Position numbers and translations under genes: made by a program. A DNA stretch of 64,000 nucleotides from the NCBI RefSeq assembly GCF_001653455.1, contig NZ_CP011486.1, forward strand, positions 1,178,001 through 1,242,000. The letters run 5' to 3'. Source of the DNA: Helicobacter pylori (lineage in GTDB: Bacteria; Campylobacterota; Campylobacteria; Campylobacterales; Helicobacteraceae). The notes below the pieces were generated by a model. The model worked only from the letters and a program-made list of their open reading frames with translations. It made no database searches and was not told the origin of the DNA. Shown in pieces: positions 1 through 64,000 of the stretch (position 1 is the stretch's first letter; every line of letters starts with the position of its first letter).

Positions 1-52
1 TGAGGGCGAATTCTTCGGTTTTGTTAACAGAATTGATGGTGATAAAATCCAT
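1..52 (-). CDS. pnp: Polyribonucleotide nucleotidyltransferase (PNPase), N-terminal fragment
   Basis: Only the first 17 codons lie inside the window; the gene continues past the left edge. The peptide begins MDFITINSVNKTEEFAL, which matches my memory of the start of H. pylori PNPase. PNPase is a phosphorolytic 3'-5' exoribonuclease that works in mRNA decay, usually together with RNase E/J and helicases. The start codon lies only 2 bp beyond the stop of the phosphoribosyltransferase-like gene upstream, so the two are probably co-transcribed. The call rests on a short N-terminus and on gene order. Confidence 0.8.
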   Translation of the reverse strand, partial: MDFITINSVNKTEEFAL

Positions 53-54
53 AT

Positions 55-759
55 TTAATGTTCCTTTTTTAAATTGGGCGCATTGTTAGCGCCCAAGTAT
101 TTTTCAATTTCTTCATTGCTCAATCGCTTGAGTTCTTTATAATGATGCTCCACAGAGACAAAACATTCAGGGCGATACACGCTAATCACCCCATCGCACA
201 AACTTTCTAAGCCTTGAGCGACATTTTGCGCAAGAATGGGGGTTAAAATATAAATGTCTTGGCATTCTTTTTTCAAGCAAGTTTGCACGCCTAACCCTGC
301 TCTAAACCCGGTTTCAATCCCCCTATCTACGATAAAAATATTTTTATCTTTTAAGCTTTTAATCGCATTGCCTTTGCGATACTGGTAAATGTGAGACAAA
401 ATATCTTCTTCATAAGCCCGCTTGGCTTCCCCATAAACATAGTCTAAAGTGATGTCAAAGGAATTAATCAAACTTTCATTCATCACTATATCCATGCTTT
501 CACTCACTAAAGCGATCTCGCATTTTGAGTTTAAGGGAGCTAGGATAGGTTCTAAAAAAAGTATATCATAAGTCGCTCCAAATTTTTGCGCCAAAGCGTG
601 GGCTAAATACAAAGCGTTAAAACTCAAAGCGAGCATGATAGAGTCTTTTAAATCAATGTGGCGCGTGTGGATTTCATTGATCAATTTGTTCAAAGCGTCT
701 TCTTCATTGATAAAATGCATGCTTTCAATATCAGTGATATGGCTAAAATCCGTATTCAA
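55..759 (-). CDS. Phosphoribosyltransferase-like protein
   Basis: The protein has 234 residues. A loop near residues 143-158 (FIVDRGIETGFRAGLG) resembles the PRPP-binding signature of type I phosphoribosyltransferases: hydrophobic strand, acidic residue, then G-x-x-TG. An early segment (LALSFNALYLAHALAQKF) fits the preceding helix of that fold. The first acidic position of the classical DD/DE pair is followed by R, so catalysis is uncertain and the substrate cannot be named. The start is TTG with an AAGGA ribosome binding site about 6 nt upstream. It lies between lptD and pnp on the same strand with short gaps, in a likely operon. It could be a ComF-like or regulatory PRTase-fold protein rather than a salvage enzyme. 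Confidence 0.65.
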   Translation of the reverse strand: MNTDFSHITDIESMHFINEEDALNKLINEIHTRHIDLKDSIMLALSFNALYLAHALAQKFGATYDILFLEPILAPLNSKCEIALVSESMDIVMNESLINSFDITLDYVYGEAKRAYEEDILSHIYQYRKGNAIKSLKDKNIFIVDRGIETGFRAGLGVQTCLKKECQDIYILTPILAQNVAQGLESLCDGVISVYRPECFVSVEHHYKELKRLSNEEIEKYLGANNAPNLKKEH

Positions 760-772
760 ATCTATTCCTTTT

Positions 773-3049
773 TTACTTACGCTGTAAGGAGCGGTAAGTT
801 ACATTGGTTTTAGTGATCGGTGAAAAATCTAATTCTAGCTTAACATAGTTATTTTCAAACACTCTTATAGGTTGGTTAGGATCGCCGGTGAGAATAGGGC
901 GTCGTTGGTTGACAAATTTAAAGCCAATCCCAAAACAACGGATTTTTTTGTAAATCCCTACATTCCAGTTTAACACCACATTATTTCTAATATCATAACC
1001 CACATCTGCACTCATGGAAAAATAACCAAAGTCGTTGCTAAAACCCGCTTTCAAATAATCCGCAGGATTTTCTACGATGCTATTAATCCCACTGCTAAAA
1101 TTGTTTTTTAAAAAATAAGAGAGGTTAAAGCTTAAAAATTTGCGTTGGTAATTAGCGTTCACAGAGATTTCTTCTAAGCGGTTTTGATAAAATGAATAAA
1201 AGACATTCCCAAAGATATTCAATCCTGTTAAGGGCGAAAACCCGATCTTGCTTTCTAAAGGCATTCTAAAGGGCGAAACTTTATCATCAAGATTGATGAG
1301 TTGCGATATTTTAAAATACAACAACTCCTGCCCCCCTAAACCATAAAGGTATTGCGTTAGGGTTAAATCCACTGTCTTATTGCTCGCATTGATAGGTAAA
1401 ATGCTGTTAGGATTCCACACGGAGTCATACAAACGCCCTTGATAATCATAATCCCTTAATAAAGGCGAAGTGTAGCTGTTTAAGGCTTGCGCGCTCAAAG
1501 CATACATGTCTTGAGAAAATAAGCCATTTTTAAAAGTGTAGTAAGGGATGTTAAAAATCGCTTCCAATTGGATCGTGTGGAAAAGTTTGTTGTATTCTCT
1601 AGCCAAATCCGTATTGACATACATGGAAAAATTTGACGACACAAAATTCCCAAATTCCCTTGATTCATTAGGAATGCTTGGCACATAAGATCTTTTAGAT
1701 TGCATTAAAGCCACATTAGACAATTGGAGATCATTCCAAAGCCCTAAGGACAAATACTTTTTAAACAAAGAAAATTGCAAACCCACCGGGACATTCAAAG
1801 CGTTTTGCACATAGCCATAGCCAATCTCTCTTGCGGTGTTTCTAAATTGATAATCCACTGAATACAATAAATTTCTAAAATACAAAGAATTTAAATATTT
1901 ATGGTATTGCAAATTAGGGACAGATTGGAAAGTGCGGTTGTTGTTGATTTTGTTTAAGTTTAAAAAATACTTGATATTCAAGCCGTAGTAATTGTTTTCT
2001 GTTTGCAAATAATAATTCGCCCTAGACATGTGCGTGGCGTCAGTGATACGCTTATTGACCTTTTCAAAACGCACATAGTCCAAATCGTTCATGTATAAAA
2101 AGTCAATGTAATGCCCGTTGTCAATATTAGACTTAAGATGAAAATATTTCTGTAAAGTGTCCCTACTAGAGCTTAAAAATTCAAAACCATAGATGTTTTG
2201 ATTCCTCAAATCGTAGCGTTTGACATATGAAGTGTAATTCCTAAAATAACGAGCGTTGAATAAAAACCTATCGTCTTTAGAGTTAATGTAGCGCGCTTCA
2301 AAGTTCAAGCCAAAACCCCTTTTATAGCGGATTTGTGGGGTAAAGGTCATATCCCATGAGTTTTTGGGGGCTAAATAAAAGGGTTGCAAATAAATAAACC
2401 CGTCCAAGTTGGAAGTGCCAAACTCAGGGTATAAAAACCCGGTAGTTCTTTTATTGCTCGTGGACATGAAAATATAAGGCAAATACAATATAGGAATATC
2501 GCCGACATAAATTTTAGGGTTCCACATAGACAGATGCGATTTTTGCATGTTGAATGAGCCAGAAGTCGCATTGACATGCCAAATAGGGTTATCAATGCTA
2601 CACCCTGAAGCGCTCATGTTTTTAACCTTATATTTTTGATCCTTCCCGCTAGCAATATCCGCGCTCACCCAAATCCCGCTCACGCTATCTTGAACATAAA
2701 AGGGGAAAATGATTTCATATTTTTCATTCAAGCTCAATTTCACATAATCGGTTTTAACGAGCAAACCCTCGCCCCTATAAACCCTAATATTGCCCTCTAA
2801 CAACGCTTCTTTAGTCTTAGTGTCATAGCTCACCTTGTCCGCTAAAATATACACATCATAATTCAATAAGATCGCATTCCCTGAAGCGGTTATCACATTG
2901 TCTTTAGCGCTCACTTTATCCGCAAGGATTTCAAAAATCTTATGGTTTTGTTTGTCAAATCGTTGCATAGCGATTTCTTTAGCCTCTAAAACGCTCAATA
3001 AAAAAAACACCACCGCATAAAACCAACGAATACAAAACAAACGAATCAT
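773..3049 (-). CDS. lptD: LPS-assembly outer membrane protein LptD (Imp/OstA)
   Basis: A 758-residue secreted protein. Residues 1-23 form a signal peptide. An LptA/OstA-like jellyroll domain follows (about 35-140), with repeated strands such as ADKVSAKDNVITASGN and ADKVSYDTKTKEALLEGN. The rest is rich in alternating aromatic/polar strands, as in the LptD beta-barrel. Family members insert lipopolysaccharide into the outer leaflet of the outer membrane together with LptE. Mature cysteines are sparse: one at about residue 150, after the jellyroll, and one near residue 705, close to the C-terminus. That spacing suits a single interdomain disulfide rather than the two seen in E. coli. The start codon almost touches the stop of the upstream RDD gene, which suggests coupling. 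Confidence 0.93.
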   Translation of the reverse strand: MIRLFCIRWFYAVVFFLLSVLEAKEIAMQRFDKQNHKIFEILADKVSAKDNVITASGNAILLNYDVYILADKVSYDTKTKEALLEGNIRVYRGEGLLVKTDYVKLSLNEKYEIIFPFYVQDSVSGIWVSADIASGKDQKYKVKNMSASGCSIDNPIWHVNATSGSFNMQKSHLSMWNPKIYVGDIPILYLPYIFMSTSNKRTTGFLYPEFGTSNLDGFIYLQPFYLAPKNSWDMTFTPQIRYKRGFGLNFEARYINSKDDRFLFNARYFRNYTSYVKRYDLRNQNIYGFEFLSSSRDTLQKYFHLKSNIDNGHYIDFLYMNDLDYVRFEKVNKRITDATHMSRANYYLQTENNYYGLNIKYFLNLNKINNNRTFQSVPNLQYHKYLNSLYFRNLLYSVDYQFRNTAREIGYGYVQNALNVPVGLQFSLFKKYLSLGLWNDLQLSNVALMQSKRSYVPSIPNESREFGNFVSSNFSMYVNTDLAREYNKLFHTIQLEAIFNIPYYTFKNGLFSQDMYALSAQALNSYTSPLLRDYDYQGRLYDSVWNPNSILPINASNKTVDLTLTQYLYGLGGQELLYFKISQLINLDDKVSPFRMPLESKIGFSPLTGLNIFGNVFYSFYQNRLEEISVNANYQRKFLSFNLSYFLKNNFSSGINSIVENPADYLKAGFSNDFGYFSMSADVGYDIRNNVVLNWNVGIYKKIRCFGIGFKFVNQRRPILTGDPNQPIRVFENNYVKLELDFSPITKTNVTYRSLQRK

Positions 3050-3051
3050 GA

Positions 3052-3531
3052 TTAAAACAACACCAAAAGACTTTTGCTTTTTTCTTCATGCCATGCCCTA
3101 TGATAGGGATTTTTAAACACCACAAACCATAAAAAAGGGCATAAAAAAACCACGATTTTTAACCCTAAACGCTTGCATAACATGGCCCTACTAGGGCAAT
3201 CCGCCAAATAAATATCAATGATTTTAATCCTAAAAACCAGTTTAGCCAAGCTCATCTTGCACAAACACACAAAAAAGATTTCATAAACGCCATACAAGAT
3301 AATAAAACCAAGTGCCACAAACACGCCGTAATAAATAGGGTTAGTCAGCCAATACAAAGAATGCAAAAAATCGCACGCGCTTAAAAGATCGCTCAATAAA
3401 AACGCCACTAACAAACTATCGGTTAAAAACGCTAAGATGCGCCAATAAAAGGGGCATAGACGCATTTTTTCATGCATAAGGAGTGTTTCTATGATTTCTG
3501 TTTCTTCTTTTTCTAAATTTGGGGATCGCAT
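3052..3531 (-). CDS. RDD-family membrane protein
   Basis: A 159-residue membrane protein of the RDD family, named for conserved Arg and Asp residues. After a short acidic N-terminus the first helix begins FYWRILAFLTDSLLVAFLL, with the characteristic R and D. Two further hydrophobic segments follow at about 63-90 and 125-140, and the end (HRAWHEEKSKSLL) resembles the usual RDD tail, which often reads RxxHDxxAxT. Function in this family is largely unknown; some members are proposed ion or Na+/H+ transporters. No ribosome binding site is seen before the first ATG, so the true start may be the internal Met at residue 19 or 23. A terminator-like hairpin (3543-3564) lies immediately upstream. Confidence 0.7.
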   Translation of the reverse strand: MRSPNLEKEETEIIETLLMHEKMRLCPFYWRILAFLTDSLLVAFLLSDLLSACDFLHSLYWLTNPIYYGVFVALGFIILYGVYEIFFVCLCKMSLAKLVFRIKIIDIYLADCPSRAMLCKRLGLKIVVFLCPFLWFVVFKNPYHRAWHEEKSKSLLVLF

Positions 3532-3542
3532 TCAAAACAAAC

Positions 3543-3564
3543 AAGACAAATTTTCATTTGTCTT
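3543..3564 (-). terminator. Hairpin terminator downstream of purD
   Basis: AAGACAAA and TTTGTCTT form an 8-bp stem around a 6-nt loop. On the minus strand the hairpin is followed by a T-rich stretch (GTTTGTTTTG). It lies just after the purD stop and just before the RDD start, so it probably separates purD from the RDD-lptD unit. Confidence 0.6.
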
Positions 3565-3570
3565 AAACTT

Positions 3571-4845
3571 TTAAGAATATTCTTTTAAATCCAACGCCTT
3601 AAAACCAATATCCTTGCGATAAAACATGCCTTCAAAATGCACTTTTTGAGCGATTTCATAGGCATTATTTCTGGCTTCCAGTAAGGATTTCCCTTTACCA
3701 ATGGCAAAGATCACCCTCCCCCCACTGCTTTCAAACACGCCATTATCCTGTTCCACTTCCCCTAAAATCAAATGGCCCTTTTTTTCATCAACCGGATCAA
3801 TATAAAGGGTTTGTTTGGGCGAAGAGCTAGTGGGGTAATTCCTAGAAACAAGCGCGACACTCATCACAAATTCTTTAGAAAACACCAATTCAAGAGAGTT
3901 TAATTCCCCTTTGGCTGTAGCCAAACATAGATCCAAAAGCGAGCTTTCTAAAAGGGGTAAAATCGTCTGGCATTCAATATCTTTAAAACGCACGCCAAAA
4001 TCCAATAAATACGGCTCTAAAACGCCCTTTTCTTCTATAACCACAATTTCAGCCAATAAAACCCCTTTAAAAGGCGTGTTATTAGCTTGAAGTTTCTCTA
4101 AAGTGGGTTTGAAGATGTGATTTTTTATTTTCTCTTCCAATTCATTAGAGAAAAAGTTTGCAGGAGCAATGGCCCCCATACCCCCTGTATTAACCCCATG
4201 ATCCCCCTCTAATAAGCGCTTGTAGTTTTGGCAAAAGGGCAACAAGATAAAATCATCATTAGCTATGAGCGCTGTAACAGAAAGCTCAAAGCCTTCTAAA
4301 AAAGGCTCTATGATCACAGATTCATTGCTGTGTTTGAAAGCGTCTTCAAGGATTTTTAGCGCTTCTTCTTGATGGTGGACAATGCTTGTATTTTTATTCA
4401 ACGCTTTAATCACTAAGGGGAAAGAAGCGTTTTGGAGATAATTCAAAGCTTCTTTGAGATCGTTTGTTTCAAAGTAAGACACGCTTTTAATGCCGCACTC
4501 TTTAACAAAACCTTTCATATAGCTTTTAGAAGTCTCTAATTTAGCCGCTTCTTTAGAAGCCCCAAACACTAAAATGCCCGCTTTTTCTAGCATTTCTGTA
4601 AGCCCTAAAGCTAAAAGCTCTTCTTCTGAAATGATGGCTAGATGGATTTGTTTTTTAAGAGCTAATTCCACGATATGCTCGTAATGTTCGCATTCCAGAT
4701 TCTCGCCTAAATCTTGAGTGCCACCATTACCCAAACAAAAATACAAAGCATTCACTCGTTCGTCTTGCTGAAGCCTTTGAGCCAAAGCATACTCTCGCCC
4801 CTTATTCCCCACAATTAAAACATTATAGCTGTTGTTATCTTTCAT
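3571..4845 (-). CDS. purD: Phosphoribosylamine-glycine ligase
   Basis: A 424-residue GAR synthetase of the ATP-grasp superfamily. It catalyses the second step of purine biosynthesis: phosphoribosylamine + glycine + ATP to glycinamide ribonucleotide. The N-domain glycine-rich turn is GNKGREYALAQRL. The ATP-grasp core includes the family motif NTGGMGAIAPA and a LLDFGVRFKD-like acidic metal-binding segment (the family usually reads E-x-N-x-R-F-G-D-P-E, so this copy is divergent). The reading frame stays open 22 codons further upstream, but the ATG at 4845 has a good AGGAAA ribosome binding site 3-4 nt away and matches the usual protein start. No other purine gene is adjacent. Confidence 0.88.
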   Translation of the reverse strand: MKDNNSYNVLIVGNKGREYALAQRLQQDERVNALYFCLGNGGTQDLGENLECEHYEHIVELALKKQIHLAIISEEELLALGLTEMLEKAGILVFGASKEAAKLETSKSYMKGFVKECGIKSVSYFETNDLKEALNYLQNASFPLVIKALNKNTSIVHHQEEALKILEDAFKHSNESVIIEPFLEGFELSVTALIANDDFILLPFCQNYKRLLEGDHGVNTGGMGAIAPANFFSNELEEKIKNHIFKPTLEKLQANNTPFKGVLLAEIVVIEEKGVLEPYLLDFGVRFKDIECQTILPLLESSLLDLCLATAKGELNSLELVFSKEFVMSVALVSRNYPTSSSPKQTLYIDPVDEKKGHLILGEVEQDNGVFESSGGRVIFAIGKGKSLLEARNNAYEIAQKVHFEGMFYRKDIGFKALDLKEYS

Positions 4846-5214
4846 GTCTTTCCTAAAATGTGGTTGTTTTAAACCCAGATGACCGCTACTTTTACATGTG
4901 CATAAGTTCAATAACCTACACTAATAAGGCTAGGAGGATTCTCTTAGGGGCAGATTTAAAAAATGCCATCACACAAAAACCACTACCTTAGCCTAACTTA
5001 TTTTTTCAACGAACTTGCCATCAATAAGAAACACGAATCATCCAGGCGATGTTTAACAATTATACTTAAATTTTAAAGAAATTCCATGCAAAACGATACA
5101 GCATAAAAAACACAATCAAGAGACAGGCAATGAAAGGAGTTATGAGCGTTAAGGTTTCAATTGCGTTCAAATTTCTAATTTTTTGATCTTGATCTTTTAG
5201 ATAAAATTCAAATT
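4846..5214. other. Gap between purD and the small-gene cluster
   Basis: A gap of about 370 bp. It contains a weak long-range inverted repeat (AATAAGGCTAGG near 4924 and CCTAACTTATT near 4993), a possible stem on the minus-strand transcript entering purD. It also holds a short open frame for a hydrophobic peptide (5066-5170, listed separately). I see no convincing promoter or RNA gene. Confidence 0.4.
5066..5170 (-). pseudogene. Possible small membrane peptide or gene remnant
   Basis: A 34-codon frame starting at TTG encodes a peptide with one clear hydrophobic helix (LITPFIACLLIVFFMLYRFAWNF) ending in KI. Without a start requirement the frame is open back to a TGA at about 5226, just inside the 3' end of the neighbouring gene. 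No ribosome binding site or ATG supports translation. It may be the membrane-anchor end of a broken gene, or chance. It lies directly downstream of a cluster of small unknown genes that looks accessory. Confidence 0.25.
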
Positions 5215-5559
5215 CTAAGGATTTATCTTTTCATTAGGGTTATTGGAGCGATTGGTTTTATCGCATTTAAATGAAAAATTTTTGCCGTCAAACGCTCTAA
5301 GGACAAGACCTGATTGTTTGCACAATTCCAATGCTTTGTTAAACTTTTGATTTCTTATCTCTTCCAATTGTTTAATATCCGTATCAAGATAGGCTTCATA
5401 GGTTTCTTCTGTCATTATAGTTACTCCAAATGTTAAAATCCTATAGCCTTTATCTTTAAGATAGGTTTTAAGTGCAACAAAGATCGCTAAAGCATAAACA
5501 CCTAGAAGCGCCAATAACCAAAGAGTTATTTTGCGAGCTATGACTAATGCTTTTTTCAC
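5215..5559 (-). CDS. Small membrane-anchored protein of unknown function
   Basis: I do not recognise a named family. From the GTG at 5559 (upstream AGGTATTGAA) the product has 114 residues; the frame is open to a TTG at 5595. A single N-terminal transmembrane helix (ITLWLLALLGVYALAIFVAL) follows a short basic stretch. A soluble domain of about 75 residues follows, with a charged helix and the segment FNKALELCKQSGLVLRAFDG, then NFSFKCD. That segment recurs in the next gene upstream (5612-5818), so the two share a module. The tail is polar and rich in Asn and Lys. Topology suggests a membrane-tethered cytoplasmic or periplasmic domain with two cysteines. Confidence 0.5.
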   Translation of the reverse strand: MKKALVIARKITLWLLALLGVYALAIFVALKTYLKDKGYRILTFGVTIMTEETYEAYLDTDIKQLEEIRNQKFNKALELCKQSGLVLRAFDGKNFSFKCDKTNRSNNPNEKINP

Positions 5560-5611
5560 TTCAATACCTAAACACAGGATTATCAAAATAATCAAACATT
5601 TTAGTATTGTT

Positions 5612-5818
5612 TTATGGCTGTGTATTTTGATGATTGGAGTTAAGAATGTTGTTATTTGTAGAGTTTTCTAATGGCTTTTTTGTAGCTGGCTCATCGCACT
5701 CAAACAAAAAATTGGTATTATCAAATTTTTTAAGAACACGATTTTGTTGTTTGCAAAATTCTAAAAACTTTTGAAAATTTTCTTGAAATTTTTTTCTTGC
5801 TCTTCTTTTTGCCTGCAC
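5612..5818 (-). CDS. Small unknown protein, probably the 3' part of a frameshifted gene
   Basis: As it stands this is a 68-codon frame from a GTG with no clear ribosome binding site. Its first half contains FQKFLEFCKQQNRVLKKFD, then NFLFECD, clearly related to the C-terminal module of the 5215-5559 gene. It overlaps the end of the 5761-6039 frame by 58 bp. A run of seven A (minus strand, 5795-5789) lies in that overlap, and inserting one A would join both frames into one protein of 142 residues. I therefore think it is the C-terminal part of that gene rather than an independent one. Function unknown. Confidence 0.45.
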   Translation of the reverse strand: MQAKRRARKKFQENFQKFLEFCKQQNRVLKKFDNTNFLFECDEPATKKPLENSTNNNILNSNHQNTQP

Positions 5819-6039
5819 TCTTCTTTAAGATTGTTTTCTCTTAAAATTTCTGTATGCCACCTTGAGATTTCAGCGTCTCTTTTAACTTCTGCTTCTTTTA
5901 ATCCAATACCACTAAATTTTTTAAATTTAATACAATTTTTAAGAGATTTAAACAAAGAAAGACATAAAGAGTCTTCCATTTCTAATTCACTCAGTTGCTT
6001 GCCAATTTTATACTGAAACCAAATATCAGCGTTACTCAT
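5761..6039 (-). CDS. Small unknown protein, probably the 5' part of a frameshifted gene
   Basis: A 92-residue product starting MSNADIWFQYKIGKQLSEL. The ATG at 6039 has an AAGGAG ribosome binding site with 6-nt spacing; the TTG two codons earlier is less likely. The protein is hydrophilic, with a predicted coiled, Lys/Glu-rich C-terminal helix ending KNFKKIFKSF. No domain is recognised. Beyond an A7 run the overlapping frame encodes the CKQ...FD...F.CD module also found in the downstream gene, so the original product was probably longer. The next gene on this strand starts 53 bp after the overlapping frame ends. Confidence 0.5.
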   Translation of the reverse strand: MSNADIWFQYKIGKQLSELEMEDSLCLSLFKSLKNCIKFKKFSGIGLKEAEVKRDAEISRWHTEILRENNLKEECRQKEEQEKNFKKIFKSF

Positions 6040-6102
6040 ATGCAACTCCTTGAAAAAATTGATTGTATTCTATCCAAACAATAAGACAAAAATTATAGCC
6101 AT

Positions 6103-6237
6103 TTATAATTTTAATACCCAATTAAACTCAACATAAACATTTCCCAAAAAATTTTTTCTAAAGTTCTCACCACCAACAAAGCGATAACCCGCAATTAAAA
6201 TCTTAGGCTTCATCTGCAACAATACAATCTTTAGCAA
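6103..6237 (-). pseudogene. Beta-barrel-like C-terminal remnant
   Basis: An open frame without an adequate start or ribosome binding site. From the internal ATG at 6213 it would encode 36 residues. The end alternates hydrophobic and polar residues (GNVYVEFNWVLKL), preceded by another strand (ILIAGYRFVGG). This is the pattern of the last hairpin of an outer membrane barrel. It stands alone between a small unknown gene and repeat DNA, so I read it as the 3' remnant of a deleted outer-membrane-protein gene. The terminal residue is Leu rather than the usual aromatic, and the family cannot be identified. Confidence 0.35.
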
Positions 6238-6282
6238 TCAAGCCATCTGTCATGATTAGACATGGTTTTAGATGATAGTAAA

Positions 6283-6430
6283 ACTCATTTTCTTAAAGGA
6301 ATTGGGGTATTTTGGAATAATTCCCCCAACCAAAAACCCCCTAACCCTAAAGAGCGCTTTTTAAGAAGTTATCCTTTAACTAGCGTCAAACTCTTTTATG
6401 ATAAAAAATACTTTTAGCATTTCTTAAAAA
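6283..6430 (+). repeat. Dispersed intergenic repeat, copy 1
   Basis: The order of blocks is ATTTTCTTAAAGG, GGGTATTTTGGAATAATTCCCCC, ACCAAAAACCCCCTAACCC, AGAGCGCTTTTTAAG, and finally AATACTTTTAGCATTTCTT. The same order and near-identical words recur on the minus strand at 17958-18112 and partly at 28483-28600 and 42576-42669. It fills most of the gap downstream of the ABC ATPase gene. No coding potential is seen. Confidence 0.6.
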
Positions 6431-6462
6431 TGTTACCGCTCAATAGGAAAATCCTTACTCAT

Positions 6463-7149
6463 TTATTTCAATTTTTCTTTATACGCCGCTTCCAAACTGC
6501 TATACCCTTTTTTTAATTCCCCCACATTCCCAAAAGCCACCACTTTGGCTTCTTTTAAAAAAATCGCGCTATCTAAATACTTTTCCACATCCACCACCAA
6601 ATGCGTAGAGACTAACAAGCTTGCGTTTTGGCTAAATTCCTTAGCGATTAATTCAAAAATTTCTTCTCTTGCAATAGGGTCAATCCCAGCCACCGGCTCA
6701 TCAAAAAGATACAAAGAGGCGTTTCGTGATAGGGTTAAAATCAGCTGTAACTTTTCCCTCATGCCTTTTGAAAGGGCTTTGAATTCTCTTTTTAAAGGCA
6801 CGCTGAAGCGTTTTAGCAAATTCAACGCTTTTAACTCGTCAAAATCGCTAAAAAAATCCTTGTAAAAAGCGATCGCTTTTAAGGGCGTTATTTTAGGGTC
6901 TAAAAAATCGCCATCGCTTAAAAACGCCACGCTTTTTTTCGTCTCTATGCCAATATTTTTCCCTAAAATTTTCACTTTTCCCTGATAGTTTAAATTCAAT
7001 CCGGCTAAAATTTTTAATAAAGTGGTTTTGCCGGCTCCATTAGGGCCTAAAAGCCCTATAAATTGCTGTTTGGGCAGTTTCAAATGGATATTGTCTAACG
7101 CTTTCAAGCTCCCATAAGTTTTAGTCAAATTCTCTATTTCTACTAGCAT
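6463..7149 (-). CDS. ABC transporter ATP-binding protein (YtrB/CcmA-like)
   Basis: A 228-residue ATPase. Walker A is GPNGAGKTT (about 35-43), the ABC signature is degenerate (LSKGMREKLQL, about 127-137), Walker B is LYLFDEP (about 147-153), and the switch histidine is in STHL (about 182-185). It most resembles subunits pairing with separately encoded permeases, such as YtrB-type transporters. No permease gene is adjacent. The start overlaps the end of uppS by 7 bp, so translation is probably coupled. UppS makes the lipid carrier precursor undecaprenyl diphosphate, which makes an envelope role plausible, but the substrate is unknown. Confidence 0.8.
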   Translation of the reverse strand: MLVEIENLTKTYGSLKALDNIHLKLPKQQFIGLLGPNGAGKTTLLKILAGLNLNYQGKVKILGKNIGIETKKSVAFLSDGDFLDPKITPLKAIAFYKDFFSDFDELKALNLLKRFSVPLKREFKALSKGMREKLQLILTLSRNASLYLFDEPVAGIDPIAREEIFELIAKEFSQNASLLVSTHLVVDVEKYLDSAIFLKEAKVVAFGNVGELKKGYSSLEAAYKEKLK

Positions 7150-7850
7150 TTTAATTCCCCGAATTTGCGCACTCTTTTATAAAAATCGTTGATGATGTTT
7201 TCTAAATCTTTAGGGGTGAAATCAGGCCATAAAATCGGCGTGAAAAACAATTCCGCATAGCTAGACTGCCACAACAAAAAATTAGACAAGCGCATTTCCC
7301 CCCCCGTTCGTAACAATAAATCCACTTCCGGTAAATCATGCGTGTCCAAACGATTGGAGATTTCATTTTCTAGGTTTTCTAAAAGCTCTATATTATTATT
7401 GGGCGGGTTCTCTAACAAACTTTTAAAAGCCCTTGAAAGCTCGTTTTTAGATCCGTAATTAAGGGCTAAAACTTGCGTAAAATCCTTAAAATGCCTGGTA
7501 TCGTTTTCAAGCCGTAAAATCGTGTCCCTCAGTTCTTTAGAAAAGCCCTCTAAATCCCCTATCGCCCTGAAGCGTATGTGATTATTCAAATAAGTGGATC
7601 GCTCATCTTTAAGGTATTTTTTAAGCATTTTCATTAAAAAATCCACTTCACTTTTAGGGCGTTTCCAATTTTCCGTAGAAAAAGCGTAAAGAGTCAAGCA
7701 TTCTAATTGATGGTTAGCGCACCATATTGTAATGTCTTTAAGGGTTTTCACACCCTTTTTATGCCCATAAGCCCTAGCTTTATTCTTTAATCTAGCCCAC
7801 CTGCCATTACCATCCATAATAATGGCAAGATGTTTGAGAGTGTTATCCAA
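7143..7850 (-). CDS. uppS: Undecaprenyl diphosphate synthase (cis-prenyltransferase)
   Basis: A 235-residue UppS. The N-terminal motif HLAIIMDGNGRWA carries the catalytic Asp and the Gly-Asn-Gly-Arg-Trp-Ala signature. The downstream LYAFSTENWKRP and the C-terminal DLLLRTGGEMRLSNFLLWQ and ELFFTPILWPDF motifs are all typical. The enzyme condenses isopentenyl diphosphate onto farnesyl diphosphate to make the C55 carrier for peptidoglycan and O-antigen. The start is TTG, with AAAGG close upstream. It overlaps the following ABC ATPase gene, and 39 bp separate it from the dld stop. Confidence 0.93.
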   Translation of the reverse strand: MDNTLKHLAIIMDGNGRWARLKNKARAYGHKKGVKTLKDITIWCANHQLECLTLYAFSTENWKRPKSEVDFLMKMLKKYLKDERSTYLNNHIRFRAIGDLEGFSKELRDTILRLENDTRHFKDFTQVLALNYGSKNELSRAFKSLLENPPNNNIELLENLENEISNRLDTHDLPEVDLLLRTGGEMRLSNFLLWQSSYAELFFTPILWPDFTPKDLENIINDFYKRVRKFGELKC

Positions 7851-7889
7851 TGCCTTTACCCTTTAAAGAAAGTCTTTAATTATACACCA

Positions 7890-10730
7890 TTAAAGCGTGC
7901 AAGCATCCACTAAATAAGCGATATGCTGCCAAGAAAATCGGGTTTTTTCACTCAAGCCAATCTCGCAAGTGCTAGAAGTGGAAAAGCCCCTTTTAAGATT
8001 ATAAGATTGATAAAATGTTTGAAAGCCATCCAAAGCACTCTCGTTTAATTCAGGGGTAAAAAAGCCCTTATTCCCTGCAAAGCCGCAACAACCCGTCTCT
8101 TTATGGATAACAATCTCACCCAAAGTGCATTTTTTAGCCAGATTCAATAACACCTCTTCTTTATTTTCTAATTTCAAAGCGCACATCGTGTATAAGCCTA
8201 TGTCTTCGTTAATGGGGTTAAATTTTAATTTTGGGCTTAAAATCTCTTCAATATAGACGCTCAAATCATAGACTTTCAAATCCTTATAAGCTTTCATTTG
8301 TTTGAAAAAATGCGTCGAACATGCACTATGGTCTAAGACGATCGGTATTTTGCCATTATCGCTTAATTTTAAAAAAATCGCATGGTTTTTTTCGTTGTTT
8401 TGTTTGGTTAAGTCGGTGTAATTGATAAAGGCTTTCCCGCAACAAAGCGCATTCAATCCATCAGGATACATTACAGAAACCTTGGCTTTTTGGCATAAGG
8501 ATTCAAACGCTTCTTGAACGCTTCTTCTATCTGCCATTTTTGTTGATGGAGAAAACGAGCGGTTGATGCAAGTGCTGAAATAAATGACTTTTTCTTCACT
8601 CTTGAGTATTTTATTTTCTAAAGCATAGGCGTTGTTTTTAGGCATGTAATGGAAGGCTTTAGGGAAAGGCTTGATGAATTTTTTAATCTTTTTAGTCAGG
8701 CTCACTAAATTGTTAGAGCCTATGAGGTTTTGAACCACGACAGCGCTTTTTAAAGAAAAACGAGCCATGCTTGTGGTTGTTTGCATATTATTAAGGATTT
8801 TTGAAGCGAACTTTTTGCCTTTAGGGTTTGTTTGGTAATGATTTAGGGCGATGCTCCCAGTATCAATTTCTAAAGGGCATAAAGTAGAGCACATGTGGCA
8901 CACCGCGCAAGTAGCGTGCGCTAAATATTCAGACTCTTTTAAAAGCTCATCTAATAAAACCTGATCTTCATTATGACCATGACTTACCCTTTCTTTCAAG
9001 CGCTCTATTTCTCTGTGAATGACGATGCGTTGTCGTGGCGTTAAAGACAAGTCTTTACTTGGGCAAATCCTTTCACAAAACCCGCATTCCATGCACATGT
9101 CCAAATATTCTTCAATAGGGTAAATGCTTTTTAAATTTTTAGTGTGGATTTCTTTATCATCAGTGATGATCACATCAGGGTTTAAAAGGCCGTTAGGATC
9201 AAACAACGCTTTGATTTGCTTGTGGATTTGATAAGCTTTTTCTCCCCACTCCATTTCCACAAAAGGGGCTACCATCCTGCCTGTGCCATGTTCGGCTTTG
9301 ATAGAGCCAGAACTTTTACTCACCATTAAAAACATCTCATAAGCCAGATTTTCAAACGCCTTCCTTTCAGCTTCATTTTCTAAAATCGGCGTTACGACAA
9401 AATGCAAATTCCCGCTTAACGCATGCCCAAAAATAATGCTATCATCCTTAAAGCCATGTTTTTTTAAAAGCCCTTCAATCGCTTTTGCCCCTTCTACAAA
9501 ATCCTCTTTACTAAAGCACACGTCTTCAATGATCACAGAGCTTTGGCTTTTTCTTTTTGACGCTGCGATAGGGAAAATGCCTTTTCTGATTTTCCACCAC
9601 GATTGATAGATACTAGGATCGCTGCTGATTTGAGTGTCTAAAACGACCGGTATCGCATTCAAAGCGTCTAAAATCGTTTGCATGTTGTTTTCTAAAATGG
9701 CTCTTTCATCGCTTTCGCTTTGAATGAGTAAGCATGCGTTAGGCTCTTTGATTTCTAAGATCACGCTAGGCATGCCCTCTAAATTTTTCACGCTTTTTAA
9801 GGACGCATAATCCATAAGCTCTGCTGAAGAAATCATTTCAGGATATTTGGCTTTTAAGGCGGCTAAGATTTGAGCGGCTTTGGCGCATTGTTCTAAATTT
9901 TCATAAAACAATAACGCGCAAGTTTTATAAGCGTAGTCTTTCACGCATTCTAATTCCACGCTTGAAATAAAGCCCAAAGTCCCCTCAGAACCTATGAATA
10001 AATGGCTAATGATTTCCATAGGATCTTCAAAATCAATGAGAGCGTTCAAGCTATAGCCGGTGGTGTTTTTGATCTCGTATTTTTTCTTAATGAGAGCGTG
10101 CAACGCTTGGTCTTTTAAAATTTCGTTTCTTAAGTTTAAAACCCCTTCAATCAAATCTTTGCGCATGTTTTTAAAACTCTCAACGCTCTCTTGATTGGCT
10201 GTGTCTAAAAGCGTGCCATCAGCTAAAATGACTCTTAAGGATTTTAAGGTTTTATAGCTATTTTGTTCCACCCCGCAACACATCCCGCTAGCGTTATTAG
10301 CAACAATCCCCCCTATCATAGCGGTGTTTATCGTAGCGGGATCCGGGCCTATTTTCTTATGGTAAGGTTTTAATAAAGCGTTCGCATGACTCCCTATGAC
10401 TCCGCATGCAAGCTTGATGCTTTGAGCGTTATCTAAAACGCGAGCGTCTTTAAAAAAATGCGTAGCCATAACCAGCACCCCATCGCAACTCGCCTGCCCT
10501 GATAAGGAACTCCCAGCCGCTCTAAAAGTCAATGAAACGCTGTGTTTTTGAGCTAAAATGCAAAGCTTTTGAACTTCTTCTTCATTTTTCACCCAAACGA
10601 CTATTTTAGGGATATAACGATAGCATGACGCATCAATGCCATAAGCCAAACGGCGTAAGTAATCCTTAAAAACCCGCTCGTTTAAAAATTTGCTCGCTTC
10701 CCTAAAAAAAGCTTGGTAATTTTCTTCCAC
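7890..10730 (-). CDS. dld: FAD/Fe-S D-lactate dehydrogenase (Dld-II type)
   Basis: A 946-residue fusion enzyme. An FAD-binding PCMH domain (about 35-220, with SLTFRAAGSSLSGQA and GGIVANNASGM) is followed by an FAD-oxidase C-terminal domain (about 260-520, IIFGHALSGNLHFVVTP and KAEHGTGRMVAPF). Two 4Fe-4S motifs follow, CMECGFCERICPS (about 545) and CAVCHMCSTLCPLE (about 607). Two CCG-type cysteine domains complete it (CCGKAF and CCGFAGNKGFF). This layout fits quinone-linked respiratory D-lactate or 2-hydroxyacid dehydrogenases, membrane-associated and feeding the menaquinone pool. The start is GTG with GGAG 5 nt upstream. The gene is divergent from the rhodanese-like gene. D-lactate as substrate is inferred from the family. 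Confidence 0.88.
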   Translation of the reverse strand: MEENYQAFFREASKFLNERVFKDYLRRLAYGIDASCYRYIPKIVVWVKNEEEVQKLCILAQKHSVSLTFRAAGSSLSGQASCDGVLVMATHFFKDARVLDNAQSIKLACGVIGSHANALLKPYHKKIGPDPATINTAMIGGIVANNASGMCCGVEQNSYKTLKSLRVILADGTLLDTANQESVESFKNMRKDLIEGVLNLRNEILKDQALHALIKKKYEIKNTTGYSLNALIDFEDPMEIISHLFIGSEGTLGFISSVELECVKDYAYKTCALLFYENLEQCAKAAQILAALKAKYPEMISSAELMDYASLKSVKNLEGMPSVILEIKEPNACLLIQSESDERAILENNMQTILDALNAIPVVLDTQISSDPSIYQSWWKIRKGIFPIAASKRKSQSSVIIEDVCFSKEDFVEGAKAIEGLLKKHGFKDDSIIFGHALSGNLHFVVTPILENEAERKAFENLAYEMFLMVSKSSGSIKAEHGTGRMVAPFVEMEWGEKAYQIHKQIKALFDPNGLLNPDVIITDDKEIHTKNLKSIYPIEEYLDMCMECGFCERICPSKDLSLTPRQRIVIHREIERLKERVSHGHNEDQVLLDELLKESEYLAHATCAVCHMCSTLCPLEIDTGSIALNHYQTNPKGKKFASKILNNMQTTTSMARFSLKSAVVVQNLIGSNNLVSLTKKIKKFIKPFPKAFHYMPKNNAYALENKILKSEEKVIYFSTCINRSFSPSTKMADRRSVQEAFESLCQKAKVSVMYPDGLNALCCGKAFINYTDLTKQNNEKNHAIFLKLSDNGKIPIVLDHSACSTHFFKQMKAYKDLKVYDLSVYIEEILSPKLKFNPINEDIGLYTMCALKLENKEEVLLNLAKKCTLGEIVIHKETGCCGFAGNKGFFTPELNESALDGFQTFYQSYNLKRGFSTSSTCEIGLSEKTRFSWQHIAYLVDACTL

Positions 10731-10801
10731 AACCGCTCCCTAAACATTCCTATTTATCAAATCATTGTAACATAACCTTACTTTAAAAATTAAGGATAAA
10801 C

Positions 10802-11140
10802 ATGCTTGAAGATTATGCAATCAGTTTAGAAGAAGTCAATTTTAATGATTTTATCGTGGTGGATGTACGCGAATTGGACGAATATGAAGAATTGCATTTG
10901 CCTAATTCTACGCTCATTAGCGTCAATGATGAAGAAAAGCTCGCTGATTTTTTATCTCAACACAAAGATAAAAAAGTATTGCTCCATTGCAGGTCTGGGG
11001 CTAGGGCTTTAAATGCGGCTAAAAGCATGCATGCATTAGGCTATACGCCCTATTATTTAGAGGGCAATGTCTATGACTTTGAAAAATACGGCTTTAGAAT
11101 GATCTATAACGACACTTCTTTGAGCGGTAAAAAAAACTAG
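10802..11140 (+). CDS. Rhodanese-like sulfurtransferase domain protein
   Basis: A 112-residue single-domain rhodanese. The family entry motif is VVDVRELDEYEELHLPNS (about 22-39). The active-site loop LLHCRSGARA (about 61-70) holds the catalytic Cys, which would carry persulfide sulfur. The next loop LEGNVYDFEKYGF fits the usual GGxxxW region. The protein is cytoplasmic with no signal peptide. An AAGGATA ribosome binding site precedes the ATG. Two bp separate it from hemD, so the two are co-transcribed. The sulfur acceptor is unknown. Confidence 0.85.
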   Translation: MLEDYAISLEEVNFNDFIVVDVRELDEYEELHLPNSTLISVNDEEKLADFLSQHKDKKVLLHCRSGARALNAAKSMHALGYTPYYLEGNVYDFEKYGFRMIYNDTSLSGKKN

Positions 11141-11142
11141 GC

Positions 11143-11817
11143 ATGAGGGAGATTGTATGGGTGCATTCTCAAAGGATTGCCCCTTATAAAACTCTCATCT
11201 TAAATGAATTATGCTACTATCCTTTAGAATTAGACTTAACCCCTTTTAACGCCCTGATTTTCACCTCTAAAAATGCAGTGTTTTCCTTGCTAGAAACTTT
11301 AAACAATAGCCCTAAACTCAAAATGTTACAAAATATCCCCGCTTACGCTTTGAGCGAACCCACCGCCAAAACCCTACAAGATCATTATTTTAAAACCGCC
11401 TTTATAGGGAAAAAAGCTCATGGCAAAGAGTTTGCCAAAGAAATCATTCCTTTATTGGAAAAAAAAAGCGTTTTGTATCTCAGGGCAAAAGACATTGTTT
11501 CTTCTTTAGACGCTATCCTTTTAGAGCATGGGATCAATCTTAAGCAAGCCGTTATTTATGAAAACAAGCTCAAACATTTGACTTTAAGCGAACAAAACGC
11601 CCTAAAACCCCAAGAAAATAGCATTCTTATTTTTACCGCCATAAGCCATGCAAAAGCCTTTTTGCACTATTTTGAATTTTTAAAAAATTACACCGCCATC
11701 AGCATTGGCAACACGACCGCTTCTTATTTAAAAGATCAAGGCATTCAAAGCTATGTTGCTCAAAAACCCTCTTTAGAGGCGTGTTTGAATTTAGCTTTAA
11801 GTTTGAAAGTTGATTAA
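11143..11817 (+). CDS. hemD: Uroporphyrinogen-III synthase
   Basis: A 224-residue protein. Recognisable elements of this weakly conserved family are FNALIFTSKNAVFSLLETL near the N-terminus, LYLRAKDIVSSLD in the middle, and ILIFTAISHAKAF followed by the AISIGNTTASYLKDQG loop near the C-terminus. HemD cyclises hydroxymethylbilane to uroporphyrinogen III in tetrapyrrole synthesis. It follows the rhodanese-like gene by 2 bp and is followed after 45 bp by crcB. Sequence identity in this family is generally low, so the call relies on the combined motifs, the length and gene order remembered from H. pylori. Confidence 0.82.
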   Translation: MREIVWVHSQRIAPYKTLILNELCYYPLELDLTPFNALIFTSKNAVFSLLETLNNSPKLKMLQNIPAYALSEPTAKTLQDHYFKTAFIGKKAHGKEFAKEIIPLLEKKSVLYLRAKDIVSSLDAILLEHGINLKQAVIYENKLKHLTLSEQNALKPQENSILIFTAISHAKAFLHYFEFLKNYTAISIGNTTASYLKDQGIQSYVAQKPSLEACLNLALSLKVD

Positions 11818-11862
11818 AAACATCTCATTATAATGCTTTCAATTATTTTTAAAGGATGATGC

Positions 11863-12255
11863 ATGAATTTTGTTTTTTTATGGGCCGCTTTAGGGGGAGC
11901 GATAGGGAGTTCGTTAAGGTATTTTGTGGGCAAAATGATGCCTAGCAAATTTTTAATGTTTGAAAGTTTTCCTTTAGGGACTTTTAGCGTGAATCTCATA
12001 GGGTGTTTTGTCATCGGCTTTATGGGGCATTTGGCCGTTAAAAAAGTTTTTGGCGATGATTTTGGGATCTTTTTTGTTACCGGGGTTTTAGGGGGTTTTA
12101 CGACCTTTTCTTCTTACGGGTTAGACACTTTAAAGCTCTTGCAAAAATCCCAATACATGGAAGCCCTTTCTTACGTTTTAGGCACTAATATTTTAGGGCT
12201 TGTTGGGGTGGCTATCGGCTGGTTTTTGGCTAAAAATTTTGTAGGCATTAATTAA
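11863..12255 (+). CDS. crcB: Fluoride ion channel CrcB/Fluc
   Basis: A 130-residue protein with four hydrophobic segments. Family hallmarks are GGAIGSSLRYFVGK at the N-terminus (about 11-24), PLGTFSVNLIGCFVIGF (about 40-56) with the pore Asn, and GVLGGFTTFSSYGLDT (about 74-89) with the Phe-box Phe and Thr-Thr residues. Fluc dimers export fluoride from the cytoplasm. The ribosome binding site AAAGGATG lies just before the ATG. I see no fluoride riboswitch in the 45-bp gap before it. A hairpin terminator follows. Confidence 0.93.
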   Translation: MNFVFLWAALGGAIGSSLRYFVGKMMPSKFLMFESFPLGTFSVNLIGCFVIGFMGHLAVKKVFGDDFGIFFVTGVLGGFTTFSSYGLDTLKLLQKSQYMEALSYVLGTNILGLVGVAIGWFLAKNFVGIN

Positions 12256-12281
12256 AAACGCTTTCTAGTGTTTTTAATTTT
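12252..12281 (+). terminator. Terminator between crcB and hemW
   Basis: TTAAAAAC and GTTTTTAA arms (with GC/GT at the loop base) flank a short loop and are followed by TTTTAG. The element is symmetrical enough to serve both convergent genes. Confidence 0.55.
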
Positions 12282-12314
12282 AGACTTAATATTTTATAGA
12301 ACAAAGCCTAAAAA

Positions 12315-13367
12315 TCATAGCAGCCACAAAGCCATTTCATCGGCCATGAAAAAATCGCTCGCTACCAAGCGGTTGTTTTTAATGAAAGCCTTATTTTCTT
12401 TAGTTAAAAGCTCCACTTTGTGAGCATCTAACAGGTTAATCTCAACCCCTAAAATGCACCTTAAGCCCAAAAACAGCTTTTCTAATCGCTTGTCTTGTTC
12501 GCTAAGCGTCTCAACTTGGCGTTGTAGGGGGTCTTTAATATAACTTTCTATGAGTTTTTTTGCATAAAAACGCTCATTTTCCACGCAGCCCACAGCGCCA
12601 GCCCCACACCCTAAATAATCTTTAGCCCCCCAGTAAGCTAGATTGTGTTTGACTTGGTAATTCCTAGCGTAATTGGACACTTCGTATTGCTTGAAAGAAA
12701 AGCCCTCTAAAGTTTCTTTCACTACATTGTCAAAATCCACGCTTGAGGGTTTTTTAGCGTTTTTTTCTAAATTCGTGTTTTTTTCAATACTCAAAGAATA
12801 AGCACTCAAATGGTTGATGGGGAGTTCTTTGGCGAGTTTCAATTCTTCTTTTAAAGAGTTTTCATTATCTAATGGGGTGTTATAAATCAAATCAATGCTG
12901 ATATTTTCAATCCCGCTTTTAAAAATAGTTTCTATCACAGGAGCGATATTTTTGGAATGCTGGCGCTCTAAAAACAATAATTTATCCTCCCTAAAACTTT
13001 GCACCCCTAAACTCAAGCGGTTGACCCCTAAATCTTTTAAGCCTTGACACCAGTTTTTAGAGATGAGTTCAGGGTTAGCTTCAGTGGTGATCTCGCAATC
13101 TAAACTCAAACTCGCATTTTGATGGATGCTTTCAAAAATCTTTTCAAAAGACTCCACGCTTAAAGTGTTGGGCGTGCCGCCGCCAATAAAGACACTCTCA
13201 ATTTTTTCATGGGTTTGGTTTAGGGCATGTTTTAAATCCAAGCATAACGCTTGCGTGTATTCTTCTTTCAATTCGCTCTTGTTTTCATAGGAATTGAAAG
13301 CGCAATAACCGCATTTATTTTCACAAAAAGGGATATGAATATATAAAATCATATTTATTTCACTCAT
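12315..13367 (-). CDS. hemW: Radical SAM protein, HemW-like (annotated as HemN family)
   Basis: A 350-residue radical SAM protein. The Fe-S motif is HIPFCENKCGYCAF (CxxxCxxC, about 11-24), followed by FIGGGTPNTL, LGVQSF and the HemN-type C-terminal region. The length (about 350) fits HemW, a heme chaperone, rather than true coproporphyrinogen dehydrogenase HemN (about 450 residues). HemW lacks the N-terminal extension of HemN, and none is visible here. A second Met at codon 6 (MILYIHIPF) is an alternative start; neither has a strong ribosome binding site. The gene is divergent from the cytochrome c553 gene. Confidence 0.82.
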   Translation of the reverse strand: MSEINMILYIHIPFCENKCGYCAFNSYENKSELKEEYTQALCLDLKHALNQTHEKIESVFIGGGTPNTLSVESFEKIFESIHQNASLSLDCEITTEANPELISKNWCQGLKDLGVNRLSLGVQSFREDKLLFLERQHSKNIAPVIETIFKSGIENISIDLIYNTPLDNENSLKEELKLAKELPINHLSAYSLSIEKNTNLEKNAKKPSSVDFDNVVKETLEGFSFKQYEVSNYARNYQVKHNLAYWGAKDYLGCGAGAVGCVENERFYAKKLIESYIKDPLQRQVETLSEQDKRLEKLFLGLRCILGVEINLLDAHKVELLTKENKAFIKNNRLVASDFFMADEMALWLL

Positions 13368-13445
13368 TTTTACTTTATTTTAAGCAAAGCTTAAACTTGG
13401 AATTGTATCATTTTAAGATCATTTTGATAAATAAGGAGATGAACT

Positions 13446-13736
13446 ATGAAAAAGGTTATTGTGGCTTTAGGCGTTTTAGCGTTCGCCAACGCGTTAATGG
13501 CAGCTGATGTTAAAGTGCTTGCTAAAAGTTGTGCCGCTTGCCATGGGGTTAAGTTTGAAAAGAAAGCCTTAGGTAAAAGCAAAATCGTTAACATGATGAG
13601 TGAAGCGGAAATTGAAAAAACTCTTATGGATTTTAAAAACGGCACCAATAAAAATCCTGTCATGACCGCGCAAGCTAAGAAATTGAGCGATGAAGACATC
13701 AAGGCTTTAGCTAAATACATCCCCACTCTCAAATAA
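13446..13736 (+). CDS. Periplasmic cytochrome c553
   Basis: A 96-residue class I c-type cytochrome. The signal peptide MKKVIVALGVLAFANALMA is cleaved before AD. The heme-binding CAACH motif (about 30-34) attaches heme covalently, and the Met in the NPVM segment (about 72-75) is the likely sixth ligand. It should carry electrons from the bc1 complex to the cbb3 oxidase in the periplasm. A strong AAGGAG ribosome binding site precedes the ATG. A small inverted repeat (TTTAAGC-AAA-GCTTAAA) lies in the intergenic region shared with hemW. Confidence 0.93.
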   Translation: MKKVIVALGVLAFANALMAADVKVLAKSCAACHGVKFEKKALGKSKIVNMMSEAEIEKTLMDFKNGTNKNPVMTAQAKKLSDEDIKALAKYIPTLK

Positions 13737-13743
13737 ACTCTCT

Positions 13744-13782
13744 TAATCTTAATAGTGCTATTTTGGCGCTATTAAGATTAGT
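13744..13782 (+). terminator. Terminator after cytochrome c553
   Basis: TAATCTTAATAG and CTATTAAGATTA form a 12-bp stem, with partial GC pairing extending it at the loop side. A T-rich stretch follows after about 15 nt. It is one of the strongest hairpins in the window. Confidence 0.75.
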
Positions 13783-13850
13783 TTCAAACCCTTTTTTCTT
13801 AATTTTTGATTTTAATGGCATTCTTAACCCTATTTAAAGCCAGCATACAC

Positions 13851-13856
13851 TATAAT
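13851..13856 (+). promoter_or_regulatory. -10 element of the rppH-lysC-hobA-holB-folP unit
   Basis: A consensus TATAAT lies 41 bp upstream of the rppH ATG, preceded by an AT-rich stretch without a clear -35, as is usual for H. pylori sigma80 promoters. The next four genes downstream overlap or abut, so this probably drives all five. Confidence 0.65.
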
Positions 13857-13897
13857 ACGATCTTACATCAAACAAGAAAGAGCTAGAATAAAGACCT

Positions 13898-14371
13898 ATG
13901 CCACATAAAAAGTATCGTCCTAATGTTGCGGCTATTATTGTGTCGCCAGACTACCCTAATACATGCGAAATTTTTATCGCTGAGCGCGTGGATATTGAAG
14001 GAGCTTGGCAATTCCCCCAAGGGGGCATTGATGAGGGCGAGACCCCTTTAGAAGCGCTCCATAGGGAATTGTTAGAAGAAATTGGCACGAATGAGATAGA
14101 GATTTTAGCGCAATACCCCAGATGGATCGCTTATGATTTCCCAAGCAACATGGAACATAAATTCTATTCCTTTGATGGGCAAAAACAGCGCTATTTTTTA
14201 GTGCGCCTAAAGCGTGCGAACAACATTGATTTAAACAAACACACGCCAGAATTTAGGGCTTATCAATTCATTCATTTAAAGGATTTGCTTAAAAAAGTCG
14301 TTCCCTTTAAGCGTCAAGTGTACCGCCAAGTCATCGCTTATTTTAGAAGAGAGGGGTATTTGGGGTGTTAA
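13898..14371 (+). CDS. rppH: RNA pyrophosphohydrolase (NudH/RppH)
   Basis: A 157-residue Nudix hydrolase. The Nudix box [22 protein letters not shown] (about 42-63) has all canonical residues (GxxxExxxxxxxREUxEExG). The N-terminal [11 protein letters not shown] and the [12 protein letters not shown] context match the RppH subfamily. The enzyme removes pyrophosphate from 5'-triphosphate RNA and so starts mRNA decay; it also hydrolyses dinucleoside polyphosphates. Older H. pylori annotations call it invasion protein A. The stop overlaps the lysC start by 7 bp. Confidence 0.93.
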
Positions 14372-15582
14372 TCGTTCAAAAATACGGCGGCACGAGCATG
14401 GGTAGTATAGAAAGGATCCACAATGTCGCCCAAAGGGTTTTAGAAAGCGTCAAATTAGGGCATCAAGTCGTGGTGGTGGTTTCGGCGATGAGCGGCGAAA
14501 CGGATCGGCTTTTAGAATTTGGCAAGAATTTTAGCCATAACCCTAACAAGCGAGAAATGGATAGGATCGTGAGCGTGGGGGAATTGATTTCAAGCGCGGC
14601 TTTGAGCATGGCGTTAGAGAGGTATGGGCATAGGGCTATTTCCTTGAGCGGGAAAGAAGCGGGTATTTTAACCAGCTCGCATTTTCAAAACGCTGTGATC
14701 CAATCCATTGACAACAAACGCATTAAAGATCTTTTAGAAAAAAACTACATTGTGGTGATCGCTGGGTTTCAAGGCGCTGATATTCATGGCGAAACGACAA
14801 CTTTAGGGCGTGGGGGGAGCGATTTGAGTGCGGTCGCTTTAGCCGGGGCTTTAAAGGCGGATTTGTGTGAAATTTATACCGATGTGGATGGCGTTTATAC
14901 CACCGATCCTCGCATTGAAGAAAAGGCTCAAAAAATCGCGCAAATCAGCTATGATGAAATGCTTGAACTAGCCTCTATGGGGGCTAAAGTGTTGTTAAAC
15001 CGCTCGGTAGAATTGGCTAAAAAACTCAGCGTGAAATTGGTAACTCGCAACTCGTTTAATCATAGCGAAGGCACGCTCATTGTGGCTGAAAAAGACTTTA
15101 AAGGAGAACGCATGGAAACCCCTATTGTGAGCGGGATCGCATTGGATAAAAATCAAGCTCGTGTGAGCATGGAGGGCGTGGAAGATCGGCCTGGCATTGC
15201 CGCTGAAATCTTTGGCGCTTTAGCGGAGTATCGCATCAATGTGGATATGATAGTCCAAACGATCGGCAGAGACGGCAAAACGGATTTGGATTTCACGATC
15301 GTTAAAACCCAAATAGAAGAAACCAAGCAAGCCTTAAAGCCTTTTTTAGCGCAAATGGATTCCATTGATTATGATGAAAATATCGCTAAAGTTTCTATAG
15401 TGGGCGTGGGCATGAAATCGCATTCTGGGGTGGCGAGCATCGCTTTTAAGGCCCTAGCCAAAGACAACATCAATATCATGATGATTTCTACAAGCGAGAT
15501 TAAAATTTCGGTTTTGATTGATATTAAATACGCGGAATTAGCCGTTAGAACTTTGCATGCGGTGTATCAATTAGATCAATGA
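14365..15582 (+). CDS. lysC: Aspartokinase
   Basis: A 405-residue aspartate kinase that phosphorylates aspartate as the entry to lysine, threonine, methionine and diaminopimelate synthesis. The N-terminal KYGGTSMGS (about 5-13) is the substrate-binding signature, and the [16 protein letters not shown] segment (about 147-162) is the kinase core. Two C-terminal ACT domains (about 265-405) include [12 protein letters not shown] and [13 protein letters not shown], where lysine and threonine feedback occurs in relatives. The start is GTG inside the rppH end, preceded by GAGAGGGG. The stop overlaps the hobA start by 4 bp, indicating translational coupling. Confidence 0.94.
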
Positions 15583-16121
15583 AAAATTTCTATGATTGGA
15601 TCAGGGAATTTGTGCGCGATCAGGGTGAGTTTATCGCTCAACAAAGCGGGTGGTTAGAATTAGAGCGTTCAAGCTATGCAAAACTCATCGCGCAAACCAT
15701 TTCGCATGTGCTTAATGGCGGTTCGCTGTTAGTGAGCGTGGATTCTTCTAGACACTGGTTTTTAAACTACATTCTTTCCAATCTCAACCCTAAAGATTTA
15801 AAAGAGCGCCCTTTATTGTCTGTCATTGATTTCAACGCTTCTTCTTTCTACCCCAAAAATGACGCAAACCTTTCTCTAGCCACCATAGAGCTCACTTATC
15901 AAAGCCCCATGTTTTGGCATGTTGGCAAAATTGAAAACGAAGGCTTAAAAACAATACTATTAAGTAAAATCCCTAGTTTTTTATGGCTTTTTGAAGAGCT
16001 TAAAGAAGACTGCTTGCTTTTAAAAGAGCATGATAGTTTGCTAGATTATAAATTATTGCAACTCTTCAAACTCTTTGAAAACGCGCTTTTTAGCGTGCTA
16101 TACAATAAGGTTACTTTGTGA
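15579..16121 (+). CDS. hobA: DnaA initiator-associating protein HobA
   Basis: A 180-residue protein that I recognise as HobA, the H. pylori DnaA-binding replication initiation factor. It has the SIS-like fold of E. coli DiaA although sequence similarity is low. The typical start ([18 protein letters not shown]) and the SLLVSVDSSRHWF segment are present. HobA tetramers bind the DnaA N-terminal domain and promote oligomerisation at oriC. It overlaps lysC by 4 bp and holB by 4 bp, so its dose is tied to a replication clamp-loader subunit. The identification is from remembered sequence and gene order. Confidence 0.9.
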   Translation: MKNFYDWIREFVRDQGEFIAQQSGWLELERSSYAKLIAQTISHVLNGGSLLVSVDSSRHWFLNYILSNLNPKDLKERPLLSVIDFNASSFYPKNDANLSLATIELTYQSPMFWHVGKIENEGLKTILLSKIPSFLWLFEELKEDCLLLKEHDSLLDYKLLQLFKLFENALFSVLYNKVTL

Positions 16122-16774
16122 AAAATTCCAACCGCCTTATTTATACGGACAATCTTGAAGAGAGTTTAGAAGAAGTTGCAAGCCTTTTTGAGCGCCACAC
16201 TAAATTCTACACCGAGATTATTGAAAAAGACAAAAAGGTGATCAAAACTTTTAACAAGGATTTTAAAATAGAGCATGCCAAAGAAGTGATTTCAAAGGCC
16301 CACCTCAAACACAGCGCATTGAACGCCTTTTTAATCGCTGCCCCTAGTTACGGGATAGAAGCCCAAAACGCGCTCTTAAAAATCTTAGAAGAGCCTCCGA
16401 ATAATGTTTGTTTTATCATGTTTGCTAAAAGCCCAAACCATGTTTTAGCCACCATTAAATCCCGCCTAATCAAAGAAGACAGACGCCAAAAAATCCCTCT
16501 AAAACCTTTAAATTTGGATTTATCTAGGTTGGATTTGAAAGATATTTATGCGTTTTTAAAGGAATTAGACAAAGAAAATTTTGATTCTAGAGAAAATCAA
16601 AGGGAAAAAATTGAAAGCCTGTTAGAGAGCATCAACAGATGTCAAATCTGTTTAAACGAGCAAGAATTGCAAGCCTTTGATTTAGCGATCAAGGCTAATA
16701 GCTCTTATTACAAGCTGAGCTACAATCTTTTGCCCTTGCTTCTAAGCCTTTTGCCTAAAAAGAGATCGCCATGA
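16118..16774 (+). CDS. holB: DNA polymerase III delta-prime subunit
   Basis: A 218-residue short delta-prime subunit. The family motif AQNALLKILEEPP is at about 87-99, followed by an ATIKSRL segment (about 116-122) where classical subunits have SRC. No Walker A is present, consistent with a non-ATPase clamp-loader arm, and the C-terminal domain is shorter than in E. coli. The protein positions the beta-clamp loader. It overlaps hobA and folP by 4 bp each. Confidence 0.85.
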   Translation: MKNSNRLIYTDNLEESLEEVASLFERHTKFYTEIIEKDKKVIKTFNKDFKIEHAKEVISKAHLKHSALNAFLIAAPSYGIEAQNALLKILEEPPNNVCFIMFAKSPNHVLATIKSRLIKEDRRQKIPLKPLNLDLSRLDLKDIYAFLKELDKENFDSRENQREKIESLLESINRCQICLNEQELQAFDLAIKANSSYYKLSYNLLPLLLSLLPKKRSP

Positions 16775-17913
16775 CTTTAAAACGCCTTAACCCTGATGCG
16801 TTAAAAAACGCCCTCCAAAAAATAGGCCCAGAAAAGATCGCAAAAGATCGCATGCACCAAAAAGGCGTTAGCTTGATCTTTGAAATCCAGCATTTGCCCT
16901 TAAGCGCTGCATTGATTTTAAAGCAAGAAGCCATCAGCGTTGGAGGCGATTTTGCCACGCCAAAAGATTGCATTTTGGCTAAAGAGCCTTTTTATGATGG
17001 GGTGTTGATTGTGAGCGCTAACCAATTAGAGCGCTTGATTGTGAAGTGTTATTCCCAACCCTTTGGGCTTAAACGTTTAGCGCAAGAATTAAAAAGCCAC
17101 CTCAAAGCCCCTAAACCTAACGCCCCACAGATCATGGCAATTTTAAACCTCACGCCGGATAGTTTCTACGAAAAGAGCCGTTTTAATAGCAAAAAAGCGC
17201 TTGAAGAGATTTATCAATTATTGGAAAAAGGCATCACGCTCATTGATATAGGCGCGGCCAGTTCAAGACCACAGAGTGAAATCATTGATCCAAAAATAGA
17301 GCAAGAGCGCTTGAAAGAAGTTTTACTAGAAATCAAATCCCAAAAACTCTACCAATGTGCCCATTTTAGCATAGACACCTACCATGCCAAAACCGCCCGA
17401 ATGGCTTTGGAGCATCATTTTTCCATCCTTAATGATGTGAGCGGTTTTAGTAGCGTTGAAATGCTAGAAGTCGCAAGGGATTACAAGCCTACTTGCATTT
17501 TAATGCACTCTCAAAAAACCCCCAAAGACATGCAAGAAAATGTGTTTTACCATAATTTATTTGATGAAATGGATCGCTTTTTTAAAGACAAGCTAGAGGT
17601 TTTAGAAAAATACGCGCTTCAAGATATTGTTTTGGATATTGGGTTTGGATTCGCTAAATTAAAAGAGCATAATTTGGCCTTAATCAAGCATTTAAGCCAC
17701 TTCCTCAAATTCAAAAAACCCTTACTGGTGGGAGCGAGCCGTAAAAACACCATCGGGCTTATCACTGGGCGTGAAGTTCAAAACCGACTCGCTGGCACTT
17801 TAAGCTTGCATTTAATGGCGTTGCAAAATGGAGCGAGCGTTTTAAGAGCGCATGACATTGATGAGCATATTGATTTAATCAAAGTGTTTAAGAGCTTGGA
17901 AGAAACGGATTAA
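16771..17913 (+). CDS. folP: Dihydropteroate synthase with N-terminal extension
   Basis: A 380-residue protein. The DHPS domain begins at about residue 113 with IMAILNLTPDSFYEKSRF. It continues with LIDIGAASSRPQSE, NDVSGF, and near the end VGASRKNTIG and RAHDIDEH, all expected for binding p-aminobenzoate and pterin diphosphate. It makes dihydropteroate in folate synthesis and is the sulfonamide target. About 110 extra N-terminal residues precede the domain, where E. coli has almost none. Their role is unknown. It is the last gene of the rppH unit. Confidence 0.92.
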   Translation: MTLKRLNPDALKNALQKIGPEKIAKDRMHQKGVSLIFEIQHLPLSAALILKQEAISVGGDFATPKDCILAKEPFYDGVLIVSANQLERLIVKCYSQPFGLKRLAQELKSHLKAPKPNAPQIMAILNLTPDSFYEKSRFNSKKALEEIYQLLEKGITLIDIGAASSRPQSEIIDPKIEQERLKEVLLEIKSQKLYQCAHFSIDTYHAKTARMALEHHFSILNDVSGFSSVEMLEVARDYKPTCILMHSQKTPKDMQENVFYHNLFDEMDRFFKDKLEVLEKYALQDIVLDIGFGFAKLKEHNLALIKHLSHFLKFKKPLLVGASRKNTIGLITGREVQNRLAGTLSLHLMALQNGASVLRAHDIDEHIDLIKVFKSLEETD

Positions 17914-17957
17914 ATAAAATTTTTGGCTTTGATTTTAATGAATGTTAGTTATTATGA

Positions 17958-18112
17958 AAAATGCTAAAAGTATTTTTAAGATTAAATAATAAAGAGCTTG
18001 ATTTTAATCAAGCGATAGCCTCGTTAAAAAAGCGATCTTTTAGGGTTAGGCGGGTTTTAGTTGGGGATTAAGGGGAGAATTATTTTAAAATACCCTCTAT
18101 CCCCTTAAGAGT
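17958..18112 (-). repeat. Dispersed intergenic repeat, copy 2
   Basis: Read on the minus strand the order is CTTAAGGGGATAG, GGGTATTTTAAAATAATTC, CCCCTTAATCCCCAAC, AGATCGCTTTTTTAAC, the palindrome GCTTGATTAAAATCAAGC (18013-17996), TCTTTATTATTT, then AATACTTTTAGCATTTTT. It matches copy 1 block by block, including the distal block. The palindrome plus T-rich tail could end transcription of the minus-strand gene at 18262-18723. Confidence 0.6.
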
Positions 18113-18261
18113 TTTATCATAAAATAAAATCTAGTTATCTATATTTAATTAAAAACAGAAACGGATTAATTTTTGTTTTTAATCCTAATGTTTAAGATGA
18201 TAGATCTTTAATCTTTTAAACCCAAACACTAAAGATGTTTGGGGATTTCTGCTTGGGTGGT

Positions 18262-18723
18262 TTAAAGAACCACATCCATCGTTGAAGCGTTATTATAAGC
18301 GTTTTGATAGCGTTGCAAAAAATCGTTATGGTTGGTAGCGTTAAAAGTTTGTAGGGCTTTCTTGTGCAAGCCATTCACCGGTTGTTTGGGAGCGCTTTCC
18401 ACTTCTTTAGAGAATTTCCCGTTATAAAAATCCGTCAAGCTATAAAGCGATTGGGCCGCAAGGCGTTTTTGGCTCTCATCCATTCCTGCCGTCGCCCTTA
18501 AAAAAGCCTCATACTCCCTATCGCTCATCAATTCTAAAACCAAAAAGCCATAAGTCTCTCGCTTGTCAGGGTTAAAGGGGAGGTTTTCTGTAAGAGCGTC
18601 TTTTTTTTCTCGCTCTGCTTTTTCTACGCCTTCAACAGGGGCTAAATCCTCTTTAGGAGCGCTTTTTGAATTTAAAAGCCCATAGAGGTTAGAATCAAAT
18701 TGGTTGATAGAAGAAACGGCCAT
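18262..18723 (-). CDS. Unknown protein with sigma54-type promoter, likely flagellar
   Basis: A 153-residue hydrophilic protein without signal peptide or membrane helix. No named domain is recognised. A helical core (FLVLELMSDREYEAFLRATAGMD) is flanked by low-complexity charged ends, a layout common in flagellar export substrates, scaffold proteins and chaperones. The upstream -24/-12 element (18760-18774) places it in the RpoN class, which in H. pylori is almost entirely flagellar. I recall an RpoN-dependent gene of unknown function at this genome position. The role in motility is inference from the promoter. Confidence 0.6.
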   Translation of the reverse strand: MAVSSINQFDSNLYGLLNSKSAPKEDLAPVEGVEKAEREKKDALTENLPFNPDKRETYGFLVLELMSDREYEAFLRATAGMDESQKRLAAQSLYSLTDFYNGKFSKEVESAPKQPVNGLHKKALQTFNATNHNDFLQRYQNAYNNASTMDVVL

Positions 18724-18759
18724 GCGAATTTCCTAGAATTGAATTTTACGATGATTTAA

Positions 18760-18774
18760 GCAAAATCCATTCCA
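18760..18774 (-). promoter_or_regulatory. Sigma54 (RpoN) -24/-12 promoter
   Basis: On the minus strand the site reads TGGAATGGATTTTGC followed by TT. The GG and GC dinucleotides are separated by exactly 10 nt, as in the TGGCAC-N5-TTGC consensus. It lies 37 bp upstream of the start codon at 18723, leaving a 5' UTR of roughly 25 nt. Confidence 0.75.
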
Positions 18775-18880
18775 TAATGAGACGAAGTTACTGCAAATAT
18801 TTTCCAACAAAAGACTTAAAAAGCGCCAGATTAAAAGAGTTTTCTAATTGTCTCCAGCGTTTAAACCCTTAAAAAAGGGT

Positions 18881-19002
18881 CTAGGAGTTTATTTTCAAAA
18901 AGGATTCGTGTTTTTATGTTTTCATATTTCTATTAAGGAGTCTTGAAATGCTGAAGCTTTCTAGAATAAATTCTAGATAAAAACAAAGGCAAAAACTCCT
19001 AG
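18881..19002 (+). promoter_or_regulatory. Structured non-coding leader with mini-ORF
   Basis: CTAGGAGTTT (18881-18890) is perfectly complementary to AAACTCCTAG (18993-19002). Between them lies a strong ribosome binding site AAGGAG (18935-18940) before an 11-codon ORF (ATG 18948 to TAA 18980, peptide MLKLSRINSR). The palindrome TCTAGAATAAATTCTAGA spans the end of this ORF. The right arm ACTCCT can also pair with the mini-ORF ribosome binding site. Competing pairings of this type are seen in attenuators and translation-coupled riboregulators. No consensus -10 is obvious on the plus strand. On the minus strand TATAAC lies near 19012-19007. Confidence 0.4.
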
Positions 19003-19080
19003 AACATTGTTATAACATGATTTGATAAATTAATGCAACTTTTATGCATTTAGAGCTGAAAAACTTTAAGTCTTAATTAG

Positions 19081-19110
19081 AGATTTTAGGTTAAACTACC
19101 CCTAAAATCT
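19081..19110 (+). terminator. Perfect hairpin just before the EamA gene
   Basis: AGATTTTAGG and CCTAAAATCT form a 10-bp perfect stem around a 10-nt loop, followed by TTATT. It ends only 19 bp before the ATG, so it is either an attenuator-type terminator in the leader or a stem controlling ribosome access. Confidence 0.55.
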
Positions 19111-19129
19111 TTATTGATGAGTAAAAGGC

Positions 19130-20038
19130 ATGCGTAATACCATTTTATTTGGCGTTTCAATGATACTCTTGGCGAATTTATGCTTTGGGATCATGAGCGC
19201 GTTTGTTAAAATCACAGCGGATTATTTTTCCCCTATGGAAAATGTGTTTTACCGCTCCATTACCATGACGCTTTTACTTTTGCTCGTCTATCCTTTCAAG
19301 CCCTACCGCATAAGGAGTTACAAGCAAGGCGGTTTTAAAAAACTCGCTTTTAGGGTTGTTGTGGGGGGTTTAGCGATGCTAGCGTTTTTTTATAATATTG
19401 AAAAAATTTCGCTCGCCACCGCAACGGCTTTCTCGCAATGCGCGCCTATTTATACGGTGCTTCTTTCTCCTTTGCTTTTGAAAGAAAAGCTCAAAAAAAG
19501 CGCATTAATTTCCGCATGCATTGGGCTAGTGGGCGTGGTGCTCATTTCAGATCCTAGCGTGGAAAATGTAGGGCTAATTGAAATTATTATGGGTCTATTG
19601 AGTGGGGTCTTTGTGTCTTTGGCGTATATCACTTTAAGGGATTTGAGAGAGTATTACGACAAGCAAGCCGTGATTTTAGCGTTCGCCTTTGGCATGAGTA
19701 TTCTTGGGTTAGCGGGCATGTTCATTGACATTCCTTTTTTATCCACAGGCATTCACATGCCCAGAAAAGAAGATATTTTGTGGATTTCTTTAATAGGGAT
19801 TAGCGGGACTTTAGGGCAGTATTTCTTAACCTATGCTTACATGAACGCTCCTGCTGGGATCATTGCCCCCATTGAATACACCCGCATTGTTTGGGGGCTT
19901 TTGTTTGGGCTGTATTTAGGCGATAAATTTTTGGATCTTAAAAGCTCTTTAGGGGTGGCTTTGATTTTATTTTCAGGCTTACTCATCGCCTTGCCCGCTC
20001 TTTTAAAAGAATTAAAAAATTATAAATCATGCAACTGA
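19130..20038 (+). CDS. EamA/DMT-family transporter
   Basis: A 302-residue membrane protein with about 10 predicted helices arranged as two EamA repeats. The first repeat contains FVKITADYFSPMENVFYRS and ATAFSQCAPIYTVLLSPLLLKEKL; the second ends APAGIIAPIEYTRIVWGLLFG with the usual Pro-Glu in helix 9. The drug/metabolite transporter family exports or imports small metabolites; the substrate is unknown. The ATG is 1 nt after AAAAGG, too close for normal initiation, and a 6-codon ORF from the ATG at 19117 overlaps it, so initiation may depend on the leader. It overlaps the next gene by 10 bp. Confidence 0.82.
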   Translation: MRNTILFGVSMILLANLCFGIMSAFVKITADYFSPMENVFYRSITMTLLLLLVYPFKPYRIRSYKQGGFKKLAFRVVVGGLAMLAFFYNIEKISLATATAFSQCAPIYTVLLSPLLLKEKLKKSALISACIGLVGVVLISDPSVENVGLIEIIMGLLSGVFVSLAYITLRDLREYYDKQAVILAFAFGMSILGLAGMFIDIPFLSTGIHMPRKEDILWISLIGISGTLGQYFLTYAYMNAPAGIIAPIEYTRIVWGLLFGLYLGDKFLDLKSSLGVALILFSGLLIALPALLKELKNYKSCN

Positions 20039-21273
20039 ACCCCTTACAAAGCGCGCTGTTATATTTTAATTTCTTTATTTATCCGGCGAAAAAAACAAGG
20101 AGCTTTGATTTAAACGATTTGATTTTTATTGTCATGGCTTTTTTAGTCCTGGCTTTAGGGTTATGGATGAGCGAAGAAATTTCTATCAGTTACAATGAAG
20201 CGAAAGACTTTTTTTATAGCAACGCTTGGTTTGTTCAAATCGCTCAAAAAAGCACGGAAATCTTGGGTCAAAACGATTTAGCGTTAAGATTGCCTTTTTT
20301 ACTCTCTCACATCACCAACATGTTTTTATTCTATCTCATAGGGCGAAACCTTTTAAAAAAGCCTAAAGACGCCCTTTATGTGGTCTTAACTTACGCTTTA
20401 TTGCCTGGAGTGAATCTCTTTGCAATCTTGTTATCTAAAAGCGTGTTAGTGTTAAATCTTGGGCTTTTAATTAGCTATTTGCATGTCAAAACCCAAAAAA
20501 TCCCCTATTTAGCCATTGGCGCTTGCTCGTTTTTAGACGGTGCGTTCGTTCCCCTTTTACTAGGGGTTGTTATCTACGCTTTAAAAAGGCGCTACTTTAA
20601 AAGCGCGATCTTTGCTTTGGTTTGTTTGGGTGTGAACACCGCTCTTTTCAATGACAATTTTAAGGGCTTGCCCAGTGGGTATTTTATAGACACTTGCTTG
20701 GAACTCATGCTTTTGTATTCGCCCTTATTTTTTCTCTACTACCCTTATACGCTCTATAAAGCCCTTTTTGATAAAAAGCCATCGTTATTAGCGTTTATGA
20801 GCACGAGCGGTTGGCTTTTCCCTTTGCTTTTGAGCATGCGCCAAGAAATAGATTTGAAAACTTTCGCCCCCCTAGCTTTAATCGGTTTGCCCTTATTCAT
20901 TAAAAGCGCTTTAAATAGCCTTAGGGTGCGTTTGAAGGAATTTAGGGGGCAGTATTATTTGCGCGTTTTTAGCCTGTATCTTTTAATGCTCACTGAAACG
21001 CTCTTTTTGTGGGGGAGTAAAATTTCTGGCGCTAATGAAAAATTATTAAACCGGCATTTTTTAGCCAAAGAAGTCGCTATAGCTTTGCAATTAAGAGGCA
21101 TCCATCAAATCCGCACCAATGACAAACAACTCGCTTTAAGGCTTCAATTCTATGGCATTAAAGAAGGGGGGAGATTGAGACTGATGAACACCAAGATTTC
21201 TAAAAAACGCCCGGATATTAAAATCATCTACGCTGATAAAATTCTACAATCCTATAGTTTGGTGCACCATTAA
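20029..21273 (+). CDS. Polytopic membrane protein, GT-C glycosyltransferase-like
   Basis: A 414-residue protein with about 9-10 hydrophobic helices and a short soluble C-terminal tail. After the first helix the loop SISYNEAKDFFYSNAW carries acidic residues. ILGQNDLALRLPFLLSHITNMFLFYLIGR resembles the ArnT/PMT-type segment that follows the first periplasmic loop in GT-C enzymes. This suggests a lipid-linked sugar transferase, but the catalytic Asp/Glu pair cannot be assigned with confidence and the acceptor is unknown. It overlaps the EamA gene by 10 bp, so the two are coupled. Confidence 0.6.
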   Translation: MQLNPLQSALLYFNFFIYPAKKTRSFDLNDLIFIVMAFLVLALGLWMSEEISISYNEAKDFFYSNAWFVQIAQKSTEILGQNDLALRLPFLLSHITNMFLFYLIGRNLLKKPKDALYVVLTYALLPGVNLFAILLSKSVLVLNLGLLISYLHVKTQKIPYLAIGACSFLDGAFVPLLLGVVIYALKRRYFKSAIFALVCLGVNTALFNDNFKGLPSGYFIDTCLELMLLYSPLFFLYYPYTLYKALFDKKPSLLAFMSTSGWLFPLLLSMRQEIDLKTFAPLALIGLPLFIKSALNSLRVRLKEFRGQYYLRVFSLYLLMLTETLFLWGSKISGANEKLLNRHFLAKEVAIALQLRGIHQIRTNDKQLALRLQFYGIKEGGRLRLMNTKISKKRPDIKIIYADKILQSYSLVHH

Positions 21274-21350
21274 CCCATTCTTTAAAAAGCATTTTATCTA
21301 AAGAATGATAAAATACACTCTAAAAATAAATAAAATACGCGAGAAAAATC

Positions 21351-21902
21351 ATGAGACTCAAACTAACCCATATAAACCATATAAGCCATAAGATTGCCAA
21401 CGACTTTACCCATTCAAAACTATTAGAATTAAAAGCCCCTAGGGAATTGTTGTGCACCTTGATAGAAGAAATTTTGGAAAAAAGCGTTAAAAAAGAAAAC
21501 GCCATAGATGAGCAAGCCAGAGAGCTTTTAGAAGAAAACACGGACGAAATAGAATTCATGCGCATGGACGAAAGGCAACTTTTTTGGATGATTAAAAGAC
21601 AAATCGCTCAAAAAGAAGGCTTTCATTTGTTCTGGGAAGAAAGGTGCAACGATTTATCGCACCAGATTTTGAATAAAATCTTAGATGAAGATTTGATCAT
21701 GTTTAGCGTGTCGGAGAATTTGATAAGAAACTTGATTTACAAATCCATTGACACCTATTCTAAAGCGTATGAAAGCATTGAAAACGAAGTGCATGAAAAA
21801 ATCAAGCATTACAAACGCAAATTGCCCGTAGGGAGCGATGAATACGAGCTTGTGTTTGAAAGGCTCTATGAAGAAGAATTAAGACGCAAAGGCTTTTTGT
21901 AA
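21351..21902 (+). CDS. DUF507-family protein
   Basis: A 183-residue soluble, highly charged helical protein. It matches the DUF507 layout: two homologous helical halves (for example ELKAPRELLCTLIEEILEK in the first and EDLIMFSVSENLIRNLIYKSI in the second) and a basic C-terminus ending EELRRKGFL. The function of DUF507 is unknown. The stop TAA overlaps the carA ATG (TAATG), indicating translational coupling. Confidence 0.75.
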   Translation: MRLKLTHINHISHKIANDFTHSKLLELKAPRELLCTLIEEILEKSVKKENAIDEQARELLEENTDEIEFMRMDERQLFWMIKRQIAQKEGFHLFWEERCNDLSHQILNKILDEDLIMFSVSENLIRNLIYKSIDTYSKAYESIENEVHEKIKHYKRKLPVGSDEYELVFERLYEEELRRKGFL

Positions 21903-23029
21903 TGGTCTCTCTCTATTTAGAAAACGGGCTTTTTTTGCAAGCGCAAAGTTTTGGGGCTAGTGGCACGCAAGTGGGCGAGCTTGTTTTTAACACTTCCATG
22001 AGCGGCTATCAAGAAGTCATTAGTGATCCTAGCTATAAGGGGCAATTTGTGGTTTTTAGCATGCCAGAAATTGGGGTCGTGGGCACCAATTCTAAAGACG
22101 ATGAATCCTTTTTTTCATGTGTAGGGATTTTAGCGCGCCATTACAACGAATTTTTTTCTAACTCAAGGGCGGATTTTAGCTTGAGCGCTTACTTGAAAGA
22201 GCGCGGCGTTTTAGGGATTTGTGGGGTTGATACTAGGAGTTTGATTAAAATTTTACGCCATCATGGGTGCTTGATGATGGTGGCTTCCACGATAGAGCAT
22301 GATAAAAACACGCTTGAAGAGATTCTAAAAAACGCCCCTAGAATTTCTCACTCTCCCTTAGTGTCTAGCGTTTCCACACAAAAAATAATAACCCACGAAC
22401 GCGCGACTTTTGATTTCAAAACCTTAGATTACAAGCCTTTTGATAAAAAAACCTCTCATAAAACTATCGCTGTGCTAGACTTTGGGGCTAAGGGCAATAT
22501 CTTAAATGAGCTTCAAAATGTGGGGTTAAAAGCCCTTATTTACCCGCACCACACCAAAGCTAACGAGCTGATTAAAGCTTATGAAAAAAAAGAAATCCAT
22601 GGGATTTTCCTCTCTAACGGGCCAGGCGATCCTTTGAGTTTGCAACAAGAAATTGGAGAAATCAAACAACTCATTGGCGCTAAAATCCCTATGTTTGGCA
22701 TTTGTTTGGGGCATCAATTGCTCTCTATCGCGCAAGGCTACCCCACCTATAAGCTCAAATTTGGTCACCATGGGAGCAACCACCCCGTTAAAAACCTAGA
22801 AACAAACGCCGTTGAAATCACCGCACAAAACCACAACTACTGCGTCCCTGAAGCCATTGAAAACATCGCTATTATCACGCACCGAAACCTTTTTGACAAC
22901 ACCATTGAAGGCGTGCGCTATAAAAACGCCCCCATCATCTCCGTCCAGCACCACCCAGAAAGCAGCCCCGGCCCTAAAGAAAGCCATTATATTTTTAAAG
23001 AATTTGTGAAATTGTTAGAGGGTTTTTAA
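21902..23029 (+). CDS. carA: Carbamoyl-phosphate synthase small (glutaminase) subunit
   Basis: A 375-residue CarA. The N-terminal domain contains FNTSMSGYQEVISDPSYKGQ. The C-terminal class I glutamine amidotransferase domain contains the oxyanion/nucleophile motif GICLGHQLL (catalytic Cys) and QHHPESSPGPKES (catalytic His/Glu). It supplies ammonia to CarB for carbamoyl phosphate used in pyrimidine and arginine synthesis. In this window carB is not adjacent. It is translationally coupled to the DUF507 gene. Confidence 0.95.
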   Translation: MVSLYLENGLFLQAQSFGASGTQVGELVFNTSMSGYQEVISDPSYKGQFVVFSMPEIGVVGTNSKDDESFFSCVGILARHYNEFFSNSRADFSLSAYLKERGVLGICGVDTRSLIKILRHHGCLMMVASTIEHDKNTLEEILKNAPRISHSPLVSSVSTQKIITHERATFDFKTLDYKPFDKKTSHKTIAVLDFGAKGNILNELQNVGLKALIYPHHTKANELIKAYEKKEIHGIFLSNGPGDPLSLQQEIGEIKQLIGAKIPMFGICLGHQLLSIAQGYPTYKLKFGHHGSNHPVKNLETNAVEITAQNHNYCVPEAIENIAIITHRNLFDNTIEGVRYKNAPIISVQHHPESSPGPKESHYIFKEFVKLLEGF

Positions 23030-23133
23030 GGGTTTTTAAAGCAACGCCCATAGAGATTGAAAGCGCTTTAAAAATAGATTTAAATCTTTTTATTAAAAAA
23101 TCTCGCATTTACCCTAAATTGGTTTTGATGCAA

Positions 23134-23169
23134 TACTATTCTCTCGCAATAATTATTATTGTTATTGCG
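23134..23169 (+). promoter_or_regulatory. amiF promoter with palindromic operator (Fur-box-like)
   Basis: A -10-like TACTAT (23134-23139) is followed by the perfect palindrome CAATAATTATTATTG (23147-23161). That differs from the H. pylori Fur consensus TAATAATnATTATTA only at its two end bases. An outer inverted repeat CGCAATAA / TTATTGCG (23145-23152 and 23162-23169) overlaps it. The position at or just after the likely transcription start suits a repressor. Iron/Fur or acid-responsive control of amidases is known in this species; the identity of the factor here is inferred. Confidence 0.5.
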
Positions 23170-23194
23170 ACAAAACTTTTTAGAAGGAGTTATT

Positions 23195-24199
23195 ATGGGA
23201 AGTATCGGTAGTATGGGCAAACCTATTGAAGGGTTTTTAGTGGCAGCCATTCAGTTTCCTGTGCCAATTGTCAATAGCCGTAAGGATATTGAAAACAACA
23301 TTGAAAGCATTATTAGAACCTTGCATGCGACTAAGGCGGGGTATCCGGGAGTGGAGCTTATCATTTTCCCTGAGTATAGCACGCAAGGTTTGAATACCGC
23401 TAAGTGGCTCAGCGAAGAATTTTTGCTAGATGTCCCCGGTAAAGAGACAGAGCGATACGCTCAAGCGTGTAAAGAGGCGAAAGTTTATGGTGTTTTTTCA
23501 ATCATGGAACGCAATCCTGATTCTAACAAAAACCCCTACAACACCGCCATCATCATTGATCCGCAAGGTAAAATCATTCTAAAATACCGCAAGCTATTCC
23601 CATGGAATCCTATTGAACCATGGTATCCTGGGGATTTAGGAATGCCTGTGTGCGAGGGGCCTGGTGGATCAAAATTGGCCGTGTGCATTTGCCATGATGG
23701 CATGATTCCAGAGCTCGCTAGAGAAGCGGCTTATAAAGGGTGCAATGTGTATATCCGCATTTCAGGCTATAGCACTCAAGTCAATGATCAATGGATTTTA
23801 ACTAACCGCTCTAACGCATGGCACAATTTGATGTATACCGTGAGCGTGAATTTGGCCGGCTATGATAATGTCTTTTATTACTTTGGCGAAGGGCAAATCT
23901 GTAACTTTGATGGCACGACCCTTGTTCAAGGGCACCGCAACCCTTGGGAAATTGTAACTGGGGAAATCTATCCTAGAATGGCAGACAACGCCCGCTTAAG
24001 CTGGGGATTAGAAAACAACATTTACAACTTAGGCCATAGAGGGTATGTGGCTAAACCGGGCGGAGAACATGACGCAGGCTTAACCTACATCAAAGACTTG
24101 GCCGCCGGTAAATACAAATTGCCTTGGGAAGATCACATGAAAATCAAAGACGGCTCTATCTATGGCTATCCTACCACCGGTGGGCGTTTTGGGAAATAA
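23195..24199 (+). CDS. amiF: Formamidase
   Basis: A 334-residue nitrilase-superfamily enzyme that hydrolyses formamide to formate and ammonia, an ammonia source in the stomach. The triad is visible: Glu60 in IIFPEYS, Lys133 in KYRKLFPW and Cys166 in [12 protein letters not shown], matching the published AmiF residues. The ATG at 23195 is chosen because the ribosome binding site AGAAGGAG lies 6 nt upstream and the product then has the standard length; the frame is open 12 codons earlier. It is monocistronic, with a terminator after it and an operator-like palindrome before it. Confidence 0.96.
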
Positions 24200-24218
24200 C
24201 CCCTAACCTTATATTTTT

Positions 24219-24262
24219 GCTAGAACCTACCTTAAAAGGTTCTAGTTTCCCCATTTTTTAAA
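24219..24262 (+). terminator. amiF terminator
   Basis: CTAGAACCT and AGGTTCTAG form a 9-bp stem around an 8-nt loop, followed by TTTCCCCATTTTTT. Confidence 0.75.
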
Positions 24263-24294
24263 CAATGAGAGAATATTGAAAAGATTTATCCCTA

Positions 24295-24519
24295 TTGGAT
24301 AAAGGCAAAGTCAAATCAATAAGAAATTATTCTCATCTCTTATTTTTCAATCCCAAAAGAATTTTTATAATCAACTATCAGTCATCTAACATGCTAACTA
24401 TCCATACATTTGCCAACAAAGAAGTGAAAAACGATTTCACGCATTCCTTATGCATTTTTTTATACGATTTTATACGATTTGAAAACATGGAACAAACGCT
24501 AAAAATCATCGTTAGTTAA
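24295..24519 (+). CDS. Doubtful small ORF
   Basis: A 74-codon frame from a TTG without a recognisable ribosome binding site; an internal ATG at codon 33 is an alternative. No family is recognised. The part HTFANKEVKNDFTHSLCIFLYDFIRFENMEQ looks protein-like, but its YDFIRF portion comes from a tandem 10-bp duplication (TATACGATTT twice, 24461-24480). It overlaps the tail of the minus-strand small membrane gene by 8 bp. It is probably a decayed gene or chance. Confidence 0.2.
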   Translation: MDKGKVKSIRNYSHLLFFNPKRIFIINYQSSNMLTIHTFANKEVKNDFTHSLCIFLYDFIRFENMEQTLKIIVS

Positions 24520-24676
24520 AAAAACTATCAACATCATCATCGTCATCGTCGCTAAAAATAGACACTATCACATATAAAAGAAAAAGAATAATGAGTGGAG
24601 GGAAAACAAAACAAAGCCCAATGTAAAGCACAGCACCAAGACAACCTCCAACCCATTTAAAAAACTTAATAATCAT
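24512..24676 (-). CDS. Small membrane protein with acidic tail
   Basis: A 54-residue product. The ATG at 24676 is preceded by AAAGGG at about 8 nt. After MIIKFFKWVGG there are two hydrophobic stretches forming one long or two short helices (LGAVLYIGLCFVF and PLIILFLLYVIVSIF). It ends in a soluble tail with six consecutive Asp (FSDDDDDDVDSFFN). The Asp run is encoded by a GAT/GAC repeat, which could vary in length. Positive residues before the helix and acid after it suggest orientation in the inner membrane. No homologue is recognised, and it is convergent with the doubtful ORF on the plus strand. Its consistent membrane-protein composition is the main support. Confidence 0.5.
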   Translation of the reverse strand: MIIKFFKWVGGCLGAVLYIGLCFVFPPLIILFLLYVIVSIFSDDDDDDVDSFFN

Positions 24677-24796
24677 GCAGCAAACCCTTTAAACGCCAAA
24701 TGTTGGAGTGTATCGTTTTTTTGTTTGTCAAGGGGTGGTGGTTAAAAAAAATACGATTGAATGTTTTATAGAATAAAATGATAGTATTGATAATGA

Positions 24797-25360
24797 TTAA
24801 AGTTTAGCCCCTAATTTTAGCGCCCCTAACAAGCCTTCCACATTCAACCCCAACCCCACGCTTAAATTCTTGCTTGAGCTTATAATATAGGGCTTATGAA
24901 AGTCTTCCAAACGCACACAGCCCGCGCTTTCTTGCCACAAACCGCTTTCTAAATACCTTTCTACTTCGCTCCAATCAAACGCCCCTAAACGCGCTCTAAA
25001 AACCGATAAATCCAGCCATTCTAATTTAGGAGAAATCAAGGCAGAGCAGGTTAAAATTTCTATTTCATTGCCATTTTGGAGTTTTAAAAATTCAAGGGCT
25101 TCTTGTTTGTTTTTGGCTTTTCGTTGCATTTGGCCATTCACGCTCACCACGCTATCAGCGACCACGATAGCGCAATGATTGGCAACTAGCGTTTTAGCTT
25201 TTTCTAATTTCCCCTTGCACGCCCAATAAACAAACTCCCTAGGATCTGCAACTTTCAAGCTTTCTTCATCAAAATCTAGCGCTTTTTGTTTGAATGAAAT
25301 CCCATGCTCTTTTAAAAGATTGGATCTAGCGCTAGACTGAGAGCCTAAAATCAATTCCAT
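24797..25360 (-). CDS. maf: Maf-family nucleotide pyrophosphatase
   Basis: A 187-residue Maf/HAM1-like protein. The N-terminal LILGSQSSARSNLLKEHG matches the family phosphate-binding motif (usually SxSPRRxxLL; here the PRR is replaced by SAR). VVADSVVSVNGQMQRKAKNKQEALEFL matches the catalytic D-x-V segment. Maf proteins hydrolyse non-canonical or m5UTP/UTP-type nucleotides and were once linked to septum inhibition. One bp separates its ATG from the alaS stop, so it is co-translated with alaS. Confidence 0.85.
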   Translation of the reverse strand: MELILGSQSSARSNLLKEHGISFKQKALDFDEESLKVADPREFVYWACKGKLEKAKTLVANHCAIVVADSVVSVNGQMQRKAKNKQEALEFLKLQNGNEIEILTCSALISPKLEWLDLSVFRARLGAFDWSEVERYLESGLWQESAGCVRLEDFHKPYIISSSKNLSVGLGLNVEGLLGALKLGAKL

Positions 25361-25361
25361 G

Positions 25362-27905
25362 CTATTTTTCTAAAGCTTTTAAAGCGGTATTTTTCGCTGC
25401 ATTAAGCGCGGCTTGCAATTTTTCAATATCCTTACCTCCAGCGCTCGCAAAATCGTCTCTTCCGCCCCCTTTACCCCCTAAAATTTGCGCCACTTCATTA
25501 GCCCACGCATGCGCTTTTATAGGGGCATTTTTCACCCCGCATGCTAGGCTGATGCGTTCATTTTCTTGTTTGAACACCATAGCGAGCAATTTTTCATGCT
25601 TGTTTTTTAACCGGTCAATCATTTCTTTCACATCGCCTTGATCCACTACGCCCACCACCACGCTTGTGCCATTAATGGTTTCAATGGGTAAATCCATAGG
25701 GGCGGGCGTTTTTTGGCTGTTTTTCACGCTCTCTTTGAGCTTGTTAATGCCGGCTATCACATCGTTATTTTTCAATAAAATCCTAGCGTTTTTAAGCTCT
25801 TTATTCTCTTCTTTAGCCAGTTGGTAAAAGGCTTTCCCGCACACCGCTTCAATACGCCTGACCCCACTGCTCACTCCGCTTTCTTTAAGGATCCTAAACC
25901 CCCCAATAAGCCCGGTATTTTCCACATGAATGCCCCCACACAATTCAATGGACGCTTCCTTAAAGCTCACCACCCGCACATTTTCAGCGTATTTTTCACT
26001 AAACAACGCTAACGCCCCCTTATCTTTGGCTTGATTTAAAGGCATATGCTCCACTTGGCTATTTAAATGCTTGAAAATTTGAGCGTTGACTAAATCTTCT
26101 ACTTGTTCTAACTCTTCATCATTGAGCGCTTTAGGATGCGAAAAGTCAAAGCGCAATCGTTTGGACTCCACCAAACTCCCCGCTTGACTCACATGCGAGC
26201 CTAACACTTCTCTTAAGGCGCTTTGCAATAAATGCGTCGCGCTATGGTGTTTGGCAATTTCTAAGCGTTCATCGCTCACTTGCGCGATCACTTGTTCGCC
26301 TTTTTTTAGCACTTTTTTGATTTGAAGGAGCGAAAAATTAAGCCCAAAAAAGTTTTTTGTATCCAACACTAAAGCCGCTTCTTCATTGCCCTTTAAAAGT
26401 GCGCCCCTATCGCCTATAGCCCCCCCACCTTCTGCGTAAAAAGGGGTTTTTTCTAACAACACCCAAACTTCTTGATTAGGATTTGCTTCTGTTATTTCTT
26501 TAAAATCGCTATCAAAAAACCCTAAAGCTTGGCTAGAACATTCTGTCGTTTCATACCCCACGAAGATATTAGGTGCATAAGCGTTTAAAATGGCGCTAAA
26601 ATCGGCGTTGTTTTGCTTGCCTTTCCATGAGGCTTTAGAGCGTTTCACCTGCTCTTGCATGCAACTTTCAAAACCTTGCATATCCACGCACGCCCCATGG
26701 CTTCTTAGCATGTCGTTTGTCAAATCCAAAGGGAAACCAAAAGTGTCATACAGCTTGAAAGCGATCTTGCCATCAAAGATTTTATTATCATTCAAATGCT
26801 TTAAAGACAAATTGAATAATTCCATGCCAGATTCCAAAGTCTCTAAAAAGCGCTCTTCTTCTTCAAAGCACTCTTTCATCACCATGTCTTTAGACTCTTT
26901 CAAATACGCATGCGTGTTGGCAAATTGTTCGCACACCACGCCCACGACTTTGTATAAAAACGCTTCTTTCAAGCCCATTAAATACCCATGCCTTAAAGCG
27001 CGCCTTAAAATACGCCTTAAAACATAGCCACGGCCTTCCTTATTAAAATGCACCCCTTGAGCGAGCAAAAACGCCACCGCCCTTGCATGATCGGCTACCA
27101 CTCTAAAGCTTGGCTGAAATTCGCTCGCATAATCCAAGCTTGTAAGCTCGCTGATTTCTTTCATTAAGGGTGCAAATAATGAAGAATCAAAATTATTGAG
27201 CTTATGTTCTAAAAGCGCTTGCACCCTTTCTAACCCCATGCCCGTATCAATGCTAGGCTTTGGCAAGGGGGATAAAACGCCATCATTAGAGCGTTCGTAT
27301 TGCATGAACACTAAATTCCAAATTTCTAAAAACCTATCGCCCTCGCCCCCAAAATAATCCTCACTCCCCTTAAAGTGTTTTTCGCCTTGATCAATATAAA
27401 TTTCACTGCAAGGCCCACAAGGCCCGCTATCGCCCATTTGCCAGAAATTATCTTTATCGCCCATTTTTTTAATCCTGTCAAAAGGCACAAACTTTTCCCA
27501 CAATTTAACGGCTTCATCGTCTTTCTCATGCACGCTGATATGCAAATCTTTAGGCTTAAACCCCAAATTTTTGGTTACAAATTCCCACGCAAACAAAATC
27601 GCTTCTTCTTTGAAATAATCCCCAAAAGAGAAATTCCCTAACATTTCAAAAAGCGTGTGGTGTCTTGCGGTGTAACCGACATTTTCTAAATCGTTATGCT
27701 TGCCTCCTGCGCGCATGCATAGTTGCGAGCTTGTCGCTCTAGGAATGCTAGGGCGTGGCACAATCCCAGTAAAAATATCTTTAAATTGCACCATGCCAGC
27801 GTTAGTAAAAAGCAAGGTAGCATCATTAGGCACTAAAGGCATGCTAGGATAAATTGCATGCCCTTTATTTTGAAAAAATTGTAAAAATTCGTTGCGAATG
27901 TCCAT
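25362..27905 (-). CDS. alaS: Alanyl-tRNA synthetase
   Basis: An 847-residue class II synthetase, full length. Recognisable parts are the N-terminal motif with FTNAGMVQFKDIFTG, motif 2 around RHHTLFEMLGNFSFGDYF, and motif 3 near RVVADHARAVAFLLAQG. The editing domain follows with HSATHLLQSALREVLGSHV and ELCGGIHVENTG (zinc/editing His and Cys). The C-terminal region is GGKGGGRDDFASAGG. It charges tRNA-Ala and clears mischarged Ser or Gly. The ribosome binding site AAAAGGA precedes the ATG. maf follows immediately. Confidence 0.97.
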   Translation of the reverse strand: MDIRNEFLQFFQNKGHAIYPSMPLVPNDATLLFTNAGMVQFKDIFTGIVPRPSIPRATSSQLCMRAGGKHNDLENVGYTARHHTLFEMLGNFSFGDYFKEEAILFAWEFVTKNLGFKPKDLHISVHEKDDEAVKLWEKFVPFDRIKKMGDKDNFWQMGDSGPCGPCSEIYIDQGEKHFKGSEDYFGGEGDRFLEIWNLVFMQYERSNDGVLSPLPKPSIDTGMGLERVQALLEHKLNNFDSSLFAPLMKEISELTSLDYASEFQPSFRVVADHARAVAFLLAQGVHFNKEGRGYVLRRILRRALRHGYLMGLKEAFLYKVVGVVCEQFANTHAYLKESKDMVMKECFEEEERFLETLESGMELFNLSLKHLNDNKIFDGKIAFKLYDTFGFPLDLTNDMLRSHGACVDMQGFESCMQEQVKRSKASWKGKQNNADFSAILNAYAPNIFVGYETTECSSQALGFFDSDFKEITEANPNQEVWVLLEKTPFYAEGGGAIGDRGALLKGNEEAALVLDTKNFFGLNFSLLQIKKVLKKGEQVIAQVSDERLEIAKHHSATHLLQSALREVLGSHVSQAGSLVESKRLRFDFSHPKALNDEELEQVEDLVNAQIFKHLNSQVEHMPLNQAKDKGALALFSEKYAENVRVVSFKEASIELCGGIHVENTGLIGGFRILKESGVSSGVRRIEAVCGKAFYQLAKEENKELKNARILLKNNDVIAGINKLKESVKNSQKTPAPMDLPIETINGTSVVVGVVDQGDVKEMIDRLKNKHEKLLAMVFKQENERISLACGVKNAPIKAHAWANEVAQILGGKGGGRDDFASAGGKDIEKLQAALNAAKNTALKALEK

Positions 27906-28023
27906 GGGTATTCCTTTTTGTCGTTTTATCGCGCTTTTTAAGGCTATTTTATAGCGCTTTTAAGTTGTTTTTTTAAAAAGATAGTTTATTATACTTTAAA
28001 CATCCAAAATAAAGGAGAAAACC

Positions 28024-28254
28024 ATGTTCCATGAATTTAGAGACGAAATCAGCGTGTTAAAAGCGAATAATCCGCATTTTGATAAGATTTTTGAGAAACA
28101 CAACCAGCTTGATGATGACATTAAAACCGCCGAGCAACAAAACGCTAGCGATGCAGAAATCAGCCACATGAAAAAACAAAAATTGAAACTAAAAGATGAA
28201 ATCCACAGCATGATCATAGAGTATAGAGAAAAGCAAAAATTTGAGCATGCTTAA
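28024..28254 (+). CDS. DUF465 (YdcH-like) small protein
   Basis: A 76-residue highly charged helical protein with the layout of DUF465/YdcH: an FHEFRDEISVLKANNPHFDKIFEKHNQLDDDI half followed by a second helix with KKQKLKLKDEIHSMI. A two-helix hairpin is expected. The function is unknown. The strong ribosome binding site AAAGGAG and a TATACT -10 (near 27990) support expression as a single gene. In H. pylori this gene flanks the bab locus next to rpsR. Confidence 0.8.
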   Translation: MFHEFRDEISVLKANNPHFDKIFEKHNQLDDDIKTAEQQNASDAEISHMKKQKLKLKDEIHSMIIEYREKQKFEHA

Positions 28255-28280
28255 ACATTCATCTTTTTAAAACACGCTCA

Positions 28281-28302
28281 AACGCTTTTGAAGGCGTTTG
28301 GC
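28281..28302 (+). terminator. Terminator after the DUF465 gene
   Basis: CAAACGC and GCGTTTG arms form a 7-bp stem around TTTTGAAG. The downstream T content is modest (GATTTTATT), so strength is uncertain. Confidence 0.45.
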
Positions 28303-28418
28303 TTGCGATTTTATTAGATCTGCTAAACTTAACCCCTTGATTTCAAATTAAAGCGTTAAGTTGCTTTTAACTTCAATGTTTTTCTATTTTTAAAAAATGG
28401 GTTTTAAAATTTTGTTTT

Positions 28419-28518
28419 ATCGTTTTAGATCTGATTTTGTTGTAAAAATCATTTTCTTAAGTTTTATTTAAAATATTTAAAAACGCATTTTCTTAAAGAA
28501 TAGAGAGTATTTTGAAAC
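28419..28518 (+). repeat. 100-bp direct repeat, left copy
   Basis: It runs from ATCGTTTTAGATCTG to TATTTTGAAAC. Aligned without gaps to 28777-28876 it differs at about 10 positions by my count. Its right third is also the beginning of the dispersed repeat (TTTTCTTAAAGAATAG). Confidence 0.8.
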
Positions 28519-28600
28519 CATTCCCCCCTACAAACCCCAACCAAAAACCCCTAAAAAGAGCGCTTTTAAAGAGATTGTTGCTTGATTACACAAACTTTTT
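28483..28600 (+). repeat. Dispersed intergenic repeat, copy 3
   Basis: The blocks CATTTTCTTAAAGAATAG, TATTTTGAAACCATTC, CCCCTACAAACCCCAACC, AAAAACCCCTAAAAAG, AGCGCTTTTAAAG and TTGCTTGATTA appear in the same order as in copies 1, 2 and 4. The palindrome is half degraded here (GCTTGATTACACAAAC). Confidence 0.6.
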
Positions 28601-28776
28601 ATTGTTGGTTATAAAAAACGCCTTTGAGTGTTTTTTGTGATTAGCGTTTGAAAATAAAAACATTGTTTTGCAAAAAAATAAAAAGAATTAGAAAGATAAA
28701 AGCTCTGTTAGTAAAAGAAAAAGTTTAAAAAAATAAAAACTTTGTCAGTGAGAAAAAACTTTATGAGCAAAAAACA

Positions 28777-28876
28777 ATCGTTTTAGATCTTATTTTGTTG
28801 TAAAACTTATTTTCTTAAGTTTTATTTAAAATAGTGAAAAACTTATTTTCTTAAAGAATAGGGTGGATTTTGAAAC
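28777..28876 (+). repeat. 100-bp direct repeat, right copy
   Basis: It runs from ATCGTTTTAGATCTT to GATTTTGAAAC. It ends 11 bp before the ATG of the orphan outer-membrane-protein start (minus strand, 28889). The dispersed-repeat words are truncated here: the C-rich part is replaced by the start codon and leader. Confidence 0.8.
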
Positions 28877-28889
28877 TGGTTTTTTTCAT
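28851..28889 (-). pseudogene. Orphan start of a lost outer-membrane-protein gene (bab locus)
   Basis: An AGGAG ribosome binding site (28900-28896) with 6-nt spacing precedes ATG AAA AAA, after which the frame runs into repeat DNA and stops after 12 codons (peptide MKKTSFKIHPIL). MKK is the typical beginning of H. pylori outer membrane signal peptides, and this is the normal site of a bab gene. I read it as the 5' stub left after loss of the gene body. Confidence 0.6.
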
Positions 28890-28947
28890 AACATTCTCCT
28901 TTTTAAAATGGGTTTGAAATTTGATGCATTGGACATGCATGGGGTGT

Positions 28948-28976
28948 ATTATAGCGTAAAAGCGTTTTTTTTTTTT
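28948..28976 (-). promoter_or_regulatory. Orphan promoter with A12 tract
   Basis: On the minus strand a run of 12 A (28976-28965) lies 11 nt upstream of a consensus TATAAT (28953-28948). The transcript would begin near 28941 and reach the AGGAG and ATG at 28889. Poly-A tracts of varying length in this position are known to tune expression of bab and other outer-membrane genes in H. pylori. Confidence 0.6.
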
Positions 28977-29064
28977 GTAATTTGGAGAAAATTTTAGAAT
29001 TTTTGCACTTTTTTATGTTTTTTGCGCTTTTGTTGGGGTGGCATCGGTGGGGTTGAAAACTACC

Positions 29065-29087
29065 GCTTGACTAAAATCAAGCTTTTT
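29065..29087 (+). terminator. Hairpin related to the dispersed-repeat palindrome
   Basis: GCTTGACTAAAATCAAGC followed by TTTTT. The stem is GCTTGA/TCAAGC plus partial pairing. It is the same palindrome as in repeat copies 2 and 4 but stands alone here. On the plus strand no gene precedes it. Confidence 0.45.
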
Positions 29088-29163
29088 GATCTTGCCTTAA
29101 AAATGATTTTTAACGCTTTTTAATAATTTAATGTTTAACAAAAGCCAAACACGATTAAAACCA

Positions 29164-29181
29164 AAGGGGGCATGCCCCCTT
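29164..29181 (-). terminator. rpsF-ssb-rpsR operon terminator
   Basis: A perfect palindrome AAGGGGGCATGCCCCCTT lies 19 bp after the rpsR stop. The GC-rich stem is followed by a T-containing stretch on the minus strand. Confidence 0.65.
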
Positions 29182-29200
29182 ATTAGTTCTAATCAAACGC

Positions 29201-29458
29201 TTAATGCTGTTTAAAAGGGCTATCCACGACTTTTTTCCTGTCCACAATGTAGGGGATTAAGGCCATGTGGCGGGCTCTTTTAATCGCTACTTCCACCCTT
29301 TCTTGCCACTTTTTGCTATTACCCGTCAATCTCCTGGGCATGATTTTATAGCGCTCTGATAGTGTGTGCTTGAGCATGTCCAAATCTTTATAGTCAATAA
29401 AGCTGATTTTAGCTTCAGTGTATTTGCAATAGCGTTTTGAATAGCGTTTTCTTTCCAT
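29201..29458 (-). CDS. rpsR: 30S ribosomal protein S18
   Basis: An 85-residue basic S18. The motifs [21 protein letters not shown] and [20 protein letters not shown] followed by a basic helix are diagnostic. S18 binds 16S rRNA with S6 on the platform. It is the last gene of the rpsF-ssb-rpsR operon, 23 bp after ssb. In H. pylori this gene marks one flank of a bab adhesin locus. Confidence 0.96.
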
Positions 29459-29481
29459 AATGTCTCCTTAAATTTTCACCC

Positions 29482-30027
29482 TTAAAAGGGGATTTCTTCT
29501 TCATCAATGTTGATTTCAGGCACGCTGTTTTGGTATTTAGACGGCTGTGCCTGCAAATTCTCTTTAGCGTAAGCGTTTTGTGGATAACTAGGGGCTTGGT
29601 TAAAAGGATCCTGGCTAGGAGCGTTATAATTGGTAGGATAAGCGTTGTTGGAATTCTCATGCATCATGCTATCTTGCATGGCGTTCGCTTGGGGATTGTC
29701 TGACTTTTTATCCATAAATTGCAACGAGTCCGCTGTGATAGTGTGGCGGGAATTTTTTTTGCCCGTTTGATCCATCCAACTCTCATAAGTCAAACGCCCT
29801 TCTATCAAAACGCTTGACCCCTTGCTCAAATACTGGTTAGCGATTTCAGCCGTTCGCCCAAACAGACGCACGTCTATAAAGCACACTTCTTCGCCCAGCG
29901 TGCCATCTTGTTTTTTAAAACGCCTGCTTGTCGCTAAACCTATTGTAGCTGCAGCCGAACCGCTAGGCAAATATTTCAACTCCACATTCCTAGTCAAACG
30001 CCCTACCATAATCACTTTATTAAACAT
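29482..30027 (-). CDS. ssb: Single-stranded DNA-binding protein
   Basis: A 181-residue SSB. The OB fold occupies about 1-108 ([24 protein letters not shown]-like [13 protein letters not shown], and [14 protein letters not shown]). A Gln/Asn/Pro-rich linker follows, then the acidic tip DEEEIPF, which recruits replication and repair proteins. It lies between rpsF and rpsR, a conserved bacterial arrangement. Confidence 0.96.
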
Positions 30028-30043
30028 GATAAGCCCCTATTTT

Positions 30044-30472
30044 TCACTCGCTATGAGATTCTTTACTTCCTGCTTCCTCTGTGTGATGAGAGTGCGTGTG
30101 TTCGGTTTTTTCGTGTTTTTCTTTAGCGTGTGATGGCTTTTTATTCGCCCTATCCACTAACGCATGCCACGCCTCTACTTCTTTCTTGCTTTCGTATTTG
30201 ATCACAATGAAACGCAACACATCTTCATTAATGCGATACAATCTTTCAAGCTCCAAAATCATTGACGGCTCTGCCTTGAAATACATCACATAATAATAGC
30301 CTCTTTTATGCTTTTTGATTTCATAAGCTAGATTACGCATGCCCATATCCAGGCTCGTTTCAATCACGCCGTGATGCTTAGTGATCACTTCTTTATAAAA
30401 CTCAATCTTTGATTTAATCTCTTCTTCTACTAAAGTAGGTTTGAGAATAAACATCGTTTCATAATGCCTCAT
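30044..30472 (-). CDS. rpsF: 30S ribosomal protein S6
   Basis: A 142-residue S6. The start [14 protein letters not shown] is standard, and the ATG at 30472 has a perfect AAGGAG ribosome binding site; the frame is open 16 codons further upstream without one. The core ([20 protein letters not shown]) is typical. After about residue 110 comes a charged extension rich in His, Lys and Glu ([18 protein letters not shown]) that E. coli S6 replaces with an acidic tail. It is the first gene of the operon with ssb and rpsR. Confidence 0.95.
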
Positions 30473-30480
30473 CCATTCTC

Positions 30481-30543
30481 CTTGTGGTTGTATAGCCCTT
30501 TTTTTACTAAAAAAGAGCAAGGTCTAAAAAACTTTTGATTATA
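30481..30543 (-). promoter_or_regulatory. rpsF operon promoter and leader hairpin
   Basis: A consensus TATAAT (30543-30538) gives a 5' UTR of about 60 nt. In it GCTCTTTTTT and AAAAAAAGGGC can pair around AGT (about 30515-30492), ending shortly before the AAGGAG of rpsF. In other bacteria S6:S18 represses this operon through a leader stem. Whether this stem does so is unknown. Confidence 0.5.
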
Positions 30544-30624
30544 CCTTTCTTTCGCTTGTTTTTGGATTAAATTTGGTTTTATTGAAATATTGAACCTAAA
30601 ATCTAAAAACACCTTTCAGTATTT

Positions 30625-31647
30625 TCAAGGATTAATAATCTTTTGAATTTGGGTCAAATACAAAAAGCCTAGTTCCTTTTGCCCTTGCATGCTTTGAATG
30701 TGCCACAATCTAAAAATTTCAAAAACCCTTTTATAGCCGGCCTCTTTCAAACGCAGGGCGTTTTTAGCGTAATTTTCAGCAATTTCTTTAGGGGGAGCGT
30801 AGCCTAAAACCTCTTTAGCGTCCATTGAACCGGTCGTTTTAATGCGAGCGAAAAATAAAAAAAGCTGGTAAAAATACCTTTCCAAACCCCTTAAAATATC
30901 CGCATCCCTCTTGCCCTCTTTTAATAAATAATCATAAATATCAAGAACGCTTTTTTTAAGAAAAAGCCCTAAAATGAGCTTTTGCAAATCCATATCCCCC
31001 GCATTGGAGCTTAGTTCTTGAATGTCTTCTAAAGTGATGGGCGCATTTAAAATCGCTAGTTTGTCTAAATCGTTAAACGCAACGCCTAAATCTTCGTTAT
31101 TGATTTCAAAAAGAGCGTTTAAAAGATGGCTGCTGATGTCTAAATGTAAAAAATTAGCCCTTTCTTGCAAGAATTTCAAACTCTCCCAAGTTTTAGGGGT
31201 AAAAAAGCGCGCGCAAACCGCTTCATCTCTCAAGGGGCTTTTTTGGAAAAATTTAACGATAGCTTCACTGCTGTATTTGTATTTGGTGGTGTCGCTTTTA
31301 GCGTTATAAAGCCCTATGATAAGCCTGTTATGGCTAGGCCGCTCTAGGGCTTTTAAAAAAAGATTAATATCATTTTCTTTAAATTTCTTATGCAATGCAA
31401 AGTCTAGTTTTAAAACAACCAAACTGCTCTCGCCAAATAAAGAATTTTGCTCTAAAAGGGTCGCAATCTGGTTTTTTTCATAATCGCTCGCATAAAAAAG
31501 CGAAGTTTCTATGTTAGGGTTATTGAGTTTAATGAGTGAGCCAATCGCTTGAGCGTAATAATGGATGAAAAAATCAAACTCCCCATACAAAAACACCGCT
31601 TTAGGGAGACGTTGTTTTAAATACTGATCCAAATCTTTACGATACAT
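30625..31647 (-). CDS. holA: DNA polymerase III delta subunit
   Basis: A 340-residue delta subunit, the clamp-opening wrench of the clamp loader. The N-terminal part resembles the family (FLYGEFDFFIHYYAQAI), followed by LVVLKLDF and a C-terminal helical collar domain (FYQLFLFFARIK). Sequence conservation in this family is low; position next to rnr and length support the call. It overlaps rnr by 11 bp. Confidence 0.82.
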   Translation of the reverse strand: MYRKDLDQYLKQRLPKAVFLYGEFDFFIHYYAQAIGSLIKLNNPNIETSLFYASDYEKNQIATLLEQNSLFGESSLVVLKLDFALHKKFKENDINLFLKALERPSHNRLIIGLYNAKSDTTKYKYSSEAIVKFFQKSPLRDEAVCARFFTPKTWESLKFLQERANFLHLDISSHLLNALFEINNEDLGVAFNDLDKLAILNAPITLEDIQELSSNAGDMDLQKLILGLFLKKSVLDIYDYLLKEGKRDADILRGLERYFYQLFLFFARIKTTGSMDAKEVLGYAPPKEIAENYAKNALRLKEAGYKRVFEIFRLWHIQSMQGQKELGFLYLTQIQKIINP

Positions 31648-33571
31648 GCTCTTTAATCCTTTCTGTGATTTCGCCCCTAACTTGCCCTAAAATCAAATTA
31701 GCATGCGTGATTTTAACGCGCACCTTTTCTAAGGGTTTAAAAATCTTGTTCGTTTTCACTAAAACCTTAAGCCCCACCCACTCTTTTAGCCCCACGATCA
31801 CCCAATCTTTAATTTCTAAAACAACGCCCAAAAACTCTTTTTCTAAATGCTCTAAGGCTAAGCGGGCGAATTTGCGTTTGACAAAATCCCTTTCAATCAA
31901 AGCAACTTTTTTTTGTAAAGCGTTCAACTCAGAGCATAATTCAGGCATTTCTTCTAACAAATACGAGCAGCCTTTAGCTTGATAAAACAACAATTCTTTT
32001 AAAAGCCTGTGCAAGGCTAGATCGCTGTATCGTCTAATGGGCGAAGTGAAATGCGTATAGCTAGCAAACCCCAAACCAAAATGGCTTTCTTGCATGGGGC
32101 TATAAAGGGCTAAATTTTGAGATTTAATCATTAAGCGCGAAATTTCTCTTTCTGCATTCTTTTCTTGGGCTATTTTTAAGGCATGCTCTAAAAAAGGAAA
32201 AAAACCCATGCCTTTAGGGCGCATGATTTCATAATCAAAAAGCTTGCCGTAGAGGCGTTTTTGCTGCTCTAAACTTGGCTCTTTATGGGTGCGGTATATC
32301 CCCCTATTGTGAAAGTATTTATCTAATAATCTCGCGCTAGACTGGTTGGCTAAAAGCATGGCTTCTTCTATAAGGGTGTGTGCATCGCTTTCTTGTTGCG
32401 TTTCAATCTTTTCTATACGCCCTTCTTGGTTTAAATACAGCTTGTTTTCAAACGAATTGAAATTAAACCCTTTTTTCAAACGCTCCTTTTTTAACTTCAA
32501 AGCCATTTCTAAAAACCCTAAAAGGCTTTGTTGCAAATCTTTATCTAAAGCGCTTTGATTAGCGCTTAAAAAATGATTGATCTCTTCATAAGTGCAATTA
32601 GCCCTAACTTCAATAACGCCTTGAGATAATTGAGCGTTTTTCACATCGTCTAAAGGGATTTCATACACCAAAGCCAAGCGTTTTTCAAACGCCTTTAATG
32701 AGCATGCCCCTTGAGACAAACTCAAAGGCAGCATGGGATAGACGCTATTAGGGAAATACACGCTAAAGCCCCTAAGCCTAGCTTCTTTATCCAAACTGGA
32801 ATATTTCGGCACCAATTCGCTCACATCAGCAACCGCCACAAACAAAACCCTTTTTTCTGGATCATAAAAAATCGCATCGTCAAAATCTTTAGCGTCTTTG
32901 GGGTCAATGGTGATAAAAGGGATATGAGAATAATCCACCCTATTTTTAAAATCGCTCGCTTTAAGTTGCGCGTAGCGTTTGGCTAAATCCAAGCAATCTT
33001 TTGAAAACTCTTTCACTCTGTCAAAAAGGCTTAAAGAAAGGTTTTCATCTATCAAAGGATCTTCTAAAGCCCCTAAAACCTCGCTGATCTCACGCTTTTT
33101 AAGATCCACTTTCACTACGCAATGCCTGGGCAATTCCAATAAGGATTTTTGGCTGTGTTTTAAGATAAGGGCTTTTTTAAAAGGCTCTTTAAAAGGGATA
33201 GCCACAATTTGGTTGTTTTCTTTTGCCAAGTAGGCGATTATCGTATGGTCTTCGTTTAAAAAAGCGGCTTTAAAAAAGGCTGTGGGGCGTTTTTTAAAAT
33301 ATTCTATTTCACATAAAATTAGCGCGTCTGTTTTAAAAGATGGGGGTAAGTTTTTGATTAAAGGGTCTTTAGGGTAATTCCTCGCTAAAGAAATCAAAAA
33401 CGCCTTATTTTTTACCCGTTCAATCCTGCCTATATCAAAGCCTTCTTTTAGAATATAGCGTTCCTTTTTGAACTCAATTGCTTCTTTTAAAACGCCTTTT
33501 TCTATTAAGGGGGCGAATCGTTTAGGGATCTTTTTAACCCCAAAAAACAGGCTTCTTAAAAACCCTTGCAT
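31637..33571 (-). CDS. rnr: Ribonuclease R (RNB-family exoribonuclease)
   Basis: A 644-residue RNase II/R enzyme, a processive 3'-5' exoribonuclease that degrades structured RNA. The catalytic RNB motif with four Asp is [15 protein letters not shown] (about 222-236), and the downstream [20 protein letters not shown] signature is at about 535-554. A C-terminal S1-like segment (about 580-640) ends the protein. Length is below E. coli RNase R (813), mainly because the N-terminal helix-turn-helix/cold-shock region and the basic tail are short. It overlaps aroE and holA. Confidence 0.92.
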
Positions 33572-34362
33572 CCAAAAACACTTTGCATGATTTCAAACGC
33601 TTTTGAATAAGAGATTTTAAAAGAGCTGAATTTTTCAAAACTTAAAGAGGCTTGATAAATGAGCATGTCTTTCCCGTCTTGAAAGGGGAGTTTTAATTCT
33701 TTAGCCAGAGCCAAAAAGGGCGTTAAAAACCCATACGCCAAATCATAAGCGAGCTTACCCTCTTTAAAATACCCTTTCAAAACCTCTCTATCCAAAGGCA
33801 ATTCGTGATTCAAACTCGCTGAAGTGGCGTTAATGATTAAATCAAAAGCGGCCTTAGGAGCGTTAGTAAAACATGCACAACCCAAGTTTTGGAAAAAATC
33901 CAAGCCCCTAGTGGAGCGGTTCAACACGCTCACTTTCAAGCCTCGTTTTTTTAACTCGCACGCTAGGGCTTTAGCGCTCCCTCCAGAGCCTAAGATCAAA
34001 GCGTTTTGATAGTTTTGGCGTTTTAAAGAAAGATAAAACCCTAAAGCGTCGGTATTGTAACCCACAAGCTCATCATTTTCTAAAACAAGCGTATTGACCG
34101 CCCCGCATTCAAGCGCGATGCCCTTGATTTTATCGCAAACTTGAAACGCCTTTTCTTTAAAAGGCAAGGTTACATTAGCCCCACTAAGCCCTAAATTTAA
34201 AAACTCGTTTTTGATATGGCTCTCTAAAGGGAGTAATATGGGGTGGTAATGCCCCAAAAACCCCAATTCCTTTTGAAAAGTCAAAAAACAAGCGTTATGG
34301 ATTAGGGGCGATTTGGAATGCTTGATAGGGTTTCCCAAAACCCCAAAAGATTTTAAACTCAT
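33556..34362 (-). CDS. aroE: Shikimate dehydrogenase
   Basis: A 268-residue NADPH-dependent enzyme reducing 3-dehydroshikimate to shikimate. Substrate motif [17 protein letters not shown] at the N-terminus, NVTLPFK with the catalytic Lys (about 67), GAVNTLV (about 90), the NADP motif [11 protein letters not shown] (about 127-137), and [11 protein letters not shown] near the end. The ATG at 34362 gives the usual N-terminus; a GTG/ATG five codons earlier is possible. It overlaps rnr by 16 bp and lies 7 bp from csd5. Confidence 0.94.
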
Positions 34363-34369
34363 TATTCTT

Positions 34370-34969
34370 TCATTCAACCTTTTTTAAAAGTTTTAAAAAC
34401 ACATAGCCCTTTGTTTCTTTAGAAAATTCAATTTTAGCCCAATCTTTTTGGATTTCTAAAACTTTCACGCTTGCATCTTTTGTGAGTGAGCCAATGATTT
34501 TACCTTTTGTGCTAGGAAAAGCTCGCACATTCACGCTACTGACGATGACTTTATACTCTAAAGGTTTTTTTTCAATTGTAGAGATTGTGGGGTTTTTTTG
34601 ATTCTTTTGAACGGAAGGCGCGTTGTTTTGTTTAGTCTCGTTTTGGATTGCTTGCTCTTGATTGATCTCTTGTTTAATTTCTTGTTTGGCTTCTTTTTCT
34701 TGCGAAGCTGTTTTTAAAGGTAAAAGGGTGTTATTTGTAGGGCTTTCTTCTGTAATGGTTGTGGGGGCATCGGCTTCTTGTTTATGCGAAGTCGCGCTGT
34801 TTTGGTATTCTATCTCGCTTGTTTCTGCATTTTGGCTCATTTCAATGTGATTTTTTTTCACAGACAAGCCAAGCGCGGCATGCACTAAACCATACAACAA
34901 CATAAACCCTAAAACCACCAACGATGGCCGCACAAAAAGTTTTAAAGAAGATTTCATCTCAGTTTTCAT
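34370..34969 (-). CDS. csd5: Helical cell-shape protein Csd5 (SH3 domain)
   Basis: A bitopic protein of about 199 residues. A short N-terminus is followed by one transmembrane helix ([21 protein letters not shown], about 15-35). A low-complexity Gln/Glu/Asn/Lys-rich stalk (about 40-130) and a bacterial SH3 domain (about 138-199, [18 protein letters not shown] and DWAKIEF) complete it. This layout and genome position match Csd5, which binds peptidoglycan and links MurF and the bactofilin CcmA in building helical shape. The start is ambiguous: ATGs at 34969 and four codons later. Stalk repeats such as [11 protein letters not shown] may vary between strains. Confidence 0.85.
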
Positions 34970-34977
34970 TCCTACCC

Positions 34978-36024
34978 TCAACGCTTTTCAAAATCAATCC
35001 TAGGATCAATCGCCACGCAGAGCAAATCGCTTATCAAGCTCGCTACCAAACCTAAAAGCGTGAAAATATAAAGCGATCCAAATACAACGGGATAATCCCT
35101 ACTCACAATGCTTTCATACCCTAAAAGCCCTAACCCATCCAGGCTAAAAACAATCTCTATCAATAAACTTGAGCTAAAAAACATGCCCAAAAAAGCTTGC
35201 GGAAAACCCGCCACCACCAATAAAATCGCATTGCGAAACACATGTGCATAAAAAATACGCCCCACTGAACAGCCTTTAGCTTTAGCGCTCAGCACATAAA
35301 GCTTACCCATTTCATCTAAAAAAGAGTTTTTCACTAAAAGCGTAAGGCTTGCAAACCCTCCTAAAGAAATGCAAAGAACGGGCAAAGTGATATGCCATAA
35401 ATAATCCTTGATTTTACCTAATGCACTCAAACTTTCAAAATTATCGCTCACCAACCCCTTTAAAGGGAACCAGTGCCAATAATTCCCCCCGGCAAAAAAC
35501 ACGATCAGCACCACCGCAAACAAAAAGGCCGGGATAGCGTTAGCAACGATAATCACCACACTGCTTAACACATCTAAAGGCTCGTTATTGCGTTTGGCTT
35601 TAAAAATCCCTAAAGGGATGGAGATGAGGTAAATCAAAAGCGTGCTAAAAAGCCCTAACGAAATGGATACCGGCAATTTTTCCTTAATCAAGTCTATCAC
35701 TTTAATCTGGCGATAAAAACTCTCCCCAAAATCAAATTGCAAGTATTTTTTGAGCATGAGAAGGTAGCGCTCCCCTATAGGCTTATCAAAACCATAGAGC
35801 TTTTTCAAACTCTCCACTAAATCGCTCTCTAGCCCTTGAGCCCCCTTATAGGTGCGATCCTTAAGAACGCCTTGGGTTTCTTTGGATTGCGTGTTATTGA
35901 TTTTAGCCATCATCTGCTCTATAGGCCCTCCAGGGGCAGATTGGATCAAAAAGAAATTGATCGTCATGATGGCTAATAAAGTAGGGATAATCAAAAGCAA
36001 GCGTTTAAGGATATAAGTGATCAT
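34978..36024 (-). CDS. oppB: Peptide ABC transporter permease (YejB/DppB-like)
   Basis: A permease of 348 residues when started at the ATG 36024 ([17 protein letters not shown]), which overlaps the end of the binding-protein gene by 4 bp. Six helices are predicted, with a periplasmic loop of about 90 residues after the first ([16 protein letters not shown]), as in YejB. The inner-membrane signature is [17 protein letters not shown] (EAA loop). Together with the next gene it forms half of an oligopeptide importer. No second permease or ATPase gene lies here; in H. pylori they are encoded elsewhere on the chromosome. Confidence 0.85.
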
Positions 36025-37811
36025 TGAAGACCCCTTTCTTTTTTGATCCACCATAAATACGGCGAAAACCCATAACTAGGGCTGATTTCAGGCATGCCGA
36101 TGTAATTATACGCTGCGATCCTGTAATTGGGTAAATAAAAATGCGGTATCACATAAAACCCCCACAATAGCACCCTATCCATCGCTTGGATTGCGGCTAA
36201 TTGCTCCTTGTAGTCTTTAGCGTTAATGATTTTTTCAATCAAATCATCTACCACCTTGCTAGAGATTCCTGCATAATTCCTTGCACCTTTTTCTTTCGCG
36301 CTCAAAGAGCCAAAATAAAAGCGCTGTTCATTGCCCGGGAAAGACGATTGGCCTATCACCCCTACGATCATGTCAAAATCATAGCTTTTTACCCGATTGA
36401 CATACTGGCTTAAATCCACTCTTTGGATCTTCATGTCAATCCCTAACACCCTTAAATTTTTAGCGAAAGCCAGAGCCAATCTTTCAAACGCCGGGCTATT
36501 CAAAAGCAAAGTGAAACTAAAGGGCTTATTATTCTTATCCACCAAACGCATGTTTTGATAAGAAAAGCCCGCGCTTTGCAGAAGTTTTTGAGCGTATTTT
36601 AGATTTTCCCTTAAATTATAGCCTAAAACATCAGCCCCATCGGTTCTAGGCACGACATAAGGCTCTTTAAAAACCCTTTCATCTAAACTCTTTTCATAAG
36701 GGGCTAACAAAGCCTTTTCTTCAGGGCTTGGAAGTGGAGGGGACGCATAGACAGAGTTACTAAAAAAACTGGTGGTTCGTTTGTATTGCGAAAAGAATAA
36801 GTTTTTATTCGCCCATTCAAAATCAAACGCATAAAATAAGGCTTCACGCACCCTTTTATCCTTAAAAATTTCTCTTCGTGTGTTGAAAAAAAACCCTTGC
36901 ATGCCGCTTGGCATTTTATGAGCGATTAAATACTTAGTGATTTTTTTATTGTCTATGGCTTTCCCCACATAGCCCCTAGCCCAAACTTTAGCCGTGCTTT
37001 CAATGCGCCAATCATACGCCCCGCTCAAAAAAGCCTGCAAGGCGACGGTTTCATCTTTGTAATATTCAAATTTAACTTGATCAAAATTGAATTGCCCTTT
37101 CCTGCTAGGCAAATTCTTCGCCCAATAATTAGGGTTTCTTTGGTAGGTGATTTTCTTCCCCACATCAAAAGAAGCGATCACATAAGGGCCGCTAGAAACA
37201 GGAATGAGCAAAGGGTTTTTTTCAAAATAATCCTTTTGGAACGCTTTTTTAGAAAAGATTTGCAACTGCCCTAAAATGAGAGGTAATTCTTTATTTTCAG
37301 TGGTTTTGAAAATGAATTTAACATGGTGTTTGTCTAAAACCACCGCCTTTTTAACATCTTGGTAATACTGCCGATAAAGGGGCGATCCTAATTTCATTAT
37401 CGTATCAAAACTAAATTTCACATCGCTCGCTAAAATGGGGGCGTTATTGCTAAACCTCGCTCTTTTGTCTAAAGTAAAAACCACATAGCTATTGTCCTTA
37501 GCCACTTGTGCATCTTTAGCGATCAAGGGGTATTCTGCATAAGGCTCGTCTAAACTTTGCACCATTAAAGTGTCATAAATGAGATCCAAACCTTCGGCTT
37601 TAGTGCCTTTGAGCGCGAAAGGGTTAAGGCTATCAAAAGTCCCTATAGCATCATTTCTTAAAACACCGCCTTTTCTGGCATCAGGGTTAGCGTATTCAAA
37701 ATGCGTGAAATTGTCTTTGTATTTAGGCTCTTCGCCCAAGTATAAATAAGGCGTGGCCTTGAGAAAACAAAACACCCCTAACCATAAGCCTAAAATTTTA
37801 AAGACGCTCAA
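36021..37811 (-). CDS. oppA: Periplasmic peptide-binding protein (YejA/OppA-like)
   Basis: A 596-residue secreted solute-binding protein of family 5. The signal peptide is [19 protein letters not shown]. Family motifs are [44 protein letters not shown], and [25 protein letters not shown] with the [21 protein letters not shown] segment. The closest recalled family is YejA, which imports peptides with broad specificity. It abuts trpS on one side and overlaps the permease on the other. Confidence 0.88.
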
Positions 37812-38788
37812 ACTAACCCCATCAATTCTTTAGCCTTTTGGTAAGTCGCCCTCGCTAAAGGCCTGGCTTTTTCTGCACCATAATTTAAAGTGGCTTTCAC
37901 TTCATCGCCGCTGATTTCTTTGTATCTTTCTTGGATGGGTTTTAAAGCCTGAATGATCACTTCAGCCAATTCTTTTTTAAAATCCCCATAGCCCTTATTT
38001 TTAAAACGCTCTTCTATGCTTTCTGGGCTTTCACCGCTTAAAAGCATGTAGATATTTAAAAGGTTAAAAATCCCCTCTCTTGTTGCATCAAATTGGATAG
38101 TGCCTATGGAATCCGTGGTCGCTTTTTTGATTTTTCTTACAATCACATCCGGCTCATCTAAAAGAAAGATCGCATGGTTAGCTCCTTTATGCGATTTACT
38201 CATCTTCACTTGCGGTTCGTCTAGCCCCATAACCCTTGCCCCCACTTTAGCGATCAAAGGTTCAGGGATTTTAAAGCACTCTCCAAAATCCCTGTTAAAT
38301 TTTTCTGCAACATTTCGTGTGAGCTCTAAGTGCTGTTTTTGATCTTCGCCCACCGGCACTAAATCGCTCTGGTATAATAGAATGTCTGACGCCATTAAAA
38401 TAGGGTAATTGAAAAGCCCCACATTCACGCTTTTAGGGTTTTTTAAAGACTTGTCTTTAAATTGCGTCATTCTTTGCATTTCCCCCATAGACACTTGACA
38501 ATCTAATAGCCATGCTAAAGCCGGGTGCTCATCCACTTCACTTTGAATGAATAGCCCAGATTGCTTGGGACTAATCCCGCAAGCTAAAAGCAATTTAACC
38601 AACTCATAGCTTTGAGATTTTAAAAACTTAGGGTCTATAGGCAGAGTGATCGCATGCGAATTGACGACACAAAAAAGATTTTCATATTCATCTTGCATTT
38701 CCACCCAATGCTTGATCGCTCCTAGATAGTTGCCCAAATGGATTTGCCCGGTCGGTTGGATGCCTGAAAAGACTCGTTTTTTTTGCAT
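37808..38788 (-). CDS. trpS: Tryptophanyl-tRNA synthetase
   Basis: A 326-residue class I synthetase. The HIGH-like motif is [11 protein letters not shown] (about 14-24) and the KMSKS loop is [10 protein letters not shown] (about 193-202). GVQPTG-like SGIQPTG precedes HIGH, and [18 protein letters not shown] is the tryptophan pocket region. It overlaps the binding-protein gene by 4 bp. It is unlinked from the trp biosynthetic genes at 62 kb. Confidence 0.96.
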
Positions 38789-38859
38789 GTTGTTTCTCGC
38801 TCATTAGTTTAGCGCTTATTGTAACCACCTAATTTTAATATTTTAATGGATTTTAGTTT

Positions 38860-39585
38860 TTAAGAGCGCCTAATCCCTGAAAAGAGCAACACTTCATAGC
38901 TCAACTTTTCAAACGCCATGTTTTGAAAAAAATGTTTTTTTTGCTTGAAACTCAGCGTTGAACCCCCTAAAAGACCGCATTTTTTAAGGTAATTCAAGCA
39001 ATCTTGTTTGCGGTTAAAATAAAGAACGAAGCGCTTGTTTTCCAATTCCATTTGAAAATTTTTAAAAGCGTTTTTGATTAAGGATTTGAGCGTTTTAAGA
39101 TCCCTTAAAGGCGAAGGCGTGCCTAAAAATTCATGCACTTCATGCAAGCTAAAATCTGTATGGATCGCTAGCGCGACTTCCTTACTGGAAAGAGCCATTT
39201 TTTCTAAAACGCTTTTTAAATCCCTAGCCCATTGCAACGATGAAGAAGATAGTATCAAATCATAAGTTTGGAAAACATATTCTTCAAAATCCGCATGCTC
39301 TAGAGAGATTTTTTGAATGTTATTAGAATGCGTGGGGTGCAATTTGAGCATGTTAACAGAATTATCTAGCGCGATAAAGTCTTCAATAACAATATTTTGT
39401 TGCTCTAAAGCGTTAAAAACGGCCCCACTCCCTGATCCTAAATCCAACACTTTAGCATAATATTTTTGTTTTAAAAATTGCATGAGATAGATAGCGATTT
39501 GTTGCTGGATATGGGCAAAAAGATGATAAGTTTTTGCATGCCTGTTGAATGCATGCTTGTTTGAATATAAAGAGTCCAACACCAC
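38860..39585 (-). CDS. bioC: BioC-like SAM-dependent methyltransferase (biotin synthesis)
   Basis: A 241-residue class I methyltransferase. SAM motif I is VLDLGSGSGAVFNAL (about 45-59), followed by IALDNSVNML and YDLILSSSSLQWARDLK. The last is the BioC-type motif usually reading SNxALQW. BioC methylates malonyl-ACP to start pimelate synthesis for biotin. The start is GTG with AAGG upstream. No other bio gene is adjacent. Confidence 0.82.
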   Translation of the reverse strand: MVLDSLYSNKHAFNRHAKTYHLFAHIQQQIAIYLMQFLKQKYYAKVLDLGSGSGAVFNALEQQNIVIEDFIALDNSVNMLKLHPTHSNNIQKISLEHADFEEYVFQTYDLILSSSSLQWARDLKSVLEKMALSSKEVALAIHTDFSLHEVHEFLGTPSPLRDLKTLKSLIKNAFKNFQMELENKRFVLYFNRKQDCLNYLKKCGLLGGSTLSFKQKKHFFQNMAFEKLSYEVLLFSGIRRS

Positions 39586-39692
39586 CGCCTTAACGCGCCA
39601 CGCTAATTAAAACTAAATTTTAGTGTATTCTTAGCAAATTTTAGATAAGATTAAGCCTAATTTTTTCTAAATTTTAGGGATTTAAGGAATCA

Positions 39693-40268
39693 GTGTTTAT
39701 GACAAGCGTTCTGTTAGGCTTACAAATTGTTTTAGCGGTATTGATTGTGGTGGTGGTTTTGTTGCAAAAAAGTTCTAGCATCGGTTTAGGGGCTTATAGC
39801 GGGAGCAACGAATCTTTATTTGGCGCTAAAGGACCGGCAAGCTTTATGGCGAAATTAACCATGTTTTTAGGCCTTTTATTTGTCACCAACACCATCGCTT
39901 TGGGCTATTTTTATAACAAAGAATACGGCAAAAGCATTTTAGATGAAACTAAAACTAAGCTTTCGCCCTTAGTCCCAGCCGCCGGCACGCTTAACCCAAC
40001 GCTTAATCCCACATTAAACCCAACGCTTAACCCTTTAGAGCCAGCCCCCACTAACCCTTTAATGCCAAAAGAAGCCCCTAAAGAACCATTCAATACGCCT
40101 TCTGCTGAAAGCCCTAAACAAAATGAAAAAAATGATACTAAAAAAAATGATATAAAGGGTGTTGAAAAAGCCAAAGAAGATACAAAAACGCCCCCAACCA
40201 CCCACCAAAAGCCTAAGACCCCACCCGCTCAAACCAATAAAAAACAACCAAGCAAGGATGAAAAATAA
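39693..40268 (+). CDS. secG: SecG preprotein translocase subunit with repeat-rich tail
   Basis: A 191-residue SecG, much longer than E. coli SecG (110). Two transmembrane helices (about 5-22 and 52-70) flank the loop [29 protein letters not shown], a strong SecG signature. A cytoplasmic tail of about 115 residues is rich in Pro, Asn, Lys and Thr. It contains TLNP repeated four times, encoded by a 12-bp tandem unit (about 39989-40033). Start GTG (39693) has AGGA 5 nt upstream; ATG two codons later is an alternative. frr starts at the last base of the stop. Confidence 0.92.
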
Positions 40269-40825
40269 TGTTACAAACCATTTATAACGAAACCAAAGAT
40301 TTGATGCAAAAGAGTATTCAAGCTTTAAGCAGAGAGTTTTCCACTTTAAGGAGTGCAAAAGTTTCAGTCAATATTTTAGATCACATTAAAGTGGATTATT
40401 ACGGCACGCCCACGGCTTTAAATCAAGTCGGCTCCGTGATGAGCTTGGATGCGACCACTCTTCAAATCAGCCCTTGGGAAAAAAACCTGCTCAAAGAAAT
40501 TGAAAGAGCCATTCAAGAAGCTAATATCGGCGTCAATCCTAATAACGATGGCGAAACCATTAAGCTTTTTTTCCCGCCCATGACAACCGAGCAAAGAAAA
40601 CTCATCGCAAAAGACGCCAAAGCGATGGGCGAAAAGGCTAAAGTGGCTGTGAGGAATATCCGCCAAGACGCTAACAATCAAGTGAAAAAATTGGAAAAAG
40701 ACAAAGAAATCAGCGAAGATGAAAGCAAGAAAGCCCAAGAACAGATCCAAAAAATCACCGATGAAGCCATTAAAAAAATTGATGAGAGCGTGAAAAACAA
40801 AGAAGACGCCATCTTAAAGGTCTAA
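40268..40825 (+). CDS. frr: Ribosome recycling factor
   Basis: A 185-residue RRF. The sequence has the family signature [30 protein letters not shown] (about 26-55) and the domain II hinge [17 protein letters not shown], followed by [16 protein letters not shown]. It splits post-termination ribosomes with EF-G. It overlaps the secG stop by one base and lies 4 bp before pyrE. Confidence 0.97.
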
Positions 40826-40829
40826 AACA

Positions 40830-41435
40830 ATGGATGTTAAAGCATGTTATCAAAACGCTCAAGCGCTATTAGAGGGGCATTTCTTGCTCAGCAGTGGGTT
40901 TCATTCCAACTACTATTTGCAATCTGCTAAAGTCTTAGAAGATCCTAAACTAGCCGAACAATTAGCGCTAGAGTTAGCCAAACAAATCCAAAACGCCCGT
41001 TTAAACATTGAATGCGTGTGCTCGCCTGCTATTGGGGGGATTTTGGCCGGGTATGAGCTTGCAAGGGCTTTGGGCGTGCGTTTTATTTTTACCGAAAGAG
41101 TGAATGGCGTCATGGCGTTAAGGCGTGGTTTTGAAGTCAAGCCAAACGAAAAAATTTTAGTGTGTGAAGACATTATCACCACAGGAAAATCCGCCATGGA
41201 ATGCGCTAAAGTTTTAGAAGAAAAGCATGCTCGCATCGTGGCTTTTGCCGCTCTAGCGAATCGGGGCATTTGCAAACGCGCCCATTCTCCTTTAAAGGCT
41301 CAAAAGGGTGCGTGTTTGCCTAGCGAACTGCCTCTTTTTGCTTTAGAAGATTTTGTTTTTGACATGCATGAGCCTAATTCTTGCCCTTTATGCGCCACTA
41401 GCACTGCTATCAAACCAGGAAGTCGTGGCAACTAA
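40830..41435 (+). CDS. pyrE: Orotate phosphoribosyltransferase
   Basis: A 201-residue OPRTase that forms OMP from orotate and PRPP. The N-terminal [23 protein letters not shown] is typical. The PRPP motif is [21 protein letters not shown] (about 108-128) with the acidic pair ED. The tail has a Cys-rich segment ([18 protein letters not shown]). It lies between frr and the RDD gene; the RDD gene begins inside its end. Confidence 0.95.
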
Positions 41436-41880
41436 AAAAAAGAAAACCCCAGAAAAAAAACAAGCGTTAAAAAGCCCCTTAAAAGGGTTGCATCTCTCTT
41501 TACGCTTAAAGGCCTTTATCACCGATATTTTTATGATTTATACCCCCATGCTTTATATCATGACTTACATGATTTTAGGGAGCGCGAAGGATTTTAGGGA
41601 AAATCAAAGCGCGATTTTTTTGTGTCTGCTTTTTTACGCTCTAACGCACAGCTTTTTTATCGCTTTTAAATCCCAAAGCCCTGGCATGCGTTACGCCCGT
41701 TTTAGATTGGTTAAAAATAATGGCGAAGAAGTGGGCTTTTTTCTGGCGTTGTGGCGTTTTGTTTTGTGGGTATTGAGCATGGGGTTACTCGTGGGGTTTG
41801 TTGCGCCTTTTATTTTTAAGTTTTTTTTGCATGACAAACTCAGCGGCACTCATATTGAAACCATCAAGGAGGAAACATGA
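41425..41880 (+). CDS. RDD-family membrane protein (second)
   Basis: A 151-residue RDD protein from the GTG at 41425, which has AGGA 4 nt upstream and lies inside the pyrE end. A basic N-terminus ([16 protein letters not shown]) is followed by [19 protein letters not shown] with the R...D motif. The middle loop is [12 protein letters not shown], and the tail [10 protein letters not shown] is the RDD end motif, here HDKLSGT. The function of the family is unsettled. It overlaps the sirtuin start by 4 bp. It is not closely related to the RDD gene at 3052-3531. Confidence 0.75.
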
Positions 41881-42566
41881 AAAATTTAGTGATCTTGAGC
41901 GGGGCTGGCATTTCAGCAGAAAGCGGGATTAAAACCTTTAGAGACGCCAATGGCTTGTGGGAAGGGCATGACATCATGGAGGTCGCTTCGCCTTATGGCT
42001 GGAAAAAGAACCCACAAAAAGTGTTGGATTTTTACAATCAAAGGCGCCGACAGCTTTTTGAAGTCTATCCTAACAAAGCCCACAAGGCTCTAGCGGAATT
42101 GGAAAAACACTACCAAGTTAATATCATCACCCAAAATGTAGATGATTTGCATGAAAGGGCGGGCTCTTCTTGCATTTTGCACTTGCATGGGGAATTGTTG
42201 AGCGTTCGCAGCGAGAAAGATCCTCATTTGGTTTATAGGTGGGAAAAGGATTTGCATTTAGGCGATTTAGCCCAAGATAAAGCGCAATTACGGCCTGATA
42301 TTGTGTGGTTTGGCGAAGCTGTGCCTTTGCTTGAAGAAGCGATTTCTTTAGTCAAACAAGCGCACCTCTTAATCATCATTGGCACTTCTTTGCAAGTCTA
42401 TCCAGCAGCTAGCCTCTACACGCATGCACATAAAGACGCCCTCATTTATTACATTGACCCTAAAGCTAAAAACGCCCATTTGCCTCAAAATATCCAATGC
42501 ATCAATGAAAGCGCGGTGAATGCCATGCACAATTTAATGCCTAAACTCATAGAGATGGCCTCTTAA
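41877..42566 (+). CDS. cobB: Sirtuin (NAD-dependent deacylase) lacking zinc cysteines
   Basis: A 229-residue class III-like sirtuin. NAD motif LSGAGISAESGIKTFRDANGLW (about 7-28), TQNVDDLHERAG (about 85-96), catalytic His in LHLHGEL (about 103-109), and GTSLQVYPAA (about 165-174). The segment between the catalytic His and RPDIVWFGE has no Cys at all, so the structural zinc tetrad is missing. The Tyr-x-x-Arg motif of desuccinylases is present (FYNQRR, about 53-58), so acyl groups other than acetyl are plausible substrates. Confidence 0.87.
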   Translation: MKNLVILSGAGISAESGIKTFRDANGLWEGHDIMEVASPYGWKKNPQKVLDFYNQRRRQLFEVYPNKAHKALAELEKHYQVNIITQNVDDLHERAGSSCILHLHGELLSVRSEKDPHLVYRWEKDLHLGDLAQDKAQLRPDIVWFGEAVPLLEEAISLVKQAHLLIIIGTSLQVYPAASLYTHAHKDALIYYIDPKAKNAHLPQNIQCINESAVNAMHNLMPKLIEMAS

Positions 42567-42575
42567 TAAATAGTC

Positions 42576-42669
42576 AAAGAGCTTGATTTTAATCAAGCAA
42601 ACTCTATTAAAAAGCGGTGCTTGGGGGTTGTAGGGGAATGATTTCAAAATACCCCCCTATTCTCTTAGG
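42576..42669 (-). repeat. Dispersed intergenic repeat, copy 4
   Basis: Read on the minus strand: CTAAGAGAATAG, GGGGGGTATTTTGAAATCATTCC, CCTACAACCCCCAAGC, CGCTTTTTAATAGAG, then palindrome GCTTGATTAAAATCAAGC (42598-42581) and TCTTTGAC. It lies between the sirtuin gene and nuoA. The palindrome may end transcripts from either side. Confidence 0.6.
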
Positions 42670-42778
42670 CGAATGGGTTTAAAACTAAAGCAATTCAACC
42701 TCCATTTTTTAAAAGATTAAAAATAAGGTTTTAAGCGTCTAATTTTATTTTTTCAGCTAACGATTAGCAAAAACATGG

Positions 42779-42784
42779 TTTAAT
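42779..42784 (+). promoter_or_regulatory. Possible nuo operon promoter
   Basis: TTTAAT 47 bp upstream of the nuoA ribosome binding region, in an AT-rich tract, is the best -10 candidate I see. No consensus TATAAT is found in the 210-bp gap. Confidence 0.3.
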
Positions 42785-42831
42785 TGACTTCATCGTTTGC
42801 TGAAAGTAATAATAAAGGAGTTTTAGCCTTG

Positions 42832-43233
42832 ATGCAACAAGCCACAGAAGCATTGAATCACCCCTATTTTGGCGTTTTTGTTTTGTTGGTGTTCACTTTT
42901 TGGGTGTTTAACTTAACCTTAAGGATCCAAAGGTTTTTAAGCCGAAAAATGGCTCAAAAAAAGGGCGAAAAGCTCAAGCTCGCTCCCTATGAATGCGGGC
43001 CTGTGGCTCTCAAGCAGCCTAATAGAGTGTCGCACCATTTCTATATCATGGCCATGCTTTTTATTTTATTTGACGTAGAGATCGTTTTCATGTTCCCTTG
43101 GGCGATTGATTTTAAGAAGTTAGGCTTGTTTGGGCTAATTGAAATGCTAGGCTTTGTTTTCTTTTTAACGATTGGTTTTATTTATGCTTTGAAGCGAAAC
43201 GCTTTGAGTTGGCAAAATTTAGAGGTGAAATAA
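42832..43233 (+). CDS. nuoA: NADH-quinone oxidoreductase subunit A
   Basis: A 133-residue subunit with three helices. The conserved [10 protein letters not shown] (about 51-60), the [19 protein letters not shown] segment and the final helix are diagnostic. An AAAGGAG lies about 12 nt upstream of the ATG and 9 nt upstream of a TTG one codon earlier; either could start. It opens the 14-gene nuo operon. nuoB begins inside its stop (TAATG). Confidence 0.95.
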
Positions 43234-43712
43234 TGCAACAAGCACCGGTTGTTCTAAGCACTTTGGATAAATTATTGAATTGGGGGCGTTCTAATTCGCT
43301 TTGGCCCTTAACCTATGGCTTGGCATGTTGCGCGATTGAGATGATGGCAACAGGGGGTTCAAGGTTTGATTTTGATAGGTTTGGCACGATTTTTAGAGCG
43401 AGTCCCAGGCAGTCTGATGTGATGATCATCGCTGGCACGCTCACTAAAAAACATGCCGAGTTTATGCGCAGGCTTTATGATCAAATGCCTGAGCCTAAAT
43501 GGGTGATTTCTATGGGGAGTTGCGCTAATACGGGTGGAATGTTCAACACTTATGCGACCGTTCAAGGAGCCGATAGGATCATTCCTGTGGATATTTATTT
43601 GCCCGGTTGCGCGCCACGCCCAGAGACTTTGCAATACGCTCTTATGGTTTTGCAAGATAAAATCAGGCGTTCTAAAGCGATCAAACAAGACGCCCCAAAA
43701 AGGTTGGTGTGA
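43233..43712 (+). CDS. nuoB: NADH-quinone oxidoreductase subunit B
   Basis: A 159-residue subunit holding cluster N2, the last Fe-S centre before quinone. The Cys ligands lie in [17 protein letters not shown] (about 28-44), [12 protein letters not shown] and LPGCAPRPE. Peripheral arm, cytoplasmic. ATG overlaps the nuoA stop (TAATG) after a GAGGTG ribosome binding site. Confidence 0.97.
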
Positions 43713-44509
43713 TGGTAAGAAAACAATCCCCTTATGAAGATGTGCAAAAACAATCGCGCCAACATGACCCCTATAAAATCATAGAGCCTACCCCTAAAAA
43801 ATATTTAGAGGGCAGCGCTTATGAAGTCATCTATAACCACCTTTCCTACAAGCATGAAATTTTAGACAAATATATAGAAACCAACACAGCTGTGTTTTGG
43901 ATCAAAAAAGAAGATATTTTTTCTGTCGCTACGATTTTACGGCATTTAGGCTATGAATCTTTGAGCGAGATGAGCGCGATAGATTTGTGCGCTAAAAAAG
44001 GGCATTTTGAATTGTTTTATCAATTTGTGGGTTTTAGCGATAGTTGCAAAAACCGCCGTAGGGTGCGCGTGAAATGCACTCTATTGCCTAATGAGAGCGT
44101 GGATTCTTTGAGTTTTTTATACCGATCGGCCAATTGGAGCGAAAGGGAAGCCTATGATATGCTTGGCATTGTGTTTGACAAACACCCCTATTTGAAACGC
44201 CTTATCATGCCGCATGATTGGGTAGGACACCCCTTGTTGCGCTCTTACCCGCTTAAGGGCGATGAATTTGCCCAGTGGTATGAAGTGGATAAGATTTTTG
44301 GTAAAGAATACCGAGAAGTGGTGGGCAAAGAGCAACGAGACAGCGCGAGAGTGGATGAAAAAGACACTTTCAATTTTGCAAAAATTGGCTATGAGCAGGG
44401 CAAGGGCGAAGAATTGAAAGAAACAGAAGAAAAGCATGCGTTTAAAAAAATCCCTTTTGTCAAAGATTTGCACAAAATGGCCCCCACTATCCTAAAAAAG
44501 AGATTATAA
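43712..44509 (+). CDS. nuoC: NADH-quinone oxidoreductase subunit C
   Basis: A 265-residue subunit of the peripheral arm. The 30-kDa signature [38 protein letters not shown]-like region is at about 132-168. A lysine-rich C-terminal extension (about 190-265) goes beyond the usual domain. It is separate from nuoD, unlike the fused NuoCD of E. coli. ATG overlaps the nuoB stop (TGATG). Confidence 0.94.
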
Positions 44510-44510
44510 A

Positions 44511-45740
44511 ATGGCTCAAAATTTCACGAAACTCAACCCCCAGTTTGAAAACATCATTTTTGAACATGACGATAACCAAATGGTGCTTAACTTTGGCCCC
44601 CAGCACCCCTCTAGCCATGGGCAATTGCGCTTGATCTTGGAATTAGAGGGCGAAAAAATCATTAAGGCTACCCCTGAAATTGGCTACTTGCACAGGGGTT
44701 GTGAGAAGTTGGGCGAAAACATGACCTATAACGAATACATGCCCACTACTGACAGATTGGATTACACTTCTTCTACCAGCAATAATTACGCTTACGCTTA
44801 TGCGGTAGAGACCTTGCTCAATTTAGAAATCCCACGCCGAGCGCAAGTGATCCGCACGATTTTACTAGAGCTTAACCGCATGATTTCACACATCTTTTTC
44901 ATCAGCGTGCATGCTTTAGATGTGGGGGCGATGAGCGTGTTTTTGTATGCGTTTAAAACGAGAGAATACGGGCTGGATTTGATGGAGGATTATTGCGGGG
45001 CTAGGCTCACGCATAACGCTATAAGGATTGGGGGTGTGCCTTTGGATTTACCCCCTAATTGGCTAGAAGGCTTGAAAAAATTCTTAAACGAAATGAGGGA
45101 GTGCAAAAAGCTCATTCAAGGCTTATTGGATAAAAACCGCATCTGGCGGATGCGTTTGGAAAATGTGGGCGTTGTAACGCCAAAAATGGCGCAAAGTTGG
45201 GGCTTGAGCGGTATCATGTTAAGGGGGACTGGGATCGCCTATGATATTAGAAAAGAAGAGCCTTACGAGCTTTATAAAGAGCTTGATTTTGATGTGCCGG
45301 TGGGCAATTATGGCGATAGCTATGACAGGTATTGTTTGTATATGCTAGAAATTGATGAAAGCATTCGCATCATTGAGCAACTCATTCCTATGTATGCTAA
45401 AACCGATACGCCTATTATGGCTCAAAACCCGCATTACATTTCTGCCCCTAAAGAAGATATAATGACGCAAAACTACGCCTTGATGCAGCATTTTGTCTTG
45501 GTCGCTCAAGGCATGTGCCCGCCCATTGGGGAAGTGTATGCCCCCACAGAAAGCCCTAAAGGGGAATTAGGGTTTTTTATCCATTCAGAGGGCGAGCCTT
45601 ACCCTCACAGATTAAAGATCAGAGCCCCTAGCTTTTATCACATTGGGGCTTTAAGCGATATTTTAGTGGGGCAGTATTTAGCGGATGCAGTAACCGTGAT
45701 TGGCTCAACCAATGCGGTATTTGGCGAGGTGGATAGATGA
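44511..45740 (+). CDS. nuoD: NADH-quinone oxidoreductase subunit D
   Basis: A 409-residue 49-kDa-type subunit that forms the quinone site with NuoB. Key segments: [16 protein letters not shown] (about 26-41), [27 protein letters not shown], and the C-terminal [33 protein letters not shown] end. One bp after nuoC; it overlaps the next gene by 4 bp. Confidence 0.97.
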
Positions 45741-45967
45741 AACGCTTTGATTTACGCCCCTTAAAAGCGGGTATTTTTGAACGCTTAGAAGAACTGATTG
45801 AAAAAGAAATGCAACCTAATGAAGTCGCTATTTTCATGTTTGAAGTGGGGGATTTTTCCAATATCCCTAAAAGCGCTGAATTTATCCAAACTAAAGGGCA
45901 TGAGCTCCTCAATTCTTTGCGTTTCAATCAAGCGGATTGGACGATTGTCGTGAGAAAAAAGGCTTGA
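45737..45967 (+). CDS. Complex I accessory protein replacing NuoE
   Basis: A 76-residue acidic protein without cysteines, in the place where nuoE is found in other bacteria. NuoE is about 160 residues and binds a 2Fe-2S cluster; nothing of that is visible. In Helicobacter and Campylobacter this gene and the next are known replacements for the NADH-dehydrogenase module, and complex I is thought to take electrons from flavodoxin or another donor. Four-bp overlap with nuoD. Confidence 0.8.
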
Positions 45968-45969
45968 TT

Positions 45970-46956
45970 TTGAGTGGCTTTAACCCCTTAAATTCTCCCT
46001 TAATCATCAGCTCTTCTCTTAGTTTGAAAGAGGCCTATTATTTGGGAAAATTATCCCTTAAAAAAGGGTTTAAGATTAATTACAAGATGACTGAAAACGA
46101 TTTAAATCTTTTAAAAAAAAGCGATTTGTGCGTTTTGTTTGGGGGGTTTTCAAACGCTTGTTTGAATGCAAATGAACGATTGATTTTAGAAAATATCAAC
46201 CCATCAAAACTCCCTTACGCCTTATTAAGACCCTTACAAGATACAAGAGATTTGCAAGAAACTTGCCTTTTTATTTCTTATGAAATCAACACGGAAGCGG
46301 CGGTTTTGGCTTTAATTTTAAGGGGTATTTTAGAAAAAACTTCCCAATTAAAAGGGCATGTTTTAGAAAACCTTGATGTGGGGTATTTAAGCTCTGAAGC
46401 CAACATGAGCGAAGAAGAATTGCAAGAGCTTATCGCGCTCATTGTTAAAGCGAAAAAAGGGGTGCTTGCGATCAATAGAGAAATCATTAAACATGCAAAT
46501 AGCGCGTTTTTATACACCCTTTTAAGTGGGTTGCAAAACTACCTGGAAATTTTACACATTCCTTGCAATGATTTGAATGCAACGCCTGTTTTTTACCATT
46601 CAAAAGATGAAGAATTGTTGCTAGAAACAGCCCTAAAAGAGGGCATTCCACCTTTTAAGGCGCAACTCCAATCAAAAGATTTAGAGCTTTTAGAACAAGT
46701 TAGTGAAGCTAACGGCTCGTTTGTCTATGTTTCCAATAAAAGCCTTGAAACCCCCAAACTATATTTTTCCAAACAATTTAAGATCGCTAACAAGATCCAG
46801 CATTCCAAAGCCCCTTTTCAAATCTCAGGCAAAACGATAGAATGCGAATTAGAAGAAAGCCCTTATTTGAAAGGCTTGGTTGCGATTTTAGAAGGGGCGT
46901 TTTTTGACACTTACCCCTATATCCCTATTTTATCCCACTCTCAAGGAATTTCATGA
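45970..46956 (+). CDS. Complex I accessory protein replacing NuoF
   Basis: A product of about 328 residues in the nuoF position. It lacks the FMN motif, the NADH motif and the Cys ligands of cluster N3 that define NuoF. The only Cys residues are scattered (for example SDLCVLFGGFSNACLNANE). Starts are TTG: 45970 has AAGG 7 nt upstream, while 45964 is too close to it. It overlaps the preceding gene by a few bases if the earlier start is used, and nuoG by 4 bp. The biochemical role is unknown; partner docking for flavodoxin is an inference. Confidence 0.75.
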   Translation: MSGFNPLNSPLIISSSLSLKEAYYLGKLSLKKGFKINYKMTENDLNLLKKSDLCVLFGGFSNACLNANERLILENINPSKLPYALLRPLQDTRDLQETCLFISYEINTEAAVLALILRGILEKTSQLKGHVLENLDVGYLSSEANMSEEELQELIALIVKAKKGVLAINREIIKHANSAFLYTLLSGLQNYLEILHIPCNDLNATPVFYHSKDEELLLETALKEGIPPFKAQLQSKDLELLEQVSEANGSFVYVSNKSLETPKLYFSKQFKIANKIQHSKAPFQISGKTIECELEESPYLKGLVAILEGAFFDTYPYIPILSHSQGIS

Positions 46957-49532
46957 TCACAATGAATATCAATGGCAAAATAATTGAATGCCAAGAGGGA
47001 CAAAGCGTTTTAGAAGCCGCTAGGAGTGCCGGGATTTACATCCCTACCATTTGTTATTTGAGCGGTTGCTCGCCCACGGTCGCATGCAAAATGTGCATGG
47101 TTGAAATGGATGGCAAACGCGTTTATAGTTGCAACACAAAAGCCAAAAACAACGCCGTCATCCTTACGAACACCCCCACGCTCATGGACGAAAGGAAAAG
47201 CATCATGCAAACCTATGATGTCAACCACCCCCTAGAATGCGGCGTGTGCGATAAGAGTGGGGAATGCGAATTGCAAGACATGACGCATTTAACCGGCGTA
47301 GAACACCAACCCTATGCAGTGGCTGATGATTTTAAAGCCCTAGATTCATGGGCAAAGGCCTTGTATGACCCTAATTTGTGCATCATGTGTGAAAGGTGTG
47401 TAACCACTTGCAAGGACAATGTGGGGGAAAACAACCTGAAAGCCACCAAAGCCGACTTGCACGCTCCGGATAAATTCAAAGACAGCATGTCTAAAGACGC
47501 TTTTAGCGTGTGGAGCCGTAAGCAAAAAGGCATTATTTCTTTTGTGGGCAGTGTGCCTTGTTATGATTGTGGGGAATGCATTGCGGTATGCCCTGTGGGC
47601 GCTTTGAGTTACAAAGATTTCGCTTACACGGCTAATGCATGGGAACTAAAAAAGATCCATTCTACATGCTCGCATTGTTCAGCTGGGTGTTTGATTTCTT
47701 ATGATGTGCGCCATTTTGACACTCTAGGCGAAGAATCTAAGATTTTTAGGGTGCTTAATGATTTTTACCATAACCCTATTTGTGGGGCAGGCCGTTTCGC
47801 TTTTGATGTGAGCTCTAGCCCTAAAGGCAGCGCTAATCTTAAAGAAGCCCAAAACGCTCTCAAGGAATGCGATGCAGTGCGAATAGGAGGAGATATTACT
47901 AATGAAGAGGCGTTTTTAATAGAGCGTTTGAGGAAAGAATTGAATTTTAAAATCTATAATAAAGATTTATACCCTTTCCAACAATTTTTAAAGATATTGG
48001 GCGAAATTAAACGCCCTAGCATTGAAGAAATTAAAACTTCTAATTTAGTCATCACAATAGGCTCTTCTATCAAAACAGAAAACCCGCTCGTGCGCTATGC
48101 CATCAATAACGCCCTCAAACTCAATAAAGCTTCTTTAATCGCTATGCACCCTATCAAGGATATCGCTTTAGCGAATTTGTGCCGAAGCTCTTTTTGTATC
48201 ACCCATGAAGTGGGGGCTGAAGAAATCCTTTTGGGCATGCTTTTAAAGATGCTTAACATTGAAAGCGCGGCTCTAAAAAGTTTAGAAGATTCCAAGCAAG
48301 ATATTGTGGATGAAGCGGCTCTTAAAGCTTTAGAAGAAGAACGAAAAAAAGCTTTAGAACAAGCCAATCAAGGGTGCAGTCTTGAAGAAAATAAGGCAGA
48401 AAATGAAGAAACAGCCACTGAAGACAAAGCAGAAAACAAAGAAGAGGATCAAGTAAAAACAGCCGCTCCAAAAGAAGAAAATAAAGCAGAGAATGCAGAA
48501 AGCAAAGAAGAAAACAAAACAGAAAATACAGAAAAACTCCCTACCAAAACCACTTACTTGCTGCTTGAAGAAGCAGGCATTAATTTAGAAACTTATGAAA
48601 AAATCCTAGCTCTTTTGCAAAAATCAAACAACACCTTGTTGATTGTAGGCGAAGAAATTTATCGCCACCAACAAGCCCGCAATATCGCTAAAATGTTGCG
48701 TTTATTAGCCCAAAAAAGTGCGGTTAAGCTTATTCTTATCCCCCCAAGCGCAAACGCTTTAGGCATCGTTTCGCTTTGTGAATTGAATGAAGAAATTTTT
48801 GAACATGAAAAAATCGTAGGCATTCGCGCTCAAGGGGATTTCACCATCAATAGCGATGAAAAGGTTTTTGGAAAAGACGCTGTGAGTGCAGTGGATTTCA
48901 TTCTGCCCAGTCTCAACCAGCTAGAAGGCACGATCACTAATATTGAAGGGCGTGTGTTGCCCTTAAAACCGGCTTTAAGATTTGAAGGCTATGACTTGAG
49001 CGATATTATGCAAGGCTTTGGCTTTGTGGAAGAAAATCTCATAGAATGCACCCACAAACTCCCCAAAGAAGCGGGTTTTAAAGCCATAGAGTTTGATCGT
49101 TTAACCAACTATTTCACTAACGACAGGGCCAATCACAGGGGCTATGAGCTAGAAACAAGCCATTTTGAAAAGAGCGCTAAAGAATGCGAAGAAACAGAAT
49201 GCGAGCCGATCAAACCTTTAAAAGAAAAGATCGCTTTCAATGCGTATTTAAAATACCCAGAAACGCAATTCAATAGCGCTACCCATAAAAGCGAGAATTT
49301 GCAATTAAAAACCGGTATTTATGTGTCTAAAGCTTTCTTAAAAAAATTGAATAAAGAAGTGGGGCAACATATCACTTTAATTAAAGAAGAAGAGGAATTG
49401 GCGGGCATTTTGTATCTTGATGAAAGTTTGGATCAAGAGGTGTTTGTCATTTCGCCCTCTCTTTTAGGCAATGGTTCTAACTTTTTTAAAGAGAGCGTGT
49501 TTGATAGCGTGGATCTAAAGGAGCAAGCATGA
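46953..49532 (+). CDS. nuoG: NADH-quinone oxidoreductase subunit G
   Basis: An 859-residue subunit. N-terminal 2Fe-2S domain with CYLSGCSPTVACKMCMVEMDG (about 34-54), then the HPLECGVCDKSGEC cluster (about 92-105), CIMCERCVTTC and CYDCGECIAVCP 4Fe-4S motifs, and CSHCSAGC at the start of the molybdopterin-oxidoreductase-like part. At about residues 455-535 there is a Glu/Lys/Asn/Ala-rich insertion with repeated EENKAEN-like units that is not part of the fold. It is likely disordered and may vary in length among strains. Confidence 0.95.
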   Translation: MITMNINGKIIECQEGQSVLEAARSAGIYIPTICYLSGCSPTVACKMCMVEMDGKRVYSCNTKAKNNAVILTNTPTLMDERKSIMQTYDVNHPLECGVCDKSGECELQDMTHLTGVEHQPYAVADDFKALDSWAKALYDPNLCIMCERCVTTCKDNVGENNLKATKADLHAPDKFKDSMSKDAFSVWSRKQKGIISFVGSVPCYDCGECIAVCPVGALSYKDFAYTANAWELKKIHSTCSHCSAGCLISYDVRHFDTLGEESKIFRVLNDFYHNPICGAGRFAFDVSSSPKGSANLKEAQNALKECDAVRIGGDITNEEAFLIERLRKELNFKIYNKDLYPFQQFLKILGEIKRPSIEEIKTSNLVITIGSSIKTENPLVRYAINNALKLNKASLIAMHPIKDIALANLCRSSFCITHEVGAEEILLGMLLKMLNIESAALKSLEDSKQDIVDEAALKALEEERKKALEQANQGCSLEENKAENEETATEDKAENKEEDQVKTAAPKEENKAENAESKEENKTENTEKLPTKTTYLLLEEAGINLETYEKILALLQKSNNTLLIVGEEIYRHQQARNIAKMLRLLAQKSAVKLILIPPSANALGIVSLCELNEEIFEHEKIVGIRAQGDFTINSDEKVFGKDAVSAVDFILPSLNQLEGTITNIEGRVLPLKPALRFEGYDLSDIMQGFGFVEENLIECTHKLPKEAGFKAIEFDRLTNYFTNDRANHRGYELETSHFEKSAKECEETECEPIKPLKEKIAFNAYLKYPETQFNSATHKSENLQLKTGIYVSKAFLKKLNKEVGQHITLIKEEEELAGILYLDESLDQEVFVISPSLLGNGSNFFKESVFDSVDLKEQA

Positions 49533-50518
49533 GCGCTTATATCATTGAAACTTTGATTAAAATTTTGATTTTAGTCGCTGTTTTTTCGGCTTTAGGGGGT
49601 TTTGCCACCTATATTGAAAGGAAAGTGTTAGCCTATTTCCAACGCCGTTTAGGGCCTTCTTATGTGGGGCCTTTTGGGCTTTTGCAAGTCGCAGCAGATG
49701 GCATTAAGCTTTTCACTAAAGAAGACATTATCCCCCAAGGTGCAAATAAATTGATTTTCACGCTAGCACCCATTATTGCGATGGTGAGCGCGTTTGTATC
49801 CATGGCGCCTATCCCCTTTTTTCCCAATTTCACTCTGTTTGGCTATGAGATCAAGCCCCTTATTTCTGACATTAACATTGGCTTTTTGTTTTTCTTAGCC
49901 GTGGGTGCAGCAGGGATTTATGCGCCCATTTTAGCCGGGCTTGCTTCTAATAATAAATACTCTTTAATTGGCTCTGCAAGAGCGACGATCCAACTGCTCA
50001 GCTTTGAAGTGGTAAGCACCTTAACCATTCTAGCCCCTTTAATGGTGGTGGGATCGCTTTCTTTAGTAGAGATCAACAATTACCAAAGCGGCGGGTTTTT
50101 AGACTGGCTTGTTTTCAAGCAACCTTTAGCGTTTATTTTGTTTTTGATCGCAAGCTATGCCGAATTGAATCGGACGCCCTTTGACTTATTAGAGCATGAA
50201 GCCGAGATCGTGGCCGGGTATTGCACCGAATACAGCGGCTTGAAATGGGGCATGTTCTTTTTAGCGGAATACGCGCATTTATTCGCTTTTTCTTTTGTGA
50301 TTTCTATCGTGTTTTTTGGCGGGTTTAACGCATGGGGATTTATCCCTGGAGGCATAGCGATTTTGATTAAAGCGGGCTTTTTTGTCTTTTTGTCCATGTG
50401 GGTTAGAGCAACTTACCCGCATGTGCGCCCAGACCAATTGATGAACATGTGCTGGAAAATCATGCTGCCTTTAGCGCTATTGAATATCGTGCTAACAGGC
50501 GTTATCATTTTAATTTAA
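49529..50518 (+). CDS. nuoH: NADH-quinone oxidoreductase subunit H
   Basis: A 329-residue membrane subunit with eight helices at the quinone chamber. Diagnostic segments: GGFATYIERKVLAYFQRRLGPSYVGPFGLLQ (about 23-53), AELNRTPFDLLEHEAEIVAGY (about 209-229) and the VRATYPHVRPDQLM end. Four-bp overlap with nuoG. Confidence 0.97.
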   Translation: MSAYIIETLIKILILVAVFSALGGFATYIERKVLAYFQRRLGPSYVGPFGLLQVAADGIKLFTKEDIIPQGANKLIFTLAPIIAMVSAFVSMAPIPFFPNFTLFGYEIKPLISDINIGFLFFLAVGAAGIYAPILAGLASNNKYSLIGSARATIQLLSFEVVSTLTILAPLMVVGSLSLVEINNYQSGGFLDWLVFKQPLAFILFLIASYAELNRTPFDLLEHEAEIVAGYCTEYSGLKWGMFFLAEYAHLFAFSFVISIVFFGGFNAWGFIPGGIAILIKAGFFVFLSMWVRATYPHVRPDQLMNMCWKIMLPLALLNIVLTGVIILI

Positions 50519-50527
50519 GGAGGTTTT

Positions 50528-51190
50528 ATGGCCAAACAAGAATACAAGCAACTTCCTAAACGAGCCGAAATCCATAGTGCAACCGAGCAGTTTAAAGACA
50601 CCATTAAAACAAGCTTGGGTTTGGATCTATTCAAAGGGCTAGGCCTTACGATCAAGGAATTTTTTAGCCCTAGCGTAACCATCCATTACCCTATGGAGCA
50701 ACTCCCTTTAAGCCCACGCTATCGTGCAGTGCATAATCTGCAACGGCTTTTGGACTCAGGCTCTGAAAGGTGTATTGGTTGCGGGTTGTGCGAAAAGATT
50801 TGCACGAGCAATTGCATAAGGATCATCACGCATAAGGGCGAAGACAACCGCAAAAAGATCGATTCTTACACGATCAATTTGGGGCGTTGCATTTATTGCG
50901 GGTTGTGCGCGGAAGTTTGCCCTGAATTAGCGATCGTGATGGGGAATCGTTTTGAAAACGCCAGCACCCAACGCTCCCAATACGGATCTAAAAGCGAATT
51001 TTTAACGAGCGAACAAGACGCTAAAGATTGCTCGCATGCCGAATTTTTAGGTTTTGGCTCTGTAAGCCCTAATTATAACGAACGCATGCAAGCCACCCCT
51101 TTAGATTATGTCCAAGAGCCTTCAAAAGAAGAAGCACAAGAAGAAACTCCAGCAAGCCCAAAGGCCAATAAGGGAGATGAAAATGTTTGA
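50528..51190 (+). CDS. nuoI: NADH-quinone oxidoreductase subunit I
   Basis: A 220-residue ferredoxin-like subunit with two 4Fe-4S motifs, [15 protein letters not shown] (about 80-94) and [13 protein letters not shown] (about 119-131), clusters N6a and N6b. The C-terminal 40 residues are low-complexity and acidic. AAGGAGG ribosome binding site just before the ATG. Confidence 0.96.
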
Positions 51191-51731
51191 AACCATTGCC
51201 TTTTATTTCTTTGCGATCCTTACTTTGAGCATGGCGTTAGTGGTGATCACGACCACGAATATCCTCTACGCCATTACTGCGCTCGCTAGCAGCATGGTTT
51301 TTATTTCCGCTTTTTTCTTTTTACTAGACGCTGAGTTTTTGGGCGTGGTGCAAATCACGGTGTATGTGGGCGCGGTCATTGTGATGTATGCTTTTGGCAT
51401 GATGTTTTTCAACTCTGCTGCAGAAGTGGTTGAACGCAAACAAAGCCCTAAAATCTTATGCATCCTTTCGTTTGGAGTCGCGCTATTGCTCACTTTGATT
51501 TTAAGCGCACCCAGTATTGGCGAAAACCTTTCTAAACAAGTCAATCCTAACGCTATTGATGCGCAAATCCCTAACATTAAAGCGATTGGCTATGTGCTAT
51601 TTACAGATTATCTCATCCCTTTTGAAGCGGCAGCTCTAATGCTTTTAGTCGCTATGGTTGGAGGCATTGCTACAGGGATTCAGAAAATCCATGGGAAAAG
51701 CCATGCACAATTTATAAAGGAATCTCTATGA
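51183..51731 (+). CDS. nuoJ: NADH-quinone oxidoreductase subunit J
   Basis: A 182-residue membrane subunit with five helices. The conserved segment [25 protein letters not shown] is at about 52-76. ATG at 51183 lies inside the nuoI end, with GGGAG 6 nt upstream. Confidence 0.95.
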
Positions 51732-52030
51732 TAGGGTTAAACCACTATTTAATTGTTTCAGGGTTGCTCTTTTGCATCGGTTTAGCGGGCATGCTGAAGC
51801 GCAAAAACATTCTCTTGCTCTTTTTTTCTACAGAAATCATGCTCAATGCGATCAATATCGGTTTTGTAGCGATTTCTAAATACATGCACAATTTGGACGG
51901 GCAGATGTTTGCGCTCTTTATTATCGCTATTGCCGCTAGTGAGGTGGCTATTGGTTTGGGCTTGGTGATTTTATGGTTTAAGAAATTCAAAAGCCTAGAT
52001 ATTGATTCTTTAAACGCTATGAAAGGTTAA
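51728..52030 (+). CDS. nuoK: NADH-quinone oxidoreductase subunit K
   Basis: A 100-residue subunit with three helices and the buried Glu of the proton path in FFSTEIMLNAINI (about 33-45), and in IIAIAASEVAIGLGLVIL. Four-bp overlap with nuoJ. Confidence 0.97.
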   Translation: MIGLNHYLIVSGLLFCIGLAGMLKRKNILLLFFSTEIMLNAINIGFVAISKYMHNLDGQMFALFIIAIAASEVAIGLGLVILWFKKFKSLDIDSLNAMKG

Positions 52031-52032
52031 GC

Positions 52033-53871
52033 ATGCAGTATTCTTCTTGGCTGTCTGTGGTGTTGTTTTTGCCTTTAATCGGTGCGGTTTATGCAGGGTT
52101 GTTTGGGGCTAAAGCGAAAGCGTTGCATGTAGGTGTTTTCAATTCTTTGTGCGTGTTAGTCTCTTTAATTGGCGCACTGATCCTTTTTGTTCAAGCATGG
52201 CATCATCAAAGCTATGAAAAATATTTATTTGATTGGATCGTGGTGGGGAATTTTAAAGCGGGCTTTTCTCTCATGCTGGATAATGTCAATGCCGTCATGA
52301 TCGTCGTGGTCACTTTAGTTTCTTTCTTAGTGCATGTGTATTCCATAGGTTACATGGAACATGATGAAGGGTTTAACCGCTATTTTTCTTATCTCAGCGG
52401 CTTTGTGTTTTCCATGCTGGTGTTGGTGTTGAGCGATAATTTCTTAGGGCTTTTCATTGGCTGGGAAGGGGTGGGGCTATGCTCTTACTTGCTCATTGGC
52501 TTTTGGTATCATAAAGAAAGCGCGAACAACGCCTCCATTGAAGCCTTTGTGATGAATCGGATCACGGATTTAGGCATGCTCATGGGGATTATTTTGATTT
52601 ATTGGAATTTTGGCACGCTCCAATATAAGGAAGTCTTTAGCGCTCTTAATAGCACTGATTACACCATGCTCTTTTACATCAGCGTGTTTCTTTTCATTGG
52701 CGCTATGGGTAAGAGCGCTCAATTCCCTATGCACACATGGCTAGCCAACGCTATGGAAGGGCCTACCCCTGTATCTGCCTTAATCCATGCAGCCACGATG
52801 GTAACCGCTGGGGTGTATCTGGTCATTAGAGCCAACCCTTTGTATAGTGCGGTTTTTGAAGTGGGTTATTTTATCGCATGTTTAGGGGCGTTTGTGGCTC
52901 TTTTTGGAGCGAGCATGGCTTTAGTCAATAAAGACTTGAAGCGCATTGTGGCCTATTCCACGCTTTCTCAATTGGGTTATATGTTTGTAGCGGCCGGTCT
53001 TGGGGCTTATGCGATCGCGCTTTTCCACCTCTTTACGCATGCGTTTTTCAAATCGCTCCTTTTCTTAGGTTCAGGGAATGTGATGCATGCAATGGAAGAC
53101 AATTTGGATATTACTAAAATGGGCGCTTTATACAAGCCTATGAAAGTTACGGCTATTTTTATGATTATAGGCTCAGTCGCCTTGTGCGGGATTTATCCTT
53201 TTGCTGGATACTTTTCTAAAGACAAAATTTTAGAAGCGGCTTTTGGGATGCACCACCACATTTTATGGTTTGCGCTTTTAATTGGGGCGATCTTTACCGC
53301 TTTTTATAGCTTTAGGTTAATCATGTTAGTATTCTTTGCCCCTAAACAACACGAAATCAACCACCCCCATGAGGCTAAAAATTTCATGCTTTTAAGCATG
53401 CTGCCTTTGGGGATTTTAGCGGTCATTGCCGGGTTTTTTGAAGAGCCGTTTTTCCATTTCATTTCTCAAGTGATCCCAAGCGTTGGAGAATATCCCGTCC
53501 CGCTCGCTCTTTTGATCAGCGTTACCACCATCGTGGTGTTATTGAGCATTGCTTATGCTATCTTTAAATATAAAAATGGTATCACTTCCAAAAAAGAGGG
53601 AGGCTTTTTATACAAGCTCTTACTCAACCAATACTATATCCCGCAACTTTATCAAGGGATTGCAAAAATTTTTAGCGCCATCGCTTCATTCTTGCACCAA
53701 GTCGTGGAGTTAAAAATCATTGATGCGATCGTGGATACCATAGGGAGAAGCGTTTTTGTTATAGGGCGTGTGTTTAGAGCCAGTCAAGATGGGAATTTAA
53801 CCTCCATGCTGCGCTTCATGGCGGCTGGGGTTTTAATCTTATTAGCGTTTGTGGCTGTTTTTTGGAGATAA
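52033..53871 (+). CDS. nuoL: NADH-quinone oxidoreductase subunit L
   Basis: A 612-residue antiporter-like proton-pumping subunit with about 16 helices and the long lateral helix at the C-terminus. Hallmarks: FLGLFIGWEGVGLCSYLLIGFWY (about 137-159), GPTPVSALIHAATMVTAGVYLV (about 241-262) and FKSLLFLGSGNVMHAM. Two bp after nuoK. Confidence 0.97.
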   Translation: MQYSSWLSVVLFLPLIGAVYAGLFGAKAKALHVGVFNSLCVLVSLIGALILFVQAWHHQSYEKYLFDWIVVGNFKAGFSLMLDNVNAVMIVVVTLVSFLVHVYSIGYMEHDEGFNRYFSYLSGFVFSMLVLVLSDNFLGLFIGWEGVGLCSYLLIGFWYHKESANNASIEAFVMNRITDLGMLMGIILIYWNFGTLQYKEVFSALNSTDYTMLFYISVFLFIGAMGKSAQFPMHTWLANAMEGPTPVSALIHAATMVTAGVYLVIRANPLYSAVFEVGYFIACLGAFVALFGASMALVNKDLKRIVAYSTLSQLGYMFVAAGLGAYAIALFHLFTHAFFKSLLFLGSGNVMHAMEDNLDITKMGALYKPMKVTAIFMIIGSVALCGIYPFAGYFSKDKILEAAFGMHHHILWFALLIGAIFTAFYSFRLIMLVFFAPKQHEINHPHEAKNFMLLSMLPLGILAVIAGFFEEPFFHFISQVIPSVGEYPVPLALLISVTTIVVLLSIAYAIFKYKNGITSKKEGGFLYKLLLNQYYIPQLYQGIAKIFSAIASFLHQVVELKIIDAIVDTIGRSVFVIGRVFRASQDGNLTSMLRFMAAGVLILLAFVAVFWR

Positions 53872-53874
53872 ACA

Positions 53875-55413
53875 ATGCAGTATTTACATGCACATCTTTT
53901 AAGCGTGGTGATCTTTTTCCCCATGTTAAGCGCGATATTGGCGTTCTTTATGAGTGCTCAAGCGAGCAGGGCGTATGCGATTGTTATCGCTTTGATTGAA
54001 TTGTTATTGGTTTTGTTGTTATGGCATGGGTTTGACGCTCAAGTTACCGGCATGCAGTTTGAAGAAATAAAGGAATTAGTCTATCAAATAGGCGTGAATT
54101 ACCATGTGGGTATTGATGGCATCACGCTCTTTTTATTGCTCTTAAACGCTATTGTGGTGCTTTTATCCGTGATCTATGTCAAAGAGCATCGTAAGGACTT
54201 CGCCATTTGCCTTTTATTGTTAGAAGGGATCTTAATGGGCGTGTTTTCTTCTCTTAACATGATCTTTTTCTATGCTTTTTGGGAAATCTCGCTCTTGCCG
54301 GTGTTATACCTCATCGGTCGTTTTGGGCGCAATAACAAAATCTATTCCGGCATGAAGTTTTTTCTCTACACCTTTTTAGCGTCATTGTGCATGCTTTTAG
54401 GCATTTTATACATTGGGTATTACTACGCCAGCAATTACGGCATGATGAGTTTTGATATTTTAGATTGGTATCAATTAAACTTTTCTAGCGAGGTTAAAAC
54501 CTGGCTCTTTTTGGCTTTCTTAATAGGGATTGCGGTTAAAATCCCGCTCTTCCCTTTACACACATGGTTGCCTTATGCGTATTCTAACGCTCCTACTTTA
54601 GGCTCTGTCATGCTTTCAGCCTTGCTTTCTAAAATGGGGACTTACGCTTTATTACGCTTCTTGCTCCCGCTTTTTCCTGATCTTTCAGAGATTTATTTAA
54701 CCCCCATAGCCGTTTTAGCGCTGTGCATGATCATTTATGGAGGTTTTTTAGCTTACACTCAAAAAGATCTAAAAACCCTCATCGCTTATAGCTCGCTCTC
54801 GCACATGGGCGTGGTGGTGCTTGGGATTTTTGCTTTCAATGTTGAGGGGATTTCAGGAGCGGTGTTTATGATGTTTGCGCATGGCATTATCGTCATGGGA
54901 TTATTCTTACTTGCCGGTATTTTAGAAGATCGCGCCAGCAGTTTAGAAATCGCTCGCTTTGGATCCATCGCTAAAAGTGCCCCTATTTTTGCAGCCTTTT
55001 TTATGATCGTTTTAATGGCGAATGTGGGCATGCCTTTAAGCATTGGTTTTGTAGGGGAGTTTTTAAGTTTGTTAGGGTTTTTTGCCACCTACCCTCTTTT
55101 CGCCATTATTGCCGGGACAAGCATCATTTTATCAGCGATTTACATGCTCACTTCGTATAAAAATGTGTTTTTTGGTAATCTCAAATCCGGGAACAATCAA
55201 ATCAGCGTGTTTGAAGACTTGAACGCTCGTGAGGTAGGGGTTTTAAGCGTGATTTTAGCGTTGATTTTAGCCTTAGGGATTTACCCCAAAATCCTTTTAA
55301 AACCGATTGAGCAAGGCTCTAAACAGCTTTTAGAGATCATAGAAATCCGCTCGCTCCCTTTCTTAGGCTCATTGGACACTCATGGAAAAGAGGTTTCTTA
55401 TGTTAATAGATAG
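53875..55413 (+). CDS. nuoM: NADH-quinone oxidoreductase subunit M
   Basis: A 512-residue antiporter-like subunit. Key segments: FFYAFWEISLLPVLYLIGRFG (with the pump Glu), FPLHTWLPYAYSNAPTLGSVMLSALLSKMGTY and AYSSLSHMGVVVLGIF. The 3' end overlaps nuoN by 14 bp when nuoN starts at 55400. Confidence 0.97.
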   Translation: MQYLHAHLLSVVIFFPMLSAILAFFMSAQASRAYAIVIALIELLLVLLLWHGFDAQVTGMQFEEIKELVYQIGVNYHVGIDGITLFLLLLNAIVVLLSVIYVKEHRKDFAICLLLLEGILMGVFSSLNMIFFYAFWEISLLPVLYLIGRFGRNNKIYSGMKFFLYTFLASLCMLLGILYIGYYYASNYGMMSFDILDWYQLNFSSEVKTWLFLAFLIGIAVKIPLFPLHTWLPYAYSNAPTLGSVMLSALLSKMGTYALLRFLLPLFPDLSEIYLTPIAVLALCMIIYGGFLAYTQKDLKTLIAYSSLSHMGVVVLGIFAFNVEGISGAVFMMFAHGIIVMGLFLLAGILEDRASSLEIARFGSIAKSAPIFAAFFMIVLMANVGMPLSIGFVGEFLSLLGFFATYPLFAIIAGTSIILSAIYMLTSYKNVFFGNLKSGNNQISVFEDLNAREVGVLSVILALILALGIYPKILLKPIEQGSKQLLEIIEIRSLPFLGSLDTHGKEVSYVNR

Positions 55414-56878
55414 TCTCCATATCTCTTTTGATAGTTTTAGTTTTGAGAGCATTTTACCCATGCTGGTGTTGGTGTGTGGGGGGATTTTCACGCTCTTAAT
55501 CAACGCTTTCACTTCTAGGTTTTCACGCAATTTGAATGTGTTTTTATGCATGCTCTTTTTGGTGTTGGATTTTTTAGTGGTTTTAGGGTTAGAACAGCAA
55601 GAAAACGCCTTTTTTGGGTTTTTGAGCCTAGATGCACTCTCGCTCGTTTCTCAAAGCATTGTTTTGATTTCAGCCTTTTTGCTCATTTTTTTAGCCCTTT
55701 CAAAAGAACGCTTCAACGAATTTCAAACCGCTGAATTTTATTCTCTCTATTTGTTTATTATCGCTGGTTTTCAATTCATGGTTTCAAGCAACCATTTATT
55801 ATTGATCCTTATTGGGTTAGAGACAGCGTCCTTGCCTCTTTGTGTGTTAATGGCGTTGAGCGATAAACGCTACGGCTTAGAAGCAGGGATCAAGTATTTC
55901 ACCATGGGGGCGATGGCGAGCGCGTTTTTTGCTATGGGGGCGATGGCTTTTTATTTGCTTACAGGGAGCTTGAATCTTGAAGTCATCACCCTATACTTGC
56001 ACACAGAAGGCATCACAAACCCCATGCTCTTTGCAATGGGTGCTATCTTTTTGATTGGAGCGATCGGCTTTAAGGTCTCTTTAGTGCCTTTCCATACCTG
56101 GATGCCTGATGTGTATGAGGGCAATAACCCGGTCTTTGCAAGCTATATTTCCATCGTGCCTAAAATCGCTGGCTTTGTGGTAGCGACTCGCCTTTTTGGA
56201 GCGTTTATAGACACTCGTATCGCTTGGGTAGAAAACATCTTTTATGTTTTGATCCTTATGACTATCACCATTCCTAATTTGATCGCTTTATGGCAAGAAG
56301 ATGTCAAAAGAATGCTCGCTTATAGCTCCATTTCGCATTCTGGGTTTGCTTTAGCGTGCGTGTTTATCCACACTCAAGATAGCCAACAAGCGATGTTTGT
56401 TTATTGGTTCATGTTTGCATTCACTTACATTGGGGCTTTTGGCCTTTTATGGCTTTTGAAAAGTCGTGAAAAAACATGGGATGAACGCTACGATCACCCC
56501 TATTCTAAATTCAACGGCCTTATTAAAACCCACCCCTTAGTGGCCATTTTAGGCGCTGTTTTTGTTTTTGGGCTTGCAGGAATCCCGCCTTTTAGCGTGT
56601 TTTGGGGGAAATTTTTAGCCGTTGAAAGCGCGCTAGAGAGCAATCATATTCTTTTAGCGGTGGTGATGTTAGCTAATAGTGCGGTGGCTGCATTTTATTA
56701 TTTCCGCTGGCTTGTGGCGATGTTTTTCAATAAGCCCTTGCAAACCCAAGGCTACGCTCAAAACGATATTTACACCCAAAACGCTACCATGCCCATTTAT
56801 GCGGTCATCATCGCTATGGCGTTAGCGTGCCTATTTTCTGTTTTTATGATGCGAGGGCTTTTAGAGTTTGTGGTTTAA
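55400..56878 (+). CDS. nuoN: NADH-quinone oxidoreductase subunit N
   Basis: A 492-residue antiporter-like subunit. Segments: LLLILIGLETASLPLCVLMAL, VPFHTWMPDVYEGNNPVFASYISIVPKIAGF and RMLAYSSISHSGFALACVF. ATG at 55400 is preferred because AGAGG lies 6 nt upstream; the earlier ATG six codons upstream has no ribosome binding site. pflA begins 11 bp before its stop. Confidence 0.96.
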   Translation: MLIDSLHISFDSFSFESILPMLVLVCGGIFTLLINAFTSRFSRNLNVFLCMLFLVLDFLVVLGLEQQENAFFGFLSLDALSLVSQSIVLISAFLLIFLALSKERFNEFQTAEFYSLYLFIIAGFQFMVSSNHLLLILIGLETASLPLCVLMALSDKRYGLEAGIKYFTMGAMASAFFAMGAMAFYLLTGSLNLEVITLYLHTEGITNPMLFAMGAIFLIGAIGFKVSLVPFHTWMPDVYEGNNPVFASYISIVPKIAGFVVATRLFGAFIDTRIAWVENIFYVLILMTITIPNLIALWQEDVKRMLAYSSISHSGFALACVFIHTQDSQQAMFVYWFMFAFTYIGAFGLLWLLKSREKTWDERYDHPYSKFNGLIKTHPLVAILGAVFVFGLAGIPPFSVFWGKFLAVESALESNHILLAVVMLANSAVAAFYYFRWLVAMFFNKPLQTQGYAQNDIYTQNATMPIYAVIIAMALACLFSVFMMRGLLEFVV

Positions 56879-59279
56879 AGCAAAAATCTTTCTTTTAGTG
56901 GGCGTGAGTTTGTTTGCGCATTCGCTTAATGCCTTAAGCTTGACGCTCACGCAAGGCAAAGAAGGGGGGGAGGATTTTTCGGTTTTAACCTTACGGCACA
57001 ATAAGGCGTTTTCTTGCTTTTACACTAATGAAAAACCACCGAGCGGGATTGAAGCGTCTTTATCTATTATACATGCTAAACGCCCCATAGAATGCGTGAT
57101 AGACTCCATCCCTAAAGAGGGCTTTACCCCTTTAGAAAACGCTTTTTTCAATATCACCTATTCTATGCGCCAACAACAATTCATTTTGCACATCAAACCC
57201 AAAGTGATGCGAAGACTCACCCTTTTTTCTTTTGATAGAGATTATAAAAAGGCGACCCCCCTTTTTGTGGAAAACGATCCTAAAGCCAAAATGTGGCAAA
57301 TCATAGGCTATGATCAAAATATCCCTTTTTTGAGTGAAAAGTCCCAAAACACTCAAAAAGGTTTGAATTTCCCCATTGTCATTAAGGACGCTCAAACCCC
57401 TATCATTCAAGAATTAGATGTCAATAACAAACCCCTACTCACCACAAAGGGCTATGATTTAAACGCTTATTTAGAAGCCAAAAAACAAATGGATTCGCAA
57501 GCCTATTTTGACGCTTTGCGCACCATCAGCCGCGCGTTTAAAAATTACCCTCAAACGATTTTTAAAAAGGATTTGTATTTATTAGAAATTATCGCATTAG
57601 GCAAATTAGGCATTAAAAAAACCTTACTCATAGATATTGGCACTAAGTGGATTAAAAATTATCCAGCCGATCCCAATATCCCTGAAGCGTTATACTATGT
57701 CGCCAAAGCTTTAAACGAAAACAACAATTACAAACAAGCTATGCGTTTTTACAAACGCATCCTTTTAGAATACAAAAACTCCCGCTACGCTCCCTTAGCC
57801 CAAATGCATTTAGCCATTGAAGCGGCTGAGGCCTCTAATTTGAGTAACGCTAACATGCTTTTTAAGGAAGCTTTTTCTAACGCCAAAGACAAAGAGAGCG
57901 CGAGTGAAATCGCTCTCAATTGGGCTGAAGCAGAAATAAACTACCAAAACTTTAACAACGCTAAGTACCTCATTGATAAGGTGGTCCAATCCAACCCTAA
58001 TTATCTTTCTCAACACAGCGCATTAGCCCTAGATTTGCTCAAGTTATTGAAAAAAACCCAGATGAATGAAAACGCCATTCAAATCGCTCACTTGCTCCTC
58101 AATCAAGATGATGATTTGAAAGCTAAAGAGCAAGCGCTCTATGATTTAGGGGCGTTGTATGCAAGGATTAAGGATTTTAAAAACGCCCATTTTTATAATG
58201 TGCAGTATTTGCAAGATCATGCAGGATTGGATAGAGCTTCTGTCGTTAGAGCGCGCGATGAAGAGGCTCTTTTTTCCATGGAGGGGAACACGCAAGAAAA
58301 AATCGCCCACTATGATAAAATCATTCAAAATTTCCCTAACACCAATGAAGCCTTGAAGGCTTTGGAATTGAAAGCCCAGCTATTGTTTGAATCTAAGCGC
58401 TACACTGAAGTTTTAAGCATGCAAAAAAATTTGCCCAAAGATTCTCCTTTGATCCAAAAAACGCTCAATGTCCTTGCTAAAACCCCATTAGAAAACCATC
58501 GTTGTGAAGAAGCCTTAAAATACTTGTCTAAAATCACCGCCTTTGCATTCACTCCGAAAGAAGAAATCCAGGCCTTTGATTGCTTGTATTTCGCATCGCT
58601 CAATCAAAAAGCACAAACTATTGCTTTAAACGCTTTAAAAGCGGCTAAAACCCCTAGCGAAAAAATGCTATGGCTTTATCGTTTAGGGCGTAATTATTAC
58701 CGCTTAGGGGATTTTAAAAATTCCACTCTGGCCTCTAAAGACGCTTTGATCCTCGCTCAAAATTTGGATAAAAAAGAATTTTATGACATTGCTTTTGTTT
58801 TATTTTCAGATTACATACAAAATAATGAAAAGGAATTGGCGCTCAATTTGTATGCATTTTTAGAAAAGCATTTCAAAAACGATAGGCGCATGGCGTTGGT
58901 TTATTTTAAATTGTTAGAGAATGAAAAAGATCCTAAAAGCGTTAAAATTTATGCCACAAGCTTGCTCAAACTCCAAGACGCTTACAAGGACTATTCTTAC
59001 ACGCCTTTTAGTGAATTCGCCCTCATTGACGCTTACAAAACCACCAAAGACTACTCGCAAGCCTTAGAAGTGCTAGAGAGGCTTTTAAGGCGTAGGCTTT
59101 CTTTAGAAGATCACCAAAAAGCCTTGTATTTGCAATCCAGCCTACTGGATTTAACCAATCAAAAAGCAAAATCTAAAGAAAGTTTAGAAAAATGCGTTCA
59201 GTTAAAACAAAACCCAACAAACGCATGGCAAAATCTATGCGAACAGGGTTTAAATTTATTCAAAAACAAGGAGTCTTGA
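56868..59279 (+). CDS. pflA: Paralysed flagella protein PflA (TPR scaffold of the motor)
   Basis: An 803-residue secreted protein. Signal peptide about 1-22 (MWFKAKIFLLVGVSLFAHSLNA). An N-terminal beta-rich domain (about 25-200) is followed by at least ten TPR/Sel1-like helical repeats (about 210-790, for example LYYVAKALNENNNYKQAMRFYKRILLEYKNS). In epsilonproteobacteria PflA forms, with PflB, the periplasmic disk and cage structure that holds extra stator units, giving high torque. The call is from architecture and remembered gene order. It overlaps nuoN by 11 bp, so translation is probably coupled to complex I. Confidence 0.88.
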   Translation: MWFKAKIFLLVGVSLFAHSLNALSLTLTQGKEGGEDFSVLTLRHNKAFSCFYTNEKPPSGIEASLSIIHAKRPIECVIDSIPKEGFTPLENAFFNITYSMRQQQFILHIKPKVMRRLTLFSFDRDYKKATPLFVENDPKAKMWQIIGYDQNIPFLSEKSQNTQKGLNFPIVIKDAQTPIIQELDVNNKPLLTTKGYDLNAYLEAKKQMDSQAYFDALRTISRAFKNYPQTIFKKDLYLLEIIALGKLGIKKTLLIDIGTKWIKNYPADPNIPEALYYVAKALNENNNYKQAMRFYKRILLEYKNSRYAPLAQMHLAIEAAEASNLSNANMLFKEAFSNAKDKESASEIALNWAEAEINYQNFNNAKYLIDKVVQSNPNYLSQHSALALDLLKLLKKTQMNENAIQIAHLLLNQDDDLKAKEQALYDLGALYARIKDFKNAHFYNVQYLQDHAGLDRASVVRARDEEALFSMEGNTQEKIAHYDKIIQNFPNTNEALKALELKAQLLFESKRYTEVLSMQKNLPKDSPLIQKTLNVLAKTPLENHRCEEALKYLSKITAFAFTPKEEIQAFDCLYFASLNQKAQTIALNALKAAKTPSEKMLWLYRLGRNYYRLGDFKNSTLASKDALILAQNLDKKEFYDIAFVLFSDYIQNNEKELALNLYAFLEKHFKNDRRMALVYFKLLENEKDPKSVKIYATSLLKLQDAYKDYSYTPFSEFALIDAYKTTKDYSQALEVLERLLRRRLSLEDHQKALYLQSSLLDLTNQKAKSKESLEKCVQLKQNPTNAWQNLCEQGLNLFKNKES

Positions 59280-59280
59280 C

Positions 59281-60657
59281 ATGGACATTAGCATTTTTAG
59301 AGAATACGATATTAGAGGCATTTACCCCACCACTTTAGACGAAAAGAGTGCCTTTAGTATCGGCGTGGAGTTAGGGAAAATCATGCGAGAATACGATAAA
59401 AGCGTGTTTGTAGGGCATGATGCAAGGGTGCATGGGCGTTTTTTGTTTGAAGCTTTGAGCGCGGGGCTGCAATCAAGCGACTTGAAAGTGTATGATTTGG
59501 GGCTAATCCCCACACCGGTAGCGTATTTTGCGGCTTTTAATGCAATCAATGGTATCCAATGCCCTAATTCTATCATGATCACTGGCTCTCACAACCCCAA
59601 AGAATACAACGGCTTTAAAATCACGCTCAATCAAAACCCGTTTTATGGTAAGGAGATTCAAGCTTTAAAAGACACGCTTTTAAGCGTTAAGCACGAAATC
59701 CAACCCCTAAAAGAAACGCCAGAAAAAATCAATGCCCTAGAAGCGTATCAGCGCTACTTGATCAAGGATTTTAAGCATTTAGAAAAACTTCAATACAAGA
59801 TCGCTTTAGATTTTGGTAATGGCGTGGGAGCGTTAGGGCTAGAGCCGATTTTAAAGGCTTTAAACATTGAATTTAGCAGCCTTTATAACGATCCTGATGG
59901 CAATTTCCCTAACCACCACCCAGACCCTAGCGAAGCGAAAAACTTACAGGATTTAGAAAAACACATGCAAAAAAACGCTATTCCTATAGGCTTCGCTTTT
60001 GATGGCGATGCAGACAGGATTGCGATGCTAAGCTCTAACCACAACTATGCGGGCGATGAATTAGCGATATTATTTGCTAAACGCTTGCATGCTCAAGGCA
60101 TCACCCCTTTTGTGATAGGCGAGGTCAAATGCTCCCAAGTGATGTATAACACGATTAACGCTTTTGGTAAGACGCTCATGTATAAAACCGGGCATAGCAA
60201 TTTAAAAATCAAGCTCAAAGAAACTAATGCACATTTTGCGGCTGAGATGAGTGGGCATATCTTTTTCAAAGAACGCTATTTTGGCTATGATGACGCTCTT
60301 TATGCATGTTTAAGGGCTTTAGAATTATTGCTTGAACAAAGTCCAAGCGATTTGGAAAACACCATTAAAAACCTCCCCTATTCCTACACCACGCCTGAAG
60401 AAAAAATCGCCGTGAGCGAAGAAGAAAAATTTGAAATCATTCATAACTTGCAAGAAGCGCTTAAAAACCCGCCAAGCCATTTCCCTAAAATCAAAGAAAT
60501 GATTAACATTGATGGCGTGAGAGTGGTTTTTGAACATGGTTTTGGGCTTATTCGTGCAAGCAACACCACCCCCTATTTAGTCACTCGCTTTGAAGGCAAA
60601 GATGAAAAAACGGCGTTAGAATATAAAATGGCGTTGCTCAATTTATTAGAGAAGTAA
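59281..60657 (+). CDS. algC: Phosphomannomutase/phosphoglucomutase
   Basis: A 458-residue alpha-D-phosphohexomutase. Start FREYDIRGIYPTTL; active-site serine loop ITGSHNPKEYNGFK (about 99-112); metal loop FAFDGDADRIA (about 239-249); sugar-binding loop AAEMSGHIFFKERYFGYDD (about 321-339); phosphate loop RASNTTPYLVTRFE near the end. It converts mannose-6-P/mannose-1-P (and glucose phosphates) for GDP-mannose, GDP-fucose and LPS. One bp after pflA, so it is in the same transcript. Confidence 0.92.
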   Translation: MDISIFREYDIRGIYPTTLDEKSAFSIGVELGKIMREYDKSVFVGHDARVHGRFLFEALSAGLQSSDLKVYDLGLIPTPVAYFAAFNAINGIQCPNSIMITGSHNPKEYNGFKITLNQNPFYGKEIQALKDTLLSVKHEIQPLKETPEKINALEAYQRYLIKDFKHLEKLQYKIALDFGNGVGALGLEPILKALNIEFSSLYNDPDGNFPNHHPDPSEAKNLQDLEKHMQKNAIPIGFAFDGDADRIAMLSSNHNYAGDELAILFAKRLHAQGITPFVIGEVKCSQVMYNTINAFGKTLMYKTGHSNLKIKLKETNAHFAAEMSGHIFFKERYFGYDDALYACLRALELLLEQSPSDLENTIKNLPYSYTTPEEKIAVSEEEKFEIIHNLQEALKNPPSHFPKIKEMINIDGVRVVFEHGFGLIRASNTTPYLVTRFEGKDEKTALEYKMALLNLLEK

Positions 60658-60678
60658 GGCTCTAATCCAATCAAACAT

Positions 60679-60724
60679 AATAAACCTTATTTAGTTTAAT
60701 GTCCTTTTAGGATTAAGGTTTATT
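60679..60724 (+). repeat. 11-bp perfect inverted repeat
   Basis: AATAAACCTTA (60679-60689) and TAAGGTTTATT (60714-60724) are perfect complements separated by 24 nt. It lies about 20 bp after the mannomutase stop. No T-run follows, so it is not a typical terminator. Confidence 0.6.
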
Positions 60725-60776
60725 CCAATGCAACCGACTTTCATAATGTTTTGGTGGTTTATTTTAATTTTTGAGT

Positions 60777-60782
60777 TATAAT
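60777..60782 (+). promoter_or_regulatory. TATAAT -10 element of a candidate short RNA
   Basis: A consensus TATAAT preceded by TTTTAATTTTTGAGT, the typical AT-rich context. The predicted start near 60789 lies only about 7 nt before the terminator stem, so any product would be about 35 nt long. Confidence 0.4.
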
Positions 60783-60795
60783 GCGTTCACATTCA

Positions 60796-60824
60796 ATGGG
60801 CTAACCGAAGCCCATCTTTTTTTT
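60796..60824 (+). terminator. Strong intrinsic terminator
   Basis: ATGGGCT and AGCCCAT form a 7-bp stem with loop AACCGA, followed by C and eight T. It is the best intrinsic terminator in the window and probably ends the nuo-pflA-algC transcript, unless it belongs to its own short RNA. Confidence 0.75.
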
Positions 60825-61228
60825 ACAAATTGCTTAAATTTTCCAAATCTTTATTGCTTTTAATCAAATCATCTAAAAACAAGACAATTTTATTAGGCTC
60901 AATGCTTTATCTTGTCATTACCCCTTACCCATAAAATCTGTCTTTGGATAACATAATCGTAATATCATTTTTAAAATCTTACATAGTGTCTTTTGGCTGG
61001 ATCGTTAAAAATCATGGCTCTATTTTAATCAAACATGACTAAAACTTTATTTAACTTTAATAAACGCTTTAATTTTTAAAAAATTCAAGATAATTTAAAG
61101 CTAATATAAAGACTCATTCTTCTAAAAGATTTGTGAGTAAGCCCCTAGTTATCTAAAATTGGACACTATTTAAGCTAAGCCTAAGCCTATTATAATGAAA
61201 AGTTTTAAATTAATCGTAAAGGATTTTT
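60825..61228 (+). other. Gap before the coiled-coil gene, with a promoter at its end
   Basis: An AT-rich gap of about 400 bp without an ORF of interest. Near its end CTATTATAATG contains a consensus TATAAT (61190-61195). It gives a transcript from about 61202 into the coiled-coil gene, with an AAAGGA ribosome binding site at about 61217. I see nothing else I can support. Confidence 0.5.
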
Positions 61229-61606
61229 ATGAACACAAATAATAAAAATAAAAACGCTTCTCATCTCACTCACGAAATGAAAAAGGAACATGGGGGTCTT
61301 GCAGAAGCAAACAAAAGAGCTAATGAACAACCCATTTTATCAATAGTAACAGAAGAACTATGGAAGTTAGCTAATGCAAAACAAGGGGTAATTAATGCAA
61401 AAAATAAGAGAATTGATGCCCAAAAAACAATTATTCAAAATATGGAAAAAGAAAAGCAAGCTATGGAAGAAGAACAACAAGAGCGAGATAAAGAAATTCA
61501 AATTATGGAAAGATTGAAAGAGTTGGGACACCAATTGAAAAACATGCAACAATTGCCTAATGATAGCGACACAATAGACATAGAACCCGAAGACGAAAAG
61601 GACTAA
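61229..61606 (+). CDS. Coiled-coil protein of unknown function
   Basis: A 125-residue hydrophilic protein with no recognised family. An Asn/Lys-rich N-terminus (MNTNNKNKNASHLTHEMKK) is followed by a helical middle. A long predicted coiled coil at about 50-105 (NKRIDAQKTIIQNMEKEKQ, then EEEQQERDKEIQ) and an acidic end IDIEPEDEKD complete it. Its own promoter and a normal ribosome binding site suggest expression. After the TAA the same frame stays open for another 40 codons (61607-61729), listed separately. Composition is unlike neighbouring metabolic genes. Confidence 0.6.
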   Translation: MNTNNKNKNASHLTHEMKKEHGGLAEANKRANEQPILSIVTEELWKLANAKQGVINAKNKRIDAQKTIIQNMEKEKQAMEEEQQERDKEIQIMERLKELGHQLKNMQQLPNDSDTIDIEPEDEKD

Positions 61607-61729
61607 ACGATCAATAGTTCTGCGACTTTAAGCCACTATCCACGCTACAAGGCTATTGTGTTAGGTTTATTAGGCGGTATTTTCTACAATAACGCCATAA
61701 CGCATGTTGTAAGGCTTGATGATTTTTAA
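61607..61729 (+). pseudogene. In-frame protein-like continuation after the coiled-coil gene
   Basis: Forty codons in the frame of the preceding gene, beyond its TAA, ending TAA at 61727. The translation includes SHYPRYKAIVLGLLGGIFY, then NNAITHVVRLDDF, with a short hydrophobic helix followed by polar residues. No start codon with a ribosome binding site is present. Either it is the broken C-terminus of a longer original protein or a remnant of another gene. Confidence 0.35.
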
Positions 61730-61762
61730 CCTTTTGGTGCGATAAAAGCTTTAAAAAAGCTT

Positions 61763-62551
61763 TCAAGAAACCATTTCTCCTACAAACCTCTTAATTTTTT
61801 CTAGCATGGCGTTTTCATTATTCAAATTTTCTTCTATGATTTTGACTAGTGCTGAGCCGCAAATCACGCCATCAGCGCCCATGCCTTTAGCGTTTTTGAT
61901 GTGTTCTTTTTGAGAAATGCCAAAGCCCAGTAACGCAGGGGTAGAGCTAAAAGTTTTTAAGGTTTTAATGATAGCGCTTGCATCATTTTCTAAAGCATGA
62001 CTCGCCCCAGTAACCCCACTCCTGGCTAAAGTGTAAATATAGCCTTGCGAATGCATAGCGACTTGTTCTAAATCCTTAACGCTCGCATTAGGGCTAGCGA
62101 TAAAAATTGACTTGATTTGGTATTTTTGAGCGGATTTGATGACTAATTCCTTTTCTATCAAGGGCATGTCCGCTATTAAAACGCTGTCTATACCGCATTC
62201 TTTAGCTTGAGCGTAAAAGCCATCAACGCCATAAGAAAAAATTAAATTCGCATACGCTAAAAGCCCTATGGGGATATGAGGATTATAATCCCTAATTTTT
62301 TTTAAAAGTTGGAAATTTTTAGCCATAGAAGCGTGTTTTAACGCCCTTAAATGGCTCGCTTGTATGGTTGTGCCATCCGCTACAGGATCTGAGAAAGCAA
62401 AACCTAACTCTAAAGCGCTCGCACCGCTAGCCATTAAAGTTTTAATGATTTCAAAACTCAGTTCATAATCAGGATCGCCCAAGGTTACAAACGGGATAAA
62501 CGCCATTTTTTCTTGTTTTTTTAAAGTTTCAAACATGTTTTGATACCTCAT
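61763..62551 (-). CDS. trpA: Tryptophan synthase alpha chain
   Basis: A 262-residue TIM-barrel subunit that cleaves indole-3-glycerol phosphate. Catalytic Glu in [14 protein letters not shown] (about 46-59), [12 protein letters not shown] with the second catalytic Asp, and [13 protein letters not shown] (about 173-185) for phosphate binding, GFGISQKEH near the end. It overlaps trpB by 4 bp and is the last gene of the trp operon on this strand. Confidence 0.97.
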
Positions 62552-63729
62552 TTTAAACCCCCTTTTAAAGCGCTATAAACGGTATTTAAATCCTTATCCC
62601 CCCTACCGCTCAAATTCACTACCATAACGCTTTCTTGCGTGCATTTTTGAGCGAGTTTTAAAGCATACGCTAAGGCGTGTGAGCTTTCTAACGCCGGGAT
62701 AATGCCTTCTTTTTGGCATAACAACCTGAAAGCTTCTAGCGCTTCATTATCGCTTGCACTTTCATAAATCGCACGCCCGCTTTCTTTTAAAAAGCTGTGC
62801 TCTGGCCCCACTCCCGGATAATCAAGCCCGGCGCTAATGCTATGACTTTCTGTAATTTGACCCTCATCATCTTGCAAAAGATAGGTTTTATTCCCATGCA
62901 AAATCCCCACTCGCCCCTTATTCAAAGTCGCTCCATGCTTATTGGTTTCTAGCCCCAAGCCTGCCGGCTCTACGCCTATGAGTTTGACTTCTTTATCGTT
63001 TAAAAACGCGCTGAATATCCCTATGGCGTTAGACCCTCCTCCAACGCATGCAATAACACAATCAGGCAAGCGGTTTTCTTTTTCTAAAATTTGTTGTTTG
63101 ACCTCATCGCCTATCATTTTCTGAAAGGTTTTAACCATTGTGGGGTAAGGGTGCGGCCCAGCGGCTGTGCCTAGCAAATAGTGCGTGTCTTTGTAGCTGC
63201 TCGCCCAATCTCTTAAGGCCTCATTCACAGCGTCTTTAAGCGTCGCGCTCCCTGAATTGACTTCTCTCACTTCAGCGCCCAACAAACGCATTCTAAAAAC
63301 ATTCATTTCTTGGCGCTTGATGTCTTTGCCTCCCATAAAAATCACGCATTTTAAATTCAATAACGCGCAAGCGATAGCCGTTGCAACGCCATGCTGCCCA
63401 GCACCCGTTTCAGCAATGATCCTAGTTTTCCCCATTTTTTTCGCCAAAAGGGCTTGCCCTAACGCCTGGTTAGTCTTATGCGCCCCGCCATGGATTAAAT
63501 CCTCTCGTTTTAGATAAAGCTTAACTTTAGGGTTAGAAACGATATTTTGACACAAAGTTAAAGGGCTAGGACGGCCCACAAAATCCTTTAAAAGGTTAAA
63601 ATACTCTTGTTGGAATTGATTGTCTTTCAAACACGCATCAAACGCCTGTTCTAACTCCCTTAACGCAGGCACTAACAATTCGGAAACAAAACTCCCCCCA
63701 AATTCCCCAAAATACGCTTTTTTATTCAT
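62548..63729 (-). CDS. trpB: Tryptophan synthase beta chain
   Basis: A 393-residue PLP enzyme joining indole and serine. PLP lysine in [26 protein letters not shown] (about 74-99), [16 protein letters not shown], and the phosphate-binding [11 protein letters not shown] (about 230-240). It overlaps trpA and abuts trpCF by 1 bp. Confidence 0.97.
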
Positions 63730-63730
63730 T

Positions 63731-64000
63731 TTAATACTCTCTTAAAATGCGGGCTAACCGCTTGATTTTACCCTTATTTTTAATCCCAGGGCTTATTTCT
63801 AAACCGGAATTGAAATCCAAACCCAACGCTTTAATATTCAAGGCTTTTTGAGCGTTGTTCAAATTAAGCCCACCGGCTAACATGAAAGGCGTTTTGACAT
63901 TTTCTAAAATATCCCAATCAAAACTCACGCCATTGCCTCCCATTTTATCCCCTTTAGCGTCGTATAAGATTAAAGAGGCTTCTTTAGTTTTGGGCGTTAA
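63731..64000 (-). CDS. trpCF: TrpCF (phosphoribosylanthranilate isomerase end), C-terminal part
   Basis: The last 89 codons of a gene that continues past the right edge. The visible part is the TrpF domain: [20 protein letters not shown] with the catalytic Asp, [16 protein letters not shown] for the phosphate site, and [19 protein letters not shown], the family C-terminus. In H. pylori TrpF is fused to TrpC (indole-3-glycerol phosphate synthase), but that half is outside the window, so the fusion is inferred. One bp from trpB. Confidence 0.88.

What the first reader, a model, noticed from the sequence alone, without database searches (positions are those of the whole stretch)
28255..29200. 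Bab-type adhesin locus beside rpsR emptied down to its promoter and first codons
Between the DUF465 gene and rpsR the minus strand keeps a -10 TATAAT with an A12 tract upstream, an AGGAG ribosome binding site, and ATG AAA AAA. The next codon enters repeat DNA and the frame ends after 12 codons. This site carries a bab adhesin gene in many H. pylori strains. The gene body seems cleanly lost while its phase-variable promoter survives. The orphan promoter would still transcribe about 90 nt into repeat DNA, toward the DUF465 gene, and could serve as a landing pad for regaining bab by homologous recombination.
Basis: partly seen in the sequence, partly recalled or inferred. Interest (0 to 1): 0.75.

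Follow-up and report, generated by a model that had tools for sequence, protein, structure and literature searches.

The report
Emptied bab adhesin locus beside rpsR
A surface-adhesin gene next to a ribosomal gene in this Helicobacter genome has been deleted down to its switchable promoter and first four codons, the other two copies of the gene are broken too, and two of the three breaks end at the same spot inside a small hairpin repeat scattered through the genome.

Summary
On the minus strand between rpsR and the DUF465 gene lie an A12 tract, TATAAT, AGGAG and ATG AAA AAA ACC, then repeat DNA and a stop after 12 codons. The best match to this 5' region is the babB gene at the same locus in a related genome, running through ACC and no further. 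All 13 other pylori-clade genomes with this locus colinear carry a bab body there; the stub's exact junction is in none of 33 other Helicobacter genomes. So it is a bab remnant (bab "locus B", HP1243). Empty bab loci, and strains empty at all three, are known from PCR typing, and this A-tract promoter type is published.

(1) No full-length bab is left: locus C stops after 413 bab codons and locus A is a babA-babB chimera cut by plasmid-like DNA. (2) The deletions at B and C have the same distal breakpoint, inside the loop of a dispersed ~85-nt hairpin repeat; the other 33 repeat copies read keep both halves. That suggests, but does not prove, a preferred deletion end point. The "landing pad" idea has no support of its own. 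Promoter activity is untested; the predicted RNA is about 660 nt, not 90.

The parts
29201..29458 (-). rpsR (ribosomal protein S18), conserved upstream neighbour of bab locus B
   Evidence: 85-aa ORF; 94-97% identical in 14 pylori-clade relatives
29162..29182 (-). terminator-like hairpin after rpsR, so the stub promoter would start a separate transcript
28965..28976 (-). A12 tract upstream of the -10, in the position of the variable A-tract of bab and hopZ promoters
   Evidence: aligned with longer A-tracts in own babA (locus A), own hopZ and the locus-B babB of L097; PMC4081817 Table 2
28948..28953 (-). -10 TATAAT of the stub promoter (no TTGACA-type -35 found)
28896..28900 (-). AGGAG ribosome binding site
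28851..28889 (-). stub reading frame MKKTSFKIHPIL-stop; codons 1-4 (28889-28878) are babB-like, the rest is repeat DNA
28876..28877 (-). deletion junction: ...ATGAAAAAAACCA joined to GTTTCAAAAT...
   Evidence: the same right-hand breakpoint as at bab locus C (L108)
28777..28876 (-). R1: downstream half of the hairpin repeat plus tail, without its upstream half
28596..28776 (-). Y: AT-rich sequence also found in the 3' flanks of hopD, hopZ and truncated babC in this genome
28519..28595 (-). X: G-rich upstream half of a hairpin-repeat copy that is still joined to its R half
28419..28518 (-). R2: second copy of R, here joined to X, the native 3' flank of bab locus B
   Evidence: colinear in the other genomes, 66-80% identity
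28259..28418 (-). locus-B specific 3' flank shared with bab-carrying genomes
28279..28300 (-). first terminator-like hairpin downstream of the stub promoter on this strand
28024..28254 (+). DUF465 gene, convergent conserved neighbour

Best explanation
This is bab locus B (the HP1243 position) of a Helicobacter of the pylori clade whose bab gene was deleted. SHOWN: promoter, ribosome binding site and four codons remain, followed at once by the downstream half of a hairpin repeat and the native 3' flank of the locus. SHOWN: the other two bab loci are also broken, so the genome has no full-length bab gene. INFERRED: the deletion arose by a join between the 5' end of the gene and the loop of a hairpin-repeat copy lying 3' of a bab or related OMP gene. 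The same class of event, or paralogous exchange between bab loci, explains the matching right-hand junction at locus C. INFERRED: the promoter may still fire, but no useful product follows; the remnant is a decayed, non-functional locus.
For: Stub vs locus-B babB of L097: 81% over 113 nt, E 1e-24, score 133 vs shuffle max 45, homology ending after ATGAAAAAAACC. Own hopZ and own babA promoters match more weakly (scores 93, 91). 13 of 13 colinear relatives have a bab body here. The native 3' flank is preserved. No full-length Bab in the genome: locus A matches residues 1-524 of the query then a second N-terminus, locus C stops at residue 467 of the query. Locus C junction GAACAAATCC|GGTTTCAAAAT shares its right breakpoint with locus B. 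Of 35 distinct R halves read, only these two lack the X half (one other flagged by the filter, L205, has X with an interrupted G-run). The consensus repeat folds with the junction in its loop.
Against: The canonical repeat folds only moderately well (-11.8 kcal/mol, z -2.5), and the locus-B copy itself barely folds (-1.1). With two junctions, a shared breakpoint could reflect copying between loci rather than a hot spot. No reads were available to exclude a misassembly. No transcript data.
Confidence: 0.88

Rival explanations
1. The stub is a maintained 'landing pad' or a functional orphan promoter (contingency promoter or small RNA), kept to regain bab or to transcribe into the repeat DNA.
For: Promoter parts are intact, including an A12 tract of a length within the range of functional bab/hopZ promoters. 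H. pylori is known to recombine bab genes between loci (PMC4552749; PMC5394467).
Against: No Rfam match, no sigma-70 consensus site by the tool, no conservation of the junction in any other genome. The flanking genes alone would support recombination. A recent deletion would leave the promoter intact without selection.
Confidence: 0.06
2. The stub derives from hopZ or another Hop gene with the same promoter type rather than from bab.
For: Own hopZ (score 93) and hopZ-position promoters of relatives (72-77% over about 113-121 nt) match clearly above chance; the locus-B gene of L103 has a hopZ/babB-like start.
Against: The best match by far is the babB at the same locus (score 133), including GGAGAATGT(T/G)ATGAAAAAAACC; hopZ is still present at its own locus.
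Confidence: 0.08
3. The empty locus is an assembly artefact caused by collapse between repeats.
For: The locus contains a 100-nt direct repeat, and bab genes and their 3' flanks are repetitive.
Against: Single complete contig of 1,570,310 bases. The junction is not between the two copies of the direct repeat, and no homology of useful length exists at it. The closest relative, G001, also lacks bab here.
Confidence: 0.04

Closest known systems
Empty bab locus B (HP1243 position, beside S18/rpsR) in H. pylori typing studies
   Same: Same position and same outcome, no bab at locus B; strains empty at all three loci are reported (1 of 160 in PMC4552749; 6 of 406 in PMC5673166).
   Different: Those were inferred from negative PCRs; here the junction is read at base level and the promoter and four codons are still present.
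A-tract/T-tract rheostat promoters of H. pylori outer membrane genes (PMC4081817)
   Same: The A-tract lies upstream of the -10 as listed for HP1243 (9A), HP0896 (14A), HP0317 (9A) and hopZ (14A), all between -35 and -10.
   Different: Here the promoter has lost its gene; activity is unknown.
Loss of OMP genes in H. acinonychis, including orthologues of HP0009, HP0025, HP0317, HP0896 and HP1243 (PMC1523251)
   Same: All bab positions are lost or broken; the closest relative here, G001, resembles that species in its fragmented OMP genes and rearranged order.
   Different: This genome keeps hopZ and hopD and a colinear locus, and still carries large bab fragments.
REP-like dispersed intergenic palindromes
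   Same: Short, intergenic, dispersed hairpin-forming repeats, up to 26 listed copies per genome.
   Different: No matching description of this repeat was found in the searched library; no REP transposase was looked for.

Membership tests
bab gene at locus B (HP1243 position) | position between rpsR (S18) and the DUF465 gene | tested here: met
bab gene at locus B (HP1243 position) | bab/hopZ-type promoter with an A-tract upstream of the -10 and babB-type first codons ATGAAAAAAACC | tested here: met
   start sequences in PMC4552749 Table 2
bab gene at locus B (HP1243 position) | open reading frame of about 700 aa ending ...YSVYLNYVFAY | tested here: not met
   12-codon frame only: an emptied bab locus, not a bab gene
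Functional phase-variable promoter | transcription whose output varies with tract length | not testable with these tools
   no RNA data; architecture only
REP-like dispersed palindrome (the hairpin repeat at the junction) | many intergenic copies with an inverted repeat able to fold | tested here: met
   11-26 listed copies per pylori-clade genome, 16-bp stem in the consensus
REP-like dispersed palindrome (the hairpin repeat at the junction) | association with a REP-associated tyrosine transposase | not tested
   not searched

The most novel reading that the evidence does not exclude
A clade-specific dispersed hairpin repeat in pylori-type helicobacters acts as a recurrent deletion end point (breakage or template switching in its loop). 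Repeat copies placed 3' of outer membrane genes make adhesin genes such as bab prone to one-step loss that leaves promoter stubs or truncated genes.
Probability: 0.25. Interest if true: 0.55.

Novelty: new member of a known kind. Interest (0 to 1): 0.36.

Why it matters
Empty bab loci have mostly been scored as missing PCR bands. A base-level junction shows how one such locus was emptied and that the switchable promoter can outlive its gene. If the shared breakpoint in the hairpin repeat proves general, it would give a testable mechanism for why adhesin genes are lost so often and so cleanly in this group, including in relatives such as H. acinonychis that lack all bab genes.

Tried and rejected
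Named strains: the one genome-contig scan returned only H. cetorum of this genus, so the organism was placed by relatives only. A regex census of the repeat timed out and was replaced by BLAST and simpler patterns. Non-coding RNA: no Rfam match. Simple recombination between the two direct-repeat copies as the cause of the deletion: rejected, because the junction lies at the edge of R1, not within a crossover between copies, and R2 with its X half is still native 3' flank. Inverted repeat at the locus C junction: none. H. pylori literature on such a palindrome: the papers found list H. pylori only in tables.

Full report
WHAT IS THERE. The minus strand between rpsR (29458-29201) and the DUF465 gene (28024-28254, plus strand) reads A12 (28976-28965), CGCTTTTACGC, TATAAT (28953-28948), a 5' leader, AGGAG (28900-28896), ATG AAA AAA ACC AGT TTC AAA ATC CAC CCT ATT CTT TAA (28889-28851). 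The DNA after it is repeat: a 100-nt unit R occurs at 28777-28876 and 28419-28518 at 90% identity.

IT IS A bab REMNANT. The 5' region was compared with the same locus in 34 genus genomes, one per species. Thirteen of them keep rpsR and DUF465 colinear and 3-5.5 kb apart, and all thirteen carry a bab body there (L092-L104, ending ...YSVYLNYVFAY); some frames are off-phase or broken. The stub matches the babB of L097 (G017) at 81% over 113 nt, E 1e-24. In a local alignment it scores 133 against a maximum of 45 in 200 dinucleotide shuffles, and the match stops after ATGAAAAAAACC. Published babB starts are ATGAAAAAAACCCTTTTACTC... (PMC4552749). Own hopZ and own babA promoters share the same architecture but match less well (93 and 91). 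Nine of the thirteen locus-B genes have a different, T-tract type of upstream region, so this locus has two promoter types in the clade; the stub is of the A-tract type listed for HP1243, HP0896, HP0317 and hopZ in PMC4081817.

THE 3' SIDE. From 28567 to 28259 the window is colinear with the bab 3' flank of the other genomes (66-80% identity). So the native downstream flank is kept, including an X-R2 repeat copy, and the stub is joined to an additional R1-Y stretch of the kind found after hopD, hopZ and the truncated babC of this genome.

ALL THREE bab LOCI ARE BROKEN. A full-length bab protein from L101 was searched against the whole genome. Locus A (about 878-881 kb, beside hypD-type genes) has babA to about residue 530, then a second, babB-type N-terminus; a frameshift follows, and the frame ends at AEQIVSK where plasmid-like DNA with a relaxase gene begins. 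Locus C (about 328 kb) is a 424-aa frame that runs as bab to AEQI and then enters R. Two near-identical C-terminal bab fragments (96-97% to the query) lie in tandem near 1,566-1,567.5 kb. No intact bab was found. Genotypes empty at all three loci are known: 1 of 160 and 6 of 406 strains.

A SHARED BREAKPOINT IN A HAIRPIN REPEAT. R is the downstream half of a dispersed unit, roughly TTCTTGGGTTAGGGGGTTTTAGTTGGGGGTTGTAGGGGGAGAAT(G/T) | (A/G)TTTCAAAATACCCCCTATCCCCTTAAGA(A/G)AATGAG. An 85-nt consensus has 11-26 listed matches in every pylori-clade genome (the number scored was capped at 26), one in G007 and none in the more distant species. The consensus folds as a 16-bp hairpin whose loop contains the bar (-11.8 kcal/mol, z -2.5), although the diverged locus-B copy folds poorly. 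Of 35 distinct R halves read in the fetched DNA, only two are joined to something other than the G-rich X half: the locus B stub (...AAAAAAACCA|GTTTCAAAAT) and truncated babC at locus C (...GAACAAATCC|GGTTTCAAAAT). Their left ends differ (codon 4 versus about codon 413); their right ends agree to within 1-2 nt. The two R copies also share sequence features absent from R2 (TTTTTCACTATTTT), so copying between loci is possible. The hot-spot reading is therefore an inference, put at 0.25.

WHICH ORGANISM. The genome (1,570,310 bases, one contig) groups with G001 in an alaS tree (support 1.0; 93.6% identity against about 92% to most others). G001 lacks bab, has many fragmented OMP genes and has rpsR and DUF465 about 97 kb apart, which fits published H. 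acinonychis. A plausible name for the window's genome is an hpAfrica2-like H. pylori. That is inference; no name was available.

HOW IT WORKS, IF AT ALL. Most likely it does nothing: a decayed locus whose promoter has not yet eroded. If the promoter fires, transcription would run to the first terminator-like hairpin on that strand (28300-28279), an RNA of about 660 nt that stops before the DUF465 reading frame. A landing-pad role is not excluded but nothing singles it out, since the conserved flanks would serve recombination anyway.

LIMITS. One genome per species, so strain-level frequency of the junction is unknown. No reads, no RNA data. The absence of earlier reports of the hairpin repeat rests on a full-text search of open-licence papers only.

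Noticed in passing
L108 about 3664-4938 (own genome, bab locus C): Truncated bab gene (424-aa frame) fused after codon AEQI to the same repeat edge as the locus B stub.
   Followed up: yes
L109 1141-4015 and L201 (own genome 874.8-881.0 kb, bab locus A): babA-babB chimera with two N-termini, ending at AEQI where plasmid-like DNA with a relaxase gene and repeated small genes begins; the relaxase gene ends 4 nt from the Y repeat. Same bab codon as the break at locus C.
   Followed up: partly
L200, own genome 1,566,473-1,567,557: Two tandem C-terminal bab fragments (96-97% identical to a BabA C-terminus) near what looks like an rRNA region and a plasmid-type RepA gene.
   Followed up: partly
Own genome and all pylori-clade relatives (e.g. 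G000:C1:375048-375131, 773803-773877, 1120054-1120135): Clade-specific dispersed ~85-nt hairpin repeat with G-runs in one arm and C-runs in the other.
   Followed up: partly
L092-L104, region between rpsR and the bab start: bab at locus B has two unrelated promoter types in the clade: A-tract type (L092, L097, L103, partly L096) and a T-tract type in the other nine.
   Followed up: partly
G001:C1:1141491 and 1238177 (L091, L110): In the closest relative rpsR and the DUF465 gene are about 97 kb apart with inverted relative orientation, so a rearrangement breakpoint falls at this same locus.
   Followed up: partly
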